From a virus: a stretch of 41,780 bases of DNA. The position numbers and the translations under genes were made by a program. Each line of letters starts with the position of its first letter. Position 1 is the stretch's first letter. Below are positions 1 through 41,780 of the stretch, one piece after another. Below the pieces are notes generated by a model. That model was not told where the DNA came from and did no database searches. It worked only from the letters and a program-made list of their open reading frames with translations. The DNA is taken from positions 1-41,780 of IMG/VR virus record IMGVR_UViG_3300036466_000133. One strand, written 5' to 3'.

Positions 1-271
1 GCATGGTATCAACCACGCCCTCGACTGCGCCACGGGTCGTGACGTGCGGAATAAACCAGTCAGCAGCCAGCACCTCGCCCCATCGGTCTATATTGTGCGC
101 AGACTCTGAGTTACGGCCAAGCTCCCTGCCGAGGCTGTCCGGGTGCGGGCTTATCACAATGGCGCTGCCGATCATATGCCGCAACACGTCAATCATCGTT
201 ACGAGGCGGGGCGACATGTCGTCTGCCCAGTCTCGGAACTCTTCGGGGGTGAAGTGCTCGGTGTAGGTCAT
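1..271 (-). CDS. M15-type peptidase (endolysin candidate), N-terminal part, cut by window edge
   Basis: The ATG at 271 overlaps the end of the upstream gene and the frame is open to base 1 (90 codons). The segment SAHNIDRWGEVLAADWF looks like the zinc-ligand stretch of M15 D,D-carboxypeptidase/endopeptidases (S-x-H...G...A-D), giving two of the expected three metal ligands. The C-terminal part with the third ligand motif (FHGDVRP) lies at the other end of the window, 41621-41780 on the same strand, just upstream of the holin and spanin genes. That position supports a role as the peptidoglycan-cutting endolysin. The two parts are not in register if the ends are joined directly: 3n+1 bases would have to be missing. 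A virion-associated peptidase is an alternative. Confidence 0.6.
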   Translation of the reverse strand, partial: MTYTEHFTPEEFRDWADDMSPRLVTMIDVLRHMIGSAIVISPHPDSLGRELGRNSESAHNIDRWGEVLAADWFIPHVTTRGAVEGVVDTM

Positions 272-645
272 ATCAGGTCTTCCTCTGCCGGTATCACCTC
301 AAGACCCCACGCTTGGAACTGCTCATGCGGATCGGTGTTAGCCGCCACCAGAATCTCTCCCGACTGTATCGCTACCACAGCGGCCTCGGCTTGTGTGCGG
401 TCATACTCAGGCGGTACATGGTCAGGGTCAGGCGGTAGTGTCAGGGTTGACAGGGCATCGGTGACCACTGGCTTGCAGACGGTGTGTGCGACGGCGTAGG
501 CGGTGGTGCCGCTGGTGTAGGTGGCCTGACGGAAGGTTTCGATGTCTGCCGCACTCTCGCCCATCAAACAGGCGAGGTGGTTGGCTTTGTCGATCAGGTG
601 TTCAGGTACAGCCAAGGTCAGGGTTTGGGAGTATTGGGTGGTCAT
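268..645 (-). CDS. hypothetical protein, 125 aa, downstream of tail fibre
   Basis: I do not recognise a family. The protein is acidic in its second half, with no signal peptide or membrane segment. Its start overlaps the tail-fibre stop (ATGA, 642-645) and its end overlaps the peptidase start, so it is translationally coupled within the tail/lysis operon. The position after a fibre gene fits a fibre chaperone or a small accessory tail protein; this is inference from context only. Confidence 0.7.
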   Translation of the reverse strand: MTTQYSQTLTLAVPEHLIDKANHLACLMGESAADIETFRQATYTSGTTAYAVAHTVCKPVVTDALSTLTLPPDPDHVPPEYDRTQAEAAVVAIQSGEILVAANTDPHEQFQAWGLEVIPAEEDLI

Positions 646-2063
646 AGAGTTATCCCCCCGAGCCTTGCGTTAAATCGCATTGCGCTTTCTCTATCGGCCC
701 CAAGAGTTTCGCGATCCCTCAAGATCATTCCGTAAAATTCATTTGGAGTTTTGGCAGCCAAGCCAACGCCGATTGACATAACCCCGTTCGCTGTACTGTG
801 CGATCTAGCCACATCTGTATATGCGTCCAGGTTTACTCCGCCGCCAATTATCGTACCGGACTCGAACAGCGCTTCATAAGACCCGATCTCGGTTGCTGTC
901 GCCGCGAATGTATGGCTGCCACCCCTGACATCCACTTTCATTTGACCGGGATTCCCACCGGAATCAGCAAGAGATCGTTGCGAGAGTTGTGCGGTACTGT
1001 CTGCCGCGACACTGAAAAGCCCTGCGTTTTGCGTACGTGAAACCAGCCTGCCAGCCACAAAAATATGAGATGTATTTGTGCCCGACAGGAATGCCAAATC
1101 TGCGGTATCTAGTCGATCGTCAACCCCATCAAACTCCAACCAATGTAATATCCCATCCGTCCGATAAATAGGCCGTCTTGCCGCAACGGATTGGACGGCG
1201 TGGTTTCCCTTCAGCTCTCGTATGGAAACGGAATCAACAGTAATGCCGTCCCAAACCGCTCTTCCGTCTGTAAAAATGCCCAAGTTAAGGCTAGATGCGC
1301 TCAACTTACCAGTGTAGGTGTACGTCGGGCCACTCTGATTGGAAATATCAGTAGACACTAGTCCCGGACCATAAACTGGCAGCAAGGAAATTTTATCGAC
1401 CTCGCCAGATAACGTAATACTGAGTTTGTAGGTTTTTGTCTCATCTATATCCGGGAACAGAAACCGAAATCTAGGGTAATGTACGCTAGTTGATACCGCA
1501 GCGTTACTGGCCGTATTTGTAACACTATTCCATTGGCCTGACGAACCCTCATAATCCTGTATACGGGGCTCCGGTATCGACTGAACCATTTCTGGCCCAA
1601 GCACCAACCCTTGAGACTTATCCAGCATCAACCCAACCGGATCACCATCCGCTGTGACAGGTGTTGTGCCTGCGGCGTCTTGGTAGAGGGTGGTCAGGTC
1701 AGATGGGTCGTACCATGCACCTTGTTCGCCGTTAAGGAATAGCGCTCTCGGGCTCCAGATTCGTTCGCCATAAGCCCGAAACGCATCCCCCGCAGTCAAC
1801 CCCGCCCCAAGCTCAGCATTAATCGCCTCACGCAGCCGGTTTTTGGTCTCGTTGAGTCGTAGCAGCTTATCTGCCACCGGCCCCGTTAGAGAGCCTACAG
1901 ACGCCGCCGGAGACTGTGCCCACAGCGCCGAGGGGTAGTCCTCAAACGGCGTGCTTTCGGTCAACAGGGGGTCGCCACGGTCTGCAAGGACGGCGTTAAT
2001 GCCCTCCCGCAGCAGTCGCTTGGTGCCGGACAGATAGTCCAACTTATCTCTCACGACGCCCAT
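642..2063 (-). CDS. tail fibre / receptor-binding protein with LamG-like domain
   Basis: 473 aa from the ATG at 2063, which shares a base with the stop of the upstream stalk gene (TGATG); longer upstream frames would overlap that gene entirely. The N-terminus has two similar helical segments (TKRLLREGINA and TKNRLREAINA). Then follows a stretch common in phage structural proteins (GEQGAWYDPSDLTTLYQDA, then a VGLMLDKS segment), which often precedes a concanavalin/LamG-like sandwich. The second half (HWLEFDGVDDRLDT onward) fits such a carbohydrate-binding fold. Bases about 660-1620, coding the distal part, are visibly richer in A+T than the N-terminal part at 1680-2060, as expected for an exchanged receptor-binding tip. 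The exact fold is inferred. Confidence 0.75.
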   Translation of the reverse strand: MGVVRDKLDYLSGTKRLLREGINAVLADRGDPLLTESTPFEDYPSALWAQSPAASVGSLTGPVADKLLRLNETKNRLREAINAELGAGLTAGDAFRAYGERIWSPRALFLNGEQGAWYDPSDLTTLYQDAAGTTPVTADGDPVGLMLDKSQGLVLGPEMVQSIPEPRIQDYEGSSGQWNSVTNTASNAAVSTSVHYPRFRFLFPDIDETKTYKLSITLSGEVDKISLLPVYGPGLVSTDISNQSGPTYTYTGKLSASSLNLGIFTDGRAVWDGITVDSVSIRELKGNHAVQSVAARRPIYRTDGILHWLEFDGVDDRLDTADLAFLSGTNTSHIFVAGRLVSRTQNAGLFSVAADSTAQLSQRSLADSGGNPGQMKVDVRGGSHTFAATATEIGSYEALFESGTIIGGGVNLDAYTDVARSHSTANGVMSIGVGLAAKTPNEFYGMILRDRETLGADRESAMRFNARLGGITL

Positions 2064-2671
2064 CACACCACCTCGCCGTTGATTGCATCCAGTGCGGCGG
2101 AGATCATGCCGATGGCGTTCGCAAGGGTGGCGTAATCTGTCACCTGCTCTGCCACGCCGGCATTGTTTAGCCACACGCTGCCATCGGTGCTGAGGGCAAA
2201 ATACTCGCCATCAGTCGTTCCGGCGACGCCCGATGCGGTATCAGCAAACACGCCAGCCACACCGACAATGCCCGCTGCTTCGTCCTTAGCCGCAACCGCC
2301 CCGGTTTCTGCCAACTGAGCCGCGTCGCGGGCATTTTCGGCCAACCCCTGCGCCGTTTGCGCCCCGGTTTCTGCCAGCTGGGCCGCATCCCTCGCATCTT
2401 CGGCCCGCCCCTGCGCCGTTTGCGCGCCGGCTTCTGCCAGTTGGGCCGCATCTCGGGCGTCCTCTGCGCCCTGCGTGGCGTCGGTCACGGCCTGCGCCGT
2501 AGCATCGGTTACGGCCTGTACGCCGCCGTCAATGTAATCCGCCTGAGCCTGCAACTCTTGCCGCAACGGCTCAAGACTCGCGACAAAGGCGTTCGATTTC
2601 GGGATGAAAACACTCTCCGGCTCGCCACGCTGCGGGGCTTCCGGTAACGGTGTGGACTGTGGTGCTGCCAT
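2063..2671 (-). CDS. tail fibre stalk / adaptor protein with coiled-coil repeats
   Basis: 202 aa. Residues 1-30 are proline-rich, residues 35-130 are alanine-rich helical sequence, and residues 69-131 are three near-identical 21-residue repeats (consensus AEDARDAAQLAETGAQTAQG). The C-terminal part (FADTASGVAGTTDGEYFALS) resembles the short beta region often found before fibre tips. The gene lies one base after the large tail protein and shares a base with the next fibre gene. The likely role is a trimeric stalk linking the tail tip to the receptor-binding fibre; this follows from repeat character and context. Confidence 0.7.
   Translation of the reverse strand: MAAPQSTPLPEAPQRGEPESVFIPKSNAFVASLEPLRQELQAQADYIDGGVQAVTDATAQAVTDATQGAEDARDAAQLAEAGAQTAQGRAEDARDAAQLAETGAQTAQGLAENARDAAQLAETGAVAAKDEAAGIVGVAGVFADTASGVAGTTDGEYFALSTDGSVWLNNAGVAEQVTDYATLANAIGMISAALDAINGEVV
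2279..2467 (-). repeat. three tandem 63-bp repeats inside stalk gene
   Basis: Three in-frame 63-bp units encode residues 69-89, 90-110 and 111-131 of the stalk protein. Differences between units are mostly single-base, so the array probably arose by recent duplication. Unit number would change the stalk length in 21-residue steps. Confidence 0.85.
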
Positions 2672-2672
2672 G

Positions 2673-4580
2673 TTATAGGCCCTCTACGGTGATGGTGACG
2701 TTGGAAAACGCCGGATTGCTCAAGAGTATATCAAACTCGCGGAAGTACCCATACACGATGGTCTCCTCCAGGTCTACGGAGCCGATCCAGACAATCGGAG
2801 TGGCGCGCAGTCTCGCCAGGGTACGCTGCACCGAACCGCCGTAGGCGGGCGGTATCACGGCGTCAAACTCGGCCCGCTTGGAGAACCGGCGCGGGACGAT
2901 CTCGAAATTGCCGAATTGGTCGGCCTCCTTGCGACTGAAGTCAATAATCCCGGCGCTGCTGCCGTACTGCGCGTCACCGATCTGGTAGATGGTGCCGAGC
3001 ACAACCTCCCCGATGGCAACATCCGCCCCCGCCCCGTCCAACGTGATCTGTATGGTGCCGTCAATGTAGGCCGGCAAGTCCACGCGGGCCAAGTCCGCCT
3101 TGACCAGGTACGGGTCAAAGAAAAAGCCGTACCAGTCCTGCACACCGGAGTTGTCCAGCATGCTGATCTCGCCTGTGTCGTACACCAAGCCATCGTCCGG
3201 GTCGGTGTAGGTGATCTGCACGGTGGCGGCGTCCACGCTGAACAGGGCCAAGCCGTTCACCAGCATACCGGGCGTTACGTCGATCACTAACGGGCTCGGG
3301 GCGGTTGTTTTGGAGTCCAGCTTGTTGTCGAACATGCGCAACGGGTTGATGAAGCCGAGGTCTAGCCAAGTGGGGGCGGGCTTTAGGGTTTCTGGGTCAA
3401 CTTTGAGAGTTCCGAGGTCTGGGCGGTCGTTGTTGTCTTGTAGGGCTTCGTAGTTGTGGTTGGCGTAGGTGTAGATGTCGCCGGCGGTGACGGTGGGGTT
3501 GATCTGGGTGATTAGGGTGTTGGTTGTCAGATCAACAATGTCGTAGGAGCCGTTTGAATTGACGCCTAGGAAGTAGTCTGTTGCGTAATGGATAATCTTA
3601 TAGTTACCGGTCGCCGGCATGGGCGGTAAAGCTGAGTAGTCGGAAAGCAAAAATCGACGATTGTAAGGCTGGACCGAGCTTGCTTGAAGCGTAACTTCGG
3701 AGCCGTCCAGAGACGCTGACACTCCTTTGTAGGTAGTGCCGGATATAGCGGCCGGTGCTGATATGGGGGCCATGTCTGCATAAGCAAAAAATCTGGCATC
3801 GCCATCTCCAAAAAAGACTGCGACCTCCGACCTGGTATCGTTTGCCAAAATTACTTCTGGGTTTGGCGATCCAAATACAGACTCCGCGTGCGTTGCGGCC
3901 ATGCTGGACGATAGTCTCACAACCAATGTATTCGAGTCCCCGTCGTCTTCCGCCCTGAAAGATAAAAACGCCTCCCCAGAGGCCGCAATTTTGGGCGGTG
4001 CAAGGGATAATGACGCGCCTTCAGTTATCGTTATTCCGGCCAAATCTAAAAGGTCTTCCGACAGTATAGTCGCGCCCCAGTTGGAGGCATTGACACGCAC
4101 GCACCTGAGCTCTGGCGGGAGGGTTGACAGCCCTGACGGCTTATATTCATAGAAGATTATCTCTCCCGAGTCTGGCGACCAATTAAGGCGCGACGGCGTG
4201 GGGTTCGCATCCCGAGAATACACAACTTGAGATGATGATACGTCGTAAACCTTAACGTACGGATTGCCGATCAGGGTAGCGGCCCCCCTATATGCCACAA
4301 GGCTCCCGTCTGGGCTTGCGGCTATTTCAACTATGTTGAAAACAGATTCATCTGAAAACTCTCCGATCTTTTCCCCTGAGTCGAGGTCATAAATGTCAAA
4401 AGATCGGACAAAAGATCCGGAAGGCACGCAAAACCCTAGATTCCCGCCGACAGAAACTGACCCTGCGCCGGAAAAGCTATTAGAGCGCCCCTCTGGCTCC
4501 CAGGGCTGGTATCCGTCCCCCAGCGCATTACTGCTAACGACCCCATCCGCCGTCAAATCCATCGGCCTAATAATCTTCAT
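2673..4580 (-). CDS. large tail protein with N-terminal beta-propeller-like region
   Basis: 635 aa. After a short N-terminal segment, residues about 40-370 contain repeats of WD40/propeller style, for example AASPDGSLVAY and NWSPDSGEIIFY followed by KVYDV-type strands. The C-terminal 260 residues (from TWLDLGFINPLRMFDNK) are a separate beta-rich domain. The gene follows the tape measure with a 4-base overlap, so it is expected at the distal tail tip or baseplate. Codon use differs along the gene: the propeller part at roughly 3520-4480 is richer in A+T, and 3380-3560 has a strong purine/pyrimidine strand bias. This suggests domain exchange. The function could be receptor contact or tip structure; no enzymatic motif is evident. 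Confidence 0.65.
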   Translation of the reverse strand: MKIIRPMDLTADGVVSSNALGDGYQPWEPEGRSNSFSGAGSVSVGGNLGFCVPSGSFVRSFDIYDLDSGEKIGEFSDESVFNIVEIAASPDGSLVAYRGAATLIGNPYVKVYDVSSSQVVYSRDANPTPSRLNWSPDSGEIIFYEYKPSGLSTLPPELRCVRVNASNWGATILSEDLLDLAGITITEGASLSLAPPKIAASGEAFLSFRAEDDGDSNTLVVRLSSSMAATHAESVFGSPNPEVILANDTRSEVAVFFGDGDARFFAYADMAPISAPAAISGTTYKGVSASLDGSEVTLQASSVQPYNRRFLLSDYSALPPMPATGNYKIIHYATDYFLGVNSNGSYDIVDLTTNTLITQINPTVTAGDIYTYANHNYEALQDNNDRPDLGTLKVDPETLKPAPTWLDLGFINPLRMFDNKLDSKTTAPSPLVIDVTPGMLVNGLALFSVDAATVQITYTDPDDGLVYDTGEISMLDNSGVQDWYGFFFDPYLVKADLARVDLPAYIDGTIQITLDGAGADVAIGEVVLGTIYQIGDAQYGSSAGIIDFSRKEADQFGNFEIVPRRFSKRAEFDAVIPPAYGGSVQRTLARLRATPIVWIGSVDLEETIVYGYFREFDILLSNPAFSNVTITVEGL

Positions 4581-7500
4581 GCGCGAACCTCAATCCCGTC
4601 AATTTCGAACCGCTCCAATGTCTTGGCGGTCTTGTTTGCCTGTTTGATGATGGCCAGTTGGCTACGCTCCAGATCATCGCGCAAGCCCTTAATCGCCTCA
4701 AGCTGGCTTTCCAGACTGCGCAACATGCGGGCCTCCCTATCCTCTGCCGTCTGCGTCACGTCACCCACGCTGCCAATAACGCCAGCCGTGCGGGCGTACT
4801 CGCGGGCGTAATCGGCAAAGGTGCTGTAGCGCCCCTGATCGAGCTGCGTGGCGGCATCCAGGGCGCTCTGGAGTTGACCTATATCCGACACGCGACCCGC
4901 ATTCGCAATCTGCTCAAGCGTTCTGATAGCGCTCTGGCGGCTGGCCTCTTGCACAGCGCTGGACTGAAACAGCATGGAGTCCATGGCGGACTGTACGGCA
5001 CGGTTGGCGCGTTGCGCCTCTTGCAGCCGTGAGCGCTGGCCGCTGATCTCAGTGGCGTAATACTGCTCCTGCGCCTTCTGCGCTTCGTCCTGGGCCTTCT
5101 CAATCGCGCTATAGTACTGATCAGCCGTCCCCTGCAACCGCAACAACGTGGCAATATTCTCCGCGCCTGCCGCCGTGGATGCGTCTTGTGCTTGTAGCAG
5201 CTGCCAAAAGCCCTCCCGCGTCTCTGGCAATGGTAGACTGCCCATGCCTTGCGCCAGCGTATTAGCGTTAATCTCGAACTGCTGCGCCTCGGTCGCAAAG
5301 TTGCCGATGAAGTTTTGCATGTTGCTGATGAACTGATCCAGCCCGCCATTCAGCTCAATCAGCCGGTCAGACGCCTCGATCAGTTCCGCCCCGGCCAGGT
5401 CGCTGAACTGCAATCCCAGCATGTCCACGGCTTGCTCCGTGACCTGCACCTGCGTCGCCACACGGGCCAACGTCTCGCCAAGGCCCTCGCCTGCGCGCTG
5501 GAAGTCGTCCAGATACGGCACGACTGCGCCTGCGGCTTGGTCGAATATCGAACTGAACACGGCCTCCAGCTCCGCCGTCTGTTCTTCTGCGCTCAAGCCT
5601 TCAAGACTAATCTTTTGCGTCTCAACTTGGAACCCGTCAAGGGCGGACTGGATTTCGGTGCTGGACATGCCGAGGGCTTCTGCGCCAGCCGTGACAGAAT
5701 CGCGGATCCCCATGAAGACGAGGCTGATCTGGTTTTCGGCATCAGTGCCAAGGCGCTGATATTCGTCCCATCGCTTGTCGGAGCCGAACCACCCGCCGTC
5801 GCGCTTGATAGTGGCGTAGGCTTGAGCGGTGTAGTAGTTGTCACCATCGCGCCAGCCACGAATCATTTCGTCGAGGGTTGCTCCGAAGAACTGAATGCCG
5901 AAGTCTTTGACCTCTGTGCTACCACCAAAGACTGAACCCAGAGCGCCGCCAAGGTCAAAAGTCCCAAAGCTGAACACGTCGAATGCGCCGTCATAGAAGT
6001 CGAATGCCGCGCCCAGGGCCTCGTCATATATCGGCATGATGCCGCCGGTTAGATCGAAATCGGAGCCGCTGATTGTACGCGTGAAGTCTGCCGGCATGGA
6101 CAGCCCACCATAACTCCGTGCCACCATCCCAGAAGCCCCGGCAATACCAAGCTGCAACGTCTGAAGCGCCCGCAACATATCCCGGTTAATACCCACCAGC
6201 TCACGGGACGCCCCCGCGCTGATGTCCACGGCTTTGGCGATGGACTCCGACTTGGCGTCAATGGAGCCCAGCACCGTGCCGGTGCCCTGCGCGGCCTGTC
6301 GTGCTTCGGTCGGGTCCCAGTCGCTGCCCGAGAAGAAATCAGACAGCTCGGACATGGCCAGCTGAATCGCACCGCCTGCGACCGCCCCGGCAATGGGGCC
6401 GGCGAATGCCCCGCCAATCTGGGCCAGTGCGCTGCTGTTGGCGGTCAAGTCTTTGGCCAGGCTGTCGGTGATCGTCTTGTTGACGATGCCCGCGATAGAT
6501 GTGGCCAGGCTGTTGCCGATGGCGTCACCGATTTTGTCCCAGTCGCCGGATGCGATGGCGTCTTGTAGGGATTGGGCCACGTTGTCGGCGGCTTTCTGCC
6601 ACTCGTTAACGAAGGCCTGACCGCCGTTCTCAGCGGCCTCGGTCAGGGCGTTTACAATCTCGTCCGCCTGACCCTCGTCGATCCATCCGCGACCGAAGGC
6701 CATCTGCACGACGGCAATGTCCTCACCGAGCTTGCGCATTTTGGCCCCGAGCGGGTCGATCTTATCCAGCAGGTTCTGGAAGTCGTTCCAGTCCGACCGG
6801 CGCACGCTCTCCCACGCTTCGGCTGCCCGACGAGCGGCCTTCTCTTCGGCATCGGCTCGGCGCTCCGCCTCTTTGGCTGCCCGTTCCGTGGCCATCCGTG
6901 CCTCTTCATCCGCCTGCGCCTTCACCCGCAATGCTTCGGCGGCGTCGTATAATGCGAGCGCCCGCTCCTGTTCGGCCTCAGTCGCCCCAACCACGTTGAG
7001 CCGGTGCTGAAGCAATAGCCGGTCGCTCATGGTCAGGGCCAGGTATTCATCTTCGAGCGCAGTGGTTATGTTCTGCAGTGCGGTCTGGCGGGCCAGTAGC
7101 GCCGGGTCGCTTTCGCGCAACGCCTCATCAAGGTTCGCAATCCACTCTTCCAGCTGTTCGCCCCGCTTCGCCGCCTCCACGGCTTGGGATGCCAGGTTTG
7201 ACATCTCAGACGCGGTACGCATGAACGCCGGGGTAACGTTGTCGCTTGATTTCGTGGCCTCGAATATGGCCTGTTGAAGCGCCTGGAATCCCGCAACGGT
7301 CGGGTCAGCCTTGACGGCCCCGAGCGCGCCAATCAGGGTACGGCTGGCGCCGATGCTGATGCCGAACTCGTCGTTCAGGTTTTCGGCTTCGTCCCGGATC
7401 AGGTTTATACCCTCCCGGAACTGAGCGCCCGTGGTCGCAAACTCGGAGAACGCGTCATTTACGTCCACGCCCATCCGGGCCAGCCGTTCGGCCTGGCTTA

Positions 7501-8320
7501 CTGCGGCATCAAAGTCTCCGAGAATGGTGGTATCGAGGGCATCCTCTGCCGCGTCATAGAGTGACGTGCGGGCCGAGTTAAACGCGCTGGCCGCTTCGAC
7601 GAGGCCCCGCTGCAGCTCGATCTGAGCAGCGGCGCGAGATTCTTTGGCCAGATCTCGTATGCGCTCGGTCAGGCCCATGGCGCCGGACTCAGTTCGCCCC
7701 ATCACCTCATCGAGGTATTCCATGGACTGGCTGAGCTGGCTGGCGCCCTCTTCGCCTTCACTGAACGCACGCACCAACCCGCCCGTAATGGCGCCGCCAA
7801 TAGCAATGACCGCCCCCAGCACCGCGCCGCCCGGCCCAAACGCGCCTGCAAACTGCGGAGCCTGCTGCGTGAAGGCCATCATGGCGGACTGGCCGGAGGC
7901 GACCTGTGTGGCGAAGTCGCCGATCTGGTAGCCCGCTTGCTGTGCGATTGTCCCGACGCCCCCAAACGAGCTACGGAACATGCCGCCCACTTGTGCCGTG
8001 GCACGGGTCGTAGCGCGCAGGTTCGCCATGTCCTTGCTGTACTGGCTGAGCGTAATGCGTCCTGAGTTCAGTTCTTTCTGGATCAGGTCAGCGCCTGCGG
8101 CAAACTGCTGTTGCGCCTTGTAGGCCGGATCGATGGAGGCTTTGAGCGAACGGTACTCTTTCGTGACGGAGGAGGTCACGTACTTGTACTTGGTCATCTC
8201 GGACGCGGTATCCCGCGCCTTCTGGGTAAACTGGTCTTGCGCCTGGCCAGCGGCGATCAGCGCCGAGTAATCCACGTCGACGCTGTAGTTAATAGAGCCT
8301 AAGTTCTCGCCGTTGGCCAT
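4577..8320 (-). CDS. tail tape measure protein
   Basis: 1247 aa, the longest gene of the window, between the tail chaperones and the distal tail genes as usual for siphoviruses. The N-terminus is helical and the segment around residues 120-190 (QQAGYQIGDFATQVASGQSA, then a glycine/alanine-rich hydrophobic stretch) is typical of TMP_2-type tape measures. Long alanine/glutamate-rich helical segments follow (about 460-500), with further hydrophobic stretches near 650-700. It sets tail length and is ejected with the DNA in known systems. The start at 8320 is preceded by a GAGG-type ribosome site; its end overlaps the next gene by four bases. Confidence 0.9.
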   Translation of the reverse strand: MANGENLGSINYSVDVDYSALIAAGQAQDQFTQKARDTASEMTKYKYVTSSVTKEYRSLKASIDPAYKAQQQFAAGADLIQKELNSGRITLSQYSKDMANLRATTRATAQVGGMFRSSFGGVGTIAQQAGYQIGDFATQVASGQSAMMAFTQQAPQFAGAFGPGGAVLGAVIAIGGAITGGLVRAFSEGEEGASQLSQSMEYLDEVMGRTESGAMGLTERIRDLAKESRAAAQIELQRGLVEAASAFNSARTSLYDAAEDALDTTILGDFDAAVSQAERLARMGVDVNDAFSEFATTGAQFREGINLIRDEAENLNDEFGISIGASRTLIGALGAVKADPTVAGFQALQQAIFEATKSSDNVTPAFMRTASEMSNLASQAVEAAKRGEQLEEWIANLDEALRESDPALLARQTALQNITTALEDEYLALTMSDRLLLQHRLNVVGATEAEQERALALYDAAEALRVKAQADEEARMATERAAKEAERRADAEEKAARRAAEAWESVRRSDWNDFQNLLDKIDPLGAKMRKLGEDIAVVQMAFGRGWIDEGQADEIVNALTEAAENGGQAFVNEWQKAADNVAQSLQDAIASGDWDKIGDAIGNSLATSIAGIVNKTITDSLAKDLTANSSALAQIGGAFAGPIAGAVAGGAIQLAMSELSDFFSGSDWDPTEARQAAQGTGTVLGSIDAKSESIAKAVDISAGASRELVGINRDMLRALQTLQLGIAGASGMVARSYGGLSMPADFTRTISGSDFDLTGGIMPIYDEALGAAFDFYDGAFDVFSFGTFDLGGALGSVFGGSTEVKDFGIQFFGATLDEMIRGWRDGDNYYTAQAYATIKRDGGWFGSDKRWDEYQRLGTDAENQISLVFMGIRDSVTAGAEALGMSSTEIQSALDGFQVETQKISLEGLSAEEQTAELEAVFSSIFDQAAGAVVPYLDDFQRAGEGLGETLARVATQVQVTEQAVDMLGLQFSDLAGAELIEASDRLIELNGGLDQFISNMQNFIGNFATEAQQFEINANTLAQGMGSLPLPETREGFWQLLQAQDASTAAGAENIATLLRLQGTADQYYSAIEKAQDEAQKAQEQYYATEISGQRSRLQEAQRANRAVQSAMDSMLFQSSAVQEASRQSAIRTLEQIANAGRVSDIGQLQSALDAATQLDQGRYSTFADYAREYARTAGVIGSVGDVTQTAEDREARMLRSLESQLEAIKGLRDDLERSQLAIIKQANKTAKTLERFEIDGIEVRA

Positions 8321-8324
8321 GCTG

Positions 8325-9187
8325 TTACATCCTCATGCCGTGTTCGTTCTGGTGGCCGCGCTCGATAGCCAGCTCGCGCTCGTCGTCTGTGGGGCTGTAG
8401 GGGGCCGGGTCGTGCCGGTCGGAACTGGCCGCATTGGCGCAATACGCGCGGCTCATCTCGACAATGCACTCCGCCTCCCAGGGCCTCAGCCGGATACCGA
8501 GCAAGTTTTGCATGGCCTCCAGCTCTTGCCAGTTTAGCGGGATTCGGCCCATGCCGCCATTGATTGCGCGGCCCGCCTTGTCCCAGTAGTCCGCGATGTA
8601 CCGGACGCACCCGAGGTCGGGCAGTTGTCGGTAGATCGAGCCCGGCCATAGCCACTCGTGGCGCACAATCCGCTCTGTCTTTTTGCCGGCCTTGAGCTCC
8701 AGGGTAGCATTAAGCCACCCCAGATGGCCGGCGTACTGGATCAGGCTTCGGATTGCGCCGGCATAAAATTTTCATCGGCGTTGTGGTGTTTGAAAATCTG
8801 ACGATGGATGTAGTCCAGCGCGGGCATGGAGGCCAGCTCGTGCTTGGTCTTGTCGTTGTAGGGGATCGTGCCGCCCTTACCGTTCGGCAGGTTCTCCCAG
8901 CCGGCGATGATTACTTCCAGCTTGGCCACGCCGTTTCGGTAGTCTTCTTCGGGGTCGTAATCCTTGGCGGCCTTCTTGCCTCGCGCCTGATCGGCTTGCG
9001 CCTCTTTGACCAGTCGGCGGCGAACGTCCAGATCGTGCTGGCGGACTTGATCACACGTGCGGCTGCGGACATGCACGACGGCCTGCTGGAATTTGCCGTC
9101 TTTGTCCTCAACGCCCAGCTCGGTGACGCCATCGGCGCAGTACAGCGGGCATTCGGAGGTATCGGTGGTTGCGAGATGTTCAAACAT
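8325..9187 (-). CDS. tail assembly chaperone, -1 frameshift product (gpGT-like)
   Basis: Reading the short chaperone to the TTT codon at 8767-8765 and then slipping back one base continues through an open frame to 8325: 144 codons plus 146, about 290 aa. The junction reads ADENF then YAGAIRSLIQYAGHLGW. The -1 frame has no other plausible entry: its own candidate start (GTG, 8666) lacks a clear ribosome site, and the frame upstream of it is open all the way back to the slip site. In lambda and relatives this product recruits tail tube protein to the tape measure. Confidence 0.75.
8741..9187 (-). CDS. tail assembly chaperone, short form (gpG-like)
   Basis: 148 aa from the ATG at 9187, which has AGGTGA seven bases upstream; an in-frame GTG at 9196 is a poorer start. 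It sits between the major tail protein and the tape measure, where siphoviruses encode their chaperones. Ten codons before its stop is a slippery heptamer (8771-8765 on the minus strand), where a fraction of ribosomes is expected to shift to the -1 frame and make the longer GT-like product. The sequence itself has no family motif I can name; the call rests on position and the frameshift signal. Confidence 0.75.
   Translation of the reverse strand: MFEHLATTDTSECPLYCADGVTELGVEDKDGKFQQAVVHVRSRTCDQVRQHDLDVRRRLVKEAQADQARGKKAAKDYDPEEDYRNGVAKLEVIIAGWENLPNGKGGTIPYNDKTKHELASMPALDYIHRQIFKHHNADENFMPAQSEA
8765..8771 (-). promoter_or_regulatory. -1 programmed frameshift heptamer A AAT TTT
   Basis: On the minus strand the zero frame reads GAA AAT TTT ATG, so the heptamer fits the X XXY YYZ pattern exactly. 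The frame overlap is bounded by a TGA of the -1 frame just upstream (within CGATGAAAA) and the zero-frame stop at 8741, so slippage must occur in this short stretch, and this is its only canonical site. Confidence 0.75.
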
Positions 9188-9235
9188 AGTTATCACCTGT
9201 CAGTTGAGTTGGCCCTGTCAGTCGATCAGTAGAGC

Positions 9236-9271
9236 GGGCTCCCGAGGCCTGACAGGACACAACGGGAGCCC
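9236..9271. repeat. 9-bp inverted repeat between major tail and chaperone genes
   Basis: GGGCTCCCG at 9236-9244 pairs perfectly with CGGGAGCCC at 9263-9271. No T-run follows on the minus strand, so it is not a standard terminator. A hairpin placed between highly expressed tube protein and chaperone message would fit an mRNA stability or partial termination element. Confidence 0.6.
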
Positions 9272-9286
9272 TACCGCCGAGGCGGG

Positions 9287-9760
9287 TTAGGGACCTACAA
9301 CGGGTTTAACCTCAATCACACGGCTGCGGGACGTGATGCCCACGGTAGCCGCAACGATGGAGTCGCCGCCCGGCAAGTTGGTGTTGAAGCCGGTTACCTG
9401 AATCTCAGCGTACTGGATCAGGCCGGACTGATGCTCGATCTTGACCGACACGATGTCATAGCGCTTGGTCTCACCGTCCGCCAGCTCTTTGAGCAGGTCC
9501 TGGCCTGCGTCGGTGATATCGCGCCCAATGCTGATATCGCGGCTGCCCCAGTCAAGGAACGCCTTGGCGTTCACAGTCTCACCGGTTGCCAGCGGCTGAT
9601 GGGCGGCGGTAGAGCCGGTAGAGCCCCAAGAGCCAAGGTCGGTAACCTCGCCAATCTCAGTCCAGGTCAGTAGCGCCCCGAAGCCGGCGGCGTCGATTTG
9701 TGCGGGGCGCTCCTCAGCGATACTCATCCGGGTGCCCACCACGGTATAAACGTTACTCAT
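9287..9760 (-). CDS. major tail tube protein
   Basis: 157 aa, beta-rich, with a tube-like pattern (WTEIGEVTDLGSWGST... and a C-terminal ITSRSRVIEVKP strand). The gene lies directly upstream of the chaperones in the canonical siphovirus order. The start has an AAGGAG-type ribosome site. It polymerises around the tape measure to form the tail tube in known phages. Confidence 0.75.
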   Translation of the reverse strand: MSNVYTVVGTRMSIAEERPAQIDAAGFGALLTWTEIGEVTDLGSWGSTGSTAAHQPLATGETVNAKAFLDWGSRDISIGRDITDAGQDLLKELADGETKRYDIVSVKIEHQSGLIQYAEIQVTGFNTNLPGGDSIVAATVGITSRSRVIEVKPVVGP

Positions 9761-9776
9761 GGTTGTATCTCCTTGC

Positions 9777-10163
9777 TTACTGTGGCGGCCCCGCGACTTT
9801 GATCACAGCTGTGACCAGCCCGGTGCCGTTGATGTTGCCGCCCATTAAGGGCAGCTGTTTGACGTATCCGGGAAACTCCCGAATCGTGCCGTCAATCAGG
9901 ATCAGTTTACACGTTACTACCCGACTCTGCGCGCGGCATTCGTCCATCCGGACCTGGCCGGGGTCTCTCGGGTTCCGGTACAGGCGGATTCGCACCTGTC
10001 CGTAATCCGGCAGGCCCGGCAGGAAGGTCAGAGGGCCGGACATTGGCCGGTGCGGAACGTCCGGCACGGAGCCGTCGAACAGGGTGTAGTCTTCGATGCC
10101 GCCGACCACAACGTTGTCCACGAACAGGGTTGTTCCGTCTGCGCTCACTACTTGGTTGGTCAT
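9777..10163 (-). CDS. probable minor tail / second tube-like protein
   Basis: 128 aa from the ATG at 10163, three bases downstream of the preceding stop; a GTG at 10169 would overlap it. The sequence is beta-rich and soluble (VVSADGTTLFVDNVVVGGIEDY, then KQLPLMGGNINGTG). Position between tail completion and major tail protein supports a virion tail role; the family is not recognised. Confidence 0.55.
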   Translation of the reverse strand: MTNQVVSADGTTLFVDNVVVGGIEDYTLFDGSVPDVPHRPMSGPLTFLPGLPDYGQVRIRLYRNPRDPGQVRMDECRAQSRVVTCKLILIDGTIREFPGYVKQLPLMGGNINGTGLVTAVIKVAGPPQ

Positions 10164-10165
10164 GG

Positions 10166-10609
10166 TCACACCGTTGGGCTGAAGAAGTCGTACCAGGTGT
10201 CAATCTCGTCATCGATCAGCTCGTACACCTGGCTGCTAGTATACACTTGCACGGCCAGCTGGAACGCTTGCCGCCCGTTGGTCCTCTCAAACGGGCCGGT
10301 CGGGTTGCTTGGTACGCTGTAGCGCACGGCATTGGGCGGGATGACCGCCGCCCTTAGGTAGTCCGCGACCGCTTCGATGGCGTTCTGTGTGGCCACGTAG
10401 TTCTCCGGCTCCGCCACCATGTACAAGTCGATATCATGGCGCCGCTGGATACGGTTTGACACGCCCGGCCCCGCCACCCTAAATAGGACGAAGTTGCCCG
10501 CGCCCTCAAGATCGGCATCCGACCACCGATTGAACCGGACCTGATAGCCGTCCAGCAAGGCCGCATCGGTCAGGTACTGGCGTAACGATTGCATGACGGA
10601 CACGCTCAC
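10166..10609 (-). CDS. tail terminator / completion protein candidate
   Basis: 147 aa. The order helical start (MQSLRQYLTDAAL), strands, then ETxxN-like DLYMVAEPENY and a C-terminal VYTSSQVYELIDDE fits the compact fold of minor tail proteins of the gpU/terminator type. It overlaps the upstream gene by four bases and follows the HK97-gp10-like protein, as terminators usually do. The call is from context and general fold. Confidence 0.55.
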   Translation of the reverse strand: MSVSVMQSLRQYLTDAALLDGYQVRFNRWSDADLEGAGNFVLFRVAGPGVSNRIQRRHDIDLYMVAEPENYVATQNAIEAVADYLRAAVIPPNAVRYSVPSNPTGPFERTNGRQAFQLAVQVYTSSQVYELIDDEIDTWYDFFSPTV

Positions 10610-11037
10610 AGGCTCATCTCCTGGCGGATAATATCGGGGGCGTCGTCGCGTTCAGCGCGTTGGCCCGCTTTAAGCAGGAACTGGGGCTCTGCATTGGGGT
10701 CCCAGTATCGGCCCCGACCGGTGCCCCCGCCAAACGCAACGCCCGCCCGAGTCGTACCGAAATCAGCACGCGGCTGACCTTTCAGCTTGCCGGACATGTT
10801 GTGCACCCACTTGGCGTACTGCGCGCCGTAGTAGACGGTGCCGGTTACCCGATCCCCGAGCGGCTGGATGTTGCGCCCGATGGAGTTGATCAGGTTCGAT
10901 GTGTCCACAGGGGTCAGGGCCATGGCGTACGCCTCGATGGTCATGGCAATGCGCGTTGCGGCCCGCTCCGCCCGCTGGCTGAGCCGGTTGATCAGGTCTT
11001 GCATGCGGCTGTTGACTTCGTCGATGCCGGTTGCCAT
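10606..11037 (-). CDS. HK97 gp10-like head-tail / tail completion protein
   Basis: 143 aa. The ATG at 11037 shares a base with the upstream stop (TAATG). A helical N-terminus (MQDLINRLSQRAERAATRIA) is followed by TPVDTSNLINSIGRNI and VYYGAQYAKWVHNMSG, a pattern typical of the HK97-gp10 family (helix, T-P-V-D-T-G/S-x-L, then Y-A-x-x-V-x). These proteins join head and tail or complete the tail. Confidence 0.75.
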   Translation of the reverse strand: MATGIDEVNSRMQDLINRLSQRAERAATRIAMTIEAYAMALTPVDTSNLINSIGRNIQPLGDRVTGTVYYGAQYAKWVHNMSGKLKGQPRADFGTTRAGVAFGGGTGRGRYWDPNAEPQFLLKAGQRAERDDAPDIIRQEMSL

Positions 11038-11402
11038 TACGCCACAACCCTCCAATCCGGCAACTCGCCTTGGCCGAATTTTTGTCCTGGCCATTGCATC
11101 ACCGACCGAACCCGCTCCGCATTATTGGGCGGGCTGGCCTGAGCCGTGTGATCCCCCGGCAGCATGTACCAATTACGCTCCGGCACGATGGCGCTTCCCG
11201 CTTCCGCCTCGAAGTACACGGTTAGCCGCGGCACAAACTCGTCGCCGGCCTCGTCTCTTGTCACCTCGCCGCCGTGCATCCAATCGGTTGCCTGGATCAG
11301 GTACGGCGGGGCTCCAACCGGCTGCCCGAACTCATCGGTGCCGCCTGTAGGCCAGACGGTGACAGGGCCTTCCACGTATGACCATGCGGCGAGGGAGCTC
11401 AC
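11037..11402 (-). CDS. head-tail connector protein
   Basis: 121 aa, beta-rich, with VEGPVTVWPTGGTDEFGQP near the N-terminus and a C-terminal RVRSVMQWPGQKFGQG. It lies between the gp6-like adaptor and the gp10-like protein, the position of small stopper proteins in HK97/SPP1-type phages. No motif decides the family. Confidence 0.5.
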   Translation of the reverse strand: MSSLAAWSYVEGPVTVWPTGGTDEFGQPVGAPPYLIQATDWMHGGEVTRDEAGDEFVPRLTVYFEAEAGSAIVPERNWYMLPGDHTAQASPPNNAERVRSVMQWPGQKFGQGELPDWRVVA

Positions 11403-11403
11403 A

Positions 11404-11790
11404 TCAACACCTCTTCGCCTTGACGCTGAAGAACGCCAGGTTCTTGCTGTTCTCCATCACGCCCCGAACGCATCCGAACGTATCCAGCTGCATCAGCAGG
11501 GAGCCGTAGCGGGTGGAGGCCAGCCCCTCGCCCTGCCATGCCGCGAACGACCGGCCCGCACCCGACGGCGCACTCTCTGAAGTAACCGAGCCCCGGCCAC
11601 TGGCGTTCGTCAGCGTCAGGATATGCCGCACCGCATAGGTGGTCAGCAAGTCCTGAGACGCTTCCGGCACAGCGTTGGCCGTCAGGCAGGCAGACGAACC
11701 GGAAACAACGAAGTCGATTAGGCCCTGGATCTCGGCGTCACTGGCCTCGGTCTGAAAGCCTGCCTTGATGTCTGCCGGGGTGACGGTCAT
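11404..11790 (-). CDS. head-tail adaptor protein (gp6-like)
   Basis: 128 aa, mostly helical (DIKAGFQTEASDAEIQGLID, QDLLTTYAVRHILTL), the style of portal-adjacent adaptor proteins that form the ring under the portal. First connector gene after the head genes. Family assignment is by helical pattern and position. Confidence 0.55.
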   Translation of the reverse strand: MTVTPADIKAGFQTEASDAEIQGLIDFVVSGSSACLTANAVPEASQDLLTTYAVRHILTLTNASGRGSVTSESAPSGAGRSFAAWQGEGLASTRYGSLLMQLDTFGCVRGVMENSKNLAFFSVKAKRC

Positions 11791-11793
11791 GGG

Positions 11794-12117
11794 TTACTCT
11801 CCAGCGGCCAGCGCTTCTTCAAGCTCTTTCAGGAGCGTGTCAGGCGCTTTGCGCCCTGGCTTGCCCACGATGTCCTGATAGTTGGCCTTGAGTTCGTCCA
11901 GGGTCATTTCCGTGCCGTCACTCAGGGTGTAGGTGTCGTCAGTCACGGCAGCAGACGGCGTGGCGACTTCCACGTCTGCGCCTTCGATCCGACACTTTCC
12001 GACCAGATAGGCGGGCAGATTGCCCTCGAATTGGATCTCAGTGCCGACCGGGACGCGCTCGACGTTCACGCCGGAGCCTTTGAACACGTTCTTGCGGGTT
12101 ACGATTGCTGTAGGCAC
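11794..12117 (-). CDS. hypothetical virion-associated protein
   Basis: 107 aa starting at a GTG (12117) with a strong AGGAGG ribosome site. Beta-rich first half (VTRKNVFKGSGVNVERVPVG), a TDDTYTLSDGTEMTLDEL middle, and a lysine/glutamate-rich C-terminal helix. It sits between capsid and adaptor genes, as do small head-associated proteins in many phages. Function unknown. Confidence 0.6.
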   Translation of the reverse strand: MPTAIVTRKNVFKGSGVNVERVPVGTEIQFEGNLPAYLVGKCRIEGADVEVATPSAAVTDDTYTLSDGTEMTLDELKANYQDIVGKPGRKAPDTLLKELEEALAAGE

Positions 12118-12144
12118 GGTTGCCTCCTGTCAGTTCAGGTTAGT

Positions 12145-12166
12145 ACGCGGGCCATTCTTCCCGCGT
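12145..12166. repeat. 7-bp inverted repeat in gap upstream of 12117
   Basis: ACGCGGG (12145-12151) and CCCGCGT (12160-12166) form a hairpin with an 8-base loop. No T-run follows. It may be an attenuator or RNA-processing hairpin between the HNH gene and the connector genes. The rest of the 127-base gap shows nothing else clear. Confidence 0.4.
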
Positions 12167-12244
12167 GAGTTGCAGGTATAGTGTAGCAGTTCTGCACCGG
12201 GATTCGCATACATCACCTGTGCGGGTGTTGGGTATGGCCTTAGT

Positions 12245-12976
12245 TTATGGGATTGGGGGTTTTGTGTACAGCCACGACAAATCGTCTACTAGGGAAAGCC
12301 GGTTATTCTTCCTAAGGTTTATCGTAGCCGGTATAACCTGTATGTTGGCTGCGCAGTGAAGACCTGACGCCCGATCACCGCAAAGCGGAACGCGGTGATC
12401 AACGTGCCATTCGAATCCGTGAATTTCTGCCCTGAACTTCGCCAGGCTATACGCTTCATCCACAACGAACTGATCAATATCACCAAACCATGAGGGCATA
12501 GCCTTTAGTCGCCTGGCCTTGTTTTTGGCCTTCCATCCGTTGGACTTCTCGCGGTTTTCCTCCGCATACTTTAGTTGATACGCCATTATCGACTCTCTAT
12601 TTTTGGCGTAATAGTCTTTTTTCTTTCCCTGAATTTCTTGCCACTTATCCCTGTGCCTTTTGGCTGACCTGGCCTTCACCTTCTCCCTATTTTTCTCGTA
12701 ATAGTCCTCAGCGTACTTTGCCGCTTTTTTGCGGAACTCCGGATCTGTCCGGTATCGATGTCGGCGCTTCTGCTTTCTAGCCTCCACGTAATCCTTGTCT
12801 AGCTCTTTGGCAGCCGCCCTTTTGTTCTGGGCATCTCTTAGGCACTGGCGGCACGATCTGGCAGAAACAGACCTGACCTCAAAATGCCCATTTGAGCACT
12901 TTCTTGGTATCGCGTAATTTTTCAGCCCTCTATCTCTGGCAACAGATAGTGGGATGCATACTATATGCTTATCCAT
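12245..12976 (-). CDS. free-standing HNH endonuclease
   Basis: 243 aa. A zinc-binding-like N-terminus (C27, C42, C45), a long lysine/arginine-rich helical middle with repeated YYEKNRE / YYAKNRE units at about 92-128, and a C-terminal HNH core with FEWHVDHRVPLCGD (H191, D193, H194) followed by CAANIQVIPATINLRKNN. The first 240 residues are clearly more A/K-rich than neighbouring head genes, suggesting a foreign origin. It sits in the gap between major capsid and connector genes with terminators on its upstream side, as homing endonucleases often do. Confidence 0.85.
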   Translation of the reverse strand: MDKHIVCIPLSVARDRGLKNYAIPRKCSNGHFEVRSVSARSCRQCLRDAQNKRAAAKELDKDYVEARKQKRRHRYRTDPEFRKKAAKYAEDYYEKNREKVKARSAKRHRDKWQEIQGKKKDYYAKNRESIMAYQLKYAEENREKSNGWKAKNKARRLKAMPSWFGDIDQFVVDEAYSLAKFRAEIHGFEWHVDHRVPLCGDRASGLHCAANIQVIPATINLRKNNRLSLVDDLSWLYTKPPIP

Positions 12977-13015
12977 AACCGCCTCAATAACTATGAAAAC
13001 GATTTATGGTAGCAC

Positions 13016-13037
13016 AAAAAAGCCGCCCGGAGGCGGC
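13016..13037 (-). terminator. rho-independent terminator after major capsid gene
   Basis: GCCGCC / GGCGGC (13022-13037) with a four-base loop is followed on the minus strand by six T. It lies 21 bases past the capsid stop. Four T also follow on the plus strand, but no plus gene ends there. Confidence 0.8.
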
Positions 13038-13058
13038 CTTTTCATCACTTTTCAGCGA

Positions 13059-14069
13059 TTATGCTGGGGCTGAATGAGCCACGCCAGAATTCCCGTCAGC
13101 GTCGAACTTAATCTCCAGAGCTGCGCTCGCCAAGATGGTAAACGCGTAGTCGTCCTCCGGATTCGCCCGGAACTTAGCCCGGAAGCTCATCGGCATACCG
13201 TTCAGCACTTGGATCAACTGACGATCTTTCACAACCGCGATGATCTCGTTGGCCGGGACGGAGTCGGACGGAATGACGTTCTGGACGCCGCCAATTTCCT
13301 GAATGCGCTGAGCGATGGTCTTGTTCGGGTACTGAGTCGAGAAATCAGTATTCGACGCGTAGAACCAATCGTCCCAGTTCACGTACAGGGTAGCGGGGCG
13401 CTTCACGTTCATGCCGTGCAGCAGCTTCAGAGTGGCTACAACTTCCGCGTTCCACTCCGCACCGGTGCCGCCGTTCAGAGTAGCGCCGGTGTTTCGGGTG
13501 GCTCGGTTCGGGTTGGTGCGCAGACCGTACAGCTCGTTTCCGCCAACCACGATGGCGTCATCACCGTTCAGGGCGATGTCTTCCAGCTTCTCAGCTACCC
13601 GGCGCATGGCGTTCATGCGACCGTCCATCTCCAGGTTCTCACCTTCGGACTGAGCGGCCAGCATCTGACGCCAACCGTAGGAGAAATTGCTATCCACGAT
13701 GGGCAGCGGAGTGCCGTGGTATTCCATCAGCGGCTGATCGGTCTTCGCCTTGCCACGGCCATCCAGCGAGATGTTTGCCACGCTGGAGTCGGAGGTGGTG
13801 CGGAAGAAGTGGACCAGCTTGCCGAGGTTCATCGGGGTCGCAACGCTGGCGGCCAGGTCGTTAAACACGGCCAGCACGGAGCGTTGCAGCTCGACAGACT
13901 CGGTATCCCAGATGCCCCACACGTCACGTGGCAGCGGGGAGGCGTTACCCATGAATCCGGCGTTACCCTGCATCATCGGGTACTGCGCGGCCATGGCCTT
14001 GTGATGCGCTTCGTGCATCCGGCGGTGATTCAGTACCGCCTCTTGCTGTTGCTTGCTATATCGCAGCAT
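13059..14069 (-). CDS. major capsid protein
   Basis: 336 aa from the ATG at 14069, nine bases after GGAG; a GTG at 14075 is too close to that site. The order (VWGIWDTESVELQRSVLAVF early, NGGTGAEWNAEVVATLKLLH in the middle, a C-terminal PEDDYAFTILASAALEIKFD strand) is that of HK97-fold capsids of the DUF2184/encapsulin-like type. It follows protease/scaffold and decoration genes and is closed by a strong terminator, consistent with high separate expression. Confidence 0.85.
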   Translation of the reverse strand: MLRYSKQQQEAVLNHRRMHEAHHKAMAAQYPMMQGNAGFMGNASPLPRDVWGIWDTESVELQRSVLAVFNDLAASVATPMNLGKLVHFFRTTSDSSVANISLDGRGKAKTDQPLMEYHGTPLPIVDSNFSYGWRQMLAAQSEGENLEMDGRMNAMRRVAEKLEDIALNGDDAIVVGGNELYGLRTNPNRATRNTGATLNGGTGAEWNAEVVATLKLLHGMNVKRPATLYVNWDDWFYASNTDFSTQYPNKTIAQRIQEIGGVQNVIPSDSVPANEIIAVVKDRQLIQVLNGMPMSFRAKFRANPEDDYAFTILASAALEIKFDADGNSGVAHSAPA

Positions 14070-14082
14070 AGTCACTTACTCC

Positions 14083-14520
14083 TTATGCCGGGGCGGTACG
14101 GTTGCGCGGTGCAATGACGATGTCGTCACGGTCACCCGCGGTGAGGGTTGCGCCTTCGCCGTCGTAGTACGCGATCACGACCGCATCAAGACCGGCAGCG
14201 GCCATTTGGCCAGAGGCGTTCACGGTCAGCGCGTCGCCCTTGGCGTACGTGCCGGCGGCGAACCGAGCGGTGTATTCCTGCTCAGGCTCAAGGCGATAGG
14301 CAGCGCCAGTGTCGCCTGCGAGGTAAGCCGTGTCCGGGCCTTGCCCGTAAAAGCGACGGTTGGACAGCAGGAACACGCGGCCTTCGCCGTCGGCGGCCTG
14401 GGTCAGTTCAGCGCCGTCAGAGGTGACGAAGATGCCCGGCAGGTATGCGCCAGCTACGGGCAGGTTAATGGTCTCCGGTTCGCGTTCGACCGGGCCTCTG
14501 TATATACAATTTGCAGTCAT
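14083..14520 (-). CDS. capsid decoration / head protein
   Basis: 145 aa from the ATG at 14520, whose ATGA overlaps the end of the HNH gene. Beta-rich, with LPVAGAYLPGIFVTSDGAEL and GDALTVNASGQMAAAG, a pattern like DUF2190/lambda-gpD-style cement proteins that bind the outer capsid. It lies just upstream of the major capsid gene as expected. Its ribosome site appears weak because an HNH gene abuts its start. Confidence 0.65.
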   Translation of the reverse strand: MTANCIYRGPVEREPETINLPVAGAYLPGIFVTSDGAELTQAADGEGRVFLLSNRRFYGQGPDTAYLAGDTGAAYRLEPEQEYTARFAAGTYAKGDALTVNASGQMAAAGLDAVVIAYYDGEGATLTAGDRDDIVIAPRNRTAPA

Positions 14521-15137
14521 ATCGAGACTCTCTCTTCTGATAACCACGCCCAGGTGCGCATGGCTCTAATTCCATCTACCGTACTGCTGGATACGCCGAA
14601 CTTCATAGCCATATCCGAAGAAGACACGGTGCCTTTGGTTTTGCGGATCAAGCGCACTTGATCCTCAGTCAACTTATGGCATCCATGCCGTTCGCCTCTG
14701 TTCGTAGTTCCATGCTCAATTTTATCACGCTCATTATCTTGCGTAGTTTTCCACGAAAGATGCAGGGGATTCACACAACCGCTTGAGCCTTTGCCGCACG
14801 AATGCGCAGCTTCCAGGCCCTGCAATTCCGGCTCCCCGTGAGCCATGATGCACATTAAACGAGATGCCAACATAGGCGAGCCATTTACGTTTATTTGACC
14901 ATACCCGTGAACATTTCTTGAGTATGGCCAATATAAGCATGCCTGACCTTTGTGGAAAACGTGGTCCTTCAACCACTCTTCCGCCTCGCCTTTGCCGGTG
15001 CCGCCACCGTTTACGTCGCCATGCCTCGCAAGACGCTTGCGATGAGAGTTGCAATAGCCCTTCCTGCCTCCGGCAGAGTGACTAGCATCTCTTTCGCATT
15101 CGCTTACAAGGCATTGCTTGTGAATGATGGCGGTCAT
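14517..15137 (-). CDS. free-standing HNH endonuclease with C-terminal HTH
   Basis: 206 aa. N-terminal cysteines (C9, C14, C29), an HNH_3-like core (LEAAHSCGKGSSGCVNPLHL, about 108-127) and a C-terminal helix-turn-helix (about 157-195: KLTEDQVRLIRKTKGTVSSS...). It lies exactly between the protease/scaffold gene and the decoration gene. Its start context (TCGAGATGACCGCC) resembles that of the decoration gene it abuts (TCGATATGACTGCA), as if the element had captured or copied the native start region. Confidence 0.85.
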   Translation of the reverse strand: MTAIIHKQCLVSECERDASHSAGGRKGYCNSHRKRLARHGDVNGGGTGKGEAEEWLKDHVFHKGQACLYWPYSRNVHGYGQINVNGSPMLASRLMCIMAHGEPELQGLEAAHSCGKGSSGCVNPLHLSWKTTQDNERDKIEHGTTNRGERHGCHKLTEDQVRLIRKTKGTVSSSDMAMKFGVSSSTVDGIRAMRTWAWLSEERVSI

Positions 15138-15144
15138 CTCGATA

Positions 15145-16290
15145 TCACTCTTTAGCAGCTTTATCCAGATTGGCGTTCAGATCCACGCCTTTCCATGGGT
15201 CTTCTTCGTCGGCATTGGTCTGGAAGCCGCCAACCGCACCAGCAGCAGGGCCGGCGGGCTTGCACTTGGCAGCCAGGGCCTTAGCGGCGTTCACGTCCAG
15301 AGCCTTGGCGGTCTCTTCGTCCAGCAGGTTCGCCTTCACGATCTGCTCAACGTAGCCCTGGCGCTCGGCTTCTTCCGCCTTCTTGGCGTTGGCTTCCATC
15401 GCGTCCAGGCGTTGGGTAATGGGGGTCAGCAGCGGTTTCAGGGCCTCAGCAACAGCCTCAGCGCCGGAGTTCGCCACCAGTGTGTCTACTTTGCCAGACA
15501 GCTCGGCAAAGTCTTTCTCAGATACAGGCATGGTATCGTCCTCGTCTTGGTTAGCGATCAGGCCGTTGTCGGCCCTGTCGTCGTCAGTCAGTCCTTTGAG
15601 CAGGTCACGCAGGGCTTCCATGATACCGCGTTTCTTTTCCGTTCGCTCTTGCTTGGCTTGCTGATAGATCATCTCGTCAGCAACCGCCTCCAGAAATTCT
15701 TCCGGGAGGTCTACGTTTTGGGCGTCCATCTCTTCGCCCTGGCTGTTCACGTAGATGCCCACGCCCTGCTCAGGCGTTGCGGCTCCCGGCTCGTCCAGCA
15801 GGATAGCGTCATGGTCGAACGCCATGTTCGTGGCTACCCGGTCGTAACCGTCGCCTTTCTCCGGCATCGTTTCGAGCATGACGCCGGTAGACGTGTGGAT
15901 CGGCTTCTGTTCGTTGATGGCCGCCAGCAGGTCCTCGCCGCGCGGGTGGCGCTTGGCAACATCTACGTCGATCACCTTGTCCAAAAACACCCGGCCATTC
16001 TCGCGCCGTACGTTCTCGTTGTACGCGCCGACCCATCCAAGGTTAATCCCTTGTGGGCTCTGGGCAGAGATGAACTTGCCGTTCACCATCGGATGCCCCA
16101 AAGGTGCCGGTGTGTTGTTCAGGGTCTGGTAGGAGTTGGCGATAACCTCAGCAGGATAGCGAATGCCGTTCATAGTGACATCATCGGGCAAAGTCGCAGA
16201 CGGAACCACGATCACCTCGCGCCCGTTGCGGGTCTCCCTTCGAATCGCGGAGTTGACCACGCGGGAGCGGATGTTGACGCGTAACGTCAT
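15145..16290 (-). CDS. prohead protease fused to scaffold (DUF2213)
   Basis: 381 aa. The N-terminal 180 residues (NSYQTLNNTPAPLGHPMVNG, then IHTSTGVMLETM and MAFDHDAIL) match the DUF2213 pattern of phage maturation proteases, with a histidine and a serine in the expected kind of context. The C-terminal half is acidic and helical (about 200-340), as scaffolds are, and ends in a small beta tail. It follows the MuF gene and precedes decoration and capsid genes, the usual order. Confidence 0.8.
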   Translation of the reverse strand: MTLRVNIRSRVVNSAIRRETRNGREVIVVPSATLPDDVTMNGIRYPAEVIANSYQTLNNTPAPLGHPMVNGKFISAQSPQGINLGWVGAYNENVRRENGRVFLDKVIDVDVAKRHPRGEDLLAAINEQKPIHTSTGVMLETMPEKGDGYDRVATNMAFDHDAILLDEPGAATPEQGVGIYVNSQGEEMDAQNVDLPEEFLEAVADEMIYQQAKQERTEKKRGIMEALRDLLKGLTDDDRADNGLIANQDEDDTMPVSEKDFAELSGKVDTLVANSGAEAVAEALKPLLTPITQRLDAMEANAKKAEEAERQGYVEQIVKANLLDEETAKALDVNAAKALAAKCKPAGPAAGAVGGFQTNADEEDPWKGVDLNANLDKAAKE

Positions 16291-16331
16291 GGTGCTGGCC
16301 TCTGTTGCTGGTGTTTCTTGAGGCTATATAC

Positions 16332-16362
16332 GCAAAAAGCCCCAAGGTCAAACCTTTGGGGC
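16332..16362 (-). terminator. rho-independent terminator upstream of protease gene
   Basis: GCCCCAAGGT and ACCTTTGGGGC (16339-16362) pair with one bulge; on the minus strand five T follow. It is the second of two terminators between MuF and protease genes. The remaining 40 bases up to the protease start hold a possible -10 (TATATA near 16325) but no convincing -35. Confidence 0.7.
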
Positions 16363-16432
16363 AGTATAACAGGGTTTTTTGTGGGGGCAAAGGTTGCGCT
16401 GATCTGATGTAGGTCATGCGACACCCAGGCAC

Positions 16433-16455
16433 AAAAAAGCCCGCACGGGGCGGGC
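16433..16455 (-). terminator. rho-independent terminator after MuF gene
   Basis: GCCCGC / GCGGGC (16439-16455) followed on the minus strand by six T, about 20 bases past the MuF stop. Confidence 0.85.
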
Positions 16456-16476
16456 AAGGGCTGGTGCTGCAATCGT

Positions 16477-17358
16477 TTAGCCGGTGTAGGCGGAGCGGAC
16501 TTCCTGCACGAACTTCGGGTTTAGTGGCTCTCCGTCTTCATTTACCGCTACGGACGCCTGACTACATTTGCAGTTAATTTGCTCCCCACCTTGCGAATAA
16601 AATTCCCTAACCTCTTCATTTGTAAGCAGAGTCCCATGTTTCGCCATATGGCTTTGACGACTGGTAGGGCTTAAAGCGCTGTACCACAACAACTTAGTCC
16701 TAACCCCAAGCCTACGGTTCGCATCGGCGTCCTCATCAAGCCGCGATCTCCGGTAAGCCTGCGTGATTTCGGTCCTAGCAATACGGCTGGCCCTCGACTG
16801 CGAAACCCCGAACCGCTGCCGGACATCCTCGGCTACCTCGCGTGGGTTCAGGCCGTTCTCCACCCCCACCCGAAGCACCCGGGCCAAGTCGTTGGCCGTG
16901 TCGCCCTCGAACGCCTCCATCTGCTCGAAGACCCGGCTTTCGATCATGGCGATCCGGGTCAGCCAGGAATCCGACCTCAACACCTCCGCCAGCGTCCGGT
17001 TGTACTGCTCACCGGCAATGTTCTGCAGGTTGATCACCTCTTGCCCGGTGCCCTGCGTGTACGCTTCCCGGACGTAGCCGAGCCAGCGGCGCTTAGTGGT
17101 CTCGCTTGCCACGCGCTGCACCAGTTCCGCCACAATGGCGTTAAGCCGTTCTGCGCTGATCTGGTAGACGTAGCGATTGACGTGCAGGCGGCCGACGTTG
17201 GCGGCGATCTCCTGGCGGGGGATCTCGTCGAACTGCTGGAGCAGCCACTTCTGAACCTGCTTAATGTGCGCGGCCCAATCCCGTCGGGCCTTACGGATTC
17301 TCGCCGTTTGCCCGACCGGATTGCTCGGGTGCTTTGGCTTAGCGGGGTTACCGGCCAT
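16477..17358 (-). CDS. minor head protein, MuF family
   Basis: 293 aa. The MuF-type core is at about 170-285: GLNPREVAEDVRQRFGVS, SRASRIARTEITQAYRRSR, then WYSALSPTSRQSHMAKHG and the cysteine pair CKCSQ near the C-terminus. MuF-like proteins are packaged with the head and help head morphogenesis or DNA ejection. It overlaps the portal gene by 11 bases. Confidence 0.85.
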   Translation of the reverse strand: MAGNPAKPKHPSNPVGQTARIRKARRDWAAHIKQVQKWLLQQFDEIPRQEIAANVGRLHVNRYVYQISAERLNAIVAELVQRVASETTKRRWLGYVREAYTQGTGQEVINLQNIAGEQYNRTLAEVLRSDSWLTRIAMIESRVFEQMEAFEGDTANDLARVLRVGVENGLNPREVAEDVRQRFGVSQSRASRIARTEITQAYRRSRLDEDADANRRLGVRTKLLWYSALSPTSRQSHMAKHGTLLTNEEVREFYSQGGEQINCKCSQASVAVNEDGEPLNPKFVQEVRSAYTG

Positions 17359-18790
17359 CGTCGCCTCGCCACACGTTCACCACGAGGCGCTTGGCGTTAG
17401 CCGCGACCGGTTCCGCCTCGATATCTTCGGCGTCCGGGTCCAGGGCGTCTACGTCGTCTCGGGGCTCATAACCCATGGCCTCGCGGATCTCGTCAGCCGT
17501 GAACACTTCGCTGCCCAACGCCAGGTGCTTCTGGTTGATATCCGCCATGGTCTTGCCCTGTTCCTGCTTCTGGGCCATGGTCGGGGCGGTAAAGTCCGGC
17601 CAGCTCACGAACCAGTCTAACCGGGCGTCGATCATGCCCCGGTCGATCAGCCATTCCAGGATGCGGCGGATGTTGGGGGTGCAGTACGTGGATGCGCGGG
17701 ATGCGGCGAACTGGCCAAAGCCCTTTTCGTCTTCGGTGCTGGAGCGCTCGCCCTGCTGGTTGCCGATGAGCAAGCGCGTAGGCGTCTTGAAGCCGGCAGC
17801 GACTTGGTTGAACTCGGCTTCCAGGAACTCCTGCGGCTGTGGCAGGTTGACGCTGGGGAAGGTCGGCTTGAGGCCCTGCGTGACCACGAGGTTATCGAGG
17901 CCGCTGTTCCAGTCACTGACCTCTTCGCCCAGCGCGTCCTTGATCTCGTCGACACTGTCCACCCCGAGCGCCGCTGCCAGGCTGTGCAGGTTGGCGGACG
18001 GGTCGATGTCGTACATCGGGCTCTGACGGCAGTTCTTCCAGAACCCTTCACCGCCCGCGCCGGCAATCTTCTGGATGTTGATCAGGCTGTTCAGTACGGA
18101 CTTGATCACTGACCGCCCGTGCGGCTTGCCGTCCTGCGACCAGACCCACACGCGGTCCGGATGCACGTCGAACGAGCGCTGATTGTACCCGGCAGAGCTG
18201 TCCACGTTTTTGCGGGGCAGGGCGCACTCGTTGTACTGGTACATCGTGGGCTTGCCGTAGTCTTCCCGAGACTGATCGGTTACCCAGTCGGTTACCTTGA
18301 GCTGCCCCTGAAACGCGGGGATAAGCTCAAGAATGGCGTCAAGGCCGCCCTGAACGCGCCCCTCAAGCGGCTGGTTAAATTGCTTACCGTCCCGCACCCT
18401 GACGATAATCCCGGCGTACTCTCCGACCCGGCTGTACTCATCGGCCTGCTTGCACACGCGCCACAGATCGACCCGCTCGGCAAACTCTCTAAGCGTGCGC
18501 TCTGCCATGGTCTCGTCGTGCGGATCGTCACCGCCCTGCAGCAGCCATGGTGTCTCCATCCAGATGCGGTCTACGATCTTGGTGACGCCGGCGTAGGCCA
18601 GCGGGTTGCGGTCGTACTGATCGTAGAAGTCCCGGAACGTCGGGGCGATTGGCCACCCGTAGTCCTGGTAGGCCTTGTCGTGTTTGGTGTCGCCGGACGG
18701 GTTGATGTGACTCATGTCCCGCTGCAGGCTCATGGCGCGGTTCACGGCCATGGCGGCGAGCTGGACTAAGCCTGTGTTCGTGTCTGTCAT
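17348..18790 (-). CDS. portal protein (DUF1073 / Phage_portal_3 type)
   Basis: 480 aa. The start YQDYGWPIAPTFRDFYDQYD followed by NPLAYAGVTKIVDRIWMETP is typical of the DUF1073 portal group. Central VWVWSQDGKPHGRSVIKSVL and LLIGNQQGERSSTEDEKGFG segments are also characteristic. The portal forms the dodecameric DNA channel at one capsid vertex. It lies between the large terminase and MuF genes. Confidence 0.9.
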   Translation of the reverse strand: MTDTNTGLVQLAAMAVNRAMSLQRDMSHINPSGDTKHDKAYQDYGWPIAPTFRDFYDQYDRNPLAYAGVTKIVDRIWMETPWLLQGGDDPHDETMAERTLREFAERVDLWRVCKQADEYSRVGEYAGIIVRVRDGKQFNQPLEGRVQGGLDAILELIPAFQGQLKVTDWVTDQSREDYGKPTMYQYNECALPRKNVDSSAGYNQRSFDVHPDRVWVWSQDGKPHGRSVIKSVLNSLINIQKIAGAGGEGFWKNCRQSPMYDIDPSANLHSLAAALGVDSVDEIKDALGEEVSDWNSGLDNLVVTQGLKPTFPSVNLPQPQEFLEAEFNQVAAGFKTPTRLLIGNQQGERSSTEDEKGFGQFAASRASTYCTPNIRRILEWLIDRGMIDARLDWFVSWPDFTAPTMAQKQEQGKTMADINQKHLALGSEVFTADEIREAMGYEPRDDVDALDPDAEDIEAEPVAANAKRLVVNVWRGDDGR

Positions 18791-18830
18791 GGTGCGGCCC
18801 TCTGATGATTGGCCCTAGGATAGCATTTCA

Positions 18831-20099
18831 TTACGCGGACCGCCTACGGCCTCGGAGTTGTGGGCGTTGTTTGCGGCGGAGGATGGTGGCGCCGGCGCCC
18901 TTGATCATGGGCTCTACGGAGTACCTGAGCGCGTCAATAAAGTGGTTGAAGTCATCGGCAGGCTTATTGGTTGCCTTGCCTTCCTTGTCAACCGCCCACG
19001 CGTAGTTGCCAAACTCGGTCATAAACTCAACCAAGTGGCTATTCACGACAATCTCAAACTCAAGCAAAAAATCAATGCCTGCGTTCACGGAGTCTTTGCC
19101 CTTCATTGCGCCCTCGATGCGCACGCCTTTGCCGTGAATGTAATCAATGGATTTCGGCTCTGCGCTGTCAGCAATCGTCTTATGCTTATGCGCCAGCATG
19201 GCTTTAATCTTTTCGGCTATCTCCGCGTTCTGCATCCCGGTTTCATAGAAGCCGTCATAAACGTAAATGCGCTTGTTGATCAGATCCACATAGGACTGGT
19301 GGAACGCCGTCGGGTCATTGGTATAGCCAAAGTCCAAGCCCTGCACACATTCAAGACCCCTAATCTCATCCTCTCGGATCAGCCTGGCGGTTGCGTTGTT
19401 GAATACCAGCCCTTCTGCCGTACCCCAGTTGCCAAGCGCGTAGATATTGTAATAGCGCGGATTGGTCTTTTTCTTGTTCTCCATGACCATGCGGTAGTCT
19501 TTATCTATGAAGGCATTGTCTAGGTAGGTCGTATGGAGGGTAAATGCGCCATCAATAGGATCATCGAAAAAGACCTTCTTAATCCAGTGCTGTTCGCTAA
19601 TAGGGTTCAGTGTCAGGATGATCTGTTTCGGATATTTCGTTTGGCCGCGCAGGCGCAAATCCAGTTGCTCAAAATCCTCTTGCGTGAACTCGGTTGCCTC
19701 CTCCATCCATACGCCGGTAATCCCCTCGATTGATTTCAGCTTCTCTGGGTCATCCATGCCGGTGAATAGCAGCTGAGAACCGTTCGACCTGTAGGTGATG
19801 GTCAGGTCGGTGTGATTAAACTCGAACTCATCGTAAAGGCCCCATCGGGATATGATGGCCTTGAACAGCGTGAAAACGGAGCGCTTCAATGTGCGGTTGA
19901 CTTTACGGGCTATCAGTATTTTGTGTTGGCAGTCGGATTCTTTCAGGAGCCGGTACAGCCACTTGCGGGCAACAATGTGCGATTTGCCGGAACCTGCGCC
20001 GCCCCATAGGACTTGGTAGCGGCTTTGATCTGTAAAGGCCGGGACAAAAGCGGGAGAGTTATCCTTAACGTGCTTTCTGAATAAGGCGAGGTTTACCAT
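18831..20099 (-). CDS. terL: terminase large subunit (PBSX-like)
   Basis: 422 aa. ATPase: Walker A GGAGSGKS at 33-40, Walker B with catalytic glutamates in VWMEEA at 130-135. Nuclease: acidic residues in LDFGYTNDP (D256), [10 protein letters not shown] (D311) and [12 protein letters not shown] (about 382-393), as in RNase H-like terminase nucleases. It cuts concatemers and pumps DNA through the portal. The start overlaps the end of the small subunit gene by seven bases. Confidence 0.95.
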
Positions 20100-20536
20100 T
20101 CATGGGAGCCGTCGTCTGTCACTTTGTGAGTGTGGTCTACAGCGGACTTGTCAGACAGGCCCAAATCTCGGGCAATGATATTGGCGTTCAGCAGGTCAGC
20201 CGCAGCACCCGCGAACTTCTGAGAGTAGATCACTTCCTCGGCCCGCGTAATGACTTCGGAATAATCATCTTGATTTCGCCACTCGTTCCATGTGCCGCGA
20301 TTGATATCAAGGAACAAGCAAAGCCCGGCGATCGTCATGGCTCGCATCTTCGGCACTTCGATTAACGTAGCCTGCCCCTGAAACTTGACCGTCTCAGATT
20401 CGTACAGCGGGTTATCTTCCACCCACTGGAAATACTCGCAGCAGGCATCCCACAGCGTGTCAGCGGACTCAAAGAGTCGCTTTCTGCCGTGCTTGGTTCT
20501 TGCCTTCCAAAATTGGTTCCCGAGAGGTGCTGCCAT
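20093..20536 (-). CDS. terS: terminase small subunit (P22 gp3-like)
   Basis: 147 aa from the ATG at 20536. A longer frame upstream reads through the terminator at 20566-20588 and has no protein character, so it is rejected. The sequence ([20 protein letters not shown], then [20 protein letters not shown] and [18 protein letters not shown]) fits the DNA-packaging protein gp3 family, which recognises the packaging site. It is the first gene of the late operon and has a promoter-like TATACT only six bases upstream of its start. Confidence 0.85.
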
Positions 20537-20542
20537 ACCAAA

Positions 20543-20562
20543 AGTATAGCCTCTGCTAGAGG
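20543..20562 (-). promoter_or_regulatory. candidate late promoter with operator-like palindrome at terS
   Basis: Minus-strand TATACT (20548-20543) is followed by six bases and then the terS ATG. Directly upstream, CCTCTAGCAGAGG (20562-20550) is a palindrome that would overlap the spacer. The -35 region is a T-run from the preceding terminator and is weak, so an activator or phage factor may be needed. The AGAGG arm could also serve as a distant ribosome site. Confidence 0.4.
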
Positions 20563-20565
20563 AAT

Positions 20566-20588
20566 AAAAAAGCCCGCGTAATGCGGGC
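20566..20588 (-). terminator. rho-independent terminator upstream of terS
   Basis: GCCCGC / GCGGGC (20572-20588) with a five-base loop, followed on the minus strand by six T. It closes the GHKL/beta-barrel operon and separates it from late transcription. Confidence 0.85.
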
Positions 20589-20772
20589 AAGTGAGCTAAC
20601 AACGGAATGCCCCGATTACTGCCGCCATCGGGGGTGGGCGGGGAAGATGGCCCCATCGTGCCAAAGGCAGAGGCCGGGGAGTTGCCCACCAAGGCGACCG
20701 CTGTCTCGCAATCCATTAGGCGGGCAGTGTGGCAGCCGACCCGGAATGACCAGCCTGGCGCGTGCCACGGGG
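20589..20772 (-). other. 184-base untranslated stretch with inverted repeats, possible small RNA
   Basis: No gene is convincing here. On the minus strand it contains GGTGGGC pairing with GCCCACC about 60 bases later, an inner GATGGGGCCATC near-palindrome, and it ends in the terminator at 20566-20588. A TATACT at its upstream edge (about 20780-20775) could start a short transcript. It may equally be only a 3' untranslated region or contain the packaging site next to terS. Confidence 0.3.
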
Positions 20773-21195
20773 TTAGTATAACCGCATCCGCACAATAAAC
20801 ACCATTGCCTCACCGAGCAAACCTACCTGCGGCTGCACCCGATAGCGTGTATACGTCAGTGCCGGGTAGGCCATGGGGCAAACCTTGGTATTATCGCCCT
20901 CACGCCCCGCACCGTAGCAGCGTTCATAGCCGCGCATAACGCCAGCGTGTAACGACCCCCGCCAATGCCCCCACTGTCTCTGCCAGCCATACCCCGCAAC
21001 CCATGTCTCGCGGCCATAGGAGTTCGTGAACGTCCCGGCCATGTAGTTTTTATACTCGACAAGCGTGGCCTTGTGGGTCTCGGTGTAGTCGCCTGAGCTT
21101 AGGTGTGTTGACCAGCCGCCGGCCAACAGGGCTAGTTCTGCGTGGGCTGGGTTGCAGGCGGCTAGGAGGAGTGCTAGGAGGATCGCGAGTTTCAT
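20773..21195 (-). CDS. predicted outer-membrane beta-barrel protein or lipoprotein
   Basis: 140 aa from the ATG at 21195; a longer frame lacks signal character. The N-terminus [19 protein letters not shown] is a signal peptide with both a lipobox (LAAC, cysteine 14) and an AHA signal peptidase I site. The mature part is short alternating beta strands rich in Y, W and G ([20 protein letters not shown]), with two more cysteines (C93 and C103) that could form a disulfide. The protein ends in tyrosine after VFIVRMRL, like an outer-membrane insertion signal. A small barrel that modifies the host surface, for example to block superinfection, is possible; function is not shown. Confidence 0.65.
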
Positions 21196-21512
21196 GGTTT
21201 GGGCTCCAGGTTGTCGAGTTCGGCGAGGAGGGCGCGGGCAGCTTCCTGAGCTTGCGCACTTGGCATTATCGGATCGTCTTGTATCGCCCTGCACTCACCG
21301 TGCGCCACCCAAGCCAAAGTCGCAGTTACTTCCCGCAAAGCCTCCCGCAAGCGGTCGTAGTTGTTGACGCAGTGTACGATGTGGCGCGTCAGATCAGGCG
21401 TCGCACCGATTAGCTCAATAATGCATCCATCTTGATCAACGATGCTGCAGTCCATCCCAAAATCAAGTGGGCTTACCTCGAGCTCAGCTCTGAGGCTGTA
21501 TGGCTCACTCAT
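21192..21512 (-). CDS. hypothetical protein, 106 aa
   Basis: Start ATG 21512 overlaps the previous gene by 8 bases, the end overlaps the beta-barrel gene by 4. Acidic N-terminal strands (LRAELEVSPLDFGMDCSIVD) and a helical C-terminal half. No family recognised. Confidence 0.65.
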   Translation of the reverse strand: MSEPYSLRAELEVSPLDFGMDCSIVDQDGCIIELIGATPDLTRHIVHCVNNYDRLREALREVTATLAWVAHGECRAIQDDPIMPSAQAQEAARALLAELDNLEPKP

Positions 21513-21699
21513 TGTTATTATCCCCGCCCTTAACGGCGCTTTGGTTGTTGGTGGCAGGCTTACCCGCGTTAAGCACCTTATGCGCCTCCACGGCCTTCCT
21601 GAGGCCGTCAGCGTAGCCGTTGCCGATCTGGGCCAGGTAGTCATAGTCCTCTTGCTTGATGTAGAGGTTTCGGCGGTTTTTGTCGGTTGGGCGGGTCAT
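21505..21699 (-). CDS. small protein with RHH-like pattern, 64 aa
   Basis: MTRPTDKNRRNLYIKQEDYD followed by two short helices (YADGLRKAVEAHKVL) resembles ribbon-helix-helix proteins (basic start, one strand, two helices). A DNA-binding regulator is possible. It overlaps the stop of the GHKL gene by one base. Confidence 0.55.
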   Translation of the reverse strand: MTRPTDKNRRNLYIKQEDYDYLAQIGNGYADGLRKAVEAHKVLNAGKPATNNQSAVKGGDNNNE

Positions 21700-22865
21700 T
21701 AGATCGGCTCCCCGTTGATGTCTTCGGACAGGCTGAGAATCTTATCAAACAGCCAGTTTTGCATTTTTCGGTCGAAGTCCTTGCAGCCCAACTTGTTGTG
21801 CACCCACTCCTCCATAAGCGTGCTGGCAAGTTGCTTTGTGCCCATCTGAAACGGCAGCTCTGACAGGTAAATCACGCCATCCAGTGCGCGGCCCATCACG
21901 CCATCGCCTAGCCCCGAGACCGTTTTGATCGGGAAAATATTCACGCTCACGTCAATCTTTGCCAGATGGCTAACGGCCTTATCAAGCATCTTGCGCTGAA
22001 CGGCGGTCATCTCAAACTCTGGCCAATCGCCTTTGATGGCATCGACCTTGGAGGCAACAACACGGGCGGACTCGCAGACACCGGCATCCGATTTCATCAG
22101 CTCGCCGCAAACCTCAAGAAACGCATCGCTTGCCCGCCAATCTGGGTCAAAGCCAATCCTTGCCTCGCCATGCTCGCCTCCGCGCAACACCTTACGCAGC
22201 ATTGCCTTATCCGAGCAGTGATTTTGCCAAGTGCGCTGAATGGGCCAGAACAACTGGTAGTCGTGCTTTGCGGTTCGGTCTTCGGTCAAATCAACCGTGC
22301 CGGTTATGTTGTAGCTGAAAAGCTGATTATCTACCGCGTTACGAACCGCCACACCGCGATAGTAGATGAACGGCTTGCCGCCCTTAAAAACTTGAACGCC
22401 ACCCGTATCAAGCAATGGCTCACCGTCGATAAAATAGTCTCTCTGCTGTGTGAACGCCCGGAAAATTTCTTGGCAATCGACCTCGATCACCGTGTCGTAG
22501 TTTGAGTCGATCCCGCCCGCAATGACGCCGCCCTCATCCCTGGCGTTGCAGTACAGCTCACGAAACGCCATCCAAGGTTCCCAGTTGATCCCCATGCGGG
22601 TCGTAAATCCGGCAGGCTGATCATTGACGTACACAACGCCAAATTCTTTTCCCCGGATCTCTTCACGCTTGGCGGTAAACTCAAACATGCCGCTGACCGT
22701 CGAAACCTTGATCGACCCGCCAAGGCGCAACACGATGGCGACAGCGTACTTAAAGCCGGTACCGAAAAACCCAATGGCCTCGTCGTTGTCTTTGGCCGAC
22801 ACGCCCATGGTCATCATGGCGCGAATGTCAAAATCGCCGTTGTTCATGAAATAGACTTTGCTCAT
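21699..22865 (-). CDS. GHKL-fold ATPase-like protein
   Basis: 388 aa from the ATG at 22865, which follows GGGGAAG at a suitable distance; the upstream frame extends over the promoter. Residues 1-50 (MNNGDFDIRAMMTMGVSAKD followed by IGFFGTGFKYAVAIVLRLGG) contain the G2-box-like GFFGTGFK of the Hsp90/histidine-kinase/MutL ATP-binding fold. Near the C-terminus (LASTLMEEWVHNKLGC) is a stretch shaped like a metalloprotease HExxH helix, but with methionine in place of the first histidine. First gene of a short operon with its own promoter. Role unknown; a chaperone-like or defence-related function is open. Confidence 0.65.
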   Translation of the reverse strand: MSKVYFMNNGDFDIRAMMTMGVSAKDNDEAIGFFGTGFKYAVAIVLRLGGSIKVSTVSGMFEFTAKREEIRGKEFGVVYVNDQPAGFTTRMGINWEPWMAFRELYCNARDEGGVIAGGIDSNYDTVIEVDCQEIFRAFTQQRDYFIDGEPLLDTGGVQVFKGGKPFIYYRGVAVRNAVDNQLFSYNITGTVDLTEDRTAKHDYQLFWPIQRTWQNHCSDKAMLRKVLRGGEHGEARIGFDPDWRASDAFLEVCGELMKSDAGVCESARVVASKVDAIKGDWPEFEMTAVQRKMLDKAVSHLAKIDVSVNIFPIKTVSGLGDGVMGRALDGVIYLSELPFQMGTKQLASTLMEEWVHNKLGCKDFDRKMQNWLFDKILSLSEDINGEPI

Positions 22866-22899
22866 CTCATCTTCCCCGTTCCGTTGTCTTGATAATTCT

Positions 22900-22927
22900 A
22901 TTATACACACCTACACACCTTGTGCAA
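22900..22927 (-). promoter_or_regulatory. sigma70-like promoter for GHKL ATPase operon
   Basis: Minus strand: TTGCAC (22927-22922), 16-base spacer, perfect TATAAT (22905-22900), about 35 bases before the GHKL start. It drives genes down to the terminator at 20566. Confidence 0.8.
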
Positions 22928-22987
22928 GCCCTACCACGACAAATCTTTCACCGAGTAATCCGGGGTGCGCTAGTTGCGGGAGGGCGG

Positions 22988-23572
22988 CTATTTGGCCTTC
23001 AGCTCTTTCAGCCTACGCTTTGCGTCAGCCATGATCTGTTTTGCCTCTTCCCGCGTCAGGCTTGGCACTTCTCCGCGATCAACCGCCGCTTTGAAATCGC
23101 ACAGGTCGTCAAACGCTTCCTGCCCGTACCTGGCGATATACCCCAGCCGGTATTCGTGCTGATTGCCGCCGCCCTTGTACGAGTTACAGGCGCGGCATTG
23201 CCCCGTCAGATTGCGACGATCTAGGGTCAAGGGCGAGGTCCGGTATTTGCTGCCACGATGGAAGTAATGCCCGGCGTCGGTCACCTCTCCGGTTTCGCAG
23301 GATATGCAGCCTTTCGGCTTATCTTCAGCTACCACTACGCGATTTACCCATACCTGAGCGTCTGAGACGACCTGTGACAGCGTTTTCGATTTCTCCCGGT
23401 ACTCGCGTAGCTCTTTTCTTGCCTTGCGCTCCTTGGCCTTCTGAGCCCTTTCTCTGCCGTGCGCCGCCAAACACTCAACCGAGCAAAAGCCTTTTTTTTG
23501 GATTATGTCAGCGCACTTGCTGGCCGGGGGTAGCTCGGTTGTGCAGGGCCTGTGCTTGCAGCGCCTAGTCAT
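22988..23572 (-). CDS. ninG: NinG-family recombination-associated protein
   Basis: 194 aa. N-terminal zinc-binding cysteines (CKHRPC..., FCSVEC), a charged helical linker (about 40-65) and a C-terminal half with CISCETGEVTDAGHYFHRGS and NLTGQCRACNSYKGG, the hallmark of lambda NinG/Rap relatives. Rap cleaves recombination intermediates. It ends the replication operon and overlaps the DUF1367 gene by 8 bases. Confidence 0.85.
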   Translation of the reverse strand: MTRRCKHRPCTTELPPASKCADIIQKKGFCSVECLAAHGRERAQKAKERKARKELREYREKSKTLSQVVSDAQVWVNRVVVAEDKPKGCISCETGEVTDAGHYFHRGSKYRTSPLTLDRRNLTGQCRACNSYKGGGNQHEYRLGYIARYGQEAFDDLCDFKAAVDRGEVPSLTREEAKQIMADAKRRLKELKAK

Positions 23573-24047
23573 TGATCATCACTCCTGCCATTTCCTCGAC
23601 TTGCTCTGAGGTAAGCGTCGGCCAATAATTAGCAGCGATGTGCCGACAGAAACCCCTGACCACCTCATAAAATTCGTCTTCCGACATGCTTTCAAAAGAC
23701 AGACTCCTTGGCAGCACATGCAAGCATTTCCCGATTCCAGGTATTATGATCCCCATATTATCGCAGCCCACCCCGGCCTCAATCTGCAATCGCTTCAGCA
23801 CCCGGTGCGCCTCCATGCCATCAAACGCTTCAATGTTTTCTGCGCATAACTGACCTAAAGCATGAGCAAGTCGGTGAAATCGCGGATTCCTTGGCTTTCG
23901 AATCTCCATGAACACCAGATCGCCTGCTTTGAATCCGCGCTCCCGGAGTCGCTCCTGAGTTGATCGGTCAGCCGGGACGAAGCACCCTTTTTGCACTCGC
24001 ATCGGGAATCGTTCAGGCTTGCGTTTTTTGGCTACGCTACCCATCAA
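23565..24047 (-). CDS. DUF1367-like protein
   Basis: 160 aa. The segment FVPADRSTQERLRERGFKAG followed by IRKPRNPRFHRLAHALGQL matches the DUF1367 pattern seen next to ninB/ninG-type genes in lambdoid phages. The rest is helical with a FESMSEDEFYEVVRGF motif. Function unknown, probably in replication or recombination. Confidence 0.7.
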   Translation of the reverse strand: MMGSVAKKRKPERFPMRVQKGCFVPADRSTQERLRERGFKAGDLVFMEIRKPRNPRFHRLAHALGQLCAENIEAFDGMEAHRVLKRLQIEAGVGCDNMGIIIPGIGKCLHVLPRSLSFESMSEDEFYEVVRGFCRHIAANYWPTLTSEQVEEMAGVMIND

Positions 24048-24357
24048 AATCTTCCAAGTAGGCTTTCACGGTGGATTTGGCTACATGGTAGCGCGCCGAT
24101 ACAGCCTCAAGTGTTTTTGCCTTGTATCGACCCTCAAGCTCACGACGGTGGGCGACGCACTCACGGATAAGCATCAAATCTTCGTGCAGAATATCCGTTG
24201 GCGTGAGTCCGTTCTGGATCATCAGAATTGACTTCCTCGGGCACTCAAATTTTGCAGCAAGCGGCCTCGAAGAAAGCTCGGATATTTCCGCTTTTAGCTT
24301 TAGCCCTTCCGAGTACTCTTGCGCGGCCTTGATGGCATTTTCGTACTGAGTGATCAT
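24037..24357 (-). CDS. small HTH protein, 106 aa
   Basis: The C-terminal TLEAVSARYHVAKSTVKAYL is a helix-turn-helix of the sigma/transposase-resolvase style. The N-terminal half is a charged helix. It is coupled by short overlaps to both neighbours in the replication operon. A DNA-binding accessory role is likely, the target is unknown. Confidence 0.6.
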   Translation of the reverse strand: MITQYENAIKAAQEYSEGLKLKAEISELSSRPLAAKFECPRKSILMIQNGLTPTDILHEDLMLIRECVAHRRELEGRYKAKTLEAVSARYHVAKSTVKAYLEDFDG

Positions 24358-24482
24358 TTTAGCGACTCCATCAGGTCTTTGATTCGTCTCTTTGCCTCTT
24401 CTCGTGTCGGCTTTGTGTGCACTACCCCTGTTTTATTTTCTGCGCGCCTTTCGCCACGGCTGGCACGATGCTCGTCTTTCAT
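24354..24482 (-). CDS. small basic protein, 42 aa
   Basis: MKDEHRASRGERRAENKTGV and a C-terminal TREEAKRRIKDLMESLK. Start and stop overlap the neighbours by four bases (ATGA) on both sides, which is good evidence that it is real. The TREEAKxx(I/M)x(D/E) ending resembles the C-terminus of the NinG-type protein of the same operon (TREEAKQIMADAKRRL), so it may be a related short helix. Function unknown. Confidence 0.6.
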   Translation of the reverse strand: MKDEHRASRGERRAENKTGVVHTKPTREEAKRRIKDLMESLK

Positions 24483-25252
24483 GATCTCACTCCTGCTCTG
24501 TAGCTTTCCCAGTCAAAATCTAAAGCCTTGCCTCCGCCCTCTCGCAAACGATCCACGGCCCGCTCACCGATAGTCGGAGACAGGTCTTTCGCCTGAAGGT
24601 TCGTCACCAGCACGGTAGGCAATTCCTCAAGATACCGAGCATTGATCACCTCATAGGCTACGGTCTGCTCAAACTCCGTGAAATTTTGCATGCCAACTTC
24701 GTCAATGATCAGCAGGAGCGGATTGGACAGGCCCCGGTAAACCTGCTCTTCAGTCTCCTCTGAACCACTTTTCCATGATGCCTTAACGCGTCGAACCACC
24801 TCAGAAAAAGTCACGTACTTGCCTGTGCTTGCAGTGCGCTTGATAACGTCAGCCAATAGAGCGCAGGCCAGATGGGTTTTGCCGTTGCCAAGCTTCCCGA
24901 CCATAATTAGCGACTTCCCGCCATGCTCCTTTGAGCAAACTGTGTCCGCGTACTCCATTACGGCAGCTTTCCTGGCCTCAGCTTTCGCATTGATTGGCTG
25001 GAAATTATCGAATGACTTATCCTGAAACTTTTTGGGGATATGCGAATTTTTCAACCGGGCCCGCACCCACTCCTGACGGCGATTTTCTTCCTCTTCGCGT
25101 CTTGACTGCTCTTCTTTTTGGGCTCTAGCCTCGTCTGCGCACTCTGGGCACCCGTTCCACCGCTTCCCGATAGGCCCATAATCCATGTATTCGTTTATGA
25201 AATCTCCATGCTTCTGGCAGTGGTCGTTTTTTGTTTCTTCGGCCTCAAACAT
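24479..25252 (-). CDS. dnaC: DnaC-like replicative helicase loader
   Basis: 257 aa. N-terminal zinc-ribbon-like part (C12, H15, C35, C38), a charged helix, then an AAA+ domain: Walker A GKLGNGKT (119-126), Walker B LLLIIDEVG (179-186) and the C-terminal IGERAVDRLREGG with the expected arginine finger helix. It loads the host DnaB helicase at the phage origin. It follows the O-like initiator gene, the classical pairing. Confidence 0.9.
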   Translation of the reverse strand: MFEAEETKNDHCQKHGDFINEYMDYGPIGKRWNGCPECADEARAQKEEQSRREEEENRRQEWVRARLKNSHIPKKFQDKSFDNFQPINAKAEARKAAVMEYADTVCSKEHGGKSLIMVGKLGNGKTHLACALLADVIKRTASTGKYVTFSEVVRRVKASWKSGSEETEEQVYRGLSNPLLLIIDEVGMQNFTEFEQTVAYEVINARYLEELPTVLVTNLQAKDLSPTIGERAVDRLREGGGKALDFDWESYRAGVRS

Positions 25253-25260
25253 AATACCTC

Positions 25261-26082
25261 CTAAAAATTCGGCTCGTCTTCGCCGGCATCCCGATTGATT
25301 CCTTCCGAGTAGTCTCGGTCACCAAATCCAGTGTGGCGACTCAAATTCACGGAATCGTCTGCTACTCGATATTCTTCCAGATAGTGCTCATCCGGCCCCC
25401 AGAACGTAGCCATCATTTTTACCTTGTCGGTTCCAATGACCCCTTTGGCCTCGCAGTATTTGCGGTATCGCTCCATGCCCTTGGTCAGATCCTCGACAGT
25501 AGCGCCAGCCCTGAGCCGTGCCCTCCATTGCTTATAGGCGGCCTTTTTCGAATTGCCGCCCTCGCGCTTTGGCTTTTGCTTCCAAGCTTCCTCAAATTCA
25601 GGCGAATATTCGGCAGACGTGCCACCGGATGGTGGTACATTTTCTTTTTCTACTCCCATCCCATCTAATCCTATCTTATCGGTTTCTGATGGGTTACCCG
25701 ATGGGTTTTCTTTGGCTTTACCCGTGGGTTTTTTGCGGGTTTCTTTGGTGGAACCCTTGGGCCTGCCGCCGCGTTTCCCATTTGTCCAGTTGGCAATCAG
25801 TGAAGCGTTGTGTTCATCCCACCCAACAATGGTTATTTCATCGTCTTGCCGGTATAAAAACCCACAATCAACAAGAGCCTTTTCAAATACCTCAGCATCT
25901 CCTGGATAACGGCAAATGGCTTTCGTGGCATGTACTGGCATCCCATCAAAAACCCACCCTCTACGGTTCTGGCAGTGACCCCAAAGCCGGATGATATACA
26001 AGGGCGCCAACTCATCCTCAAGCATGTCAACCAGCATCCTAGTCCTCCAGTGGTCTAGGAAGTCTGGATCTACAATCATCAC
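25261..26082 (-). CDS. phage replication initiator (O/DnaT-like)
   Basis: 273 aa. The N-terminal 95 residues form a winged-helix-like module (FLDHWRTRMLVDML..., ITIVGWDEHN). A low-complexity linker (about 103-150, rich in K, P, N, G, S) follows, then a C-terminal helical module (YKQWRARLRAGATVEDLTKG..., MMATFWGPDEHYLEEY) of the kind that contacts the helicase/loader. The architecture fits lambda-O/primosomal proteins. A repeated-sequence origin might lie within the linker-coding region (about 25620-25780), which has many short GGGTT/TTTGGG blocks. Confidence 0.75.
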   Translation of the reverse strand: MMIVDPDFLDHWRTRMLVDMLEDELAPLYIIRLWGHCQNRRGWVFDGMPVHATKAICRYPGDAEVFEKALVDCGFLYRQDDEITIVGWDEHNASLIANWTNGKRGGRPKGSTKETRKKPTGKAKENPSGNPSETDKIGLDGMGVEKENVPPSGGTSAEYSPEFEEAWKQKPKREGGNSKKAAYKQWRARLRAGATVEDLTKGMERYRKYCEAKGVIGTDKVKMMATFWGPDEHYLEEYRVADDSVNLSRHTGFGDRDYSEGINRDAGEDEPNF

Positions 26083-26351
26083 GCACTCCAGATTGAGTGG
26101 TCGTAAATTTTATCGTTAAGGATCTCAAGGCGCTTCTTGCCGTCGTCTGTCATCTCAACATAGACAGGAGTTCTACCTACTCCGTTATGGCTTCCGACTG
26201 ACATCTCTATTAAACCTTCTCGGATGCATTGCTTGATGGCTGTGTCTCTGTCCTGTTTCGGGTAGTTCTTCAGCCTGACTGTAAGCTCTGACCGCATACG
26301 CTTTCCGGCCTCAAGCTCTGACAAAATGACTCGCATAATTTTTTCGTACAT
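26079..26351 (-). CDS. winged-helix protein, first gene of replication operon
   Basis: 90 aa from the ATG at 26351, eight bases after GGAGG; the longer frame would overlap the promoter. MRSELTVRLKNYPKQDRDTA, IKQCIREGLIE and VYVEMTDDGKKRLEIL are helix-helix-helix-wing in order. Probably a transcription regulator or replication accessory. Confidence 0.65.
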   Translation of the reverse strand: MYEKIMRVILSELEAGKRMRSELTVRLKNYPKQDRDTAIKQCIREGLIEMSVGSHNGVGRTPVYVEMTDDGKKRLEILNDKIYDHSIWSA

Positions 26352-26372
26352 CGGATTTCCTCCTTGTTGGAG

Positions 26373-26402
26373 TTGACAGTATAGAAAGGATGTGCCAATA
26401 TT
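26373..26402 (+). promoter_or_regulatory. candidate rightward promoter for recombination operon
   Basis: Perfect TTGACA (26373-26378), 18-base spacer and AATATT (26397-26402). It overlaps the leftward promoter on the other strand, so the two would compete. An inverted repeat (ACATGG 26405-26410, CCATGT 26431-26436) lies just downstream and could be an operator. Confidence 0.55.
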
Positions 26403-26406
26403 GCAA
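26378..26406 (-). promoter_or_regulatory. leftward promoter for replication operon
   Basis: Minus strand: TTGCAA (26406-26401), 17-base spacer, TATACT (26383-26378), 27 bases before the first gene start. Same -35 box as the early promoter at 36963-36958. Confidence 0.8.
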
Positions 26407-26525
26407 CATGGAATTAGAAACAAACGTGAACCATGTCAAAATCGAGCGCGTCAAGCGCAATCCAGAAGACTGATCAACTGAAGTTTTGTCAGGCAATGTC
26501 AGTACAGCGGAAAGGGGATAGAGGA

Positions 26526-27245
26526 ATGAGCAATCTCTCACTTTGGGATAAGGTGCAAAGCACTGACCCGCAATACACCAAGCAGTACAAAGGCGCTGGC
26601 GGATTTTCCGGCACTGCCATCAATGCAACCTATGTTGTCAAGCGGCTCACTGAGGCTTTCGGCAAGGTCGGCACTGGCTGGGGTTACGAGATCCTGGAAG
26701 AGCGTTTTGACGAAGGCGGCCCCATTGATGACGGGAAGGGCAATGTCATCTGTAATTCGTCTCTGCATACCGTCAAGCTCCGGCTCTGGTACAAGGACGG
26801 CGACGAGGTCAGGCACGTAGACCACTACGGCCACACGCCCTATATCAGCAAGAATAAATACGGCATTCAGACCGAAATGGAGCCGGTTAAAAAGTCGGTC
26901 ACCGATGCGCTGAAAAAGGCCGCCTCAATGCTCGGGTTTGGTGCTGATATCCACCTCGGTATGTTTGACGATATCGAGTACGTCCAGGAAGCTCAGAACG
27001 AATCCCTGCTTGCTAAGGCAGAGGACAAGGCAGAAGAAGCCCGCCGCCAGCAGGCCGAGTATGACGAGTTTCTTGAAAAGCATATTGGCTATATCGAAAC
27101 CAGCCGCTCTATGGGTGAGCTTGAGAAAATCTTTACCGCAGCAGTGCGCCGGGCTCAGAGCAAGAAAGACGAGCGCGGCATTATCCGACTGACCAAAGCC
27201 AAAGACGCCAAAAAGGCGGAACTATCAAAAGGTGATCAGCAATGA
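26526..27245 (+). CDS. Rad52-family single-strand annealing protein
   Basis: 239 aa from the ATG at 26526 with GGGGATAGAGGA upstream; an earlier in-frame ATG (26433) has no protein character. Signature: YKGAGGFSGTAINATYVVKR, LRLWYKDGDEVRHVDHYG, then KKSVTDALKKAASMLGFGAD and HLGMFDD, the Rad52/Sak pattern. A charged helical C-terminal tail follows. It anneals single strands during phage recombination, with Gp157 and the SSB genes downstream. Confidence 0.85.
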   Translation: MSNLSLWDKVQSTDPQYTKQYKGAGGFSGTAINATYVVKRLTEAFGKVGTGWGYEILEERFDEGGPIDDGKGNVICNSSLHTVKLRLWYKDGDEVRHVDHYGHTPYISKNKYGIQTEMEPVKKSVTDALKKAASMLGFGADIHLGMFDDIEYVQEAQNESLLAKAEDKAEEARRQQAEYDEFLEKHIGYIETSRSMGELEKIFTAAVRRAQSKKDERGIIRLTKAKDAKKAELSKGDQQ

Positions 27246-27739
27246 GCAAGCTTTACGAAATCTCAGAACAGTATCAGGAGTTGGCCGCGCTGGCCGACTC
27301 CGACGACGAAAACATGAAAGAAGCGGTTGAAACAACGCTTGAGTGTATCGCTGGCGACTTCAACGAAAAGGCCCAGGCGCTCGTGACGGTCGTGCACAAT
27401 ATGGATTCTGACGTTGAAGCCATTGATGCCGAAATCAAACGCTTGCAGGCGCGCAAAACTGCAATCAAAAACCGCCAGGACTCCATGCGGGATTACCTGC
27501 GCGAAAATATGGAGCGCACCGGCATCAAGAAAATATCCTGCCCGCTGTTTACGATAAACTGCGTGGCCGGTCGGGAGATCGCCGTTATCAATGACGAAAG
27601 CGTGATCCCCGATGAATACATGGCCGTTAAGACTGAGATCCGCCCGGACAAGTCGGCCATCGCAAAGGCGCTGAAAGCTGGCGCTGAAATCCCCGGCGTG
27701 TCGCTTGATCGCGCCAAATCATCCATTCGGATTAAGTGA
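27242..27739 (+). CDS. Gp157-family protein
   Basis: 165 aa. N-terminal helical/coiled-coil part (IDAEIKRLQARKTAIKNRQD) and a compact C-terminal part (DKSAIAKALKAGAEIPGVSL, then RAKSSIRIK) match the siphovirus Gp157 family, commonly beside annealing proteins and SSBs. Overlaps the Rad52-like gene by four bases. Confidence 0.85.
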   Translation: MSKLYEISEQYQELAALADSDDENMKEAVETTLECIAGDFNEKAQALVTVVHNMDSDVEAIDAEIKRLQARKTAIKNRQDSMRDYLRENMERTGIKKISCPLFTINCVAGREIAVINDESVIPDEYMAVKTEIRPDKSAIAKALKAGAEIPGVSLDRAKSSIRIK

Positions 27740-27747
27740 GACAAGCT

Positions 27748-28319
27748 ATGGCCACCTACGGCGTAAATCTCAAAATCGACGTATCAAAGATCAAGAAAGA
27801 GCATCTATTCAAGGGTGAAAAAGGCGCCTACCTGGACCTGACCGCGTTTATCAACGTAGACGAGCAAGGCCAATACGGCGACAACGGAATGGTCACGCAG
27901 AACTGGAAGGATCAGCAGAAAGGCGAAGGGCCTATTCTGGGTAATGCCAAGGTGTTCTGGCGTGATGATGGCCATCAGGCGCAGCAAGCGCCTAAGCAGC
28001 AATCAGCGCCAACAGGTAAAATGCCGGAGCCGATTGACGATTTTGATGACGATAAATGAATGTCGCCTGTCGTAGCGATGCGACAGTGAAAACCCCTTGA
28101 ATTGCTGGGAACTCTGACCGGATGAAGCCGAAGACAATCAGCAGCGAAGCCCGAAAGGGAACGTTCAACGACCAGCCGAAAGGCGTACACTCAAGCGAGT
28201 GGAAGCGGGGGGCATCTCACAGAGATGATGATATGGTCTGATCTGCTTGGAAACAGGTAGCTGCCGAAAGGCGGGTTAAGGTTAGCGCCCTTAATCGAAC
28301 ACAATTGATTCCTTTCTGA
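27748..28319 (+). CDS. ssb: ssDNA-binding protein, interrupted by group I intron (exons 27748-28053 and 28308-28319)
   Basis: Exon 1 gives 102 aa with a beta-rich body (YGVNLKIDVSKIKKEHLFKG, YLDLTAFINVDEQGQYG) and an acidic tail PEPIDDFDDD. Unspliced, translation adds one lysine and stops at 28059. Removing 28054-28307 joins exon 2 (ATT CCT TTC TGA) in frame, so the protein ends DDFDDDIPF, the classical SSB tip that binds partner proteins. Spliced product 105 aa. The start is taken at the ATG at 27748; a GTG at 27736 is possible. The body is shorter than standard bacterial SSB and its fold is inferred from the tail and context. Confidence 0.8.
28054..28307 (+). ncRNA. group I intron (IA-like) in ssb
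   Basis: 254 nt. The upstream exon ends in T (28053) and the intron ends in G (28307). P1: exon CGAT (28050-28053) with GTCG (28062-28065), giving the U-G pair at the splice site. P10: GAAT (28058-28061) with exon 2 ATTC (28308-28311). P2: CTGTCG/CGACAG (28067-28086). P3: ACCCC (28092-28096) with the G-run at 28207-28211. P4: TGCTG (28103-28107)/CAGCA (28139-28143). P6 hairpin CCCGAAAGGG. P7: GACCA (28170-28174)/TGGTC (28234-28238). Two small hairpins between P7 and P3 strands (GCCGAAAGGC; CACTCAAGCGAGTG) fit subgroup IA, as in T-even phages. P8: CATCTC/GAGATG (28213-28227). P9-type hairpins follow. No endonuclease is encoded inside. Confidence 0.92.
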
Positions 28320-28341
28320 ATATACCATTTAATGATACAAT

Positions 28342-28363
28342 GCCCTCTCAGGGGGGCTTTTTT
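28342..28363 (+). terminator. rho-independent terminator of recombination operon
   Basis: GCCCTC / GGGGGC (28342-28357) with a four-base loop and then six T. The G-run of its 3' arm sits seven bases before the ATG at 28364 and may double as the ribosome site of the next gene. Confidence 0.8.
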
Positions 28364-28597
28364 ATGACATGCAAAAAACCATCCGAATACCTAACCGCCA
28401 TCCTATCCGGCGAACTGCGCCCAGCAGACACCCCTCCCGCCATCCAATCCTGGCTGCAATTCATCTGCTACCGTATCGCGGTAGACATGCAAGGCCTGCC
28501 CCGCGAGCAACAGCGAGAACGCGCCAGAGAGTACCCTGACGCCGTTTTAGAGATTGTCCGGAAGTGGTATCAGGTGGCACAGAAAAAAGGGGCCTAA
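28364..28597 (+). CDS. hypothetical protein, 77 aa
   Basis: MTCKKPSEYLTAILSGELRP, then a helical segment (QSWLQFICYRIAVDMQGLPR) and a basic C-terminus. No family recognised. The ATG follows a terminator immediately, so translation needs read-through or a new transcript; a TACAAT (28335-28340) upstream could be a -10 box. Confidence 0.6.
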   Translation: MTCKKPSEYLTAILSGELRPADTPPAIQSWLQFICYRIAVDMQGLPREQQRERAREYPDAVLEIVRKWYQVAQKKGA

Positions 28598-28603
28598 GCC
28601 CCT
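28583..28603 (-). terminator. rho-independent terminator of small zinc-protein cluster
   Basis: AGGGGC / GCCCCT (28588-28603) with loop, six T on the minus strand. The stop codon of the interrupted 66-codon gene (28604-28602) lies within it. Confidence 0.85.
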
Positions 28604-28697
28604 AATCATCCACCTCGTCCGGCGTAGTCGTCGTGTCCAACTCAATCTCGCCATCGCACAGCATCCCGTCCGAGGCAATCTCCCCGCACAGCCACCG

Positions 28698-28860
28698 TTG
28701 ACATCCTCCCCGGCCTGAAGGCCAAGGATTCCTACGGCGCTCAGGCGCGGCATGGAGCCTTACCTGAGTCGCTTTGGTGGGTTCCTGCTGCTGGCGACCT
28801 TATTGCATCACTCACTTCACAGGCGAACCGGGCGTGTCCCGCCCTTAGTATGTTGATCGC
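28698..28860 (-). ncRNA. omega RNA (reRNA) region of TnpB element
   Basis: In the TnpB family the guide RNA comes from the 3' part of tnpB and the right end, and continues into flanking DNA. Here the right-end hairpin and GGAGGATGTCAA end at 28698; the guide would begin at 28697 with CGGTGGCTGTGCGGGG, which is the interrupted gene itself. The 5' boundary is a rough estimate. Confidence 0.6.
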
Positions 28861-29982
28861 GCCGACCGTGTCGGCGTTTTCCTTAAAGCCGCAATCCACG
28901 CAGTGGAACTGGGCCTGGGTTTGGCGGTTCTCTGCCGACACATGGCCGCAGGCTGGACAGGTTCGACTGGTGTTGTGTGGCGGCACCGCCACCAACCACC
29001 CGCCGTGCCATTGGAGCTTGTAGTCCAGTTGGCGCCGGAACTCGAACCAGCCCTGATCCAGAATGCTCCGGTTCAGACCGGATTTGGCCCGGACGTTGCG
29101 CCCGGGTTGATCGACCGTACCGGCCGCTGACGCCGACATATTCCGCACCTTTAAGTCCTCGATACACACCATCGCGTGGTTTTGGCTGATGGTCGTCGTG
29201 GCTTTGTGCAAATAGTCGCGGCGGGCGTTGCCAATCTGGGCATGAATCCGCTGGACTTTAGCTTTGGCTTTCTTCCAGTTGTTGCTGAATTTGGTTTTGC
29301 GACTGAGCGCCCGTTGCGCCTTGCGCAGTCGGGCCTGGTGTTTCTTAAAGCTGTTAAGGGGTTTCAGGTGATCCTCGCCCTCAAACGCCGGCAAGGGACG
29401 ATCAAAGGCGGCAAAGCGAGCCACGCCCAGATCAATGCCAACGGCATCGCCCTTGGGGGTCGGCGTTTCCACTTCTCGCTCAGTCTGGATGCTGACAAAC
29501 CATTTGCCTCCCGATTGACTCACGGTGACGTTTTTCACCGTGCCCAGAACCTCACGGCTGTTGCGGTATCGCACCCAGCCCAGCTTGGGCAGGAACAGGC
29601 GGCCGTTCGCCTGGTCGAGCTTGATTTGTTTGGGGTCGGGGTAGCGAAAGCTGTCGGAGATACCTTTCTTTTTGAACCGAGGGAAATCGGCTCGTTTGGA
29701 GAAGAAGTTGGTGTAGGCCCGCTCCAAATCTTTCAGTGTTTGTTGCAGTGGATGAACCGGAGCCTCCGCAAGCCAGACGGTTTTCGGGGTGTTTCGCCAG
29801 TGGGTGATCTGCTTGCAGAGCCCGGCGTAGTTCAGCTTCTTCTCGCCTTGCTCATAGCGCTGCTTTTGCAGCGCCAGCGCCTTATTGAACACGAACCGAC
29901 AGGAGCCAGCGAAACGGCGCATAAGGCGCTGTTGCTGGCCATCGGGCCGGAGTTCGTATTTGAAGGCTTGCAGGCGTTTCAT
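28741..29982 (-). CDS. tnpB: TnpB RNA-guided nuclease
   Basis: 413 aa, full length. RuvC residues are intact: D184 in VGIDLGV, E275 in CIEDLKVRNM, D371 in NADTVGAINIL. The zinc finger has C342, C345, C361 and C364. The N-terminal HTH-like part (MKRLQAFKYELRPDGQQQRL) is typical. A TATAAT at 30020-30015 lies upstream for its own transcription. No frameshift or missing motif, so it may be active. Confidence 0.92.
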   Translation of the reverse strand: MKRLQAFKYELRPDGQQQRLMRRFAGSCRFVFNKALALQKQRYEQGEKKLNYAGLCKQITHWRNTPKTVWLAEAPVHPLQQTLKDLERAYTNFFSKRADFPRFKKKGISDSFRYPDPKQIKLDQANGRLFLPKLGWVRYRNSREVLGTVKNVTVSQSGGKWFVSIQTEREVETPTPKGDAVGIDLGVARFAAFDRPLPAFEGEDHLKPLNSFKKHQARLRKAQRALSRKTKFSNNWKKAKAKVQRIHAQIGNARRDYLHKATTTISQNHAMVCIEDLKVRNMSASAAGTVDQPGRNVRAKSGLNRSILDQGWFEFRRQLDYKLQWHGGWLVAVPPHNTSRTCPACGHVSAENRQTQAQFHCVDCGFKENADTVGAINILRAGHARFACEVSDAIRSPAAGTHQSDSGKAPCRA

Positions 29983-30188
29983 TCAGCTCATCCATCACTG
30001 TTCATGCATACAGTATTATAGGCCACGTTCCGTGGCCACGCTATCCTTCCCCGGCCTGAAGCGCCGAGGCTTGTCGCGCGTTTTGGTCATGCGGACAATA
30101 AGAACAATACCCATACCGCCCGCACGGCTCGCTGCCGTCTGGGCAGAGGTATGGTGGTTTGGTGTGTCGGCCTTTGGTGTTTTCGGGC

Positions 30189-30377
30189 TTAGCGTTTGGC
30201 ATTATCCCACTCCCTGCAACCCTCTGACTCACTGGGTGATGGTTTGGTTTTGTAGCCGCAAGACTTGCAGTAAGCGCCGTAGTGCCGAATGAAGTACGTC
30301 GTTATCCCGAGTCGGAACTCAGGCCTACCGCATTTTGGGCATTGCCTTGACGGTGCCGCCGGGTTTCTGTCGATCAT
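30189..30377 (-). CDS. zinc-ribbon protein, 62 aa
   Basis: CPKCGRPEF and YCKSCGYKTK form a four-cysteine ribbon, followed by a charged tail. Overlaps both neighbouring genes (4 bases upstream, 14 downstream). Similar small zinc proteins are common in early regions of phages; function unknown. Confidence 0.7.
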   Translation of the reverse strand: MIDRNPAAPSRQCPKCGRPEFRLGITTYFIRHYGAYCKSCGYKTKPSPSESEGCREWDNAKR

Positions 30378-30568
30378 CTCCTAAACGCCTCCCGCTTCTG
30401 CGCATCTGTCGCACACTCAGCGCTGCAATAAGCGCCCTGCTCGATAGGTTCATCGCACCACCGGCAGCGCCCGCAATACGCCAGGGATGGCCGCGTGGTA
30501 ATCGCACGGATGGCCGCTACTCGCTCCAGTTCTGCCAGGTCATTTGCTTTGTCGATGTCATCTGCCAT
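30374..30568 (-). CDS. DksA/TraR-type zinc-finger protein, 64 aa
   Basis: From the ATG at 30568: MADDIDKANDLAELERVAAI, then CGRCRWCDEPIEQGAYCSAE and a C-terminal basic tail. The CxxC-17-CxxC-like arrangement and helical N-terminus with DD near the tip resemble TraR/short DksA proteins, which bind the RNA polymerase secondary channel. It may alter host transcription. Confidence 0.75.
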   Translation of the reverse strand: MADDIDKANDLAELERVAAIRAITTRPSLAYCGRCRWCDEPIEQGAYCSAECATDAQKREAFRR

Positions 30569-30827
30569 TTTTGCGACCTTCAACGATTGCCGCCATGGCT
30601 CGACGGTAGGTTGACTCCGACTCGTTGGGCGAATATCCAGCTTGCCACTCGTCAATCACAAGCTCAAGACACTGCAAAAGCTCGAATGCGTGGGCGTCGT
30701 CAATCATGTGAGCGTCACTTGCGCCGCGTTGATATGCCGAAAAGAGACGATGCGACTGACTCTTAATGTTGTCGCTTGGCATCCTTAGATCTTGCCATGC
30801 GCGCTCAAACGCCGATTTAATTTTCAT
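30558..30827 (-). CDS. hypothetical protein, 89 aa
   Basis: From ATG 30827 (MKIKSAFERAWQDLRMPSDN). Helical; a central FELLQCLELVIDEW segment. It overlaps the genes on both sides by about 11 bases. The family is not recognised. Confidence 0.65.
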   Translation of the reverse strand: MKIKSAFERAWQDLRMPSDNIKSQSHRLFSAYQRGASDAHMIDDAHAFELLQCLELVIDEWQAGYSPNESESTYRRAMAAIVEGRKNGR

Positions 30828-31014
30828 CGTTAACCATCCCCCTCTGTCTCTTATTAGGCTCCATGGCCCTATGAACGGCAATCGCCATGTCGGCCACGCC
30901 CTGCTGATAATCCTCAGAGCCGCCCGTGGGCAGCTCTATGGCTTTGATTCTGTCTAGCTTGGCCTGTAGTGCGCGGATCTCGCGTTTGGCGTGGGCTAGT
31001 TTGTCATCTGGCAT
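30817..31014 (-). CDS. hypothetical coiled-coil protein, 65 aa
   Basis: MPDDKLAHAKREIRALQAKL is a heptad-like helix, then a short loop and a second helix. First gene of this cluster; a GGTGAGAAT ribosome site precedes it. It lies just past the terminator of the clamp operon. Confidence 0.6.
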   Translation of the reverse strand: MPDDKLAHAKREIRALQAKLDRIKAIELPTGGSEDYQQGVADMAIAVHRAMEPNKRQRGMVNDEN

Positions 31015-31026
31015 ATTCTCACCATA

Positions 31027-31049
31027 GAAAAGCCCCGGCGAACCGGGGC
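31027..31049 (-). terminator. rho-independent terminator of early operon
   Basis: GCCCCGG / CCGGGGC (31032-31049) with a four-base loop, followed on the minus strand by TTTTC. Eight bases past the clamp gene stop. Confidence 0.85.
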
Positions 31050-31056
31050 GATTAGT

Positions 31057-32037
31057 TTAGAGTCGAACGGGCATCACCACGTTATTGCCACCAACAATGC
31101 ACGGCCTGTTAGGCTCAAAAAGCTGAATCTCTATTGTATCATCGCCGCACGCTTTGATTGCGTCGATCAGGTACTTGATCGAAAACCCAATCGTCATATC
31201 CCCTTCGGATTCGCACGAAAAGGCCGCCTCTGCGCCTGAGTTGCTCACCGCTACGGATTCCGGAGACACCTCAAACTTTGCCGTTTCACCGCCAATCTGA
31301 GCCGCTTGCAGCGCTTCCAGAATATCACCTGCACTGGCCTTGATGGTCATAGGCGTGCCAGTCGGAATCACTCGCTTCCAGTCCGGATAGTTGCCCTCGA
31401 CCAGTTTTGTGCTGAATCGCTCGGAGTCGTTTTCGATGATCATCTGATTTTGAGACAGTGAGACCGTGCCAGTCATGCCGATGATCTGGTTAACGGCATC
31501 GTGCGGGATAATCACTTTTCCCTCAAAGCCCAGATCGGCCCAGGCCATCCGGTGCCCGTTAGTCGCCACTGCGTTGCCGTCTACAAGGCAAGCCCCGTTC
31601 AGGTAGTACCGAACGTCATCCGTTGCAACGGCATGGCTGACAGCAGCGAGGGACGCTCCTAGCGCCTCTGCCGAGAACTTCATCGGCTCAGCCGCGCCGT
31701 AATCCGGCTGCGGGAAGTCGGAATAGTTGCCGCAATCCAGCTTGATGCGGCTTTGGCCCTGCTTTACTTGCCCGTCTGTTAACTCAATCTCACCGGCACG
31801 CATGGCGCTAACAGAAGCCGCCAGCTTGGCGGCCTCCGCGGTGAACTGGCAGGGCTCTCCATCCGCATCCATCCGGGCGCTGTAAGTGGCACTACCGTCG
31901 TTGGCGGTTAGCGTTAGCGTATCTCCGTCAAAATCGACGGCGACATGATTCATGATTGGCAGGCTAGCTTTCTTGCCGGCAATCTTCGCCAGCTTTTTCA
32001 TGGCTGGTGCGAGGTTTTCTTTTGTGACTTTGATCAT
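31057..32037 (-). CDS. dnaN: phage-encoded DNA polymerase sliding clamp (DnaN-like)
   Basis: 326 aa, somewhat shorter than the 366 aa of the E. coli clamp. Three-fold clamp pattern: ASLPIMNHVAVDFDGDTLTL in domain 1, ATDDVRYYLNGACLVDGNAV with ATNGHRMAWADL in domain 2, and IGFSIKYLIDAIKACGDDTI with the C-terminal VVMPVRL in domain 3, the usual end of beta clamps. It should form a ring around DNA and tether polymerase. No DNA polymerase is encoded in this window, so it would serve a host polymerase or replace the host clamp. RBS AAGGAATC precedes the start. Confidence 0.92.
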   Translation of the reverse strand: MIKVTKENLAPAMKKLAKIAGKKASLPIMNHVAVDFDGDTLTLTANDGSATYSARMDADGEPCQFTAEAAKLAASVSAMRAGEIELTDGQVKQGQSRIKLDCGNYSDFPQPDYGAAEPMKFSAEALGASLAAVSHAVATDDVRYYLNGACLVDGNAVATNGHRMAWADLGFEGKVIIPHDAVNQIIGMTGTVSLSQNQMIIENDSERFSTKLVEGNYPDWKRVIPTGTPMTIKASAGDILEALQAAQIGGETAKFEVSPESVAVSNSGAEAAFSCESEGDMTIGFSIKYLIDAIKACGDDTIEIQLFEPNRPCIVGGNNVVMPVRL

Positions 32038-32048
32038 GGGTTGATTCC

Positions 32049-33008
32049 TTAGAAAAGATCGTATTGGGCTTCTTTCGCCAGTTCTAGGTTGCGGATGGCA
32101 AGATTGAAATAGGACTCTTTGAGTTCCGCACCGATAAACTTCCGGCCAGACTTCAGGCTCATGTAGCCTTCAGATCCGATACCCATGAACGGGCTCCATA
32201 CAATTTCGCCGGGGTTGCTCCAAAGTTGTAGGCACCGCTGAATCACGTCTAGTTGCAGTGGGCAGATATGGCGCTCGTCGTCCTCTTCTCGGCCTTCCCG
32301 AAAGTTCAGAGTGTCGGTCTGGTTAATGTCATCCCAGACCGGAGACGCGTACCGCTGCCACACATCAACGCTGGTATTGTGACTTCCTTCCTCAACCGTC
32401 CATCCTTCGCGCCCATCATCCCATACATGGCGCTTAAATCCGGGGGCAGGGTTGGTGCCGACGTAATAGGTGAACGCACCGCTCACGGGCTCCAGATTGT
32501 CGCCAGGCTTGCGCATCATGACCATCGTATCGGGGATTCCCATTCGACTCATGGCGCTGTCTTTTTTGATCGTCTTATGCAGCAGGCCCAGGGCTTTCGT
32601 GCGCTGCATAGCAACCACTGGATCTTTCCAGATGCAGACCTCAGAATGGAAAATGAACCCGGCATCTTGGTACGCCCGGATGATCTCGCCACGGAAGTCA
32701 CGGATACCGATAAATCCATCATTCTGCTTGCTGGTCGGCAGATTCATGCAGTGAATGGCAATAATCCGGCCCGGCTTCATCACGCGAAACTGCTCTTTGA
32801 TCAGGTACAAGTACTGCTGCCAGAACTCGCCGGAGTCTTTGCTGTTGCCCATATCGCGGTCACTGTTGGAATACGTGTATAACGATTCAAAAGGAGGACT
32901 GAACAGACTAAAGTGAACTGATTCACTTGGCAGGCTCATTGCCAATTCTATGGTGTCTGCATGATATGCAGCGAAGTCATTAGTTAGAACCTGATCAATA
33001 ACATTCAT
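32049..33008 (-). CDS. DNA methyltransferase (N4-cytosine/N6-adenine type)
   Basis: 319 aa. Motif IV SPPF at 37-40 and the SAM-binding motif SPFMGIGSEGYMSLKSGRKF at 272-291, in the order of class-beta enzymes, with the target-recognition part between. Such phage enzymes protect DNA from host restriction; no cognate nuclease is encoded nearby. Genes run SNF2 helicase, HNH, this gene, clamp. Confidence 0.88.
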   Translation of the reverse strand: MNVIDQVLTNDFAAYHADTIELAMSLPSESVHFSLFSPPFESLYTYSNSDRDMGNSKDSGEFWQQYLYLIKEQFRVMKPGRIIAIHCMNLPTSKQNDGFIGIRDFRGEIIRAYQDAGFIFHSEVCIWKDPVVAMQRTKALGLLHKTIKKDSAMSRMGIPDTMVMMRKPGDNLEPVSGAFTYYVGTNPAPGFKRHVWDDGREGWTVEEGSHNTSVDVWQRYASPVWDDINQTDTLNFREGREEDDERHICPLQLDVIQRCLQLWSNPGEIVWSPFMGIGSEGYMSLKSGRKFIGAELKESYFNLAIRNLELAKEAQYDLF

Positions 33009-33010
33009 TT

Positions 33011-33760
33011 TTATAGCTCCTTAATAAACTCTTTCTTTGTGTTTTTCTTGCTGTGAACCCATAAATGGCATGGCTTGCATAGCAATATAAGATTTGAAGG
33101 CTCAGCTCTTAGGCTCTCTACCTGAAAACTTACAATATGGTGAATATGGAAGTTACCTCTGGAATTCTCCGTATTGTGATTTTTCCCGCACCTCTGACAT
33201 ATTGCCTTATCCCTTGCCCATACGGCTTTTACCGCGTCAGCCCATTGCTGAGTTGAATAGAACGCTTGCCGCTCTGGAGTTGATCCTCCTTTCCAATTTG
33301 GGTGATCCTTATCAGAAAATTCAGGATGGTGCAGCCAGTGGACTCCGTCCTTTAAGAAAGGAACCCGTCCGTCATTTATTCGCGCCTGCCTCAATTTTTC
33401 TTTCGTTTCATCAGTGTGCGACATCCCAGCGAATGGTGATTCTTGACCATGCTTAAAACCCTGCCCATATTCATTACCTCTTGGCCTTGTTTGCATTCCA
33501 TAGTCCCTAATCCATTCCCAAACCCTTTTTGGATCTCTTCCTATCTCTCTTGCAATCTGGTTTGCACTTTTACCATTTACGCAATACTCAGACTCAAGCC
33601 ATTCCTTTGTGAAGCCAAGCGCCTCTCTCTGCGCCTTTTGCCATTCCCCCTTGCAAGCGTTATCGCAGAAAAATTGGTGGATTCTTCTGGATTTTTGGTA
33701 GTTCCAGGTCTGACGGATCAGGGCTTTCCCGCACTGAGAGCATTCGACTTCTTCTTTCAT
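33011..33760 (-). CDS. free-standing HNH endonuclease with NUMOD-like motif
   Basis: 249 aa. N-terminal zinc finger (C7, C10, C32, C36), an HTH-like segment (KSANQIAREIGRDPKRVWEW), a NUMOD3-like GMSHTDETKEKLRQARI at about 111-127, and the HNH core with CQRCGKN, FHIHHIVSF and LILLCKPCHLWVH at the C-terminus. It is inserted between helicase and methyltransferase genes; A+T content is higher than theirs. A long hairpin sits just upstream of its start. Confidence 0.9.
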   Translation of the reverse strand: MKEEVECSQCGKALIRQTWNYQKSRRIHQFFCDNACKGEWQKAQREALGFTKEWLESEYCVNGKSANQIAREIGRDPKRVWEWIRDYGMQTRPRGNEYGQGFKHGQESPFAGMSHTDETKEKLRQARINDGRVPFLKDGVHWLHHPEFSDKDHPNWKGGSTPERQAFYSTQQWADAVKAVWARDKAICQRCGKNHNTENSRGNFHIHHIVSFQVESLRAEPSNLILLCKPCHLWVHSKKNTKKEFIKEL

Positions 33761-33766
33761 TCGGCA

Positions 33767-33801
33767 CCATACGCTAGGTTTTTCAAAAGTCTAGCGTATG
33801 G
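33767..33801. repeat. 11-bp perfect inverted repeat upstream of HNH gene
   Basis: CCATACGCTAG (33767-33777) and CTAGCGTATGG (33791-33801), loop of 13. The hairpin ends six bases before the HNH ATG and would cover its ribosome-binding region; no clear Shine-Dalgarno remains outside it. This fits translational repression, as known for some phage homing endonucleases, or a terminator of the helicase message. Confidence 0.7.
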
Positions 33802-33813
33802 TTGTCTGTAAAT

Positions 33814-35214
33814 CTATAGCCAAGAAGGCATCTTGATAGATTTTTCCGGGTTGTACTCTGTTTTTGTAGTGGCGGCAGAGAATATCTCTTTGTCCATCAT
33901 CGTTTTCATGTGCTCCACCATCTTCTGGCCAAGCACGGCGTTCTGCTGATCCTTGCGCCGGATATTCTCGACAACGGCACCTTCGGTATCGGCGGAAACA
34001 ACATGCACGTGGACCTGCTCTTTTTGCCCAAACCGCCAGCATCGGCGGATTGCCTGGTAATAGGATTCCCAGCTATCGGACAGCCCGACAAAAATCATTT
34101 GGTGGCAGTTTTGAAAATTTAACCCATACCCTGCGATCCTTGGCTTGCTCACCAAAACCCGAACGTCGCCATGGGTGAACCCTATAAGGCTCTCAGTTTT
34201 GTGCTCCGGCTTATCGCTGCCCTTGACCTCCACTGCGTCGCGAATCGCGGCGGTTAGCCGCTCGGACTCATCGTTCAGGTGGCACCAGATCAGAACCTGC
34301 CCGTCCATCCCGTTGGCAATCTCGGCAGCCTTAGCCACCCTGTCTGCCACACTGTCCTTTCTGGCCTTGTTCCGGTCTTGCAGCCCTTGCGCCGGCTCAA
34401 CAAATAGCGAGTCTTCCGGTGTGGTTTCGACAACGTGAGAATGGTAGACAACCGGCGGCAACTGGTGGGCAGACCCGTCAAAGCCAAGGTCATCAGGCTT
34501 GCGGATAACGACGGCCCATGTTGCCAGCCATTGGAAGAACTTGCTCTCGCCGTGGCCTTTTAGCCGCCACTTGCTAACGTCTCCGCCGTCGTGAATGAAG
34601 AACATTGCCAGCATTTCAACCTGACTCATGATGCCCAGGAACTCCGACTGCGTGCCAAGCTCCATAAAGTCGTTGGGGCTTGGCGTCGCTGTGCAGCTCA
34701 ATCGGTATGGAATGTGCCGTCCAAACTCCGTGATCTCTTTGCGCCGGCGGCCATCCATGCCTTTCAAGATGCTGGATTCATCTAGCACCAAGCCCTGAAA
34801 TTCATCTGGGTTGAATTTGTGCAGCTGTTCGTAGTTTGTAATCACGATGCCCGGGCCAAAGAAGGCCGCGCCGGGGTTGGCCTTTTCAACGTGAATGCCA
34901 TACTTCTGACCTTCCTCGATGGTCTGGTTAGATACCGCGAGCGGGGCCAAAATCAAAACCGGCCCTTTGGTGCGCTTCGCCACTTGGTCAGCCCACGCCA
35001 ACTGCATGATGGTTTTGCCAAGCCCGGTATCTGCAAAAATGGCCGCTTTGCCGCGCTTGAGCGCCCACCGAACAATCGGCTCTTGATAATCAAAAAGCGG
35101 ATATGGCAACTCGTCTGCCGTGAATCCAGCCTCGACATGCCTGAAGGCTTTTTGTTTGATGAATTGCTGGTAGTCGTCACCTGCTTTGATTTCTGTGCCG
35201 TTGGTGTCACGCAT
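33814..35214 (-). CDS. SNF2-type DNA helicase / translocase
   Basis: 466 aa. Motif I ADTGLGKT (61-68), motif II DESS (145-148), motif III SCTATPSP (173-180), and motif VI QAIRRCWRFGQ near 395-405. The order and the RCWRFGQ-type motif are those of phage SNF2 proteins, frequently encoded next to methyltransferases. Role in phage replication, recombination or DNA remodelling; start at ATG 35214 overlaps the upstream gene by eight bases. Confidence 0.9.
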   Translation of the reverse strand: MRDTNGTEIKAGDDYQQFIKQKAFRHVEAGFTADELPYPLFDYQEPIVRWALKRGKAAIFADTGLGKTIMQLAWADQVAKRTKGPVLILAPLAVSNQTIEEGQKYGIHVEKANPGAAFFGPGIVITNYEQLHKFNPDEFQGLVLDESSILKGMDGRRRKEITEFGRHIPYRLSCTATPSPNDFMELGTQSEFLGIMSQVEMLAMFFIHDGGDVSKWRLKGHGESKFFQWLATWAVVIRKPDDLGFDGSAHQLPPVVYHSHVVETTPEDSLFVEPAQGLQDRNKARKDSVADRVAKAAEIANGMDGQVLIWCHLNDESERLTAAIRDAVEVKGSDKPEHKTESLIGFTHGDVRVLVSKPRIAGYGLNFQNCHQMIFVGLSDSWESYYQAIRRCWRFGQKEQVHVHVVSADTEGAVVENIRRKDQQNAVLGQKMVEHMKTMMDKEIFSAATTKTEYNPEKSIKMPSWL

Positions 35215-35560
35215 TCAAGCGCCCTCCCTCTCGAAAATGTTTCCGCGCCAAGTCAGTCATTCGCCACTTGCAATCGCTGCCGTCGATATCCTCAACCAAG
35301 CCAGCATCAACCAGCTGATCGACTGCGCGGGCCAGCCGCCGCTTGCTCCAAAAACGGCGCTCGTTTGGCCCGGTCTGAACAAACGGCAGCCAGTTAACGG
35401 ACAGCTCCAGCCACTCCATGCCGCCATGGGCATAGACGAAAAACCGGTCAAGTACAATCTCAGCATCGGAGCGGGCATCGCCGCTTGTGCCCAGCTCTTG
35501 CCAGTCTACTTTAGGGCCGCTCTCGACGTATTGCGCGTTGATTTCCTGTAAGGTGGTCAC
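35207..35560 (-). CDS. winged-helix protein, 117 aa, GTG start
   Basis: The GTG at 35560 follows GGAGG by seven bases, two bases past the previous stop; longer frames overlap that gene. C-terminal RRLARAVDQLVDAGLVED with a following wing (CKWRMTDLARKHF) is a winged helix. N-terminal part not recognised. Probable regulator or DNA-binding accessory. Confidence 0.65.
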   Translation of the reverse strand: MTTLQEINAQYVESGPKVDWQELGTSGDARSDAEIVLDRFFVYAHGGMEWLELSVNWLPFVQTGPNERRFWSKRRLARAVDQLVDAGLVEDIDGSDCKWRMTDLARKHFREGGRLNA

Positions 35561-35561
35561 G

Positions 35562-35777
35562 TTATGCCTCCATAGCCTTGCGGCCTGCCTCAGTGATCTG
35601 AGCTCCCGCCAGACGTTTATAGGTAACCCAGCCTTTTGCTGCCATGCGCTTGAGCGCGTCACAGGCGTATCCGCTGGCACAGTCGTAACGAGCGCCGCAG
35701 GACAGGCCGATCTCGGTAGGCGTGTGCAGCTGGCCGTCAGATAGAGCTGTCAGAATCTTGCGCTGCTTGGCGGTCAT
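35562..35777 (-). CDS. winged-helix protein, 71 aa
   Basis: MTAKQRKILTALSDGQLHTP, ACDALKRMAAKGWVTYKRL and a final ITEAGRKAMEA make a compact MarR/PadR-like winged helix. Coupled (ATGA) to the DUF3310 gene. DNA-binding role likely. Confidence 0.7.
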   Translation of the reverse strand: MTAKQRKILTALSDGQLHTPTEIGLSCGARYDCASGYACDALKRMAAKGWVTYKRLAGAQITEAGRKAMEA

Positions 35778-36262
35778 GGTTCCAACTCCCCAGCCCGCAA
35801 TGCGGACGCTTCCAGCTTGCCGATCAACTTGTTGACGTACCACGCGCCTTTCTTAGCGTCCTCTACGCCGTTCTTTTCCCACATGCGTATCAGGTACTCT
35901 AGCGCCCTGTCCCAGTCGCTAAACTGGTCGTGAGGTACGCCAGCGGCCTGAGCCTTGCGGGCCAGGTCTTGGCGCAGGTCGTAGACTTCATAGCCTTCGT
36001 GCAGCTGGTAGTGTGGCGGCTGGTTGACCATATCCGGCTCCGGCGCATAGTCCTGCTCTTCTTCCGGTGTCATCATGCTTTCCAGCCAGGCATCACGGGC
36101 CAGCTGCCAGTCGAAGAACGACCATTGCCCGCCCTCTTTGTACTCAACATGCCGGCCATGCGGCAGCACGGACTCGTTCGCCACCACATCGCATGACGCA
36201 TATCCCTCGGGCCATTCTGAGACGTGCGAGGCCAGCCACTCTAAATCCGGGTGCATGCTCAT
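35774..36262 (-). CDS. DUF3310-type protein
   Basis: 162 aa. The C-terminal half has VNQPPHYQLHEGYEVYDLRQ, then YLIRMWEKNGVEDAKKGAWY and VNKLI, the pattern of the DUF3310/SaV-like group found in many phages. The N-terminal 70 residues are a separate acidic part. Biochemical function unknown. Confidence 0.75.
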   Translation of the reverse strand: MSMHPDLEWLASHVSEWPEGYASCDVVANESVLPHGRHVEYKEGGQWSFFDWQLARDAWLESMMTPEEEQDYAPEPDMVNQPPHYQLHEGYEVYDLRQDLARKAQAAGVPHDQFSDWDRALEYLIRMWEKNGVEDAKKGAWYVNKLIGKLEASALRAGELEP

Positions 36263-36474
36263 TGCTTTCGCTCCATGCGGGTGTTGTATTTCTGAACCAT
36301 GACTGCCGCAGTGCCGCTGTTAAATGGCTCGTCTGCCAGATATTTCAGAGTTAAAGCCATCTCCGCCATCAGCTCGTCGGCTTCTTTCGCCAACTCTGCG
36401 GCATCCGCCCTGACGTCAGACCGCTTGCGGTCGCTTTTGATGTTGATTGCCATAATCCGATCATGCAGTGTCAT
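36259..36474 (-). CDS. hypothetical helical protein, 71 aa
   Basis: From ATG 36474 (MTLHDRIMAINIKSDRKRSD). Mostly helical and charged, no known family. Overlaps both neighbours. Confidence 0.6.
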   Translation of the reverse strand: MTLHDRIMAINIKSDRKRSDVRADAAELAKEADELMAEMALTLKYLADEPFNSGTAAVMVQKYNTRMERKQ

Positions 36475-36643
36475 TGCGGTTCTCCTTTTCTTTAAGCTCA
36501 TAGCCAGCATCGTCGAGCCAATCGCAAAACTGACCAAACCACTGGGGATAGCCTAGCTCCCATTGGCACACGGCGCGCATCTTTTCGGCAGGAGTAGCGC
36601 TTTCTGGAATGCTCAGCTCGTTCATTGCTTCTGAAAAGCTCAT
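36461..36643 (-). CDS. hypothetical protein, 60 aa
   Basis: The ATG at 36643 overlaps the upstream stop (ATGA). MSFSEAMNELSIPESATPAE with a tryptophan-rich middle (QWELGYPQWFGQFCDWLDDA). No family recognised. Confidence 0.6.
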   Translation of the reverse strand: MSFSEAMNELSIPESATPAEKMRAVCQWELGYPQWFGQFCDWLDDAGYELKEKENRNDTA

Positions 36644-36903
36644 ACCCGCCACCCTTTTGCCAATTCGATCAGCTCTGGTACGGTTTTGTGTTGGCAGCCT
36701 TCGGGTAGCTTGTCCCGATCAATGGCAATTTGAATAACAGCTGAACGCAGCTTGCCGAAACGGCTCATGTTTGGACTGACGCCCTGGTTCCGCCAGCGGC
36801 GAAAGTTGGATTCTGCAATGCCTGCCCTTGCGCTGGCGTCCGTGACGCTAACGCCGCAAATGCGCATCAGGTGATCAAGGTCGTGAACTTCTGGTTCTGC
36901 CAT
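36640..36903 (-). CDS. HTH regulator, first gene of leftward early operon
   Basis: 87 aa from the ATG at 36903 with GGAGAG upstream. CGVSVTDASARAGIAESNFR followed by RWRNQG is a helix-turn-helix of the Cro/transposon-regulator type. It lies next to the divergent promoters at 36935-37016 and may bind there to control the early switch. Whether it is a repressor or a Cro-like protein cannot be read from sequence. Confidence 0.7.
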   Translation of the reverse strand: MAEPEVHDLDHLMRICGVSVTDASARAGIAESNFRRWRNQGVSPNMSRFGKLRSAVIQIAIDRDKLPEGCQHKTVPELIELAKGWRV

Positions 36904-36934
36904 TTCTGCTCTCCGTTTGTTTATTGACCCTCGT

Positions 36935-36963
36935 AGTGTATGCCAGTCGTTTCGGGCTTGCAA
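36935..36963 (-). promoter_or_regulatory. leftward early promoter
   Basis: Minus strand: TTGCAA (36963-36958), 17-base spacer, TACACT (36940-36935), 32 bases before the HTH gene start. Confidence 0.8.
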
Positions 36964-36987
36964 GTTTCACAAGCGGGCTTTTTATTG

Positions 36988-37016
36988 TTGACAGCGGTAT
37001 TTTGTGCGCCTATATT
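36988..37016 (+). promoter_or_regulatory. rightward early promoter
   Basis: Perfect TTGACA (36988-36993), 17-base spacer, TATATT (37011-37016), about 35 bases before the first gene. Between the two -35 boxes lies a short inverted pattern (CTTG...CAAG, 36957-36975) that could be an operator. Confidence 0.85.
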
Positions 37017-37051
37017 GGGCAACACCAACAACGGAAACGGGAGAAAGAGAG

Positions 37052-37468
37052 ATGCAGGATCAGGACGTGTCGGTCAGCTTTTGGGTAAGAAAGGGTGAGA
37101 AGTTCACCGTCGAAGTTAAGTGCTGGAAGTGGTCCGCCACCGAATGGGCATGGAACGTCTACGCGCATGTTTTTGAGGGCCACCCACTATATGCCAATCC
37201 AAATGATCTGATGAGTGGCGCTCCATTAAGTGGCGGCTGCACATTTGACCAAGAAAAAACCGCAATGCCAATCGGCGGCCCAAAGTACGACTTTCAGAAA
37301 ATAAACCGCTCGCTTACGGTCGGCTGTGACTACAAGCATATTTGGGATGATGACTACTCGCAGTGCGGTCCAGAATCTGGAATTCCGAGAAAGATAGAAT
37401 CGGACGCCCTGAAACTTGCCGAGTGGTTAGAAAATGGCCGGGACCATAACAACGGAGAAGACCAATGA
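37052..37468 (+). CDS. hypothetical protein, 138 aa, first gene of rightward early operon
   Basis: ATG 37052 after GGGAGAAAGAGAG. Tryptophan-rich N-terminus (VEVKCWKWSATEWAWNVYAH), then YDFQKINRSLTVGCDYKHIW. No family recognised. Highly placed behind a near-consensus promoter, so expressed early; such first genes are often anti-host factors, but this is only inference. Confidence 0.7.
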   Translation: MQDQDVSVSFWVRKGEKFTVEVKCWKWSATEWAWNVYAHVFEGHPLYANPNDLMSGAPLSGGCTFDQEKTAMPIGGPKYDFQKINRSLTVGCDYKHIWDDDYSQCGPESGIPRKIESDALKLAEWLENGRDHNNGEDQ

Positions 37469-37689
37469 CCAACCACCAACCCTACCACCTGGAACAAGCC
37501 CGGCAGCTACTGGAAACCGGCCAATGCCACTTCCCGCTAACGTGGGATGACATCGCTAACCGCGTGGCCCGGCACGACACGTTTAGCTATGCGCTCAAGC
37601 AGGCGCACCAAGGCAACCACCGCGTGCTGGAGATGCTGACCATGACGGCGGCTAACCAACTGTGCAAGGAGCAAGACAATGCAAGCTGA
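37465..37689 (+). CDS. hypothetical protein, 74 aa
   Basis: MTNHQPYHLEQARQLLETGQ and FPLTWDDIANRVARHDTF: helical, soluble, overlaps both neighbours. No family recognised. Confidence 0.65.
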   Translation: MTNHQPYHLEQARQLLETGQCHFPLTWDDIANRVARHDTFSYALKQAHQGNHRVLEMLTMTAANQLCKEQDNAS

Positions 37690-37873
37690 TTACAACATCT
37701 GGGTAGACGCCCTGATCCTTGGCATTGCCGTTTTTGCCCTGACCCTCGCCACGTTTTGCTTGCCGCATGAGCGCAAGAAGCGTGGCGCAACACCGGAGCC
37801 GAGCCGGAAAAAGTTGGAAGAGCATCAGGCCATCCGGCGGTTGGTTGCGGAGGATGAACGTCATGGGAGGTAA
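37679..37873 (+). CDS. small membrane protein, 64 aa
   Basis: One membrane segment (ALILGIAVFALTLATFCL, about 11-28) and a charged C-terminal tail (PHERKKRGATPEPSRKKLEE), probably cytoplasmic. Role unknown. Confidence 0.65.
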   Translation: MQADYNIWVDALILGIAVFALTLATFCLPHERKKRGATPEPSRKKLEEHQAIRRLVAEDERHGR

Positions 37874-38060
37874 CACCGACGGACAACAGTGGATTTCGGT
37901 TGATGACCGATATCCGCATGAAGCCAACAGGGACTATCTTGTGTACGTTAACTCACAGATACACAGACGGCCACGCATGTTTGTTGCTGAGTATAGCGAA
38001 TACGGATTTGATCGATCAAAAGTCACCCACTGGATGCCACTGCCGGAGCCACCAAAATGA
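37863..38060 (+). CDS. DUF551 protein, 65 aa
   Basis: ATG 37863 after GGAGG by eight bases; another ATG at 37854 lies too close to that site. WISVDDRYPHEANRDYLVYV and the C-terminal VTHWMPLPEPP are the DUF551 hallmarks. A second DUF551 domain occurs in the 294-aa protein at 38554. Function unknown. Confidence 0.75.
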   Translation: MGGNTDGQQWISVDDRYPHEANRDYLVYVNSQIHRRPRMFVAEYSEYGFDRSKVTHWMPLPEPPK

Positions 38061-38380
38061 CCGATACCGACGGAAACCTGGCAGCCCTGCGCGCCTACGA
38101 GCGCGAGCAGGACGCCCTGGCAGCTGCCGACCAGGCGCGCGAAGATGCCATCTCAGAGCTGGCGGATGACCTGTTCGACGCCTACATAATCGGAGACCAA
38201 GACGTGATCGACGAGGTAGATGACTGGCTGCGTGACTACCCTTGGACGGAGCGCGTCAGAGCGGCCATGGTCAAAGAGTGTGAGCTGCCCGTGATGGGCC
38301 GGGGCGGGTTTATGTACAAAGCAGGGCAGGCGGCGATTTCAGAGGCTTGTGAGTATGTGGCGAAGCAGCGGCTACAGTAG
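38057..38380 (+). CDS. hypothetical acidic protein, 107 aa
   Basis: Acidic helical N-terminus (DALAAADQAREDAISELADD), then IDEVDDWLRDYPWTERVRAA. No family recognised. Overlaps both neighbours. Confidence 0.65.
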   Translation: MTDTDGNLAALRAYEREQDALAAADQAREDAISELADDLFDAYIIGDQDVIDEVDDWLRDYPWTERVRAAMVKECELPVMGRGGFMYKAGQAAISEACEYVAKQRLQ

Positions 38381-38561
38381 CGAGGCGGGGTGCGGATGGT
38401 TAGTCCTGACCATCTGCGCCATGATCCTGGGCGCGCTGATTGATGTGCATGTGTACCAGCCCGTGAATTGCGTGACGGTGACTGGGATCAAGGCCGCTCC
38501 GATGCTGCCCAGTGGGCGGCAGAACTTTACCTACTATGAGAAAGAGGTTTGTGATGAGTGA
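38355..38561 (+). CDS. small membrane protein, 68 aa
   Basis: ATG 38355 within the previous gene's end. One membrane segment (GWLVLTICAMILGALIDVHV, about 13-32) followed by a likely periplasmic tail with two cysteines (C38 and C66). Possibly a membrane-targeted anti-host or exclusion protein; unproven. Confidence 0.6.
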   Translation: MWRSSGYSSEAGCGWLVLTICAMILGALIDVHVYQPVNCVTVTGIKAAPMLPSGRQNFTYYEKEVCDE

Positions 38562-39438
38562 TAGAGATGAGTTTGAGAGGTGGTATGACGAGGCCACAAA
38601 TTACAACGATGGTGTAGCATACTACGTCGGTATTAATGATAGATACTGCTTCTCGGACATAGAAATTGCATGGCAAGCATGGCAAGCCGCCCGCACCCAA
38701 AGTGGGCAGGGTGTGGAGCCGGTGGCGGTGGTTGAGCTAAGCGATTATATCCACCTTTCTGGCGCATCCGCCTCGCAACGCAAGGCCCTGAAAGAGGTTA
38801 GTGAGGGGTCAATCCAGAATCTGCCTGTTGGCACAAGGATCTACACCCAGCCCCAGCCCGCCGTGCCGGAGGAATATCGACAAGCATTGCAGGATGCCTA
38901 CGACATCATCGTTTGCGACGCCAATAGCCCCAAGAACTACGGCTCCTTGTGTCGTATCGGGCACGTTCTGGGCCAGATCACCACCCCCACCACGCCCCAG
39001 GCTGATGGGTGGGTTAGGTGTGAGGATCGGTTGCCTACGTACAGAGACTCTGATGAGTACGGCGATGTGTGGGTTATGAGCAAGCTCTATGGCGTAAAAA
39101 AGATGTCTTGGTCATCCGTTCGCGCAGACTTTGAGTCGCACTGGATGCCCACCGGCCTCAAGCGCCCACAACCACCGAAGGAGGCGAGTGATATGTCAGG
39201 TTACAGAAATGAATGGCCGTGCTGCGGAGATGAAACGTATACGCAAGGACGGGAGCCGGTACGGTGCCCGTTTTGTGAGATGTGGGAGCTTAAAGAAAAG
39301 CTTGAGCAAGCCGATGCGCGGGCAACCAGGCTATCCGAAGCCCTGCAAGTCGCTGTCGATACGCCAGAGCTTGGCGGCGGAACATGGTACGACATGGCGG
39401 TGGCGGTACTGGCCGAGCGGGCGGGAGGTGAGCAGTGA
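38554..39438 (+). CDS. DUF551 and zinc-ribbon protein, 294 aa
   Basis: ATG 38554 after AGAGG. Layout: N-terminal part with FERWYDEATNYNDGVAYYVG and AWQAWQAA repeats, a linker, a DUF551 domain at about 150-205 (GWVRCEDRLPTYRDSDEYGD... ESHWMPTGLKRPQP), then a zinc ribbon (CCGDETY and CPFCEMWELKEK) and a coiled-coil end. Such mosaics are common in phage early regions; role unknown. Confidence 0.75.
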   Translation: MSDRDEFERWYDEATNYNDGVAYYVGINDRYCFSDIEIAWQAWQAARTQSGQGVEPVAVVELSDYIHLSGASASQRKALKEVSEGSIQNLPVGTRIYTQPQPAVPEEYRQALQDAYDIIVCDANSPKNYGSLCRIGHVLGQITTPTTPQADGWVRCEDRLPTYRDSDEYGDVWVMSKLYGVKKMSWSSVRADFESHWMPTGLKRPQPPKEASDMSGYRNEWPCCGDETYTQGREPVRCPFCEMWELKEKLEQADARATRLSEALQVAVDTPELGGGTWYDMAVAVLAERAGGEQ

Positions 39439-39665
39439 AGGTTGAATATAAGGGCTACGAAATCGACGTTTACCGCGAAAAATGCATGGGCGGATGGGGA
39501 ATGCTTTATTACAGCGTATTCACTATCGATGGCCATGAGTGCCTGTCGAATTTTGAGGGCAGTGAAGAAGCCGTCAGAGATAAGATTGGCCAACTGAAAG
39601 AGTTGGTAGATGCAGAGCTGAAAAGCGGCGACCCCTTCGGTCTAGCAGAGGAGTACGGCCAATGA
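39435..39665 (+). CDS. hypothetical protein, 76 aa, GTG start
   Basis: GTG 39435 in the overlap with the previous stop, GGAGGTGAGCA upstream. MKVEYKGYEIDVYREKCMGG, then YYSVFTIDGHECLSNFEGS: small alpha/beta protein. No family recognised. Confidence 0.65.
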   Translation: MKVEYKGYEIDVYREKCMGGWGMLYYSVFTIDGHECLSNFEGSEEAVRDKIGQLKELVDAELKSGDPFGLAEEYGQ

Positions 39666-40093
39666 CCGAAACGCCAGAAACCATCTACCTGATCCCCGGC
39701 GAGGACGTAGACGGAGCGCCCTGCATGGTCTGGTGCGACGATCCGGCGCCATCCTATGCCTGTGATCCTGCTGATGCGGTGAAGTATATCCGGGCGGATA
39801 AGCACCAGGAGATCATCGACCGGCAGGCAAAAGCTGCATTTAAGGCTCTCGACAACGCAAAGCAGGCCGCAAGATTGATGCAGGTGCGGGCTGAACGAGT
39901 TCTGGCCGAGCACAGCCCCGAAGCGCTTGAAAGCGAGAGAGCTGCGAACGCCGCACTGACTGACCAGGTGGAGGAGCTCGAAACGATGGCCCGCGTTTTC
40001 CGCGACTGCATTGAAACCGGCGTCTTGCCTGAAGCTGGTAGCCAGCTATATCTGAGGCTTATCGGGCTGGTCGGGGTGGCCGGCCATGACTGA
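39662..40093 (+). CDS. hypothetical protein, 143 aa
   Basis: N-terminal segment YLIPGEDVDGAPCMVWCDDP and ACDPADAVKYIRADKHQEII, then a long coiled coil (about 50-115). The AVKYIRAD motif is frequent in phage proteins of this kind. Function unknown. Confidence 0.65.
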   Translation: MTETPETIYLIPGEDVDGAPCMVWCDDPAPSYACDPADAVKYIRADKHQEIIDRQAKAAFKALDNAKQAARLMQVRAERVLAEHSPEALESERAANAALTDQVEELETMARVFRDCIETGVLPEAGSQLYLRLIGLVGVAGHD

Positions 40094-40316
40094 CTACAAA
40101 ATCAGGACAACCCAGGTCATGGTACACCCGGCTGATAACCCAACGATCCTGAGCGAGCTCACCACCACGGTCAGCATTGATGATGAGGGCGGCGGAGAGT
40201 GCGTCAAAGCCGAGCAAACAAACACCGGCTCGATATTGATAAACCCGGACGAGTGGCCGGCGATCAGAGAAGCGATTGACCGGATGATCTCAGAGTGCAG
40301 GAGCAGTGACCAATGA
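40086..40316 (+). CDS. hypothetical protein, 76 aa
   Basis: Beta-rich N-terminus (YKIRTTQVMVHPADNPTILS) and a C-terminal helix (DEWPAIREAIDRMISECRS). Overlaps both neighbours. No family recognised. Confidence 0.65.
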   Translation: MTDYKIRTTQVMVHPADNPTILSELTTTVSIDDEGGGECVKAEQTNTGSILINPDEWPAIREAIDRMISECRSSDQ

Positions 40317-40795
40317 CCCAAGGACAATACCAACGCGAGCAAGCCCAAAACCAGGCGGCACTGACCAAAGCAAAAGGCCGCAGGCTACTTGAGCAGTCCT
40401 ACGAAGCCCGCGCCATCATGGCTAAGTACACCAACAGGGCCATCGCAGAACGCCACCGCCAGACTGCCGGCATGGTCAGCGATATGCGCAACGGTTACGA
40501 TCCAGTCAAAATGCCCGCGCTGACCTGCCGTCGCATCCGGATGGACTTGATGCGTCACGACGACGCTGCCAAGCGGTATATGTCCCTCGATGCCATAGCT
40601 GACCATCTAAATGTGGGCCGGTCAACCGTCCGCAAGTGGGCGCGGGAGTTTGGATTCGCCAACGAGGGGCAAGACCAGAAGCGCCCGCCAAGGCCCGCCA
40701 AGCCGGTGGCGCTCAGGTGGCCCGGAACGCCGATGGGAAAGTTTGCGGTGATGAGGTTAAGCCGGAATCCGGCGGATGTGAGAACGTATTACTGA
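40313..40795 (+). CDS. HTH protein, 160 aa, last gene of rightward operon
   Basis: Basic N-terminal helices, then YMSLDAIADHLNVGRSTVRK (about 95-114), a clear helix-turn-helix, and a proline-rich basic tail. Its end overlaps the convergent lysis gene by seven bases. Its position at the end of the early operon would suit a late-gene activator; not shown. Confidence 0.65.
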   Translation: MTQGQYQREQAQNQAALTKAKGRRLLEQSYEARAIMAKYTNRAIAERHRQTAGMVSDMRNGYDPVKMPALTCRRIRMDLMRHDDAAKRYMSLDAIADHLNVGRSTVRKWAREFGFANEGQDQKRPPRPAKPVALRWPGTPMGKFAVMRLSRNPADVRTYY

Positions 40796-41091
40796 ACTAA
40801 AACCCATACCACGGCGGCAGTAACAATGGCCGCCATGCTCAATCCGGCGCCCACAATTTTCATGGCTCGCATGAATCCGTTGATATCGCCAGTCATGTTG
40901 TGGTAGCTGCTAGATAGATCTTTAATCCCTAATTTTATCTCAGCCTGATCAGCTCTCAGGTATGCCAGCCCCTCAAATGCCCGCTCCAACTCTGACACGC
41001 GAGGTCGAAGGTCCCTGATCTCCGACAACTGGTAGTTGATCGTATGCACCTCTTGCTCCAGACTTCCGACCCGTTCATGGACATCTGCCAT
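40789..41091 (-). CDS. XhlA-like coiled-coil membrane protein
   Basis: 100 aa from ATG 41091 (a start at 41112 is possible). The first 75 residues are coiled coil (VGSLEQEVHTINYQLSEIRD), and the end is one membrane segment (IVGAGLSMAAIVTAAVVWVL). The layout is that of XhlA/holin-associated proteins. Last gene of the lysis cluster. Confidence 0.65.
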   Translation of the reverse strand: MADVHERVGSLEQEVHTINYQLSEIRDLRPRVSELERAFEGLAYLRADQAEIKLGIKDLSSSYHNMTGDINGFMRAMKIVGAGLSMAAIVTAAVVWVLVQ

Positions 41092-41121
41092 AATACGCCC
41101 CGCCTCCTGCATGCCTCGCCC

Positions 41122-41358
41122 TTACTGCTGGTTTGTTTGCCGGATTATAGCAGACTGGCGCTCCAGCTCCATAACGTACACCATAAGGGCCTCGTGATCC
41201 GAGTCTGGGTAGCAAACTAAGCCGTCACCGGCCAGGATCGTTAAAGCGCTTGGCCTCGTGGGCATCGGGCCGCCATTCATCGAGCGGGCGCACCCGACCG
41301 TCACCGAACTTATCAGCAGAATACTGAGCACTGTCCGAATCGATCTGTTCACGTTCAT
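41122..41358 (-). CDS. outer-membrane spanin lipoprotein (Rz1-like)
   Basis: 78 aa. Signal sequence with lipobox VTVGC (cysteine 23) and a mature part starting ARSMNGGPMPTRPS. It begins inside the inner-spanin gene in another frame and runs past its end, as Rz1 does with Rz. Together they fuse inner and outer membranes at lysis. Confidence 0.75.
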   Translation of the reverse strand: MNVNRSIRTVLSILLISSVTVGCARSMNGGPMPTRPSALTILAGDGLVCYPDSDHEALMVYVMELERQSAIIRQTNQQ

Positions 41359-41443
41359 CCTGGGCCCGCTCCTGCTCCTTCCGTCCGGCCAGTCTCTGCA
41401 GAACCGAGACCAGCACGGACAGAAGAGCGATCAGTTCACGCAT
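41225..41443 (-). CDS. small inner-membrane spanin candidate (Rz-like)
   Basis: 72 aa from ATG 41443: hydrophobic N-terminus (MRELIALLSVLVSVLQRLAG), then a charged helical part (RKEQERAQDEREQIDSDSAQ). It is short compared with lambda Rz (153 aa). The call rests mainly on the overlapping Rz1-like lipoprotein and position after the holin. Confidence 0.6.
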   Translation of the reverse strand: MRELIALLSVLVSVLQRLAGRKEQERAQDEREQIDSDSAQYSADKFGDGRVRPLDEWRPDAHEAKRFNDPGR

Positions 41444-41624
41444 CGTCTTTGCTCTTGGCCTTGCCGACATTCAAGGCGAGGGCATTAACGATTTTCCGGA
41501 TAACCTTAATCACGCCGTCGTCCTTCGGTGTTGGCGTCATGGCCGCAATGGCCGACGCGGCCGCAACGACTAGGCCCGCAATTTCCAAAAGTTCGAACCA
41601 GTTAGTAGCGATATAATCAATCAT
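41436..41624 (-). CDS. holin-like small membrane protein
   Basis: 62 aa: MIDYIATNWFELLEIAGLVV and a following AAASAIAAMT form one long hydrophobic helix (about 9-29), then a basic C-terminal tail (VIKVIRKIVNALALNVGKAK). Between the M15 peptidase and spanin genes, start overlapping the peptidase stop (ATGA). A single-segment holin is the most likely role. Confidence 0.65.
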   Translation of the reverse strand: MIDYIATNWFELLEIAGLVVAAASAIAAMTPTPKDDGVIKVIRKIVNALALNVGKAKSKDDA

Positions 41625-41780
41625 GATCTTCCTCCGAGCGGCAAGGACTGAACCGCGGCTATCAGGCTGGTATATTTTCCGTTAACCCGCCCCCATTCGG
41701 CAGGCGCGCCCATCTTACGGTTTGGCCGCACGTCGCCATGAAACATCGGTAGAGGCTTGCCGCCGTACACCGTATCAGTA
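41621..41780 (-). CDS. M15-type peptidase, C-terminal part, cut by window edge
   Basis: 52 codons plus TGA, open to the window edge. TDTVYGGKPLPMFHGDVRPN contains the H-x-D third zinc-ligand motif of M15 peptidases; the C-terminus ends SLIAAVQSLPLGGRS. It continues the N-terminal part at 1-271 across the ends of the window. Confidence 0.65.
   Translation of the reverse strand, partial: TDTVYGGKPLPMFHGDVRPNRKMGAPAEWGRVNGKYTSLIAAVQSLPLGGRS

Follow-up and report, generated by a model that had tools for sequence, protein, structure and literature searches.

Mobile introns are normally bound to one gene family, and those of T4-type phages, Bastillevirinae and SPbeta (td, nrdB, nrdD, bnrdE/F) interrupt catalytic domains. 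Where such elements settle and how they move has been described in some detail. Group I introns prefer conserved sites (PMC2814812), and introns without an open reading frame (ORF) can be driven by free-standing endonucleases (PMC2814812, PMC3984707, PMC10448857). In the known cases of this collaborative homing (ICP1 terL, T3/T7-like phages and cyanophage; PMC10448857, PMC3984707), an ORF-less intron occupies a conserved target site in a gene of essential function, the endonuclease gene is adjacent in some copies, and the flanks are transferred, flank co-conversion being the expected trace of homing (PMC3984707). A conserved site of another kind is the C-terminal tip of the ssDNA-binding protein (SSB), DDDIPF, which is highly conserved, binds partners and is engaged in essential interactions (PMC5872125).

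The locus considered here lies in a window of 41,780 bp that is a whole virus record, and it shares with collaborative homing the features listed above. It differs in that the target is an extreme C-terminal linear motif, that the same site is occupied in non-homologous genes, that exon 2 consists of three codons, and that the window copy has no endonuclease. Like the td, nrdB, nrdD and bnrdE/F introns it has an RF00028 core with P7.1 and P7.2, and the core is 72-74% similar at the DNA level to Bacillus phage introns; unlike in those genes, the body of the window protein is complete without splicing, and the window phage (about 42 kb, siphovirus-like) is unlike the T4-type phages. The tip DDFDDDIPF is that of canonical SSB (PF00436), and true PF00436 genes (L085, L013 and L018) carry the same intron, although the window protein is itself not PF00436. 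What is new is that the conserved insertion site consists of a short linear motif found in non-homologous proteins; no paper naming an intron in the SSB tip was found in partial coverage of the literature.

Intron anatomy at the tail of a putative SSB gene

A preliminary description, made from the letters of the DNA alone, had proposed a group I intron within the last codons of the gene and had named a covariance-model search as a check. The sole gathering-level Rfam match within the 41,780-bp window is indeed to the group I intron model RF00028, at 28032-28260 on the plus strand (86.8 bits, the gathering score being 50; E 6.1e-21; the model covered over its full length). With the intron left in, the ORF at 27748-28059 encodes a protein ending in PEPIDDFDDDK, the in-frame stop being the second codon of the intron (AAA TGA). 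Excising 28054-28307 in silico, a plus-strand segment of 254 nt without an ORF of its own, joins GAT GAC GAT to ATT CCT TTC TGA and gives a protein that ends in DDFDDDIPF (..PEPIDDFDDDIPF and stop). The borders previously proposed were thus exact to the base, translation reproduced both of the predicted protein ends, and all of the elements that had been listed (P1 with U.G, P10, P2, P3, P4, P7, P8, two extra hairpins and a terminal G) were found (Table 1).

Table 1. Features of the locus and its upstream neighbours, in window coordinates
Feature	Position	Strand	Basis
Rad52/22-type annealing protein, upstream gene	26433..27245	+	PF04098 E 5e-7
Siphovirus Gp157 / Mu Gam-like, upstream gene	27242..27739	+	PF05565 E 1.4e-47; phrog_253
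Exon 1 of putative phage SSB gene, 102 codons, ends ..PEPIDDFDDD	27748..28053	+	translation; homologues with same start and body
DNA block common to window and L018 (92%), probable transferred tract	28030..28367	+	alignment
P1: exon 28048-28053 GACGAU with guide 28062-28067 GUCGCC; U.G at 5' splice site; one A.C mismatch	28048..28067	+	pairing, complement scan
Group I intron (predicted), 254 nt	28054..28307	+	RF00028 match, junction restoring DDDIPF and stop, covariation
P10 strand GAAU, partner exon 2 28308-28311 AUUC	28058..28061	+	pairing; GGAU/AUCC in L016 and PH357
P2 hairpin	28068..28085	+	two pairs with changes on both sides
P3, 28093-28099 with 28206-28212	28093..28212	+	one pair with changes on both sides
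P4, 28103-28108 with 28138-28143, enclosing P5 and P5a	28103..28143	+	structure
P6 and P6a	28144..28164	+	structure
P7, 28170-28174 GACCA with 28234-28238 UGGUC, expected guanosine-binding helix	28170..28238	+	invariant in four-intron comparison
P7.1 (28175-28184) and P7.2 (28188-28201), IA-type feature	28175..28201	+	one P7.2 pair changed on both sides
P8 hairpin	28213..28227	+	two pairs with changes on both sides
P9, P9.1 and P9.2 hairpins	28243..28295	+	seven pairs with changes on both sides
Terminal guanosine of intron	28307	+	sequence
Exon 2, ATT CCT TTC TGA, Ile-Pro-Phe-stop	28308..28319	+	junction; same terminal residues in homologues
Second tip-like half site (ATACCATTT, reads I-P-F), just past stop, common to HNH-bearing loci	28322..28330	+	sequence comparison

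The pairings at both splice sites were examined in the window and in its relatives. P1 (GACGAU/GUCGCC) forms five of six pairs with the U.G at the splice site, P10 (GAAU/AUUC) forms all four, and the Ile codon covaries with P10 in L016 and PH357. Of all 10-nt windows of the intron, the guide at offset 4 complements the ligated exons GACGAU^AUUC best, with 9/10 pairs; in L016 the guide makes 10/10 pairs with the ligated exons, and its P10 GGAU matches an AUC Ile codon, not AUU. The core from P3 to P8, including P7, is present by Rfam and by helix count. Across four introns (window, L085, L013 and L018) pairing in the named structure is 97.1%; this structure was counted in place of the RNAalifold prediction, since the pseudoknot leads the latter to pair exon 1 wrongly with P7. 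Changes on both sides occur at 13 pairs in these four introns, a number reached in 0/500 shuffles, and sliding the 3' partner by one column lowers pairing to about 40% (33-45%; four introns). The P7.1 and P7.2 hairpins are found at 28175-28201, and from them we would class the intron as IA-type, a description that stops short of a formal subgroup. We regard 28054-28307 as most likely a splicing-competent group I intron, whose predicted excision would restore the partner-binding tip.

The host protein (P0001) resembles little that is annotated. A Pfam search returned no family, and so no PF00436 SSB domain, and the PHROGs comparison gave a weak match to phrog_24909, whose function is unannotated. 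An AlphaFold2 model (pLDDT 77.6) has a beta-rich body of about 75 residues and a low-confidence tail; Foldseek gave no match to the PDB below E 1, and the significant matches in BFVD are to phage proteins that are either uncharacterised or unnamed. The spliced protein does carry an SSB-Ct (an acidic run and [IVL]PF at the C-terminus). Homologues without IPF, which the preliminary description had held to speak against its proposal, are not what was seen: 63 of the 71 distinct relatives on viral contigs end exactly in [IVLM]PF (43 of them in IPF), and a further five have [IVLM]PF just before the C-terminus. Given the tip, the recombination genes upstream and an intron shared with true SSB genes, the window protein (about 105 aa) is probably an SSB, and we refer to it as a putative one.

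The same site in other phages

Copies of the intron at the DD(D)/IPF position number 11 including that of the window, so ten further (10 are distinct, L018 and L022 apparently being a single phage type). In all 11 the insertion follows the GAT of DD(D) and precedes the Ile codon of IPF, with a GATGAT repeat in the H101 group giving a one-codon ambiguity of the 5' site; this sameness of site is partly by construction for L016, L017, L018, L022, L085 and L138, found with tip-containing search patterns, while L013, PH357, P018-4 and 10AMN are free of that bias. The exon-2 IPF frame and its stop are intact in 11/11 copies, and the unspliced frame ends 1-5 codons into the intron in every one of them. 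The carriers belong to three host families that share no detectable sequence similarity: canonical SSB (PF00436/phrog_44), the family of about 105 aa seen in the window, and phrog_2544. Families were assigned by Pfam and PHROGs, and for L016 and 10AMN by alignment to phrog_2544 members. The preliminary description had called the insertion unusual, and the site is; it is no one-off, since the site recurs.

These copies were reached by several routes. L013 is the only other contig matched by an intron-internal 20-mer, and its intron splits a canonical SSB at the same codons (SLPEPADDFDDD before it, IPF and stop after it). Pattern scans, in which the 3' patterns required the terminal G, gave L018/L022 (a second canonical SSB), L085 (a third), L016 and L017 (phrog_2544 type) and Pseudoalteromonas phage H101 (L138); the introns of PH357, P018-4 and 10AMN were reached via similarity to H101. 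Four of the ten further copies are carried by cultured Pseudoalteromonas and Vibrio phages, in which the tail is annotated short or is absent, the genes appearing as short-tail hypothetical proteins or without a CDS, much as the preliminary description had expected of gene annotation. In this way various phage genomes are annotated with truncated SSB tails, and the tip by which these could be recognised as replication-hub proteins is lost from view.

Wider searches added no further copy. A 3' pattern scan with longer gaps gave 24 new loci; a script detected a tip-like exon 1 in none of them, and Rfam found no gathering-level intron in 10 of those 24 loci and L142. The pattern scan of a bacterial and archaeal genome collection (84,980 species) returned 0 matches, so that at that stringency the chromosomal ssb genes of these species show no trace of the intron. 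Plasmids and E. coli genomes showed core-level similarity only and no full intron copy, and a viral scan for phrog_2544 relatives returned just three loci that were already known. K470, qdvp001, 424E50-1, R16F, PS17B-2, pYD6-A and a second 10AMN locus were set aside, as their group-I-like similarity lies beside polymerase, terminase or unidentified genes. Among these, the large terminase subunit of L150 (Vibrio phage vB_VpaM_R16F) is annotated in pieces around group-I-like sequence and probably contains several introns.

Members of phrog_2544 (L152, L262 and L266; about 293 phage records) are proteins of 330-400 aa of unannotated function and candidates for an SSB-type role. Those of ICP1, PaP1, REC1, BS46 and Shewanella phages end in an SSB tip, and both the window family and phrog_2544, which has 293 phage records with ICP1 and PaP1 among them, look like unrecognised SSB-type proteins. 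In L182, L007, L011, L001, L208 and L270 the tails run on past IPF (..IPFAPIGLQYGRNFLHCF, ..IPFAPVGLMHNNNLMHCI, ..IPFVDPYHRNNKLTHCM), and the added residues look similar in several of these different SSB families.

Shared flanks and a neighbouring HNH endonuclease

Genes that lack the intron at the tip and end in [IVL]PF and stop are found in VnaP, qdvp001, PWH3a-P1, ICP1, PaP1, REC1, BS46 and Shewanella 1/4. VnaP, qdvp001 and PWH3a-P1 are 93-96% identical to 10AMN over the aligned body, yet intron-free, and such patchy presence among close relatives is the pattern that a mobile element would leave. The flanks point the same way. Window and L018 are 92% identical over 340 aligned columns (window 28030-28367); for window and L085 the figure is 85%, over 358 columns (28009-28361). 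In both comparisons the protein bodies are unrelated. The tail of the window protein (TGKMPEPIDDFDDD) is likewise closer to that of the canonical SSB L085 (TGQMPEPIDDFDDD) than to those of its own relatives L001 and L002.

A gene for an HNH endonuclease (phrog_2340, E 5e-36 to 6e-41) starts about 45-65 bp past the stop in L085, L018/L022 and L017, and in PH357 an endonuclease-VII type (phrog_1035) adjoins the intron-bearing gene; beside the window gene a free-standing endonuclease is absent. A profile search placed the same HNH gene directly after intron-free window-family genes in L184, L223, L230 and L243, and directly after intron-free SSB-type genes in the cultured phages 4_L372X, F89 g1, KLER1-1 and Mt1B1_P17, these four having been picked from the top of the match list, one because its SSB annotation was visible. 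Relatives of the HNH gene also adjoin other genes.

A second tip-like half site (e.g. ATTCCTTTT; CCNTTY context) follows the stop at 8/11 HNH-adjacent loci versus 3/64 others, a count in which the loci are partly non-independent and the motif was picked after viewing the sequences. It comes after the SSB stop and ahead of the HNH start in L085, L018, L268, L271, L184, L223, L230 and L243, and the window keeps it at 28322-28330, retaining the block shared with L018 up to about the start codon of the L018 HNH gene. The half site could be an operator (autoregulation) or an insertion footprint, and the window may have lost its HNH gene or never had one.

Proposed explanation and alternatives

We consider it highly probable that the window carries an ORF-less, IA-type intron that is a splicing-competent mobile element in the tip-coding DNA of phage SSB-type proteins, probably moved in collaborative homing by an HNH endonuclease. 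It is the tip codons themselves that the intron guide complements (..GAC GAU ^ AUU C..), and from its sequence the RNA is expected to excise itself in the cell, so that DDD is followed by IPF and a protein that would bind ssDNA regains its partner-binding tip. As excision restores the tip, the insertion would cost the phage little. SSBs of different fold families keep the acidic-DDDIPF tip, so the target DNA recurs in non-homologous genes, between which the intron, with about 25-50 bp of 5' flank and about 50-60 bp of 3' flank, would be passed by recombination in a direction that we can only infer. The likely driver is the free-standing HNH (phrog_2340), whose gene lies just downstream of SSB genes and which would cleave the tip site where it lacks the intron. 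This explanation draws on the intron anatomy, the junction in the sequence, the covariation, the one site in three host families, the shared flanks and the HNH adjacency. Counted against it are the missing HNH gene beside the window copy, the A.C mismatch in P1, a host protein without an OB-fold or Pfam SSB match, and the HNH relatives beside other genes.

At about even confidence we go a step further and suppose that the address of homing is a short linear protein motif and not any particular gene. Intron and HNH would both use the acidic-IPF tip DNA, and selection, by holding the tip constant across non-homologous SSB genes, would let them spread from one such gene to another. The recurrence suggests that the tip motif, being short and universally needed, is itself a landing site for mobile DNA. 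An address that is a nine-residue motif common to unrelated proteins would give introns a concrete route between genes.

The preliminary description had read the insertion as a switch for partner binding that leaves DNA binding intact. As a regulatory device in full, programmed retention of the intron would yield a tip-less, DNA-binding SSB, and splicing would set how much of the protein can bind partners in the course of infection. In its favour, partners bind at the tip (PMC5872125), one T4 intron splices in a manner that depends on growth state and translation (PMC11878797), and the unspliced frame stops early in 11/11 introns with the body left intact; yet any group I intron within a coding gene is expected to bring such stops, and the patchy distribution, with relatives 93-96% identical over the aligned body and intron-free, is that of a mobile element. 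In L016 (449-472), moreover, the unspliced frame reads WDDDKYPF and stop, supplying a replacement tip, K-Y-P-F-stop, so that both RNA forms would end in PF. This suggests that tip loss is harmful, and it would fit a buffer against the cost of such loss. With no sign of regulated splicing in the data, we consider the switch unlikely and unsupported, while the other parts of that interpretation (intron, borders, early stop, tip restoration and missed annotation) stand. Any role in infection of a tip-less SSB made from unspliced RNA becomes directly testable.

The A.C mismatch in P1 might instead point to a degenerate intron that has lost splicing in a phage living with the tip-less protein. The full core, the terminal G, the intact P1/P10 guide, covariation over four copies and the IPF frame and stop preserved in 11/11 copies make this very unlikely. 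It is also quite unlikely that splicing uses the upstream GACGAU (28036-28041) to give a product ending in PIDDIPF: Rfam did place P1 there, and the hexamer occurs twice, in frame, in exon 1, but the P1/P10 geometry at 28053/28054 is what relatives conserve, among them L016, where a U is lacking at the upstream position, and we prefer 28053/28054 for that reason. The window further resembles an IStron, a class that joins a group I intron to an IS605-type element (PMC4227781), in having an IS605-type TnpB gene (28741-29982, minus strand) about 430 bp downstream of the intron. A single chimeric element is vanishingly improbable, and we rejected it on anatomy: no transposase gene lies inside the 254-nt intron, which closes at 28307 before TnpB begins; TnpB lies outside the intron, runs antisense to it and has no relation to it; the right end of TnpB (..GGATGTCAAC, 28697), like its flank, is distinct from the SSB site; and the relatives of the intron have no TnpB gene in the downstream 0.9-2 kb examined.

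The TnpB gene itself is of IS605 type, with its right end at about 28697 and no TnpA noticed. Its end motif GGATGTCAAC is followed by GGTGGCTGTGCGGGGAGATTGCC, presumably the guide; this reads into the flank of the element itself and shows no match to the SSB tip. Further along, at 31057-32037 on the minus strand, the phage encodes a homologue of the DNA polymerase III beta clamp (PF02767, PF02768, PF00712).
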